Position numbers and translations under genes: made by a program. DNA of 34,234 nucleotides, taken from Granulosicoccus sp. (GTDB lineage: Bacteria > Pseudomonadota > Gammaproteobacteria > Granulosicoccales > Granulosicoccaceae). The stretch spans positions 1 through 34,234 of the forward strand of contig JALZWO010000180.1 of assembly GCA_023300375.1 (NCBI GenBank), given 5' to 3'. Numbering within the stretch: position 1 is the stretch's first letter; each line of letters opens with the position of its first letter. Shown in pieces: positions 1 to 34,234 of this stretch. Under the pieces are notes generated by a model that saw only the letters and a list, made by a program, of their open reading frames with translations, had not been told where the DNA came from and made no database searches.

Positions 1-2
1 AA

Positions 3-78
3 TGGTGGCCAGGGACAGAATCGAACTGCCGACACGGGGATTTTCAGTCCCCTGCTCTACCGACTGAGCTACCTGGCC
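3..78 (-). tRNA. tRNA-Phe (anticodon GAA), CCA encoded
   Basis: Read on the minus strand this folds as a complete 76-nt tRNA. The acceptor stem GGCCAGG (78-72) pairs with CCTGGCC, followed by discriminator A and an encoded CCA (5-3). The D arm has the usual AGCTCAGTCGGTAGAGC form, the anticodon stem is GGGGA/TCCCC, the loop reads CTGAAAA (anticodon GAA), and the T arm carries GTTCGATTC. No neighbouring tRNA is visible inside the window; it is transcribed leftward, off the window edge. Confidence 0.96.
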
Positions 79-326
79 ACAGGTGCTTATTAGCAGCTCG
101 CTATTAGACCCAATACGCAGCTTGCCGTCAAGCATATCCGGCGCTTTTTATTGCCAAAATCGCCTCCCTCACAAAAATAGCTGTAGTTGCCCACAATATT
201 CAGCCGTAGGCGCCTGCAATAACAACTCAACAACCACCAAAAAGCCCCCAACCCACCAACTAAATTGTCCTCACACAAGCCAGCGTGATACCTTTTCAAC
301 ACAAAATTCAGCCCAAGTAACACCCC
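79..326. other. Intergenic region between tRNA-Phe and the M50 protease
   Basis: About 250 bases between the 5' end of the leftward tRNA gene and the rightward protease gene. Open frames here (for example one from 83 on the plus strand) have low-complexity Pro/Thr/Asn/Ser composition and run into the protease gene in another frame, so I treat them as chance. The region must hold the divergent tRNA and protease promoters, but I cannot pick out a convincing -35/-10 pair. No strong hairpin was seen. Confidence 0.4.
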
Positions 327-968
327 ATGCTGCTCCTACTACAACAAGGCCAATATCAGACATTCGCGCTGCTAGTGGTCACTATCGTCATGTCGCTGTC
401 GTTCCACGAATTTGCTCATGCAGCCTCAGCCAAGCATTTTGGCGACCGCACCGCTGAACAACAAGGGCGCTTAACGCTCAGCCCCTTGTCGCACATCGAC
501 CCCATGGGCATGCTCATGATTATCATGATTGGCTTTGGCTGGGCCAAGCCTGTGCCCACCAACCCTCGCAATTTCAACTCTAAATGGGCCACACCGCTTA
601 TTGCCGCCGCAGGGCCTGCCTCAAACTTACTATTGGCGTTTGTAGCTATCAACCTTCACGGCCTGTTTGTAAACATGGGGCTAGATTTTGCCACCAGCAC
701 AACGGCGCTGGAATTTATTCGCCTGTTTGTGCTGATCAACATCGCGCTCATGCTGTTCAATCTCATACCCCTAGGCCCGCTAGACGGGCACTACATTTTC
801 CCCTACCTGCTCTCACGACAGTACGGAGAAATTTACACACGGCTCAACGCACAGTACGGCACCATGGCATTTCTAGGGCTCATCGTGCTCAGCTTTGCAG
901 GACTCTCCATCTTCACTCCCATGTGGCGCGCTGCCCGTTGGATTGTTAGTCATCTACAAATCATCTAA
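327..968 (+). CDS. Site-2-protease-like (M50) membrane zinc metalloprotease
   Basis: A 213-aa polytopic membrane protein of the compact M50 / site-2 protease family, which cleaves peptide bonds within or near the membrane using zinc. The HExxH motif is HEFAH (His27, Glu28, His31) inside the first hydrophobic segment. The third zinc-ligand motif is NLIPLGPLDG near residues 145-154, with Asp153 the expected ligand. Several hydrophobic stretches fit four to six membrane segments, and there is no PDZ domain, so it is not RseP. Length is typical of the small YwhC-like branch. The start at 327 has only a weak ribosome site (AAG a few bases upstream). Its TAA stop shares a base with the ATG of the next gene (TAATG), implying translational coupling to the SNF2 ATPase. 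The substrate cannot be told from sequence. Confidence 0.88.
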   Translation: MLLLLQQGQYQTFALLVVTIVMSLSFHEFAHAASAKHFGDRTAEQQGRLTLSPLSHIDPMGMLMIIMIGFGWAKPVPTNPRNFNSKWATPLIAAAGPASNLLLAFVAINLHGLFVNMGLDFATSTTALEFIRLFVLINIALMLFNLIPLGPLDGHYIFPYLLSRQYGEIYTRLNAQYGTMAFLGLIVLSFAGLSIFTPMWRAARWIVSHLQII

Positions 969-3900
969 TGGCATCTTCAACAAGCTTATCCGTCTCCGCC
1001 TATGCACATCTTGTGGCCGAAACCTATGCGGTAATATCGCCTGCGAGTGTCTCCAGCACTAAAGTTTTTCAATGGTTGAACAAGGCTCACCGGCAAACCT
1101 CAGGTGAACGGGGCTTGCGACAAGCCGAATTCAAGGAGGCGGTTCAGGAGCTGGTAGCGGCTAACGTTTTAGAGCCCTCAGTAGATGGCACAACAGGCGA
1201 ACCGGCCCGTGGCCCCAGAATTCGTTTTGGCCACGTCACACAATTTTGCGAATCAGCTCTTAAGCGTGGCACGTACACTCTCATTCTGGATGAGCTCAAC
1301 GACACCATCTATCAGCCCTTCTATTATCAACGTATACAGTCTGTACCTGAACAACTTCTGGAACAGTACGCTCGGCTTGCCCTGCTAAGCAACAACTTTG
1401 AAAAACTAGACGGCGAATACATTCCATCCTCTGCCTGGTTATGGCTCACAGAGCCCAAAGCAGCCGCACATCTGCGCCGCTTACATCAACCCTACTGTCA
1501 CCAGGCTTGCATTTATGGGCTGGCCTATCTCGCCCATTACCTACAACCTATCAAAGCGTTTGCAAAGCTGTGTCGCGATATTAATCCCGGCAACCAAGTA
1601 GAGGCATTGATTGCACGAAGTCTGGTTTTTCAAGGCGCGTTCAAAAAGGCCCGTACAGTGTTATCAGGTGTGGAAGCAGATCCGCTGTCCGATAAAATGG
1701 ATTTTATAGAGTGCTCAAGCTTGCGGGCACTAATGGCAAGCCTTGAAGGCGACGACGCAGCCGCCATGCAATTCATTGAAGCCACCATAACCATCGAGCG
1801 CGGCGATTCCCGAAAGCGTGTGTTGTACCCCGATACTTTCAGCTTCGGTTGCGCTCTTTTTAGCCTTCTACGCTTGGCAACCCCTGAATCTCGCGCTCTG
1901 TTCAATAGCTTAATGGAGGCGCGCGACAAGCTGCATATAGAATCAGACCTTGAATGGCCACTCATTGCAGCGGCCAGCGCTGATAAACCGCGCACCTCCT
2001 ATCAAGATCAAGTATTCGACGGGCCAGCATGCATCATCACTGTGCTGTATGCCATTGCCTCACGCTGGCATAAGGACTACCACTACCCAGACAATCACCC
2101 CTCCGTTGTAGCCATGCTCAACACCATAGGGCAAGTGGCACAAGCCGGTGAATATCATTGGGTAGCCGCTGAAATCCACACCGTTATAGAAGCAAATTTA
2201 ACCGACGATAAAACCGGTAAAGCACTCATGCCTGCAAGCTGGCAAGACACCACCGCAGCTGAGCGTCATAAAAAACTCGGCACCAGCACCTTGACAAAAC
2301 TGGTTGCCACTATGGAGCCGTGGGAGTTGTCACTTCGTGAGTTGGAGCAATTAGCGTTAAAGACCAAACCGAGTAAAGCTAAAAGTAATGCAGCCAATAC
2401 CGGCAAGTCCAAACGACTCATCTGGAAGTTCATAGAGATCTATGACAACGAAGTAGAAATCAATCCACTAGAGCAGTCGCAAGCTAAGAACGGACAATGG
2501 ACCGGTGGGCGACGTGTTGCCTTAAAGCGTTTAAAAGAACAAGCCGCTAGCATGACGCATTTGAGCGCACAGGATGTTAAAGCCGGTGCGGCCATTCAAA
2601 AAGTTACCGGAGGTTGGAACACATCGGTGGGTTACGAGACTGATCAACGTACCGTGTTCGCTCTTATCGGCCACCCCTATATTTACGATGAAGATGAGGA
2701 ACGCTATGACATTGTCGAGCAACCGCCGTTACTCACCATATCAGAGGTTAACGAGTCGTTAAAACTCAGCATTACCCCTGAATACAATGGCGCGCACTAC
2801 CGCACGCAACTCGACACAGCCAATCGGCGCATCACCGCAACGCATTTTACCGCCGCTCACAGGCGTATTGCAGAGGCAGTACCCGTTAAGGGTTTGGTGG
2901 TACCTAGCGGCGCCAAAGATCGTCTACAAGCTATGTTAGACACCCTGGCTACCGATATCTCTGTACAAGGTAACAATGATGCCAGTCAAGGAAAAACAAT
3001 AGCAGGCTCACCCGAGCCCCTACTCTCTATGGAGCCCTTCGGCGATTCATTGCGCGTACGCATTCGTGTTGAACCCTTAGCCAGTTCGGGGAGCTATTTT
3101 GATGCAGGCGCAGGGGGTGCAGTGGTCTATGTGCAAAGCGATAAGGGCTCAGTAGCGGTGCAAAGAGATTTAGCCGAAGAGAGAACACGCGTAGAAGCTA
3201 TGGTGCTAAACAGCGACGTATTGGCACAGCACTATGATGGCCGATCATTTTTTATCATTGACGACACAGTAGACGCACTGGAGCTACTCGAGGATGTCAG
3301 CCAAGCCGGTGTGCGCTGCATCTGGCCAAGCGATATCCCCTTTCGTATTAAGGCAAAAGCCGATGTAGCTCAGGTGAGCCTTAACATCAAGAGTGCAAAA
3401 GACTGGTTCAGTGCCAAGGGCACCGTTGATATAGATGATCAAACCACCGACCCTCTCACCTTGGCCCATCTATTGAAGCTGATGCAAGCTCAACCCGACT
3501 CGCGATTCATCGAGCTCAGTAAAGGCGATTTTTTAAGCTTGTCTACAACGCTTAAACAGCAACTTGATACGCTGGCAGCTTTCAGCAAAGTAGATACTAA
3601 AGCCACCGAAAGCCATAACATCCACCCACTGGCCCTGCTCTCTCTTGAGCCCTTGCTAAACAACGCCACAGTCCAGGCAGACAAGTCATTAAAGGCACGG
3701 CGCAAGCAAATCAACTTAGCTCTGCAAACCGATGCACCAGTGCCCAGCAGCCTACAAGCAGAACTGCGCACCTATCAACACGAAGGCTTTGTCTGGCTGG
3801 AAAGGCTGGGCCGACTCGGCGCCGGTGCCTGCCTGGCTGACGACATGGGTTTGGGTAAAACGGTCCAAACTCTGGCCTTGTTTTTATCACGTGCCGAACA

Positions 3901-5161
3901 AGGACCAGCCTTAGTGGTGGCACCCACATCGGTGGTGGGCAACTGGATGCAAGAGGCACAACGTTTTGCACCGTCACTGAACGTTATCTCTTATGGCGAT
4001 ACTCAGAGCAACCGTCAAGACGCACTGGCAAACCTCGGCCCTTTTGACTTGTTGTTAGTCAGCTATGGGCTTATGGCCAGGAACATTGAACCGTTACAAA
4101 GCGTGCATTGGAATACCGTGGTGCTCGATGAGGCACAGGCCATCAAGAACACGAACACGCAGCGCGCAAAAGCTGCACGCCAACTCTCCGCTAGCTTTCG
4201 TGTGGTGCTCACAGGCACACCTGTGCAAAACAACCTGATGGATCTTCATTCTCTGTATAGCTTTATCAACCCGCAGCTTGTGGGCAGTGAGGCGCAATTT
4301 CGTAAACGGTTTGCCGTGCCTATCTCGCGTGACAATGACGAACAAGCCAGAGCGCAATTACAACAATTGATCTCGCCGTTTTTATTGCGTCGCCACAAGC
4401 GCGATGTATTGAAGGAGCTACCAGCGCGCACCGAACTCACCTTGAACGTCAAGCTCTCGAAAGAAGAGTTCGCGCTGTATGATTTGATTCGTCAAGAGGC
4501 TCTGGATTCAATCACCAGTAAGAGTGATACCAAACAAACAGAAAATCTCGGCCAACAAAAGATCATCATTCTGTCGTACCTGACTAAACTGCGGCGCCTG
4601 TGCTGTAACCCGTCATTGATATCCCCCGATTGGAATGGGCCGATGTCTAAGTTAGACGTTTTCTCTGACACCTTAAGCGAGCTCATAGAAAGTGGCCACA
4701 AGGCACTGGTGTTTTCACAGTTTGTCGATCACTTGAAAATCATTGAAGCGCATCTGCAAGACAAGGGCATAAGCTATCAATACCTCGATGGCAGCACCAG
4801 CGCAAAGCAGCGCACCGAACGCGTAGCCAAGTTCCAAGGTGGTGAAGGCAATGTGTTTCTGATCTCGCTAACCGCAGGCGGCGTGGGGCTGAATTTAACT
4901 GCGGCCGATTACGTTATCCATCTCGACCCTTGGTGGAATCCGGCGGTTGAGGATCAAGCTTCTGATCGTGCGCACCGGATGGGCCAACAGCGCCCGGTCA
5001 CTATCGTTCGTATGGTGACGTCCAATACGATAGAAGAGCAGATTCAGGAGTTGCACAGCAACAAACGGGAGCTGGCCGATTCGGTGCTCAGTGGCGCTGA
5101 CGCGCCTAAGTTGGACATCGACACCATGGTGCGTCTACTGCGCGCAACAAGCAACTCGTAG
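968..5161 (+). CDS. SNF2-family DNA-dependent ATPase/helicase-like protein
   Basis: A 1397-aa protein with a C-terminal SNF2 motor of about 470 residues. Motif I is DDMGLGKT (near residue 960), motif II is DEAQ (near 1055), motif III is LTGTPVQNN, and the second RecA lobe carries ALVFSQF, LISLTAGGVGLNLT and the arginine-finger motif DRAHRMGQ. All are intact, so ATP-driven translocation on duplex DNA is expected. The first ~900 residues show no domain I recognise: the early part looks helical and repeat-like, with a more beta-rich region ahead of the motor, as in other large bacterial HepA/SNF2 proteins. It lacks the C-terminal features of RapA and is longer. The start overlaps the previous stop by one base. 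Role (transcription recycling, repair or another DNA transaction) is unknown. It ends 164 bases before the convergent yggX. Confidence 0.9.
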   Translation: MASSTSLSVSAYAHLVAETYAVISPASVSSTKVFQWLNKAHRQTSGERGLRQAEFKEAVQELVAANVLEPSVDGTTGEPARGPRIRFGHVTQFCESALKRGTYTLILDELNDTIYQPFYYQRIQSVPEQLLEQYARLALLSNNFEKLDGEYIPSSAWLWLTEPKAAAHLRRLHQPYCHQACIYGLAYLAHYLQPIKAFAKLCRDINPGNQVEALIARSLVFQGAFKKARTVLSGVEADPLSDKMDFIECSSLRALMASLEGDDAAAMQFIEATITIERGDSRKRVLYPDTFSFGCALFSLLRLATPESRALFNSLMEARDKLHIESDLEWPLIAAASADKPRTSYQDQVFDGPACIITVLYAIASRWHKDYHYPDNHPSVVAMLNTIGQVAQAGEYHWVAAEIHTVIEANLTDDKTGKALMPASWQDTTAAERHKKLGTSTLTKLVATMEPWELSLRELEQLALKTKPSKAKSNAANTGKSKRLIWKFIEIYDNEVEINPLEQSQAKNGQWTGGRRVALKRLKEQAASMTHLSAQDVKAGAAIQKVTGGWNTSVGYETDQRTVFALIGHPYIYDEDEERYDIVEQPPLLTISEVNESLKLSITPEYNGAHYRTQLDTANRRITATHFTAAHRRIAEAVPVKGLVVPSGAKDRLQAMLDTLATDISVQGNNDASQGKTIAGSPEPLLSMEPFGDSLRVRIRVEPLASSGSYFDAGAGGAVVYVQSDKGSVAVQRDLAEERTRVEAMVLNSDVLAQHYDGRSFFIIDDTVDALELLEDVSQAGVRCIWPSDIPFRIKAKADVAQVSLNIKSAKDWFSAKGTVDIDDQTTDPLTLAHLLKLMQAQPDSRFIELSKGDFLSLSTTLKQQLDTLAAFSKVDTKATESHNIHPLALLSLEPLLNNATVQADKSLKARRKQINLALQTDAPVPSSLQAELRTYQHEGFVWLERLGRLGAGACLADDMGLGKTVQTLALFLSRAEQGPALVVAPTSVVGNWMQEAQRFAPSLNVISYGDTQSNRQDALANLGPFDLLLVSYGLMARNIEPLQSVHWNTVVLDEAQAIKNTNTQRAKAARQLSASFRVVLTGTPVQNNLMDLHSLYSFINPQLVGSEAQFRKRFAVPISRDNDEQARAQLQQLISPFLLRRHKRDVLKELPARTELTLNVKLSKEEFALYDLIRQEALDSITSKSDTKQTENLGQQKIIILSYLTKLRRLCCNPSLISPDWNGPMSKLDVFSDTLSELIESGHKALVFSQFVDHLKIIEAHLQDKGISYQYLDGSTSAKQRTERVAKFQGGEGNVFLISLTAGGVGLNLTAADYVIHLDPWWNPAVEDQASDRAHRMGQQRPVTIVRMVTSNTIEEQIQELHSNKRELADSVLSGADAPKLDIDTMVRLLRATSNS

Positions 5162-5278
5162 AACCGTAAGCCTTGGGCGCTCACCACTGGCCAGATGCCT
5201 CTTAGGCTGCGTGGTGTATCACTTGACGTGCACTGCCCAGTTAAGACGATCGTGTGGTGTATCGCATCACAGGGCCTA

Positions 5279-5314
5279 CACCACTGGCAGGGCAGTGGTG
5301 CAAACTGCACCACT
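5279..5314. terminator. Overlapping hairpins between convergent genes
   Basis: Two mutually exclusive perfect stems share bases. CACCACTG (5279-5286) pairs with CAGTGGTG (5293-5300) around a 6-nt loop, and AGTGGTGCA (5294-5302) pairs with TGCACCACT (5306-5314) around a 3-nt loop. They lie between the ends of the SNF2 gene and yggX, so a bidirectional terminator is the simplest reading. There is no clear T tract, so the efficiency of intrinsic termination is uncertain. Confidence 0.5.
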
Positions 5315-5325
5315 TAACCCACGCA

Positions 5326-5601
5326 CTACTCGCTAGGAGGTACGTACCCTTCAATCTTTGTGAAGTCGTCAGTAAACAAAAACTTCTCCATTTCTTCTTC
5401 AAGAAATTTGCGAGCCTTTGGGTCTACCGGTGTCAGACGGTACTCATTGAGCAGCATGGTCTGATGCGACACCCAGCTCTTCCACGCCTCTTCGCTAATG
5501 TTGAGATAAATACGTTTCCCAAGGTCACCCGGGTAGGTGGGTCTGGGCAAACCCGGCGCCTCTTTACCCAGCTTTAGGCATTGCACCATGCGAGTTGTCA
5601 C
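5326..5601 (-). CDS. yggX: Probable Fe(2+)-trafficking protein YggX
   Basis: A small cytosolic protein of 91 aa, the usual family length. Family landmarks are [13 protein letters not shown] near the N terminus (with the conserved Cys), [27 protein letters not shown] and the C-terminal IEGYVPP. YggX proteins protect Fe-S clusters and limit oxidative damage. It is the second gene of a mutY-yggX pair, the arrangement also seen in Escherichia coli, where yggX follows the Fe-S enzyme MutY. The chosen GTG start at 5601 overlaps the mutY TGA (GTGA) and has AGGAG seven bases upstream. An internal ATG at 5589 would give 87 aa and is less well placed. Confidence 0.95.
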
Positions 5602-6656
5602 AGTAAATCTCCTACTAGTTTATTAAGTATGTTCGATACCGGCGCAGCAACACCGCCCGGAAACTGTTCACCGTTATACCAGAGCTGCGCCTTGCGCTCC
5701 ATAGATACCGTGCCAGCCACGCTAACTTTGAGCGCCTGCACATCAATATCCAGATGAAAATGGCTAAACGTGTGGCGCAGCCGCATGACGCTGTGCGCCG
5801 CCTCCACACCCACCAGCCCTTCGGCGGCTAGCCACTCACCAATAGCCTCAACGTCACTCACCTCAGGCAAGCTCCATAGCCCACCCCAGATACCCGTGGG
5901 TGGCCGTTTTTGCAGCAAAATATGGCCGTCACTATTGCGCAACATCAGCATGACAGTCGATCTCACCGGTGTCTCTTTTTTGGGTTTCTTGCCGGGGTAG
6001 TTAGCGATAGTGTCGTTGGCAAATGCCGCACAGCTGCTCATCACAGGGCAACGCTCACACGCCGGACGACTGCGCGTACACAGCGTTGCGCCAAGATCCA
6101 TCATCGCCTGGTTAAAGTCGGCAGTACGTTTTGCCGGTGTGAGCTGCCGGGATACTGCCCACAAGTTAGTGAGTACCGCCGTGCGGCCCGGCCACCCCTC
6201 AACCGCATTGTGTCTTGCCAGCACACGCTTAACGTTGCCATCAAGAATGGCGTGATTTTGACCCAACGCCAAACTTAAAATCGCCCCAGCGGTTGACTGC
6301 CCTATACCGGGCAATTGAATCAGTTGGTCTATATCGCTGGGTAGCTCTCCAGCATAATCGCTCACTGCAAGCTTGGCACTGCGGTGCAAGTTACGTGCGC
6401 GTGCGTAGTAGCCCAGCCCTGACCAATGCGCTAGCACATCGTCCTCTGGCGCTTCAGCTAAGGATGCAAGATCTGGAAACCGTTGCATAAACGCATGAAA
6501 GTAAGGGATGACCGTTGCAACTTGCGTTTGTTGCAACATGATTTCTGACACCCACACTTTGTATGGCGTTTTATGCTGTTGCCACGGCAGGTGCTTGCGC
6601 CCGTGTTCATCAAACCACTCGAGCACGGCATCAGAGAAGCTGACTGGGGTACTCAC
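5598..6656 (-). CDS. mutY: A/G-specific adenine DNA glycosylase MutY
   Basis: A 352-aa base-excision repair enzyme removing adenine mispaired with 8-oxoguanine. It has the HhH-GPD fold with [10 protein letters not shown] (catalytic Glu38), the helix-hairpin-helix [13 protein letters not shown] and the catalytic Asp139 in ILDGNV. The [4Fe-4S] ligands are Cys193, Cys200, Cys203 and Cys209 in the standard C-X6-C-X2-C-X5-C spacing. Residues from about 229 form the MutT-like C-terminal domain that recognises 8-oxoG ([17 protein letters not shown]). The start is GTG at 6656, chosen because [20 protein letters not shown] aligns with MutY N termini; no strong Shine-Dalgarno is visible. It overlaps yggX by four bases, and its upstream spacer is largely a 15-bp tandem repeat. 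Confidence 0.96.
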
Positions 6657-6676
6657 AGTCAGCCGAAGATCTTACT

Positions 6677-6751
6677 AATAGTTTTCACGTGAATAGTTTT
6701 CAGGTGAACAGTTTTCACGTGAATAGTTGTCGCGTGCATAGTGCTCACGTG
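6677..6751. repeat. Five tandem copies of a 15-bp unit (AATAGTTTTCACGTG)
   Basis: Five head-to-tail 15-bp units begin at 6677, 6692, 6707, 6722 and 6737. The first three differ by one base from each other or the consensus (AATAGTTTTCACGTG, AATAGTTTTCAGGTG, AACAGTTTTCACGTG). The last two have diverged further (AATAGTTGTCGCGTG, CATAGTGCTCACGTG). Three units contain the palindrome CACGTG. The array fills most of the 109-base gap between the AsmA-like gene and mutY. Whether it is a regulatory array, a spacer or a variable-number repeat cannot be told here. Confidence 0.9.
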
Positions 6752-6765
6752 AGCAGAAACAACCG

Positions 6766-9009
6766 CTATTTAAACAATCCTTTCAGCGCATCTTTAGCTT
6801 TGTCTTCAAGCTCACTACCTTTCTCCTCTAGCTTGGCTTTTAGCTCATCTTCTTTTTCTTTCAACTGAGCTTCAGCTTTCGCTTTGGCCGCATCAGCTTT
6901 TTCTTTGGCTTCAGCTTTAAGTGCATCGGCCTTGCCATCAGCCAGAGCTTTGAGATTGCCGGTGATGTTGTCTTTCATACCTTGCAAAATAACACCTGCA
7001 AAATTTTCAGACAGCTCATCGAACGTGCCACGAATAGGTACATCAAGACTGACACCTTTCAGTGATTCCAGATCAGCTCCACCTTGCCCTTGCGCAGAAC
7101 CCGTGATCAAGGTGGTTAAGGTGTAGTCCACAGCCTCACCCGGTAAATCAACACTACCTTTACCACCCAGACGTAGCAGCGGTGAACGCATATCCAGATC
7201 ATCCGATTGCATAACACCATTGGTAAAGGTACCGGTAACCGCTAATGATGAAAAATCAGTTTTCACGGCACCTTCTTCTTCAGGTAGCGATTGGCCAGTT
7301 AACGCAGCCTTTGCACGCCGGATTTGGTAACCGATGTTAATACCGTTGATAGAACCATCAGTAAATTGCGTGTTGAAACCACCATTCAAGGCAGCGGTAA
7401 TTTCGTTAACACTGTTACCACCGGTGGTGATGTTGGCACCCACCTCGCCTGCTCCACTGAGAAACGAATCACTCTGCAGTAAGTCGGTCAGTAGCGGAGA
7501 GGCTTGAATTCCAGCCAATGACATGTTCATACCATAAGCTGGCGTATTGCCTGTGACATCGATGCTAGCCGTGGCATCCAGCCCACCTTCGTACATTGCA
7601 GCTTTAATACTGTCTAGTGCGAGCTTGCCACCTTTAGCCTTCACAGGCACCACGATATTTCGAGTAATCAGGTTGCTTACTTTCACACTACCTACACTGA
7701 AGGTGCCGTCTATATCCAGTTGTCGCATCATATCTATTGGCAACTCGATGGGCTCATCACCCGTGGTTGCCACGGCGTCGGCATCATCAGCCGACTCATC
7801 ATCAGCATCAGTAACCGGGGGTAGATAGCGATCGATGTCGATGTCATCGACGTTGAAGTCAAAGCGTACTGGCGGTATTTCACCCTCTAGCGATGGGACA
7901 CTGGCAGAGCCTGAAAACGTTGTGTCGTCGAGTGTGATGGTCAAGTTATTAAGCGTGGCGCTGGCAGGCGTGGCCGCCAGAGACATTGACATATTTGCCT
8001 TTTTCAACACATTTTCATCAGCGGTGACCGGCACTTCTATTCCTAATTTTTCGAACATTTCACGCACACTGAAATCGTTGCTTGAAAGCTCCCCAATAAC
8101 ATTTGGCTCGGCATTAAGATTGTCAACAGTGATGTTTCCGTTGAGCTCTACGCCAAGTGCTGCAAGGCTTAGTGATGACACGTCAACCCGTTGATCGGCT
8201 AACTCAGCCGTTACGCTAGCACCTAATTTGGCAACAAGCTGGCCATCTGGCAAGGCACCGCCTTTGGCGTCTGTGGTGAGCTGAAGGTTATTGATGCTGT
8301 ACACCTGCGCATTCAAATCAACCATAAGACTAGCGTTGCCCGTTACATCGGCTTGCAAATCCATGCTTTCACTGATGACAGAAAAATCAGTGTTTAAATC
8401 AAAGGCTTTTTCAAGCTCTATTGCACCGGTTTGCAGGTTGAACGATGACAACTTGGCATCAGTGCCGGTGGTGGCGTCAGTCCAGCTCACGTTAGCATCG
8501 CTAACTACAATACCGCCAACCGCTAAAGCTGCGATGGTAGCACTGTTGCTTTCTACTTCGGTGGTGACTTCTTCGTCATTACTGACTTCTTCAACCGTTG
8601 TTGTAGTGCTTTGAACCAGATCGTCCCAGTTAGTGGAACCATCAGCGGCAACCTGCAAGTCAAGATTTAGACCGATGAGTTCAACGGTACGAACGTTAAT
8701 CTCACGCTTGATCAGTGGTAGCAGCTTAACTTTGACATCGGCGCCTTTAATGCTGGCAAAAGGTTGATCACCAAAGCCCTCAGCGTTAGCCAGGCTGATC
8801 TCACCAATTTCAATACCTGCCCATGGGAAGACCGACGGGCTCAGATCGCCTGCGATCGTTAAATCGCGGCCGGTCTGCTGTTTAACCTGATTTTTAATGG
8901 TGTCTTTGAAATCGTTCCAATCCACCAGATAAACCAACGCAACAACACCCACACCTATCACCAACGCCAACACCACTACAGTGCCTAACAACCACTTAAC
9001 CAACTTCAT
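6766..9009 (-). CDS. AsmA-family protein
   Basis: A 747-aa AsmA-type protein. AsmA-like proteins are anchored in the inner membrane, project beta-rich repeats into the periplasm, and are implicated in outer-membrane lipid homeostasis. A single N-terminal membrane segment follows MKLVKWLLGT (about residues 4-26). Then comes the AsmA signature region: DWNDFKDTIKNQVKQQTGRDLTI, PSVFPWAGIEIGEISLAN and VKLLPLIKREINVRTVELIGL. A C-terminal AsmA module includes NGGFNTQFTDGSINGINIGY. The last ~60 residues are an Ala/Lys/Glu-rich predicted coiled coil ending in GLFK. I start at the ATG at 9009 because AGAGG lies about eight bases upstream and the membrane anchor follows directly. A longer frame from 9114 would add a 35-aa extension that looks non-coding. 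It reads toward mutY across the 15-bp array. Confidence 0.9.
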   Translation of the reverse strand: MKLVKWLLGTVVVLALVIGVGVVALVYLVDWNDFKDTIKNQVKQQTGRDLTIAGDLSPSVFPWAGIEIGEISLANAEGFGDQPFASIKGADVKVKLLPLIKREINVRTVELIGLNLDLQVAADGSTNWDDLVQSTTTTVEEVSNDEEVTTEVESNSATIAALAVGGIVVSDANVSWTDATTGTDAKLSSFNLQTGAIELEKAFDLNTDFSVISESMDLQADVTGNASLMVDLNAQVYSINNLQLTTDAKGGALPDGQLVAKLGASVTAELADQRVDVSSLSLAALGVELNGNITVDNLNAEPNVIGELSSNDFSVREMFEKLGIEVPVTADENVLKKANMSMSLAATPASATLNNLTITLDDTTFSGSASVPSLEGEIPPVRFDFNVDDIDIDRYLPPVTDADDESADDADAVATTGDEPIELPIDMMRQLDIDGTFSVGSVKVSNLITRNIVVPVKAKGGKLALDSIKAAMYEGGLDATASIDVTGNTPAYGMNMSLAGIQASPLLTDLLQSDSFLSGAGEVGANITTGGNSVNEITAALNGGFNTQFTDGSINGINIGYQIRRAKAALTGQSLPEEEGAVKTDFSSLAVTGTFTNGVMQSDDLDMRSPLLRLGGKGSVDLPGEAVDYTLTTLITGSAQGQGGADLESLKGVSLDVPIRGTFDELSENFAGVILQGMKDNITGNLKALADGKADALKAEAKEKADAAKAKAEAQLKEKEDELKAKLEEKGSELEDKAKDALKGLFK

Positions 9010-9249
9010 CCCTAACAACCTCTTTAAATACTTATTTTTACAAACGATTTTACAACCGGATGGGGCCAACTGACTCGCCGTGATACCGCATAGCACACCA
9101 AAGCAATCCGCCATGATGACTTATTGTATCGCAGGCAGCACACCAATCTGTCGGCCATTGGCGGCGGTAACTTGACTCTACATTGCAATAACTAAACTGT
9201 TAAAGACCGATAAGCGCAAAAAAGTTCTGTACCTTTCTCTCAGTTCACG

Positions 9250-9738
9250 TTACTCAGCGACGAAATGTCCTGATTTACCGCCCTTTTTTTCCAGTAGCCT
9301 CACATCGCCTATGCACATGCCACGATCTACCGCCTTACACATGTCGTAAATTGTGGAAAGTGCGACCTGCAAGCCCATGAGTGCCTCCATTTCTACACCT
9401 GTTTGCGAGCGGGTTTCAGCTCGCACCTGGCACAACACTTTGTGTGTTTTTTCGTCCTTTGTGAAGTCGATCTGCACTTTTGTCAGCCCGATAGGGTGGC
9501 ATAAAGGGATGAGATCACTCGTCCGTTTTGAAGCCATTATTCCAGCGATTCTGGCAATGCCCAACACATCACCTTTTTTGTGTGTACCGGCACTCACCAT
9601 GGCAAACGTCTCGGGCAGCATCGAAATGCTACCTCCCGCCAGTGCTACTCTGTGTGTTACTTGCTTGTCACCCACATCGACCATGTGAGCTTCGCCGGCA
9701 TCATTAAAGTGTGTCAGGGAGTCAGAGCTGTTTGACAT
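9250..9738 (-). CDS. moaC: Cyclic pyranopterin monophosphate synthase MoaC
   Basis: A 162-aa enzyme that, with MoaA, converts GTP to cyclic pyranopterin monophosphate in the first stage of molybdenum cofactor synthesis. Family motifs are complete: [52 protein letters not shown] (His in the active site), [21 protein letters not shown] and CKAVDRGM with catalytic Lys and Asp. Length matches the family. The start at 9738 is an ATG with an AGAGAAA-type ribosome site. It faces away from moaDE across a 78-base spacer, so the three genes probably share a control region. moaA is not in the window. Confidence 0.97.
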
Positions 9739-9816
9739 GAGTTTCTCTGTAGAGCGTTGGATTGGTTATTATCCAGAGAAGCATAAGCTAAAACTTAGGG
9801 TTAATTGGAAAAGACC

Positions 9817-10050
9817 ATGCCTATAAAGGTCAAATTTTTCGCCAGCTTGCGTGAGCAGCTTAAACAGGATTTAAAGGAAATCGATGCCGCTGGCATACAG
9901 ACAATCAGCGATGTCTGGGAAAAAGCGACCGACACCCCTCTACTCCCCTCACATGTACTTTGTTCAGTGAACCTAGAACACCGGGAACCTCACGAAAGCG
10001 TTAAAGATGGGGATGAAGTTGCGTTTTTTCCTCCAGTCACGGGTGGCTGA
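9817..10050 (+). CDS. moaD: Molybdopterin synthase small subunit MoaD
   Basis: A 77-aa ubiquitin-fold sulfur carrier. It begins IKVKFFASLREQL and ends in the diagnostic Gly-Gly (FFPPVTGG), where the C-terminal thiocarboxylate forms. The ATG at 9817 is preferred over the in-frame TTG at 9805 because it matches the MoaD N terminus and has a GGA-type ribosome site about nine bases upstream. Its TGA overlaps the moaE ATG by one base (TGATG), as expected for a tightly coupled MoaD-MoaE heterotetramer. Confidence 0.95.
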   Translation: MPIKVKFFASLREQLKQDLKEIDAAGIQTISDVWEKATDTPLLPSHVLCSVNLEHREPHESVKDGDEVAFFPPVTGG

Positions 10051-10484
10051 TGGCTGTTTTCATAAAACCCGACGCCTTTGACCCAGCCGCTGAGCTCACG
10101 CGCTTTGAAGCCACGTTGCCGATGGGCAGCTTTGGCGCAACATCAAGCTTTACCGGAACAATGCGCGATTTCAATGAAGACAGCTCCGTCACTATGATGA
10201 CGCTAGAGCATTACCCAGGCATGACAGAGAACCAGCTGGAAAGTATCATTGCCGATGCCAAATCACAATGGGACATTATTGATGCACTCATTGTGCACCG
10301 AGTGGGTGACATACAACCTGGCAATCCCATTGTACTGACCGCGGTGTGCTCTGCGCACCGAGCAGCAGCCTTTGACGCCTGTAGGTTCCTGATGGAGGCA
10401 TTAAAATCTCGCGCCACGTTCTGGAAAAAAGAAACTCTTCTCGATGGCCAGCAGCGCTGGGTAGAAAAAAACACTCCGGGTTAA
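10050..10484 (+). CDS. moaE: Molybdopterin synthase large (catalytic) subunit MoaE
   Basis: A 144-aa MoaE that transfers sulfur from MoaD thiocarboxylate to cyclic pyranopterin monophosphate to make molybdopterin. Recognisable elements are GATSSFTGTMRDFN, LEHYPGMTENQL, VHRVGDIQPGNPIVLTAVCSAHRAAAFDACRFLMEALKSR and the catalytic lysine region FWKKE. Length is typical. It is translationally coupled to moaD. Downstream there are 156 bases before the protease gene, with no clear terminator. Confidence 0.97.
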   Translation: MAVFIKPDAFDPAAELTRFEATLPMGSFGATSSFTGTMRDFNEDSSVTMMTLEHYPGMTENQLESIIADAKSQWDIIDALIVHRVGDIQPGNPIVLTAVCSAHRAAAFDACRFLMEALKSRATFWKKETLLDGQQRWVEKNTPG

Positions 10485-10640
10485 TGGTTCAACGTTGTCT
10501 TTTCTCACACAATCAAGCGCTAAAGCGACTCTTACTACACGGATGTCGGATAACAAGAGTGTTTCATTACACTTTGTTTACATGCGTAACCCGTGCAATT
10601 GTCATATCATTGATTCGATCAGGATGGCCAATTAAACCGC

Positions 10641-11780
10641 ATGAAAATAACCTCAAAATCTGATCAAGGCATGAATAGCCGCCTTACAACGTCAGTGCTT
10701 CTGCTAAGCGCACTGTTGTCAGCAAGCGTTGCTGCAGACGATTTCATAGCCATCAACGAACCAAACTCGGTTCTAACCCCGCGCATTGTGGGCGGTGCAC
10801 CCACTGACATTCAGCTGGTACCAGCAACCGTTGCATTATTGCGAAGCGCACGAGTCAACTTGGACGGCAACTTATTTCAGGCGCAATTTTGTGGTGGCAC
10901 AGTCATCGCTGAACAATGGGTTTTAACGGCAGCGCATTGTGTCATCGACCTGTTCGGCAACCCGCAAGAGCCTAGCGAAATAATGGTTCTGGCCGGAAGT
11001 GAGGATTTGGACAACCCCATAAACCAGCCTATTGAAATTCAACAGATTATCACCCACCCCGACTTTCGCTCAGTAGAGCTGGGTAGCGACATTGCACTAC
11101 TGCGGTTGTCCACATCAGTGACTGTTCAGCCGATTGCTTTGGATACGCAGGTTACGAGCTTGAACGATCGAGCATTTATCGCGGGTTGGGGCGCAATTGA
11201 CGCCATAGGTGATGAGACCAATCAAAGCTTTCCAAAATTGCTTCGCGGCACCTTCGTCGACATGACACCCGGCGATCAATGCGCAACACTCTTTCCTGAA
11301 TACGCCGACTACGCCAACAGCACCATGATTTGTGCAGGTGTTCCCGAAGGGGGAAGGGATTCCTGTCAGGGCGATTCGGGAGGTCCTCTTTATCGCGTTG
11401 CCGGCAACTCAGTGACAGCGTTGAGCGGAATCACCAGCTGGGGTATTAGCTGCGGCCTTGCAGAAACTCCCGGAATTTATACCAATGTATCAAGCTACAT
11501 CGACTGGATTCAAACCAATTTGAGCAGCGCGATTATTGAACCACCGGCACTCGTTAACGATCAGCCTCGCAATGATGAATTCACACCTGTAGAGACGATA
11601 CCTATAGACAATGCGCTACCTGCAGATACGATCACCATCAATACCCCTATCTCAAGCAATGACGACTCAACTGACACTGTTTTTAATGCCGGCAGCATAA
11701 GGTCTGTCAGCCTGATTGGGTTGTGGCTTGCCATCTTGATGCGAGTGTATGCTCGAACGCGCTTGCCGAAAATCTCATGA
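10641..11780 (+). CDS. Secreted trypsin-like (S1) serine protease with C-terminal membrane tail
   Basis: A 379-aa exported protease. The signal peptide (LTTSVLLLSALLSASVAADD) is followed by a short propeptide ending in an R-IVGG activation site, as in zymogen S1 proteases. The catalytic triad is present: TAAHC (His), DIALL (Asp) and CQGDSGGP (Ser). An Asp in RDSCQGDSGG at the primary specificity position predicts trypsin-like cleavage after Arg/Lys. After the catalytic domain come a Pro/Asp/Thr-rich linker and a final hydrophobic segment SVSLIGLWLAILMR ending in basic residues. This three-part tail (Gly/Ser, membrane segment, Arg-rich end) resembles GlyGly-CTERM sorting tails of Vibrio and Shewanella S1 proteases but lacks the Gly-Gly. 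The ATG at 10671 is an alternative start giving a more standard signal peptide. The stop overlaps the next gene (ATGA). Confidence 0.9.
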   Translation: MKITSKSDQGMNSRLTTSVLLLSALLSASVAADDFIAINEPNSVLTPRIVGGAPTDIQLVPATVALLRSARVNLDGNLFQAQFCGGTVIAEQWVLTAAHCVIDLFGNPQEPSEIMVLAGSEDLDNPINQPIEIQQIITHPDFRSVELGSDIALLRLSTSVTVQPIALDTQVTSLNDRAFIAGWGAIDAIGDETNQSFPKLLRGTFVDMTPGDQCATLFPEYADYANSTMICAGVPEGGRDSCQGDSGGPLYRVAGNSVTALSGITSWGISCGLAETPGIYTNVSSYIDWIQTNLSSAIIEPPALVNDQPRNDEFTPVETIPIDNALPADTITINTPISSNDDSTDTVFNAGSIRSVSLIGLWLAILMRVYARTRLPKIS

Positions 11781-12277
11781 GCTGTGGGCCTTTAAAGAAC
11801 GCCATACTTGCAATGTGGCTTCTTACAGGCTGCACAACAACACCTGGGGTTAGCGTGGCTGCAAACACTCTTAGTGTGCAAGAGCTTCCTGTCAGTCAAA
11901 GCCGTGATGCTGTCATGCCTGATGCACAAACACTCTGGGCATCTACAGCGACCTGCACCGTACAGAGAACGGGCTACGGAAATACGCGCAGGGCCTGGTT
12001 TCTGGAGACATGTGAATTCGACAACACGGCAGCCGCTAGCGTCCATGATGAAATCCCAACTTCTGTTAGTTACTACTTTCTGGAAGATCAGCTAGTTCAG
12101 ATCAACATGGTATTCGCATCGTTTACCAACGTAACTCGGTTCCGGCAACACATCCAAGGTGCCACGTTTCAAGACGAGTCAGAGCCAAAGGCGATGAGCG
12201 CAGCCCTGACCGAAGACAACACGCTTAGCGTCTTCAATGAAATAGCCAGCAAAGTACACGTACTGCAAAAACCTTAA
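11777..12277 (+). CDS. Small predicted lipoprotein, coupled to the S1 protease
   Basis: A 166-aa protein I do not recognise. The N terminus MSCGPLKNAILAMWLLTGC is a short lipoprotein signal with a lipobox (LLTGC), so the mature protein would be lipid-anchored at the Cys. The mature part has two further cysteines (ATCTVQ and LETCEFD) that could form a disulfide and no other obvious motif; it looks periplasmic. I start at the ATG at 11777, which overlaps the protease TGA in ATGA, rather than at an upstream in-frame ATG at 11723 inside the protease. The coupling suggests a partner of the protease (inhibitor, chaperone or anchor), which is inference only. Confidence 0.75.
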   Translation: MSCGPLKNAILAMWLLTGCTTTPGVSVAANTLSVQELPVSQSRDAVMPDAQTLWASTATCTVQRTGYGNTRRAWFLETCEFDNTAAASVHDEIPTSVSYYFLEDQLVQINMVFASFTNVTRFRQHIQGATFQDESEPKAMSAALTEDNTLSVFNEIASKVHVLQKP

Positions 12278-12288
12278 AGGCCGAGACA

Positions 12289-12394
12289 CGTCATCCCCGC
12301 GAAGGCCAAGGACGCGCCATCCTCACAGAAACACGTCAGCCACGCCAAAGTCAATGCGCCGACCCACTAGATTCCCGCCTGCGCGGGAATGACG
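12289..12394. repeat. GTCATTCCCGC-type palindromic repeat element (REP/MITE-like)
   Basis: A 106-bp segment is bounded by inverted copies of CGTCATYCCCGCG: CGTCATCCCCGCG at 12289-12301 and its reverse complement at 12382-12394 (12 of 13 match). The right end also folds on its own, ATTCCCGC (12371-12378) pairing with GCGGGAAT (12383-12390) around CTGC. Palindromes of this type are dispersed in many proteobacterial genomes. It sits between convergent genes (lipoprotein and glpD) and may also act as a terminator. Confidence 0.75.
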
Positions 12395-12438
12395 GTTAGG
12401 TGGTTAATGACGATGAGACACTGACACACACGAAGCGG

Positions 12439-13959
12439 TTATACAGCTCTGGGCTCTGCACCCGTGAAGTCGTAATGCGATTCGATCCATTGCTGCAATG
12501 CTTCTTCGGTACCTTTGGGAGTATGCAACCCTTTTTTGCTACGTCTCCAAAGAATATCTTCGGCACTCCTAGCCCATTCATTGCAGATGAGGTAGTCGAC
12601 TTCTGCCTGATATAACGGCCCTGCAAAATGATGGCCTAGCCCTTGCATTGTGGTGGCTTCACCGATCAGCTGGTCAATACACGTGCCGTAATTACGGCAG
12701 TAGTCGTCGAGCACGCTTGTATCCATCCAGCTGTATTGCTTACGGGCAGTAGCCACAAACCCATCGAAGTTAGCATCGGGTATATCACCACCCGGCAGAT
12801 GCGCAGGTGCCGTCCATGGACCTGCCACAAACTCGAGTTCTGGCTTGAGCATATCGACCGCTTGCTCGGCAAGTTTTCGGTACGTCGTTATCTTGCCGCC
12901 ATACACCGACAATATCGGTGCACCTTTTCGCGTATCCAGATCGAGTTTATAGTCGCGAGTTACCTTTGATGCGTTCTCAGAGGCGTCGTCATATAAAGGG
13001 CGAACGCCTGTGTAAGTCCACACAACCTGATCGGCGCTTATCGGGGTTTGTAGGTATTCACTTGCATTATTGCAAATATAGTCAATTTCACTTTGTTCGA
13101 TTTTTTCGCTTCCAGGCTCTGCCTGAATCTCTACATCAGTGGTGCCTAACAATGTAAAGTCATTTTCATAAGGCACGGCAAACAAGATGCGATTGTCGGC
13201 ATTTTGAAAGATGTAGGTATAGGGATGATCAAACAATTTTGGTACCACAACATGACTGCCCTTGACCAAGCGCACGCCATGACGTGAATCATGTTCTTCG
13301 TCTAGGTTAAGTGTTTTTTCTACCCACGGGCCTGACGCATTAACAACAGCACTCGCCGTCACACTCGACTCACTACCTGAAAGAGAGTCGCTGATATTCA
13401 CTGTCCATTGCCCATCACCTCTGATGATATCGGTGACCCGTGTTCTGACACGAACATCACATCCGAGCCGCGCAGCATCCATAACATTAAGAGCCACAAG
13501 CCTGGCATCTTGCACCCAGCAATCTGAGTATTCGAAACCATGAGTGAATTCGTTTTTCAGCAAACCACCTGATACGTGTTCGGCAAGGTCAACACCATGA
13601 GAGCTAGGGAGCAATTTACGCCCACCGATGTGATCGTACATAAAGAGGCCTAACCTAATTAACCACTTGGGCCGCAATGCCTTATGGTGAGGCAAAATAA
13701 ACCTCAAAGGCCAAATGATATGCGGCGCCGCTCTGAGTAGCACCTCACGTTCGATGAGTGCGTGTCGCACCAGCAAGAAGTCGTAGTGCTCAAGATAGCG
13801 TAAACCACCATGTACCAATTTGGTACTGGCAGAAGAGGTGTGCTGAGCAAGATCATCTTTTTCGCACAACAACACGCTCAGGCCACGCCCTGCTGCATCG
13901 CGTGCAATGCCTGCACCGTTGACGCCACCACCGATGACAACCACATCGTAGTTATTCAT
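12439..13959 (-). CDS. glpD: Aerobic glycerol-3-phosphate dehydrogenase GlpD
   Basis: A 506-aa FAD-dependent, membrane-associated enzyme that oxidises sn-glycerol-3-phosphate to dihydroxyacetone phosphate and passes electrons to quinone. The N-terminal FAD-binding motif is DVVVIGGGVNGAGIARDAAG, followed by TSSASTKLVHGGLRYLE, QDARLVALN, ASGPWVE, KGSHVVVPKLF, LLGTTDVE, TGVRPLYDD and LSVYGGKITTYRKLAE, all GlpD hallmarks. I prefer the ATG at 13959 because family proteins begin just before the FAD motif; an in-frame GTG at 13968 would add three residues. It is the last gene of the glycerol operon, 279 bases beyond glpV in a spacer holding a degenerate palindromic repeat, so it may also have its own promoter. 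Confidence 0.95.
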   Translation of the reverse strand: MNNYDVVVIGGGVNGAGIARDAAGRGLSVLLCEKDDLAQHTSSASTKLVHGGLRYLEHYDFLLVRHALIEREVLLRAAPHIIWPLRFILPHHKALRPKWLIRLGLFMYDHIGGRKLLPSSHGVDLAEHVSGGLLKNEFTHGFEYSDCWVQDARLVALNVMDAARLGCDVRVRTRVTDIIRGDGQWTVNISDSLSGSESSVTASAVVNASGPWVEKTLNLDEEHDSRHGVRLVKGSHVVVPKLFDHPYTYIFQNADNRILFAVPYENDFTLLGTTDVEIQAEPGSEKIEQSEIDYICNNASEYLQTPISADQVVWTYTGVRPLYDDASENASKVTRDYKLDLDTRKGAPILSVYGGKITTYRKLAEQAVDMLKPELEFVAGPWTAPAHLPGGDIPDANFDGFVATARKQYSWMDTSVLDDYCRNYGTCIDQLIGEATTMQGLGHHFAGPLYQAEVDYLICNEWARSAEDILWRRSKKGLHTPKGTEEALQQWIESHYDFTGAEPRAV

Positions 13960-14022
13960 ATCCAGCACTCACTTTTAGTCGCTACCTGATTGGCGCTCAC
14001 AGAAAAAAACACGCTATTTAGT

Positions 14023-14082
14023 GTCGTTCCCGCACAGGCGCACATCGATGTTTGTCGCGTACATGGATTCCTGATTCCGCAG
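14023..14082. repeat. Degenerate GTCATTCCCGC-type repeat upstream of glpD
   Basis: GTCGTTCCCGCACAGGCG at 14023-14040 resembles the left arm of the element at 12289-12394. GGATTCCTGATTCCGC downstream looks like a decayed second arm. Together with the other element it brackets glpD. The rest of the 279-base glpV-glpD gap is AT-rich in part (around 14110-14150) and may hold a glpD promoter that I cannot define. Confidence 0.4.
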
Positions 14083-14238
14083 GACTGACTATTAAAGGTA
14101 GGTGTCATTCGGTTCTAATCTGATGTTATTACAATAAAAACAGGGCCTAACCTTATCAGCATTATACTGCAACGTCAGACCCCAAGGGATGTCGGCGCAA
14201 CTGAACCATCACGCCAACTCCACACTACTTACGCAAAA

Positions 14239-15954
14239 CTACTCGTTCCAGCTTTCCAGCAACTCATCATAGTTGATGGTTTCTGGTGTTGGCTTTTCGT
14301 TGTCCAACTTAGCCTTTGGTGCACCTGGCTGACTTAACCAGTACTCAGGATCTTGCTCTTCATTTAATACTGGGCCAAGATCACCTTGAACACCTGCACG
14401 CTCTAGGCGAGCCAATACCTTTTCTTGAGCCTCACACAATGAATCCATAGCTTCTTGTGCAGTTTTAGCACCTGAAGATGCATCACCAATGTTCTGCCAC
14501 CACAACTGAGCAAGCTTGGGATAATCAGGTACGTTGGTGCCTGTAGGAGACCAGCGAACGCGTGCAGGCGAGCGATAGAACTCAACCAGACCACCGAGTT
14601 TAGGTGCACGCTCAGTGAAGCTATCGTGTTGTATTGTGCTTTCACGTATGAACGTCAAACCCACATGTGACTTCTTCACATCAACTGTTTTTGATGTAAC
14701 AAACTGCGCGTAAAGCCAGGCCGCCTTGGCTCTGTCTGTGGGTGTAGATTTCATCAGAGTCCATGAACCTGCGTCCTGATAACCCAGCTTCTGGCCCTCC
14801 TCCCAATAGGCACCCTTCGGGCTTGGCGCCATACGCCACTTGGGATTTCCTTCCTCATCCACTACCGGTATACCTTCTTTAACCATATCGGCTGTGAAGG
14901 CTGTGTACCAGAAAATTTGCTGAGCAATGGCACCTTGTGCAGGCACAGGTCCGGCTTCTCCAAAGACCATACCCGGCGCTTCTGGTGGCGCGTACTTATT
15001 CAGCCACTCAATGTACTTGTTAATGGAATAGACAGCGGCAGGGCCGTTGGTATCACCACCACGAGCAACACAAGAGCCCACTGGTTGACTGTTCTCGTTA
15101 ACACGAATACCCCATTCATCAACAGGTAAACCGTTGGGCTCGCCCTTGTCGCCGTTTCCAGCCATTGATAACCAGGCATCCGTAAAACGCCAACCTAGTG
15201 ATGGATCCTTTTTGCCGTAGTCCATATGACCGTAGACAGTTTGACCATCTATCTCACGACCCGTAAAGAACTCGGCAATGTCTTCGTAGGCTGACCAGTT
15301 AACCGGCACACCCAGCTCATAGCCGTACTTCTCTTGGAAGTCGGCCTTGTTCTGTTCATCGTTGAACCAGTCGTAACGAAACCAATAGAGATTAGCGAAT
15401 TGCTGATCGGGCAATTGATAGAGTTTGCCGTCTGGACCTGTGGTGAAGTCCTTGCCGACAAAATCGTCGATGTCTATGGTTGGTAATGTGACATCAGCGC
15501 CCTCGCCTGCCATCCAATCAGTTAAATTACGAGCCTGCTGATAACGCCAATGGGTACCAATCAAGTCTGAATCGTTGATGTAAGCGTCATAGATATTCTC
15601 ACCTGATTGCATCTGCGTTTGTAGCTTCTCGACCACATCGCCTTCACCGATGAGATCGTGAACAACATTGATACCTGTGATAGCCGTGAAAGCTGCAGCA
15701 AGCACCTTTGATTCGTATTCGTGGGTACCAATTGTTTCGGACACCACTTTGATATCCATGCCAGCAAATGGCTGAGCCGCATCAATGAACCATTGGAGTT
15801 CTGCCTTTTGCTCATCTGCGGACAAAGAAGACAAATCACCAATCTCGTTGGCAAGAAATTCTTCGGCGGCAGCCATGTCTGCTTGCGCGACTGGAATACC
15901 CCCTAAAAACAGTGCCACAGCTACCGCGGTACCGGCTTTTCTAAATTGACGCAT
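14239..15954 (-). CDS. glpV: Glycerol ABC transporter, periplasmic substrate-binding protein GlpV
   Basis: A 571-aa secreted solute-binding protein of the carbohydrate type. The signal peptide is RQFRKAGTAVAVALFLGGIP followed by an Ala-X-Ala-like site (VAQA). The mature protein has the extracellular solute-binding family 1 layout (Asp/Trp-rich binding cleft, for example LYQLPDQQFANLYWFRYDWF). Its length exceeds the usual 420-450 aa for sugar-binding proteins, which fits the larger binding proteins of GlpSTPQUV-type glycerol systems. Position after glpU and before glpD supports glycerol as ligand. The ribosome site AGGAGG is the strongest in the operon, as expected for a subunit needed in excess. 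A 141-base leader separates it from glpU. Confidence 0.88.
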   Translation of the reverse strand: MRQFRKAGTAVAVALFLGGIPVAQADMAAAEEFLANEIGDLSSLSADEQKAELQWFIDAAQPFAGMDIKVVSETIGTHEYESKVLAAAFTAITGINVVHDLIGEGDVVEKLQTQMQSGENIYDAYINDSDLIGTHWRYQQARNLTDWMAGEGADVTLPTIDIDDFVGKDFTTGPDGKLYQLPDQQFANLYWFRYDWFNDEQNKADFQEKYGYELGVPVNWSAYEDIAEFFTGREIDGQTVYGHMDYGKKDPSLGWRFTDAWLSMAGNGDKGEPNGLPVDEWGIRVNENSQPVGSCVARGGDTNGPAAVYSINKYIEWLNKYAPPEAPGMVFGEAGPVPAQGAIAQQIFWYTAFTADMVKEGIPVVDEEGNPKWRMAPSPKGAYWEEGQKLGYQDAGSWTLMKSTPTDRAKAAWLYAQFVTSKTVDVKKSHVGLTFIRESTIQHDSFTERAPKLGGLVEFYRSPARVRWSPTGTNVPDYPKLAQLWWQNIGDASSGAKTAQEAMDSLCEAQEKVLARLERAGVQGDLGPVLNEEQDPEYWLSQPGAPKAKLDNEKPTPETINYDELLESWNE

Positions 15955-15978
15955 GTGTTTCCTCCTCTTGGATGTTGA

Positions 15979-15998
15979 TGCGTTGCATATAACGCAAC
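15979..15998 (-). promoter_or_regulatory. Leader hairpin and strong ribosome site ahead of glpV
   Basis: In the 141-base glpU-glpV spacer, TGCGTT (15979-15984) pairs with AACGCA (15991-15996), and an alternative GTTGC/GCAAC pairing (15982-15986 with 15994-15998) uses the same bases. It lies just upstream of the AGGAGG ribosome site. Binding-protein genes in ABC operons often carry a stabilising 5' hairpin that raises their mRNA level, so this is a candidate for that role. Confidence 0.35.
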
Positions 15999-16095
15999 CC
16001 TTACTAAGGCCGCGATGAATTCAAACTAGCTGCGTTGTTCAGATTATTGGCTCTGACTTATTCACAACCGTACTAAAGACTACCACGCACAACAG

Positions 16096-16500
16096 CTAGA
16101 CAAAAGAAAACACCAGGAGTGCATAAAGAACTGACACGCCCAATGCTTTCCATAAATCAGGACCTACAAGACCCAACCAAGCCAAGTTGATAAAAGCGCT
16201 GCCAAGCAGTGATAAAAACAATCGATCACCACGTGTGGTTTCAAAACGCAATATGCCCATGCGAGGCCCACCACCTGGACTGAATGCTTCCCATAGACAC
16301 ATACCGATTAACAAGCAAAAAATAGTAATAAAAAAAATGGCCGTGGGCTTGGTCCAGGCCATCCACGCTAAATTAGGCGCTGATTCGGATTGAAACCAGA
16401 AATAGAGTCCTGATCCCATTAAAAGCAGCAGTAATAATGTCCACCCTAGAGTGCGCACAATATTGGACGCTCTAGACATTGGCTTATCCACTGTATTCAT
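16096..16500 (-). CDS. glpU: DUF2160 membrane protein GlpU of the glycerol ABC system
   Basis: A 134-aa integral membrane protein with about four hydrophobic segments: TLGWTLLLLLLMGSGLYFWF, AIFFITIFCLLIGMCLWE, FLSLLGSAFINLAWLGLVG and ALGVSVLYALLVFSFV. It matches the small DUF2160 protein (GlpU) found between permease and binding-protein genes of GlpSTPQUV-type systems. No catalytic motif is seen and its biochemical role is not established. It starts at the ATG at 16500, one base after the glpQ TAG, with GGGGAGGG upstream. A longer frame from 16605 lies within glpQ and is rejected. Confidence 0.82.
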   Translation of the reverse strand: MNTVDKPMSRASNIVRTLGWTLLLLLLMGSGLYFWFQSESAPNLAWMAWTKPTAIFFITIFCLLIGMCLWEAFSPGGGPRMGILRFETTRGDRLFLSLLGSAFINLAWLGLVGPDLWKALGVSVLYALLVFSFV

Positions 16501-16501
16501 C

Positions 16502-17416
16502 CTAAACCCTCCCCAAGGCAAAGCCTTTAGCGATGTAATTGCGCACAAAGTAAATAACCAGAGCGCCCGGAATAATGGTGAGCACACCGGCCGCCGCCAG
16601 CACACCCCAATCCATTCCAGAGGCAGACACTGTCCTTGTCATAATCGCTGTTATCGGCTTTGCATTAGTGGCTGTCAGCGTTCTGGCTAGCAACAACTCT
16701 ACCCAAGAAAACATAAAGCAAAAGAATGCTGCTACACCGATACCTGACGCAATAAGGGGGGTAAATATTTTGATGAAAAACCGAGGGAATGAATAACCGT
16801 CGATGTACGCTGTTTCATCAATTTCGCGCGGCACACCCGACATAAAACCTTCGAGTATCCACACAGCCAATGGCACATTGAATAAGCAATGAGCCAATGC
16901 CACCGCGAAATGCGTGTCAAACAAACCAAAGGCCGAATACAATTGAAAAAACGGCAAGGCAAACACCGCTGGCGGCGCCATGCGGTTAGTGAGCAACCAG
17001 AAAAAAAGATGCTTATCGCCTAAAAACCGGTAACGACTAAATGCATAAGCTGCTGGCAACGCCACGGACACTGAAATAACCATGTTGATGAGCACATAGG
17101 TCATCGAATTAAGGTAGCCGCGATACCACGATGGATCGCCAAAAATCACTGCGTAATTAGCCAAGGTTGGATCGTTTGGCCACAAAGTAAACGTTGAGAG
17201 TATTTCCTGATTGGTTTTGAAACTCATGTTGACCAACCAATAAATGGGTAGTAACAAAAACACGATATAGAGCGTAGGGACAAACCAGCTGCCGGTGCCA
17301 TCACCACTTCCCTTGATGGGTGCCCGTATCCCTTCCAGCGATATCGTGTTGGTTTGTTTATTGGGTGTTATCTGATCTACCTTACTGCCAGACACAGTCG
17401 TTGTGTTTACACTCAT
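16502..17416 (-). CDS. glpQ: Glycerol ABC transporter permease GlpQ
   Basis: A 304-aa inner-membrane permease of the CUT1 (MalG-like) type with six expected membrane segments. A long hydrophilic N terminus of about 45 residues precedes the first segment (FVPTLYIVFLLLPIYWLV). The cytoplasmic EAA loop that docks to the ATPases is visible as EIDETAYIDGYSFPRFFIKIF near residues 200-220. The C-terminal part ends in AKGFALGRV, a pattern common to MalG-like permeases (x-KG-x2-x-G-x-V). It follows glpP with a two-base gap and precedes glpU by one base. Note that this symbol is also used for an unrelated phosphodiesterase. Confidence 0.9.
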   Translation of the reverse strand: MSVNTTTVSGSKVDQITPNKQTNTISLEGIRAPIKGSGDGTGSWFVPTLYIVFLLLPIYWLVNMSFKTNQEILSTFTLWPNDPTLANYAVIFGDPSWYRGYLNSMTYVLINMVISVSVALPAAYAFSRYRFLGDKHLFFWLLTNRMAPPAVFALPFFQLYSAFGLFDTHFAVALAHCLFNVPLAVWILEGFMSGVPREIDETAYIDGYSFPRFFIKIFTPLIASGIGVAAFFCFMFSWVELLLARTLTATNAKPITAIMTRTVSASGMDWGVLAAAGVLTIIPGALVIYFVRNYIAKGFALGRV

Positions 17417-17418
17417 TG

Positions 17419-18306
17419 TTAGCCCACTTCCTTATTCGGCGCATCGGCTCCGAAGTTACTCATCACTGTATAAAACACCCATGACAACAAAAGAATAATG
17501 AGAAAGTAGATGATTGACATGGCAGCAGCGGGTCCTAGATCAAACTGTCCTATCGCCATGTTGACAAGATCGATGGACAAGAATGTGGTGCTATTGCCCG
17601 GACCACCACCTGTTAATACAAAGGGCTCGGTGTAAATCATGAAACTATCCATGAAGCGTAATAGCACCGCAATTAACAGTACACGTTGCATTTTAGGCAA
17701 CTGAATGTATCGAAACACTTTCCACTTGGACGCGCCATCAATACGCGCCGCCTGATAGTAGGCTTCAGGGATAGCAACCAAGCCGGAGTAGCACAGCAAC
17801 ACAACCAGCGATGTCCAATGCCAGACATCCATAACAATGATGGTGATCCACGCATCCAGCCAGTTAGTGGCGTAGTTGTAGTCAACGCCCAGACCGGTTA
17901 GCACGCGCCCTAACAAACCAATATCAGCACGACCAAACACTTGCCAAATAGTGCCCACCACATTCCAAGGAATCAACAAAGGCAATGCCATCAGTATTAA
18001 ACAGACCGGCACCCAAAAGCCCTTGCGCGGCATTGATAAAGCAATGAATATCCCTAATGGAATTTCGATAAGTAGAATAATTCCAGAGAATAAAAGATTA
18101 CGACCCAAAGCATCGTGAAAACGACTGGAGCCTAATACTTCGGTATACCACTCGGTACCCACATAAAAATACTGATTATTCCCGAATGTATCTTGAATGG
18201 AATAGTTAACCACTGTCATCAACGGAATGATGGCACTAATAGCAACTAGGAAAAAAACGGGCAATACAAATAGCCACGCTTTGTTATTGAAGGGTTTGTC
18301 AATCAT
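17419..18306 (-). CDS. glpP: Glycerol ABC transporter permease GlpP
   Basis: A 295-aa MalF-like inner-membrane permease, partner of GlpQ. The first membrane segment is AWLFVLPVFFLVAISAIIPLM. The EAA loop reads IPEAYYQAARIDGASKWKVFRYIQLPKM around residues 200-225, close to the consensus EAA-x3-G-x9-I-x-LP. The final segment is MSIIYFLIILLLSWVFYTVM. Its ATG overlaps the glpT stop (ATGA), so the two are translationally coupled. With GlpQ it forms the transport pore. Confidence 0.92.
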   Translation of the reverse strand: MIDKPFNNKAWLFVLPVFFLVAISAIIPLMTVVNYSIQDTFGNNQYFYVGTEWYTEVLGSSRFHDALGRNLLFSGIILLIEIPLGIFIALSMPRKGFWVPVCLILMALPLLIPWNVVGTIWQVFGRADIGLLGRVLTGLGVDYNYATNWLDAWITIIVMDVWHWTSLVVLLCYSGLVAIPEAYYQAARIDGASKWKVFRYIQLPKMQRVLLIAVLLRFMDSFMIYTEPFVLTGGGPGNSTTFLSIDLVNMAIGQFDLGPAAAMSIIYFLIILLLSWVFYTVMSNFGADAPNKEVG

Positions 18307-19388
18307 GAGTGAGCCCTAACAAGGTGAGAATTTTGGTAGACATTAAACCGTGATGTATTGAATACGGCATACGCATCGCTAGGAATTGATTGATCTTCAT
18401 CGGTTAGCACATCAATAGCGTAACCATTAACAGTACCCCGCACGATTTTATGACGCCCTATATTCTCTACAGCGGTAACTTGGATGGCAACGCCTGCGCC
18501 ATTAGCCTCAGCTGCCGATTTAACATCGATAAATTCAGGGCGTATACCGATTTCAAGCTTGCCAACAAGATCAGCGTAACCCTTGTTGAGCGTAAATTTT
18601 GCACCTGCCATATGAACGATATTTTTATCCACTTCACAAGGCAAAACATTCATACCCGGGGAGCCTATAAAATAGCCCACGAACGTATGCGCAGGCTCGT
18701 CAAAAAGCTCTTCGGGCGTGCCAATTTGCACAACCTCACCTTCGTACATAACAACGACTTTGTCTGCAAACGTTAATGCTTCTGTTTGATCGTGTGTGAC
18801 ATAAATCATGGTGTGGCCAAACTGCTCATGCAATTGTTTTAACTTGGTGCGTAATTGCCACTTCATGTGAGGATCAATGACAGTGAGCGGTTCATCAAAA
18901 AGAATGGCATTAACGTCGTAACGGACAAGGCCACGACCAAGGGAGATTTTCTGTTTTTCATCAGCGCTCAAACCCCGAGCACGTTGTCTGGCCTTGTCTT
19001 TTAGATCGAGGGTGTCCAGCATATCGGCGACCCTTCGATCGATTTCAGAACGCGCAACACCTCTGTTTACCAAGGGAAACGCAAGGTTCTGCTCTACTGT
19101 CATGGTGTCGTAGATAACAGGAAATTGAAAAACCTGAGCTATGTTGCGTTGCTCTGGACTACGCAAGGTGACATCGTCATCATCGAAACGAATATGTCCT
19201 TTGGAGGGCGTTAACAAGCCTGAAATAATATTGAGAAGCGTTGTCTTACCGCAACCCGATGGGCCAAGCAGCGCATAGGCACCACCATCTTGCCAAACGT
19301 AATCAATTTGCTTTAAGGCAAAGTCGGCATCGGTTTGTGGCTTAGCCACATACGAGTGTGCCAATTTATCTAGCGATATTTGCGCCAT
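18303..19388 (-). CDS. glpT: Glycerol ABC transporter ATPase GlpT (degenerate signature motif)
   Basis: A 361-aa nucleotide-binding subunit with an N-terminal ABC domain and a C-terminal MalK-like regulatory (TOBE) region. Walker A is GPSGCGKTT (42-50), Q-loop Gln88, Walker B ILFDEP with catalytic Glu166, and the switch His199 lies in YVTHDQTEA. The signature motif is LSADEKQK (140-147) instead of LSGGQ, so it is expected to contribute a weakened composite ATP site. I start at the ATG at 19388, four bases after the glpS TAA; a longer frame from 19532 lies inside glpS. The symbol is shared with the unrelated glycerol-3-phosphate antiporter of enteric bacteria. Confidence 0.92.
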   Translation of the reverse strand: MAQISLDKLAHSYVAKPQTDADFALKQIDYVWQDGGAYALLGPSGCGKTTLLNIISGLLTPSKGHIRFDDDDVTLRSPEQRNIAQVFQFPVIYDTMTVEQNLAFPLVNRGVARSEIDRRVADMLDTLDLKDKARQRARGLSADEKQKISLGRGLVRYDVNAILFDEPLTVIDPHMKWQLRTKLKQLHEQFGHTMIYVTHDQTEALTFADKVVVMYEGEVVQIGTPEELFDEPAHTFVGYFIGSPGMNVLPCEVDKNIVHMAGAKFTLNKGYADLVGKLEIGIRPEFIDVKSAAEANGAGVAIQVTAVENIGRHKIVRGTVNGYAIDVLTDEDQSIPSDAYAVFNTSRFNVYQNSHLVRAHS

Positions 19389-19392
19389 GAGT

Positions 19393-20481
19393 TTACGCCG
19401 CCTCCGCCGATTTGAGGGGAGCTTGTAATAGCGTGTTATCGCGGCCATTAAACAAATAGTAGCGCGCAGGATTGAGATACACAGTGACTGGATCGCCACT
19501 CTTGACTTTATGCACCCCGTGAGTGAGCACAACCCATTTGGCCTCCCCCGTATTCATGTGAATATAGGTTTCTGAGCCGGTGATTTCACTAGCCGTGATA
19601 ACACCACTGACAGGCACAGTGAAGCTACTGGTTTTTTGCAATGACACATGATGCGGCCTAAAAGCCAAAGTATGCGAACCATCTGCAATGTTGTGTGGGC
19701 TGAGCGCCGTACCCAAGGTTTTGTCTCCATCACGTATCTGCCCAGCATGACACTGAACTGTCAGTGTGTTCAACGGCGGATCGGAGAATGTTTGCGCCGT
19801 ACGCAAATCAACAGGATCGTTGTAGACATCGATAGTGGGACCGAACTGCGTAATCTTGCCTTCGTGCAAGGTAGTAGTAGCACCGCCAAGCAATAATGCC
19901 TCATGTGGCTCGGTGGTGGCATAGACAAACACGGCGCCGGTTTCAGCAAATAACCGAGGTAGCTCTACGCGTAATTCTTCACGCAACTTGTAATCTAAAT
20001 TTGCTAGAGGTTCATCAAGTAATACAAGCTCCACTTTCTTCACCAATGCTCTGGCGATAGCGGTACGTTGCTGCTGACCACCTGACAGGCTCAGCGGGGT
20101 TCTATCTAGAAATTCTGTGAGTTTCAGTAATTCGGCAGCCTTGCGAACCTCAGTGTCGACGGTAGCCTTGCTAGCTCCCTGCAACTTTAACGGCGAGGCA
20201 ATATTTTCATACACCGTCATGGCTGGGTAGTTGATGAATTGCTGATAAACCATCGCAACATTACGATGACGCACCGACTTGCCGGTGACACGTTGCCCGT
20301 TAACAATGATCTCGCCAGAGCTGGGCTTATCAAGGCCTGCCATGAGCCTCATGAGAGTTGTTTTACCCGACAGTGTGGGCCCTAGCAGCACATTCACTGT
20401 ACCGCCTTGCAGCGTCAGATTGACATCGCTGATGTGCGTCTTGACACCTACCTTCTTACTAACGTTCTGGAGTTCGAGCAT
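19393..20481 (-). CDS. glpS: Glycerol ABC transporter ATPase GlpS (no switch histidine)
   Basis: A 362-aa ABC ATPase, first gene of the glycerol operon and paralogue of GlpT. Walker A is GPTLSGKTT (34-42), the signature is canonical LSGGQQQR (132-139), and Walker B is LVLLDEP with Glu157. At the switch-histidine position the sequence reads VYATTEPHEALLLGG, so Thr190 replaces His. The C-terminal part is TOBE-like. I start at the ATG at 20481 (MLELQNVSKK), which fits ABC N termini, though AAAGG is only about two bases away. The ATG at 20511 gives 10 more residues but also lacks a good ribosome site. Confidence 0.9.
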   Translation of the reverse strand: MLELQNVSKKVGVKTHISDVNLTLQGGTVNVLLGPTLSGKTTLMRLMAGLDKPSSGEIIVNGQRVTGKSVRHRNVAMVYQQFINYPAMTVYENIASPLKLQGASKATVDTEVRKAAELLKLTEFLDRTPLSLSGGQQQRTAIARALVKKVELVLLDEPLANLDYKLREELRVELPRLFAETGAVFVYATTEPHEALLLGGATTTLHEGKITQFGPTIDVYNDPVDLRTAQTFSDPPLNTLTVQCHAGQIRDGDKTLGTALSPHNIADGSHTLAFRPHHVSLQKTSSFTVPVSGVITASEITGSETYIHMNTGEAKWVVLTHGVHKVKSGDPVTVYLNPARYYLFNGRDNTLLQAPLKSAEAA

Positions 20482-20511
20482 ACCTTTCGCTGACCGCCTA
20501 CCTGTCTGCAT

Positions 20512-20687
20512 TAATATTAAGTGGCGTCAGCTCATGCTGCACACCGTGGTGTATGGCAAAACCTAAAGACACACCCTAAGCACACTAAAGCGCAATATAT
20601 TGAAAGTCAATCAAAACGCCAGAGGCCAAGCTACACCGTTCACGGCTCATGTAAGATGAATAGGACCCTATCGCTTAAGGATTTTAA
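20512..20687. promoter_or_regulatory. Divergent control region between glpS operon and glpK
   Basis: This ~175-base gap must contain promoters for both the leftward glpSTPQUV-glpD operon and rightward glpK. An imperfect inverted repeat ACACC-GT-GGTGT lies at 20541-20552. An AT-rich stretch at 20590-20615 includes TTGAAA (20600-20605) as a possible -35 element, but no good -10 sits at the right distance. A clear AAGGA ribosome site lies eight bases ahead of glpK. No regulator gene (glpR) is present in the window. Confidence 0.45.
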
Positions 20688-22169
20688 ATGACTACACCAT
20701 TGCTACTGAGCATCGACCAAGGCACCACCAGCTCACGCGCGATGCTATTTGAGCGCGACGGCAGCACCTTTGCACTGGCTCAGCGAGAATTCAAACAGTA
20801 CTACCCTCAATCAGGCTGGGTTGAACACGACCCTGAGGAGATCTGGCAAACCACGCTGGAGGTCTGCAAAGAATCACTCTCCAAAGCCAAGTCAGCCAAT
20901 CGAAGCGTTGCTGCTATCGGTATTACCAATCAACGTGAAACCGTCATCGTGTGGGATCGAAGCACGGGCAAAGCCATTCATCCAGCCATTGTTTGGCAAG
21001 ATCGACGAACCGCTGAAACCTGCCGCAAACTGAGCACCGACGGGCACGCTGACATGTTTACCCGTAAAACCGGTTTACTGGTAGATCCTTATTTTTCCGG
21101 CACTAAAATCGGTTGGATACTTGATCACGTAGACGGCGCTCGGGTAAGAGCTGAGCGTGGCGAGTTAGCATTTGGCACGGTAGATAGTTTCCTCATGTGG
21201 CGCTTAAGTGGAGGTCAGGCGCATGTCACTGATGCAACCAACGCGTGCCGAACACTGCTGTTTAACATCCACGACAATCGTTGGGATGAACAGCTGTGCA
21301 GCGTACTGGGCGTGCCTATGGCTATGCTTCCTGACGTTCACGATTGCGCTGCCGATTTTTGCACCACCAGTAAAGAGGTTCTGGGTGTTGAGCTAAAGGT
21401 GGCAGGAGTTGCAGGTGACCAACACGCCGCCTCAATTGGTCAGGTTTGCTTTGAACCGGGCATGATCAAAAGCACCTATGGCACTGGCTGTTTTATGATG
21501 CTCAACACCGGTGCAAAACCTATTGCATCCAGTAACAAGCTACTAACCACTCTCGCTTACCGATTAGACGGCAAAACGAGCTATGCCATTGAGGGCTCTA
21601 TTTTTGTAGCAGGTGCCGCTATCCAGTGGCTACGCGACGGTCTTGGCATAATCAAAGACGCCGAAGAGTCTCAGGAATTGGCAAAAAATCTGGACAGCAA
21701 CCACGGCGTCTATCTGGTGCCTGCATTTACGGGTATGGGAGCACCCTATTGGGATGCGGATGCACGAGGCGCATTGTATGGACTCACACGCAACTCTGGC
21801 CCCGCTACCATCACGCGCGCAGCACTAGAGTCAGTGTGTTATCAATCCATGGACTTACTTAACGCCATGCGCTCAGATGGAGCCTCTATTGATACCGTGC
21901 GTGTTGATGGTGGCATGGTTAAGAATGATTGGCTCAGCCAATACTTAGCCAGCGTTCTGAACATCCCCGTCGAGCGCCCTATGCAAACAGAAACTACCGC
22001 TCTGGGTGCAGCCTATCTGGCTGGACTGCAAGTAGGGGTGTACGATTCTCTAGACGAGCTAACAGCTAATTGGCAACAAGAACGCGTGTTCACACCCAGC
22101 ATGGATGAGCACACACGCACGCAAGTCAGTGCTGAATGGGCCGATGCCATTCGACGTACGCGAAGCTAG
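20688..22169 (+). CDS. glpK: Glycerol kinase GlpK
   Basis: A 493-aa FGGY-family kinase that phosphorylates glycerol to sn-glycerol-3-phosphate with ATP, trapping glycerol imported by the ABC system. Motifs are complete: [15 protein letters not shown] (phosphate 1), [49 protein letters not shown] (catalytic Asp), [26 protein letters not shown] and [16 protein letters not shown]. Length is normal. The start at 20688 has AAGGA eight bases upstream. It is divergent from the transport operon and followed by two hairpin-bearing repeats. Confidence 0.97.
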
Positions 22170-22173
22170 ACCA

Positions 22174-22305
22174 GCGGCTAAATCCAACAAGACACAGATG
22201 CATAAGCCAACCTTCCGTGAGTCACGGAAGGTTGTGTGCCCCGCGGCTAAATGCCACAAAAAACAGACTTATAAGGCTAGCCTCAATGCACGCCTTGTAA
22301 GTCTG
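22174..22305. repeat. Two tandem 69-bp units, each with a strong hairpin
   Basis: A 35-nt block beginning GCGGCTAAAT at 22174 recurs at 22243 (27 of 35 bases identical, offset 69). After the first block is a near-perfect palindrome: AACCTTCCGTGA (22209-22220) pairs with TCACGGAAGGTT (22222-22233). The second block runs into a 14-bp stem with one G-T pair (22264-22277 with 22292-22305). Both lie between convergent glpK and the znuB remnant, so tandem terminators are plausible, but neither has a T tract and the conserved 35-nt upstream block is not explained by termination. Confidence 0.75.
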
Positions 22306-22392
22306 CGTGGCAAACATTAATTGGTCTTCAGGGCTTACATTTTTATTACGACATTGCACTACTCACGGAAAGATCGTGCGCTAATTAACGCC

Positions 22393-23193
22393 TTACAACT
22401 GAGGCAATAGTGGCAAAAATAAAGAACGCTGCGCCACACAAACGGTGGTTGGCCCTGTGGGTGTATCGGTGAAGTAAGAAACCGCCAACCCCATAAAAAT
22501 AGAGCTTATACCCACACCCAAAGCAATGATGGCCATGCGCTCGGGCGTATGACTTAGAGGTCGTGCAGCTGCAGCAGGAATAATCAGCATGGCGCTAATC
22601 AGAAGTACACCCACTACTTTAATAGCGATAGCGACCACCAGTGCTAACGCTACGGTAAGCACTAATTGCTCACGTCGTGGGTTCAGGCCACCAGCAGCTG
22701 CAAGGTCAGCACTTATAGTGAGTAACAATAATTTCTGCCAACGCGTAACAATGAGCAAAGTTGCCAACATTGCGCCAATCCACATGATGAGTAAATGCCC
22801 ATCACTAACAGCGAGAATGTCGCCGAACAAATAGGCATTGAGATCAATTCGGTTGTCGTCTAATAGTGACACCGCCACGAGACCAATCGCAAGTAATGAG
22901 TGCGCCAAAACACCCAGCAGAGTATCTATTGCATGACCTCGCCAACTTCAGCTTGAGACTAAGTAGGCCATCGCCATGGCAACCAATATGGTTCCGACAA
23001 AAACAGACTGTGAAAACGCGAGAGACAGTGCGACACCTAGCATTGCTGCATGTGCAGTGGCATCACCAAAGTAGGCCATGCGACGCCAAACTACAAAGCA
23101 GCCCATAAGAGCTGCAGCAACAGCCACTGCAAAACCTGCCAACGCGGCCCGCACGACAAAATCATCAAGCAGGGAGACTATAAAGTTGCTCAC
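22393..23193 (-). pseudogene. znuB: znuB: zinc ABC permease broken by an in-frame TGA
   Basis: The reading frame from GTG at 23193 encodes the N-terminal third of ZnuB (FVVWRRMAYFGDATAHAAMLGVALSL), then stops at a TGA at 22948-22950. The same frame continues at once with GHAIDTLLGVLAHSLLAIGLVAVSL, aligning with the next part of ZnuB, and runs to a normal C-terminal region (VVGVLLISAMLIIPAAAARPL, DTPTGPT). No frameshift is needed; one nonsense change splits the gene into 81- and about 185-codon parts. ZnuB is the membrane channel of the high-affinity zinc importer. The GTG start overlaps the znuC stop (GTGA). Loss of function is expected unless the stop is read through. Confidence 0.9.
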
Positions 23194-23976
23194 TGGTGTT
23201 CATGCCCAGACTGTTGATCTGCAGATTTATGCTCGTGTTCTTGATCGTGATCATGCTTGTGATCATGAACATCGCGATAAAGAGCCAGCGTGCCTTGTGT
23301 GCCTGTGCCAAACAAAGCACGGTATTCAGGTTTGGATGAAACGACATCAGGGGCACCTTCGCAACACACATGTCCACTTAAGCAAATCACCCTGTCAGAG
23401 GCGCTCATAACTACATGCAGTTCATGGCTTACCATCAGAACTGCGCAACCCATATCGTTTCGCAAGTCTTCTATTTGACAATAAAAATCAGCTAATCCTT
23501 GTTGATCCAAGCCTTGAGTGGGTTCATCGAGTATGAGTAAATGGGGGCTATTCAGTGCCGCACGTGCCAACAGCACACGCTGCAACTGGCCTCCAGACAA
23601 TTCCACTATTTGCTTATCAAGCAGATGCTCTATGGAAATCTTCAGACAAATTGTTTGTATGTGCTCGTTAGACACACGATGTGCAATTTCAAAAAAACGC
23701 CTAACAGTCAGCGGCAATATTTTTGTGAGTTCTAGCTTTTGCGACACATAGCCTACCCGCAAACCTGCGACACGCGTAAGCGTGCCAGAGCTTGCATCGA
23801 TGAATGCCAATGAGCACCCTTAGCAGAGTCGATTTACCTGATCCGTTAGGCCCCACAATAGTGACGATTTCACCCGAACGAATACTGAATTCAGTATCGT
23901 GCAATACGCGCTTATTCGCATAGTTGACGCAAAGACCGCTGGTGCTCAGGAGCGAGCCGCCTTCAGTGTGCTGCAT
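23190..23976 (-). pseudogene. znuC: znuC: zinc ABC ATPase with a one-base frameshift
   Basis: The N-terminal part starts at the ATG at 23976 (AGGA about eight bases upstream) and includes Walker A GPNGSGKSTLLRVLIGI. After that the frame is lost. Removing one base (near 23802, an extra C in the minus-strand ATTCATCGAT) joins LIGI to IDASSGTLTRVAGLRVGYVSQ, giving exactly the expected ZnuC spacing. The rest has signature LSGGQLQR, Walker B LLILDEP and switch His in VSHELHVVM. It ends in a His-rich cytosolic tail (HDHKHDHDQEHEH) resembling the metal-binding loop of ZnuA. The intact protein would power zinc import with ZnuB. Confidence 0.9.
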
Positions 23977-24123
23977 AGTGAGGTCCTGTTTACGCCACGT
24001 TGGGGTAAATCGAAGTTTATGCTCACGACAATAATTATCTGCCTGATCCAACGCATGCTTCATGCAATGGCGGTGGTTATGCCGCGCGAAGCCCAAAATA
24101 TCAAGCTGCTCTTTGTGACTCAT
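23977..24123 (-). pseudogene. zur: zur remnant: first ~45 codons of the zinc uptake regulator
   Basis: The frame from 24123 encodes a Fur-family N terminus, HRHCMKHALDQADNYCREH then LRFTPTWRK, matching the first helices of Zur (C-x5-x-R-x-TP-x-R pattern). It then runs directly into the znuC ribosome site and start. About 110 residues holding the DNA-recognition helix, dimerisation domain and zinc ligands are missing, as if deleted cleanly up to znuC. The gene order zur-znuC-znuB divergent from znuA is standard in Pseudomonas-like bacteria, which supports the identification. Confidence 0.75.
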
Positions 24124-24144
24124 TCACTGTCTATTGTCCTCGCC

Positions 24145-24167
24145 GAATTAATATAATATAACACTTA
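24145..24167. promoter_or_regulatory. Zur-box-like palindrome between zur remnant and znuA remnant
   Basis: The 23-base segment matches the gammaproteobacterial Zur operator (GAAATGTTATA / ATATAACATTTC halves) at about 18 of 23 positions by my hand comparison with the consensus as I remember it. The right half, ATATAACACTT, is best preserved. It occupies the expected place between divergent zur-znuCB and znuA. Confidence 0.6.
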
Positions 24168-24191
24168 TAAAAATCTAGGCCAGCGACCTTT

Positions 24192-24932
24192 ATGCTTGCA
24201 TCGCGTTTTATATCTCGCCCAACACAGCTTATTAGGCTACTGCATAATATGCAAACTCTGGCGCCTAACACACCCAAGCTTGCGTATCGAGACAACAGTT
24301 TGTTTACTGACTCACATGATCACGAACACGAGACTGACCACGAAGCTGACCACGACACAAACACGAACGAACACAATTCCGCCATTGACCCCCATGGCTG
24401 GCTAGACCCCAGCAATGCCATTTACTGGGTTGAATTAATAGCCGAACAGCTCACAGCGCTGGATTCGAAAAACGCCAACAACTACCGTTCAAATGCGGCA
24501 GCAGCTAAACAGCAACTAAAACAGCTGCAACACAAGGTAGCCCAACAACTGGAGTCATTATCGGACAAACCCTTTGTCGTCTTCCATGATAGTTATCACT
24601 ACTTTGAAGACAGGTTCAATTTATACGTTACTGCTGCTATCACACTGAGTGACGCTGACCTACCCAGTATCAGGCAATTAAATTCATTACGCTCACTACT
24701 CGATAAACACACTGATGTGTGCGTATTTACTGAACCACAATTCAGCGATAAGCTTGTACGCTCATTAACCCGCGATCTGGATGTTAGCATTGCAGAATTA
24801 GACCCGCTGGGTTCACGACTTGCTAAGGGATCAGACCTCTACACTCGCACCATTGAGCAGCTGAGCAACACACTTGCAACATGCTTAGAAGCACCATCAA
24901 ACCACTCGTCTAGACATCAAAGAGCGGTATAA
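24192..24932 (+). pseudogene. znuA: znuA remnant: zinc-binding protein lacking its N terminus
   Basis: The 246-codon frame carries the C-terminal two thirds of ZnuA: QTLAPNTPKLA, a His/Asp-rich loop (HDHEHETDHEADHD), DPHGWLDPSNAIYWVELIAEQL (zinc ligand His), VFHDSYHYFEDRFNL (second His) and VFTEPQFSDKL...ELDPLG (acidic ligand). The signal peptide and first ~100 residues, including the first zinc ligand, are absent. The start of the frame (ASRFISRPTQLIRLLHN) looks neither like a signal peptide nor like ZnuA. There is no good ribosome site at the ATG at 24192. Without export it cannot serve as a periplasmic binding protein, so I call it a 5'-truncated pseudogene. Confidence 0.82.
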
Positions 24933-24955
24933 CAAAAACTCGGAAAGACAACACC

Positions 24956-25132
24956 ATGGGCGATATCGTGCCTTTCAAGAAAAAAAGTGTGGCAAAGCGC
25001 AGCACACTGTGTGCAAATAACCATCACAAATGGAAAGCGTCTAAAAATAGTCAGTTTGACGTTAAAAAAGGCAAACTACTCACGATAGATATTTGCACAC
25101 GATGTGGCAAACAACGAAATCGTTACACGTAA
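24956..25132 (+). CDS. 58-aa zinc-ribbon-like microprotein
   Basis: An intact small gene: ATG at 24956 with GGAAAG eight bases upstream, TAA at 25130-25132. The protein starts MGDIVPFKKK, has C19 followed by NNHHKW, then FDVKKGKLLTIDICTRCGKQ with a CxxC pair (C47, C50). One Cys/His group plus one CxxC suggests a single zinc-binding knuckle; the protein is very basic (many Lys/Arg), so nucleic-acid contact is possible. From memory, similar short proteins (FDVKQGKLVT, CxRCGK) occur in other gammaproteobacteria without assigned function. It lies 24 bases downstream of the znuA remnant, so it may have been transcribed with it. Codon structure and the conserved-looking motif argue that it is real. 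Confidence 0.8.
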   Translation: MGDIVPFKKKSVAKRSTLCANNHHKWKASKNSQFDVKKGKLLTIDICTRCGKQRNRYT

Positions 25133-25182
25133 AATAGTCGTAGTAAACCCCTGTTGATGCGGTGTTATAAACCTAGGCCCGC

Positions 25183-26703
25183 TCAGGCACGACAATGACA
25201 GCTAGGATTACGTGGGCAAGCTCCACTGCGCGGGCATATCATATGCGCAGGCTTCTGAAGCCCTCGGTTTAACCACTCTATATTCAGTAACCTTGCCGTT
25301 TGTTGCAGCTCTTTGCGAATAGACATTGGAATTTCAACAGAGCCTCCATTGTCATTACACGCTAACTTCAAACTGTGCGCCAAACCTGCCGCATCAGATC
25401 CTTGAGCCTCCAGCGCGGGCATAACATCGATACCAGCACATAACACATGGCTACTTCCGGACATGTCATTCACATGCATTGACTCACAGCAAAAAATTCG
25501 TGGCTCTGAGCCGACATCCATGACCGACACCTGCGACACACTTTGGTTGGCATCTGCGTTTATCATTCTAAATACTGACCAATGCTGACAAGGATCCTGA
25601 ACCAATCGCATATTGCCCCAAGGCAAAGGTATGCCGTTGCCTCTATAAACAGCCAATAGCCTGCCCGGCGGGTAAGCATCAAAGTAATGCCAATGAGGGT
25701 ATGACGACACCACAGTCATTCGCCGCATAACAACTGAGGCAGTCACTTCCAGCATATCTCCAATGGTTACTTCGTGCGCCTTCTGCTCTAACAAGCGTCG
25801 AAATGGCACTTTGGGGCACAGCAGTGCAGCAGCGAAAAAGCTACATTCGAAGTCTCGCCAAGCGTGAATGATATCTTGGGAATCTATCGCGCTGGATGCA
25901 TCCCAATCGAGTGAATCACGTCTGTCAAGATTTGGCACAGAGGCAGGGCCTGTTACTGCGACACTTTTTACACCATCGCCATCGTGTAGAACTTTATGTC
26001 CTATATAGAGAGCGAGGTCATACTTGAGCCGAGCAGGCTGTGTTTGCATCACTTGATTCACATGGATGGTGGCGGGCGCCTCAAAGAACGAGCGCACCAC
26101 TGATTGTCCATTTTGTGACATCGAAGACGTAACGCTTTTTGGCGGCTTTACAAACCACTTAATTTCCAGACCTAGCCCTCGGCATATATCCATCAAGGCA
26201 TCCAGTGAAATCGGCATCTGTTTATGCCCCACACTTTCTGCAGCACGTTCAATTTCGGGGAAATGGTTTTGGTTATTCTCCTGATGAGCGCGTATGAGAA
26301 TGTGCGCAAACTGACGCCCGGACACGCCCGTTTGCGACAACATCTCTGGTATGGCGTTCTCGAGGATATCTTTGGAAAACAAAAAACCGGGCTCAAGTGA
26401 CATGCCACTCATGCCACCTCTATTTCCCTTAACAGGCACAATCGACGCCTCATCGGGAACATTGTCGAGGAACCAACTCAGGTCCTTCTGAAACACCTGT
26501 GCAATAACAGACAACATGGAGGCACTAGGATGACGTTTGCCCCTTTCTATCATCGACAGATAGGACACAGAAGGCGCGGAGTTCGCATCTATTTTTACGC
26601 ATCTGGCTGACAAATCATCCATGGTCAGATTATTGCGTTTTCGCAGATTACGAATCTTGGTTCCCAGGAAATGCGCATTCCTGATCGCTGATGCACTTGT
26701 CAT
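25183..26703 (-). CDS. XRE-family transcriptional regulator with large C-terminal domain (DUF3612-like)
   Basis: A 506-aa protein with an N-terminal Cro/CI-type helix-turn-helix: FLGTKIRNLRKRNNLTMDDLSARC then SVSYLSMIERGKRHPSASMLSVIAQVF (about residues 12-72). The remaining ~430 residues resemble the long ligand-sensing regions of ScfR/RamB-like or DUF3612 regulators; I cannot decide between them. The last residues carry a Cys cluster, CPRSGACPRNPSCHC, and another CC pair occurs near FCCESMHVND, so metal or redox sensing is possible. Related regulators with this architecture control central carbon genes, but that is family knowledge and not shown here. A short inverted repeat AGTGC-N6-GCACT (26738-26753) lies about 35 bases upstream of the start and could be an autoregulatory site. 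Confidence 0.75.
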   Translation of the reverse strand: MTSASAIRNAHFLGTKIRNLRKRNNLTMDDLSARCVKIDANSAPSVSYLSMIERGKRHPSASMLSVIAQVFQKDLSWFLDNVPDEASIVPVKGNRGGMSGMSLEPGFLFSKDILENAIPEMLSQTGVSGRQFAHILIRAHQENNQNHFPEIERAAESVGHKQMPISLDALMDICRGLGLEIKWFVKPPKSVTSSMSQNGQSVVRSFFEAPATIHVNQVMQTQPARLKYDLALYIGHKVLHDGDGVKSVAVTGPASVPNLDRRDSLDWDASSAIDSQDIIHAWRDFECSFFAAALLCPKVPFRRLLEQKAHEVTIGDMLEVTASVVMRRMTVVSSYPHWHYFDAYPPGRLLAVYRGNGIPLPWGNMRLVQDPCQHWSVFRMINADANQSVSQVSVMDVGSEPRIFCCESMHVNDMSGSSHVLCAGIDVMPALEAQGSDAAGLAHSLKLACNDNGGSVEIPMSIRKELQQTARLLNIEWLNRGLQKPAHMICPRSGACPRNPSCHCRA

Positions 26704-26856
26704 ATCAAACAGATAACTTTCATTGTTTTCACAGCCCAGTGCAACATCGCACTAAGTATAAGGTGCCACCAATTTCACGCTGAGCCACTTCGATGACGTG
26801 TTTTTATTTAAGTGCCCCCTTCACCAATCGCCTAATGGTGTCGTGGATACCTCAAT

Positions 26857-27552
26857 CTAATGAGAAGTTGCTTTAAGCAATCGAAGAAACTCTGAACGAA
26901 ACGCTCGCCGATAGAGTACTAGCGCCACCCAAATGGTAGCCAGCATAAAACACCAAGGATTAATAAACCAAGCAAACGCCGCCAATGCAAAAAAATAGGC
27001 ATTTAAACCGATCGTATAGTGTTTGGCCGCCAGCGCATGCAACAAAGATAACTTTTTTGCATAATGCTCGAGACTGGCTTTGTCTGTGTCGTGCTTTGGT
27101 GCTGCACCAATCATCACCAGAATATAATTATACAAACGGTGACTCCATGCAAATTTAAAGAAAGCCATAACAAAGATGAACACAATAAGCAGCGTTTTTA
27201 ACTCCCATTGAACGACGCTAGTGGTTGCTACCAACGGCAGATCTTTTAGAATTTGAACCGCACGATCGGACGCCCCCAGACCCGCGACGAGCCCACCTAT
27301 AAGCAGCACTGTGGTGGAGGCAAAAAATAGAACACCTTGCTGTAATCCGTTCTGAATGATGGCATCAACGGGTGAATCGCCTCTGAGTACAACATTCATC
27401 ATCCATTGCTCACGCATACGGGTCATTGCTGCCGTGATCGTATGTTCACGCCACCGAGAAACATTAATGACGTAATAAAAACTGACCCATACATTGAAGA
27501 ACAACACCAAGGCTGCAGCATCGACAATGGAGAATCCAAACGGTATTTGCAT
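26857..27552 (-). CDS. DUF599 family membrane protein
   Basis: A 231-aa inner-membrane protein with four or five hydrophobic segments: SIVDAAALVLFFNVWVSFYYVI at the start, FFASTTVLLIGGLVAGLGA, LLIVFIFVMAFFKFAWSHRLYNYILVMIGA, and a C-terminal pair around GLNAYFFALAAFAWFINPWCFMLATIWVALVLY. The pattern NVxRWREHTITAAMTRMREQWM after the first segment and FAWSHRLYNY fit DUF599. The family has no known function. It starts at the ATG at 27552, and the repeated operator array lies 125-200 bases upstream, so it could be a target of whatever binds there. Confidence 0.82.
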   Translation of the reverse strand: MQIPFGFSIVDAAALVLFFNVWVSFYYVINVSRWREHTITAAMTRMREQWMMNVVLRGDSPVDAIIQNGLQQGVLFFASTTVLLIGGLVAGLGASDRAVQILKDLPLVATTSVVQWELKTLLIVFIFVMAFFKFAWSHRLYNYILVMIGAAPKHDTDKASLEHYAKKLSLLHALAAKHYTIGLNAYFFALAAFAWFINPWCFMLATIWVALVLYRRAFRSEFLRLLKATSH

Positions 27553-27677
27553 GACAATAAATAGTTAAACGTGAGGTTACATTCTTTAATGCCCCTGGGA
27601 AATACAGTAACGTGCGCGCCAAATATATGACTTTCCAGGGCGTTTAGCGAAGATTAAATGAACAAACTGAAGATCCA

Positions 27678-27750
27678 ATTAACCAACGGTTAATGACAGA
27701 TTAACCAACAGTTAATGACAAATTAACCAACGGTTAATAACAAATTAACT
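27678..27750. promoter_or_regulatory. Array of 17-bp inverted repeats spaced every 22 bp
   Basis: ATTAACCAACGGTTAAT occurs at 27678-27694 and 27722-27738. A one-base variant (ATTAACCAACAGTTAAT) sits at 27700-27716, and a half copy ATTAACT at 27744-27750. The start-to-start distance is exactly 22 bp, about two helical turns. Each full site is a perfect palindrome around AAC (the variant has one mismatch), a typical layout for a dimeric regulator binding cooperatively on one DNA face. It lies in the ~490-base gap between DUF599 and the response regulator. Confidence 0.7.
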
Positions 27751-27844
27751 AGTACAACGCTGGGTCACGATATGTCACTCAGCAGCTGAACCGAGCAATT
27801 AAAAGCACTTGCCTATTGGTTTAAAAATTTAAAAACAAAACAAT

Positions 27845-27881
27845 AGCTAACTCAGAGTTAGCTGGTGTAATAAGCTATAAT
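27845..27881 (+). promoter_or_regulatory. Palindrome overlapping a likely promoter of the response regulator
   Basis: AGCTAACTCAGAGTTAGCT (27845-27863) is a perfect inverted repeat with 8-bp arms and a 3-nt centre. A consensus -10 hexamer TATAAT lies at 27876-27881. The -35 region for that -10 falls inside the palindrome and has no good match to TTGACA, as often found at promoters needing an activator or covered by a repressor. The response regulator starts 158 bases downstream, so the leader would be long. Confidence 0.5.
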
Positions 27882-28039
27882 TAAACTGGTTACACGTTAC
27901 GCGGTAGCATTTTAAAAAACGTTGGCATACGAATATTGCCGTAAGGCATTGTATCTAGATTATGCTGATACTAGAGATTCCACGACACAGATATTCAAGC
28001 ATCACAGTCTGCACAAATATTTTATAGAAATCGAACCTC

Positions 28040-28678
28040 ATGTTAGAACCAAGACAGATGGTGTACCTGGTCGATGACGATGCCCTTGCCCGGCGCGTTA
28101 TCCCTCGAGAACTCAACGAATTAGGTCTTGAAGTGCAAGCCTTCGACTCAGCCAGCTCCTTCCTAGAATCTTACCAAGACGGATTTTCTGGCTGCCTGCT
28201 TCTGGATGTGTGCATGCCAAACATGAGCGGGCTTGAGCTTCAAGCAGAACTGCGAACTCGAGGCGTGACGCTACCTATAATCTTTATGTCGGGCAATGCA
28301 AAGGTCGCGGATTCTGTTCAGGCTCTTCGTTCTGGCGCACTAGACTTCGTTGAAAAGCCTTTTAAGCCGACTTACCTAGAAGAAAGGATAGGTCAGGCTT
28401 TTGAGCAAGACGTGCAGAACAAAAAATCTGAGAGAGAAAAAACAAAACTGTCTGAGCAATTTGCAAAACTCACTCTGCGAGAAAATGAAATTCTGGCCAT
28501 CTTGCTCAGCGATTCTGAGAATACCTCAAGCAAGCAGATTGCTCTCGAGTTGGGTATTAGTCACCGCACTGTCGAGCAGCATCGGGCCAGAATTATGGAA
28601 AAAACAACAACACGATCATTAGCAGAGTTGATCAACGCAGCAAAGCTGGTGGGGCTGGACAGCCAAACGGTACATTAA
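28040..28678 (+). CDS. FixJ-type two-component response regulator (REC + LuxR helix-turn-helix)
   Basis: A 212-aa cytosolic transcription regulator. The receiver domain (about 1-120) has the acidic cluster VDDD (11-14), phosphoacceptor Asp in LLLDVCMPNMSG (about 56), the switch Ser in FMSGNAKV and Lys in DFVEKPFKP. A short charged linker leads to a LuxR/FixJ-type helix-turn-helix: LTLRENEILAILL, SSKQIALELGISHRTVEQHRARIMEK. The order and lengths match the FixJ/NodW/TtrR branch, which usually pairs with PAS-containing kinases; a kinase end is seen at the right edge of the window. The Shine-Dalgarno is weak. Likely targets include its own promoter region with palindromes, but this is inference. 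Confidence 0.9.
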   Translation: MLEPRQMVYLVDDDALARRVIPRELNELGLEVQAFDSASSFLESYQDGFSGCLLLDVCMPNMSGLELQAELRTRGVTLPIIFMSGNAKVADSVQALRSGALDFVEKPFKPTYLEERIGQAFEQDVQNKKSEREKTKLSEQFAKLTLRENEILAILLSDSENTSSKQIALELGISHRTVEQHRARIMEKTTTRSLAELINAAKLVGLDSQTVH

Positions 28679-28978
28679 CACTAGAAGCTTTCAGCACGTC
28701 GCTCGATGAATAAGAAACCCTTCAGCTCAGCTGTGCAGCACTTTCGCACTGGCGAAGGTACACAAGGTAACGCTATAGTTCCTCAACGACATTCGCTGGG
28801 ATAGTTGAACACAAGCGCTGAATAACAAGGCAAGGAGGCTGTACTGTGTACTCTCGATAGCTAAGGTATGAGCTTCAAGAAACATTAGTTAACTGACAAA
28901 CCGCTTGCTTTTTGTGAGCTATGCACGTTTTTTGCAAATCTAACGCTAAGGATACTCCTAAGCTGCGTTCAAGATCCA
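28679..28978. other. Intergenic region between response regulator and GGDEF-EAL gene
   Basis: Three hundred bases with no convincing gene. A hairpin CTTTCGC-ACTG-GCGAAGG (28741-28758, one G-T pair) could terminate the response-regulator transcript, although no T tract follows. The segment 28895-28960 is T-rich and probably carries the promoter of the next gene, but I see no clear -35/-10 pair. Confidence 0.4.
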
Positions 28979-30922
28979 ATGCAAACAAATCCAAGCTTAC
29001 AAACTAATCATTCTGCTGAAATTGATGCGCCGACGCCGACCCCCGTCAACGAGGTGACGTCAACTAGTCAAAAATTGCGCACACGCGTCAAAGAATTAGA
29101 AAGTAACAACAAACAAAGCAAACTCGAAGAGATCACTGCTAAACATAAACTGGCAGAGATGCTGGCGTCGTACAAAGCGCTTAAAATAAAGAATGTAGAG
29201 CTTAAGGCACTGACGGATGAGCAGCAATCCAGAGATAGAAGATATCGAGAATTATTTGATTTAGCACCCGTGGGCTACCTGTCTGTTACTCCTGAATGCA
29301 TCATCAAAGAGGCCAATCTTGCAGCTCGATATTTTTTGAGATCAGTAGGAGCGCAAACTGTTGGTAGGTCGTTAGCTGAGTATATATCGGCTGACGATAT
29401 GGACCGTTTGCAACACCACTTGCTAACCAAAGTTAGCTCACACCTGTCAGGCAGAATAGAGCTCGACATTCGCTTAGCTGATGGAACGTCGCGCCCGGTA
29501 ATGCTGATGATAAGCAACATTCGTGGCCGAAGATCACTTGAGCAATGTTTCCAAGTGATGATAGTTGACATAAGCGATTACATCGAGAGAGAAAGGCGTT
29601 TACGTAATGCAAAAGATTTTCTGGAGGAAATGGCCTTACATGATTCTTTAACTCGACTACCCAATAGAACACTGTTCCGTGATCGTTTACAACAACTCAT
29701 AGATCAACGTGTGTCAAATAACGCGCGCATAGCGGTCATATACATTGATCTGGATGGTTTTAAACCTATCAATGACACTCTGGGTCATGCAGCTGGTGAT
29801 GTTGTGCTGCAAGCAATCTCGAATAAGGTTCGTCATATGCTAAACCCCGGCGATACCATGGCTCGCTTGGGCGGTGACGAATTTGCCATCATTATGAACA
29901 ATCCTGCTGATACTCAAAGTGCTCTACGGTATGCTCAGGCGATAGCTGACCTTATTCGTGACCCTATCAACATAGATGAGGCAGTGGTTAGTATCAGTAG
30001 CAGCATAGGTGTCAGTATGTTCCCTGAGCATGCACAAAATTTTGATGCCTTGGTTAAAGGCGCTGACGCCTCTATGTATCGTGCAAAACAAGCAGGTAAA
30101 GATAGAGTTGTATTGTTTGCAAAAAAATCTTTTGATCATATTCACAGACACTCTGTACTTGAAACAAGCCTGCCACACGCAGTTAACAAAGATCAATTGA
30201 TTTTGCATTATCAGCCTATCTATTGTGCTCGAACCAAAAATATTAGCTCATTGGAGGCATTGGTGCGCTGGCAACATCCAACTCTGGGCACTGTGATGCC
30301 TGGCGAATTCATACCGATAGCTGAAAAGACAGATCACATCGTCAACATCGGCGACTGGGTACTTGATAAGGCCTGTCGTCAAGCAAACATCTGGAAAAAC
30401 ATGGGTTTTAACATACCTATTGCCATCAATGTGTCTGGTAGACAACTGCTAAAAGAAAATTTCGCAGAAAAAATGCAATCTCGTTTGCAACAACACAGTC
30501 TTTCAGAGCAGGCTATAGAATTTGAGATCACAGAAACAACTGTACTGATCGATCATGCCCACATAGAACATTCGTTGCAAGCACTCAGTAAAGCCGGTCA
30601 TCTTCTAACGATAGATGATTTTGGAACTGGCAGTTCTTCACTTAGCCGCTTAGTCAATCTACCAATCTCTCGAATTAAAATTGACCAGATGTTTACTAAA
30701 AACTTAGTGAGCAATGCTCCAATGAGATCATTGATTACATCAATAGTGCACATGGCCCATCAACTCAATCTAGAGGTCATTGCTGAGGGTGTTGAACTGG
30801 GCGAACAAGTGGACTTCTTGCTTGCAAGCCAGTGTAATGCCATGCAAGGTTATTGGTTCAGCAAAGCTGCAGACGCGGTGCAGATCACTGAAAAGCTACA
30901 ATCGGAAGCGCTGGAGGTTTAG
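28979..30922 (+). CDS. PAS-GGDEF-EAL cyclic-di-GMP signalling protein
   Basis: A 647-aa soluble protein. After a low-complexity Thr/Pro N terminus comes a coiled coil (about 28-80), a PAS domain (about 85-210, YRELFDLAPVGYLSVT...), a GGDEF domain (DSLTRLPNRTLFRDRL, then RLGGDEF near residue 297) and an EAL domain (LEALVRW near 426). The diguanylate cyclase motif GGDEF is canonical. The EAL domain has the expected catalytic set: EALVRW, AINVSGRQL, FEITET, TIDDFGTGSSSL, RIKIDQMF, IAEGVE and MQGYWFSKA, so c-di-GMP phosphodiesterase activity is likely. Both activities may be balanced by the PAS domain. No membrane segment is seen. It overlaps the convergent CheB/CheR gene by four bases at its stop. 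Confidence 0.93.
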   Translation: MQTNPSLQTNHSAEIDAPTPTPVNEVTSTSQKLRTRVKELESNNKQSKLEEITAKHKLAEMLASYKALKIKNVELKALTDEQQSRDRRYRELFDLAPVGYLSVTPECIIKEANLAARYFLRSVGAQTVGRSLAEYISADDMDRLQHHLLTKVSSHLSGRIELDIRLADGTSRPVMLMISNIRGRRSLEQCFQVMIVDISDYIERERRLRNAKDFLEEMALHDSLTRLPNRTLFRDRLQQLIDQRVSNNARIAVIYIDLDGFKPINDTLGHAAGDVVLQAISNKVRHMLNPGDTMARLGGDEFAIIMNNPADTQSALRYAQAIADLIRDPINIDEAVVSISSSIGVSMFPEHAQNFDALVKGADASMYRAKQAGKDRVVLFAKKSFDHIHRHSVLETSLPHAVNKDQLILHYQPIYCARTKNISSLEALVRWQHPTLGTVMPGEFIPIAEKTDHIVNIGDWVLDKACRQANIWKNMGFNIPIAINVSGRQLLKENFAEKMQSRLQQHSLSEQAIEFEITETTVLIDHAHIEHSLQALSKAGHLLTIDDFGTGSSSLSRLVNLPISRIKIDQMFTKNLVSNAPMRSLITSIVHMAHQLNLEVIAEGVELGEQVDFLLASQCNAMQGYWFSKAADAVQITEKLQSEALEV

Positions 30923-33888
30923 TCGGATGAATCGAGCTCCAACGCTTTCACTTGATCGATAGTGACGACAGCGCCATATCGAAACATCAACAATACGCCC
31001 TGAGCTAAGCCTCCCCCGGCTTTATACGGATGGATGCCGATATTCAACAAGCTTCCGTCTTGGCCAATATCGCGGCTAATTGATGTGCCTGTTGACAACA
31101 CTCTTTTCATATCTTGATTCAGATCTGCATAGTGCAGCGACTGCGCCAAATCCGAGAATGGTCTTCCAACATCGGATGGCAAGATATTAACGGTATTAGT
31201 TGCCACATCTGTGTAACGTCGAATTCTAAGGTCTGAATCTAGAAAAATGACTCCTAGCTTTGTGCTATTAAGTAGATTATCCAGATCCTGATTAAGATCT
31301 GATAACTCATGAATCTTCGTCTGATATTCAAAATTTACTGTGTACAACTCCTCGTTTACCGACTGAAGCTCTTCGTTTGTGCTTTGAAGTTCCTCATTTG
31401 CAGCGGATAGTTGCTCGTTGACAGAATTTTGTTCGTCATCTCGGCTTTCCAGATCATTAATAGCCGCACGTAATGCATTTTTCGTTTCGATTAACTCATC
31501 GCGTAATCCATCAGCTTCTAGACCAGTTTCTGAAGTGGCTTGACTCGATACCGATTGATCTTGCTGAACAATAGACAAAATGACCAGAGCATTCAACATT
31601 GAATTATCCTGTGTACTGGGCACAATCTCAATATCGATAAGCTTTTGCAGCTGACCTGACGGCACACACGCAATGCGCCGTTGAACAACGCGCGTGTGTT
31701 CCTTGAATGCACGAGACAACGCAAAAGATAGAGTTGAGCGTAAGGCCTCAGGGACCATTTTCACAATATCTAGCGTGGGTTCCCCCTGACTGACTTGTAG
31801 TAGGCCACCAGGGTCAGAAATCACAGTGAGCACTGACCGAGACTCATCTACCAGTATGTTTGTATTGCCAGTGGACTGTGCCATGGCATCGAGAGACCAC
31901 TCAACCAATTGATTATCATTCGCAGCAGGCTTGCGCTGTGCCAACTCAGAATGATCAGTGACTAGCTTGGGGCCTTCACGTAAACGCTGAGCACTCAAGT
32001 GCAAGGGTAGACGCAAGTTCCTTAGTTTCTTGAACAAATTCCATTCTCTATGAATGGGATAAAATTCGCTCTGCAAACTACCCAGTGTTTCGGAAGGTCC
32101 GAGCAACAGCATGCCATTTACGTTCAACGCAAAATGCAGCATCTTTATGGCCAATTGTTGCAAGTCAGGCTGCATATAAATGAGTACGTTGCGGCACGTG
32201 ACAAGATGCATACGAGTGAACGGCGTATTTTTAATAAAGTTGTGTGGCGCAAAAATAACGTTCTCACGTATCTCTCGCGATATCGTGAATCCTTCAGATT
32301 TCTTCGTAAAGAAACGCGCAATACGCTCTTCGCTGACAGAATCCATGGCTCGTTCCGCGTAAACCCCGGAGCTAGCGAAGGCCAAAGCCTTTCTTTCGAT
32401 GTCTGTAGCGTAAATTTTGAAATTAATGTTTTTAGGTTGATTTTCTAACAGTTCAACCAGTAACATCGCAAGCGTATAGACCTCCTGGCCCGTCGCACAG
32501 GCAGTCACCCAGACGCGGTAGGTGTCTCCTGATTTTAAATCTTTTTCAATTTGCCGTTCAATCGAACGTCCTAATTTTTCCCAGGCATCGGGGTCCCGAA
32601 AGAAGCTAGTGACTGTGATCAAAATGTCATCACGCAAATTCGCGCGTTCAAGCTCATTGTCTTGCAAGTGCTTGATATATTGTTCAGTAGAAGAGATACC
32701 GCAAATAACCCTGCGTCGTTCTATTCTACGAAACAATGTTTCATCCTTGTACTGAGAAAAATCGATTTCGTCACTCTCTATGATGTCCACTACCGTGGAG
32801 ATATAGCGCATTCGATCATCGGGTCTGGGCATTGACACACTAAGCAGATAGTCACTGCCTAAACTATTCAAAAATTCTGCAATATCTATGGGCGCAAGAA
32901 TTTGATGAACAATACCTGTATCTATTGTCGACTGAGGCATACCATCAAACTCTGATGACTCTACGCTCTGCGATAGCACAACGCCTCCCGACTCGTGGAC
33001 AATTTTACAACCTCGCGAGCCATCGCTACCAGTACCTGATAAAACAACTGCTATAGCTCTATCTCCGTATTCACGTGCTACGGACCTAAAACAGATATCT
33101 AACGGAAATTGAGGCCCTCGGCCCAATCGACTTTGCTCTTGTAACGTGATGGCGCCTTTTTCTACTCCTAGATTATTTCCAGGTGGGATGACATAAATAT
33201 TGCCAGCCTTTATCATTTCGCCGTTTTTTGCGGTATGCACGTTCAACTCGGTATCTCGCTGCAGAATCATATCCATGACTGTTTCTGTCTTTGGCGAAAA
33301 ATGTTGCACTACGATGAACGCTGCGTTTAATTCAGGCTTGAGCATTTTAACGATAGACTGCAGCGGCGCCATACCTCCTGCTGAAGCACCAAGGACTACG
33401 ATGTAAGGAGGAGCGGTTTGGTCATTGGCAGTTGAATCCATAAGATCAGTGGAAGCATGCGATTCCCTTCGTCCGGAAAGTTGATCGACCATGTCTATAA
33501 GGATACGTCTAGATTCCACCTCATCAAATACAGCACTGGATGAGGAAACCATTACGTCCTCTATAAGGTCCTGTATGCGAATGTCTGGCAGGTGAGATTC
33601 TGAGACACTCAGCAATTGAAAACTGTTGAACCTCCTGGATTCGATATTTCCAAGCTTTAATATGTGCATAGCTGAGGTATGCGCATTCGTTTCTATGTCA
33701 GAGATCAAATCATTGACAGCGTTTTCTGGGCCTTCCAGATATTGGAACAATGCATTCTTGTTGCAGCTGAGGTAGCCGGTGATTCCAGAGCTGCGGAGTT
33801 TTTCAATTCTAGATTCATAGTGTTCGCTTACGATTACGTCGTAAGGAGTCTTGTTAGTAATAAATGTACAAGCTATGGCTATCATCAC
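30919..33888 (-). CDS. BLUF-like-CheB-CheR-coiled-coil-PAS fusion protein
   Basis: A 989-aa protein. Residues ~2-95 resemble a BLUF domain (GITGYL, ALFQYLEGPENAV, ESRRFNSFQLL). A CheB methylesterase domain (about 160-345) follows with its triad: Ser169 in GASAGG, His196 in VVQHFSP, Asp289 in SGTGSDG. The CheR methyltransferase domain (about 365-625) has FSQYKDETLFRRIERR, TSFFRD, ATDIERKAL and CRNVLIYM, but motif I reads ACATGQEVY. Then come a long linker, the NEELQSTNEELQSVNEELYTV coiled coil and a C-terminal PAS (about 880-975, LGVIFLDSDLRIRRYT). There is no receiver domain. CheB/CheR-PAS fusions usually act with sensor kinases; the kinase gene end lies 121 bases upstream on the same strand. 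The GTG at 33888 has GGAAG eight bases upstream; ATG at 33885 is the alternative. Confidence 0.88.
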   Translation of the reverse strand: MMIAIACTFITNKTPYDVIVSEHYESRIEKLRSSGITGYLSCNKNALFQYLEGPENAVNDLISDIETNAHTSAMHILKLGNIESRRFNSFQLLSVSESHLPDIRIQDLIEDVMVSSSSAVFDEVESRRILIDMVDQLSGRRESHASTDLMDSTANDQTAPPYIVVLGASAGGMAPLQSIVKMLKPELNAAFIVVQHFSPKTETVMDMILQRDTELNVHTAKNGEMIKAGNIYVIPPGNNLGVEKGAITLQEQSRLGRGPQFPLDICFRSVAREYGDRAIAVVLSGTGSDGSRGCKIVHESGGVVLSQSVESSEFDGMPQSTIDTGIVHQILAPIDIAEFLNSLGSDYLLSVSMPRPDDRMRYISTVVDIIESDEIDFSQYKDETLFRRIERRRVICGISSTEQYIKHLQDNELERANLRDDILITVTSFFRDPDAWEKLGRSIERQIEKDLKSGDTYRVWVTACATGQEVYTLAMLLVELLENQPKNINFKIYATDIERKALAFASSGVYAERAMDSVSEERIARFFTKKSEGFTISREIRENVIFAPHNFIKNTPFTRMHLVTCRNVLIYMQPDLQQLAIKMLHFALNVNGMLLLGPSETLGSLQSEFYPIHREWNLFKKLRNLRLPLHLSAQRLREGPKLVTDHSELAQRKPAANDNQLVEWSLDAMAQSTGNTNILVDESRSVLTVISDPGGLLQVSQGEPTLDIVKMVPEALRSTLSFALSRAFKEHTRVVQRRIACVPSGQLQKLIDIEIVPSTQDNSMLNALVILSIVQQDQSVSSQATSETGLEADGLRDELIETKNALRAAINDLESRDDEQNSVNEQLSAANEELQSTNEELQSVNEELYTVNFEYQTKIHELSDLNQDLDNLLNSTKLGVIFLDSDLRIRRYTDVATNTVNILPSDVGRPFSDLAQSLHYADLNQDMKRVLSTGTSISRDIGQDGSLLNIGIHPYKAGGGLAQGVLLMFRYGAVVTIDQVKALELDSSD

Positions 33889-34009
33889 TCTGCTCTCTTC
33901 CTCAACGGTTTGACAATGGCTCTCACATGCATGGGATGTTTAAGTGTAATTACGTAAACTATTGCGGCTTTCAATTAAGTATCGCTTTGTCAGCTAGCAA
34001 AACCGTCTT

Positions 34010-34234
34010 CTATGGTAATTTAACAAAAACTGTACTGCCTTGACTAGAGTGTGATTCCAACCAGATTTCTCCATTGTGAATTTTTGTGATTTTTTTGCAA
34101 GTTGCTAAACCTATACCTATCCCTCGTTTGTCACTATTAGAGCGAAAGTGATCAAACGGTTGAAATATGCGCTCCTGCAAATCAGCTTGCACACCAACAC
34201 CATTATCTTGGAAACTCAGCACCCAAGAATGATC
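34010..34234 (-). CDS. Histidine kinase, C-terminal ATPase end (partial at window edge)
   Basis: The frame runs off the right edge and ends at TAG (34010-34012). The visible 74 residues are the end of a HATPase_c domain: DNGVGV (G1 box), ERIFQPFDHF (F box), RGIGIGLATCKKITKIHNGEIWLES (G2 box) and STVFVKLP at the end. The H and N boxes lie outside. Wording of the boxes is like PAS/phytochrome-type sensor kinases. It is upstream of and on the same strand as the CheB/CheR fusion, with a 121-base gap, and may be the cognate kinase of the FixJ-like regulator nearby. It has no C-terminal receiver domain. Confidence 0.9.
   Translation of the reverse strand, partial: DHSWVLSFQDNGVGVQADLQERIFQPFDHFRSNSDKRGIGIGLATCKKITKIHNGEIWLESHSSQGSTVFVKLP

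Follow-up and report, generated by a model that had tools for sequence, protein, structure and literature searches.

A BLUF-derived domain that has probably lost classic light switching, in a CheB-CheR-PAS protein of Granulosicoccus whose relatives are encoded beside kaiBC

Why should a protein built of chemotaxis-type methylesterase and methyltransferase domains carry at its N-terminus a BLUF-like domain in which the residues of classic blue-light chemistry are replaced? The question is raised by a gene in a stretch of 34,234 nucleotides (the window), which is the entire contig C180 of a genome (G000; 4.58 Mb in 247 contigs) of the marine bacterium Granulosicoccus. The open reading frame at 30919..33888, for which the first-pass annotation gave no strand, lies on the minus strand and encodes 989 aa counted from GTG 33888. 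The ATG at 33885, which is also the start in relatives, is more likely to be the start codon than this GTG. Frame and Pfam-A matches confirmed that the frame is real and encodes a BLUF-CheB-CheR-PAS protein, with BLUF at residues 31-91, CheB at 164-339, CheR_N and CheR at 375-614 and PAS_10 at 869-969. The BLUF-derived domain itself was delimited by the Pfam match and by alignments to residues 2-95 (33604..33885, minus strand, as are all following parts). It is joined by a helical linker (PDIRIQDLIEDVM...ESRR, residues ~100-140; 33469..33591) to the CheB methylesterase domain (32872..33399; PF01339, 168 bits). The CheR_N and CheR methyltransferase domains (32047..32766; PF03705 at residues 375-411 and PF01739 at 426-614, the CheR match scoring 165.8 bits) follow. 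A long helix with NEELQSTNEELQSVNEEL (31264..31515), a probable coiled coil judging by its sequence and by a helix at residues 791-874 in a low-confidence model, leads into the PAS_10 domain (30982..31284; PF13596, 63 bits). The full-length structure model was poor (mean pLDDT 42.9), and the linker helices are predicted in a low-confidence model (mean pLDDT 56.9). Conservation within the protein is lowest in the linker when this is taken as far as residue 160, where the window shares 62% identity with G008, its nearest relative.

The relationship to BLUF domains held up when checked with profiles. PF04940 matched residues 31-91 with an E-value of 4.4e-11 and 43.2 bits, above the cut-off of 25, and the motifs GITGYL, FQYLEGPENAV (with Gln49) and ESRRF are present as the first-pass annotation described them. 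Sequence matches in the PDB that are named BLUF or photoreceptor include AppA, BlrB, BlrP1 and Slr1694. The 12 best Foldseek matches of the low-confidence domain model (mean pLDDT 56.9) were all BLUF proteins, the best being Tll0078 and AppA, at TM scores of ~0.4-0.5 and with designed ferredoxin folds close behind. The profile match starts at residue 31 and leaves out the first strand of the domain. A BLUF first strand hidden upstream of the GTG was considered and rejected: no BLUF-like sequence is present in the 17 residues back to the preceding in-frame stop, and translation of the relatives begins at what is here the second codon, ATG.

Key residues were placed by aligning the BLUF domains of nine fusions and 23 relatives, an alignment from which 4 of 27 canonical loci are absent because the search motif missed them, and by using phmmer to align relatives with AppA and BlrB. 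The photoactive Tyr had been assigned by hand to Thr8. This proved wrong: the phmmer and family alignments rule out Thr8 and put Cys7 at the Tyr site, and in relative G007 phmmer placed a Cys opposite the AppA Tyr, in agreement with the family alignments. The other assignments were confirmed, with Leu31 at the Asn site and Phe90 and Leu92 in place of the Trp and Met of the last strand. Gln49 aligns with the conserved BLUF Gln. An alignment that restores the Tyr and the Asn was looked for, and neither residue was restored. Apart from the misplaced Thr8, the earlier reading of BLUF kinship, lost photochemistry residues and rare architecture therefore stands.

To place Cys7 among other BLUF domains, we used a profile alignment of 110 distinct domains, four of them gapped at the Tyr column. 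The remaining 106 have Tyr in 97 cases, Cys in seven and Phe in two; since 60 of 99 class-wide matches were taken, for the most part the strongest and the weakest ones, 97/106 describes a non-random sample. All seven Cys domains belong to BLUF-CheR fusions of Granulosicoccus, namely those of the window (G000), G008, G026, G019, G012, G007 and G024 (hereafter the Cys clade). The Gln is kept in 7/7 of them, the Asn in 4/7 and the Trp and Met in 5/7. The DxRH motif, on which the first-pass annotation was silent, is kept in 25/25 rows outside the clade versus two of the seven inside it (G012 and G007), and reads NxHT in the window and G008. These two have lost the Asn, Trp, Met and DxRH besides the Tyr. 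The simplest reading of this pattern is stepwise loss, in which the Tyr would have gone first and other contacts later, furthest in the sublineage of the window. Degenerate BLUF domains also occur outside the Cys clade: elsewhere in the alignment, four other rows of the 110 have no Tyr or no Gln. Genome G292 has nine BLUF matches (L120-L127), two of them with Phe for the Tyr and Ser/Thr for the Gln, and may hold another set of eroded BLUF domains. Two further domains (L131 and L132, of G355 and G276) have Gly for the conserved Gln and keep the Tyr. The window's own genome encodes a second BLUF protein (L069, 4913-6058, plus strand; 77.5 bits), a frame of 382 aa in which Pfam finds no further domain.

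Judging by these residues, the window protein has very probably lost light switching of the classic BLUF kind. Photoactivation is reported to be abolished by mutation of the Tyr or the Gln, the red shift being lost in Tyr mutants, and to survive replacement of the Asn (PMC5899715). A missing Asn is therefore no argument against photoactivity when taken by itself. In BlsA, changes of Tyr, Gln and Trp are reported to disturb light-regulated motility and solubility (PMC6695109). BlsA was also considered as a natural photoreceptor without the Asn; this argument was dropped because Phe32, likened in that report to the AppA His and to a residue at the flavin C2 carbonyl, is probably not at the Asn position (PMC6695109). 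Flavin binding by the window domain is probably weak or absent, and the residue changes by themselves do not prove the loss of FAD.

Comparison of the window with G008 shows that purifying selection acts on the eroded domain. In the first 100 codons of this pair, pN was 0.098 and pS 0.775, with synonymous sites saturated, and the BLUF-like domains of G019 and G012 gave a dN/dS of 0.033. The domain of G024, in a protein without CheB, is under weaker constraint (dN/dS 0.117 against G012 and 0.229 against G019). For the most part, there is no sign that the domain is dead weight.

How rare is the fusion, and where does it come from? Among 48 genomes of the family, BLUF fused to CheR was found in nine, comprising the seven of the Cys clade (in G024 without CheB) and two with a canonical BLUF domain (G011 and G035) that keep every key BLUF residue. 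In a sample of 370 genomes of the class, 99 BLUF matches were found in 53 genomes. Only two of the 99 lie in frames longer than 450 aa, that of the window and a GGDEF-EAL protein in G269, with frames cut by contig ends possible besides. The window thus holds the only BLUF-CheB-CheR fusion of that sample, contig-end-cut frames aside, in keeping with the unusual architecture noted at first. The fusion of G024 (L059, 5692-7953, minus strand) reads BLUF-CheR-PAS, with CheB and CheR_N missing in frame. A search of titles and abstract openings, with few subscription papers among them, for BLUF-CheB/CheR, KaiC-BLUF and Tyr-less BLUF returned no account of such a protein or arrangement. A tree of 56 CheB-CheR regions, rooted at the midpoint only and leaving out G024, which has no CheB, placed six rows of the Cys clade, the G011 and G035 fusions and the BLUF-less protein of G025 in one group (support 100/99). 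This group adjoins G037, a CheB-CheR-PAS-HK protein, and G437. A single origin of the BLUF fusion is possible from this tree. As the BLUF-less G025 protein falls with the fusions of G011 and G035, either two gains or a single gain and a loss would explain the pattern. In G042, a BLUF-kinase-receiver gene that keeps the Tyr lies close to a CheB-CheR-PAS gene (L064, 4006-10008, minus strand). In G039, too, a BLUF frame lies near a CheR frame, and G047 has both kinds of frame on the same contig.

The genes around the fusion point to a signalling neighbourhood. Upstream, at the edge of the window, lies the C-terminal end of a histidine kinase cut by the end of the contig (34010..34234, minus strand; HATPase_c, 60.5 bits). 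On the other side, a convergent PAS-GGDEF-EAL gene (28979..30922, plus strand) overlaps the stop of the fusion by four bases. Such a facing gene, with GGDEF and EAL motifs, adjoins both the Cys-type and the canonical fusions, and the CheB-CheR genes of G037 and G437 both face a GGDEF-EAL gene as well. What lies upstream of the kinase was read in relatives. In G008, G026 and G019, the full row consists of genes for a response regulator (RR), KaiB, KaiC and a PAS histidine kinase followed by the fusion, all in one direction, with the GGDEF-EAL gene facing. G012 has the same RR-KaiB-KaiC-PAS-HK-fusion row, its KaiB located by a KaiB search, and the contig of G007 starts inside kaiC. The order kaiC-kinase-fusion is thus found in five genomes besides that of the window. 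In the latter, KaiC (91% identical to that of G008) and KaiB are encoded on a contig of 3996 bases (C69) that ends inside a kinase. Residues 1-202 of the G008 kinase match C69 and residues 275-361 match the window, with no overlap and 72 residues missing between them. Because the two contigs do not overlap, linkage of kaiBC to the fusion in this genome is inferred by synteny only. The gap between the kinase stop and the fusion ATG is 69-124 bases, leaving room for a separate promoter of the fusion; an alignment of this kinase-fusion intergenic stretch gave nothing convincing. Elsewhere in the window, an ABC transporter ATPase is split over two overlapping frames (23190-24123, minus strand; profile positions 1-36 and 58-137) next to a ZnuA-like gene (24192-24932, plus strand), which reflects either a frameshift or an assembly error.

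The Kai genes are not a constant companion of the fusion. KaiC was found in six of the 48 family genomes (E up to 1e-30) and KaiB in five, and the six coincide fully with the genomes that encode a Cys-type fusion containing CheB. This co-occurrence gave a Fisher p of 5.7e-7 with kinship and physical linkage ignored; as the genomes are close relatives and the genes physically linked, it does not amount to six independent events. G024, G011 and G035 had no KaiC at E up to 1e-30, and absences in G011 and G007 are weak, since these genomes are only 63% and 68% complete. The canonical fusions of G011 and G035 have no kai gene upstream and keep the facing GGDEF-EAL gene. In G024, the RR-KaiB-KaiC-kinase row is absent and genes like those upstream of the row in G012 are present. 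Gain of the Kai genes in the Cys clade and loss in the others are both possible. Because G024 has a Cys-type BLUF-like domain with neither CheB nor KaiC, the domain does not strictly need KaiBC. In 369 genomes, 22 KaiC matches were found; in the seven regions that hold the nine best outside G000, all from other gammaproteobacteria, a BLUF- or CheB-like frame was present in 0/7. In G254, a stand-alone CheR and a hybrid kinase lie beside kaiB-kaiC (L170, 5937-12488, minus strand).

The KaiC of G008 passes the NCBIfam cut-off for circadian KaiC (634 bits versus 546) and has two PF06745 stretches. When aligned to a KaiC of known structure, 6/6 of the family's KaiC proteins show the adjacent Ser/Thr phosphosites in the motif HIST. 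Their first Walker A motif is altered to GTAGS[A/S]KT in 6/6 (L142, 604-2145, minus strand; L054, 1605-3137, plus strand; and four more genes) and the second is intact. GSAKT is also found in 3/8 other gammaproteobacterial KaiC rows, the other five having GSGKT. The KaiB of G000 scores 77.9 bits against a Pfam cut-off of 27, and falls below the NCBIfam equivalog cut-off for circadian KaiB (68.8 versus 145.3 bits).

Collectively, these results suggest, with a probability that we put at about one half, that the domain is a former light input which no longer performs classic BLUF photochemistry and which, in a kinase/c-di-GMP pathway linked to Kai, may now take in a signal other than light or serve for docking. 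The ancestor would have been a photoactive BLUF-CheB-CheR-PAS regulator, whose photochemical Tyr would have been replaced by Cys in one Granulosicoccus lineage. In the sublineage of the window, the Asn, Trp, Met and DxRH would then have gone too, and with them very probably classic light switching and perhaps flavin binding. Selection would have retained the domain for input or docking, its effect on the CheB, CheR and PAS parts passing via the helical linker. Along with the PAS histidine kinase and the response regulator encoded nearby, the protein would work in a KaiB-KaiC pathway. The output is probably c-di-GMP, by way of the facing GGDEF-EAL protein, whose gene has both the GGDEF and the EAL motifs. 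Sensing of something other than light, as first suggested, is a plausible proposal, and the two leading candidates for the input would be a redox signal via Cys7 and binding of KaiB/KaiC or the kinase. A narrower version is tentative and somewhat doubtful. It holds that the domain now feeds a KaiBC timing pathway independently of light, perhaps by thiol redox or by docking to KaiB/KaiC, and that a clock-type module replaced direct light sensing in the control of a CheB-CheR/c-di-GMP output. That the light switch would have been lost in the very lineage whose cluster has KaiBC and the accompanying kinase is part of this version, and is held just as tentatively. Bacteriochlorophyll and puf genes are reported in kelp-associated Granulosicoccus (PMC9238374), so that daily light could matter to these bacteria.

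Other explanations weigh the same residues differently. There is a modest chance that FAD is still bound in a non-classical flavin sensor, with Cys in place of Tyr and with flavin/thiol redox or Trp photoreduction replacing the Tyr-Gln switch. Such a sensor would account for a Cys that is invariant in 7/7 members and for the pocket residues that persist across the clade (Gln in 7/7, Trp and Met in 5/7, Asn in 4/7, DxRH in 2/7), and the Asn appears to be dispensable for photoactivity in any case (PMC5899715). However, in G008 as in the window, Asn, Trp, Met and DxRH are all gone, as would be expected of flavin contacts that are no longer needed, and the Cys side chain, being shorter than that of Tyr, would probably lie far from the flavin. 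It is very improbable that the protein is still a classic blue-light receptor with another residue in place of the Tyr. Gln49 is kept, Tyr16 and Tyr24 are near in sequence and the related fusions of G011 and G035 have all key residues, yet the photoactive Tyr is matched in the alignment by neither Tyr16 nor Tyr24, the site lacks a Tyr even in those clade members whose pocket is best kept, and four further contact positions are altered in the window.

Two more explanations question whether the domain or its neighbours matter at all. The domain could be vestigial and in decay, serving only the solubility or dimerization of the fusion and giving no signal of its own, as the stepwise loss of key residues, the lower BLUF scores of G000 and G008 (45-47 bits versus 63-92 in the other seven fusions) and the weaker constraint on the G024 domain might indicate. 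We consider this unlikely, given the strong purifying selection measured for window/G008 (pN 0.098, pS 0.775) and G019/G012 (dN/dS 0.033) and a linker start, PDIRIQDLIEDVM, that is identical in 6/7 members of the Cys clade, G024 being the exception. It is quite improbable that the protein is an ordinary pair of chemotaxis adaptation enzymes with a sensor domain, its CheB and CheR acting on chemoreceptors and its Kai neighbours incidental. Chemotaxis genes are reported in kelp-associated Granulosicoccus (PMC9238374), and both enzyme domains have the expected motifs. In CheB, the Ser in GASAGG, the His in QHF and the Asp in GTGSDG are present and invariant in four aligned sequences; we take these to be the catalytic triad. 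Both domains nevertheless fall well below the chemotaxis-specific NCBIfam cut-offs (119.9 versus 293 bits for CheB and 93.1 versus 435 for the CheR equivalog), no CheA or chemoreceptor was found among the ten window ORFs scanned, further CheB- and CheR-like genes are present elsewhere in the genome, and the kaiC-kinase-fusion order recurs in five other genomes.

Beyond the first-pass annotation, the analysis adds the KaiBC-kinase neighbourhood in relatives, the partner GGDEF-EAL gene and the canonical-BLUF fusions. The fusions form a natural series, from the canonical G011 and G035 through the well-kept Cys-type domains of G007 and G012 to the eroded ones of the window and G008, with G024 as a member that has neither CheB nor KaiC. 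Given these living intermediates and the Kai-kinase neighbourhood, a non-light role of a former photoreceptor beside a Kai system is directly testable.

Comparison with known systems places the locus between several families. Outside cyanobacteria, kaiBC are reported usually to adjoin a histidine kinase or a GGDEF/EAL gene, and kaiB-kaiC with either of these directly downstream has been described (PMC3164672). The Granulosicoccus row shares kaiB-kaiC and the downstream histidine kinase with these clusters, whereas a BLUF-derived CheB-CheR-PAS gene after the kinase goes unmentioned in the available text of that study (PMC3164672). With the BLUF domains of AppA, PixD/Slr1694, BlrB, Tll0078 and BlrP1, the window domain shares the HMM match, the framework motifs and the conserved Gln; it differs in having no Tyr, Asn, Trp/Met or DxRH and in its outputs, CheB-CheR-PAS. 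The cyanobacterial clock kinase/phosphatase CikA, a bacteriophytochrome-like protein without BLUF, CheB or CheR, is a partial parallel and in kind only. The pseudoreceiver of this signalling protein is reported to bind oxidized quinones and then to leave the KaiBC complex (PMC13421787). In the order of CheB, CheR and PAS_10, the window protein is the same as the CheB-CheR-PAS(-HK) fusions with which it groups in the tree, but it adds the N-terminal BLUF-derived domain, and its kinase is encoded by a separate upstream gene.
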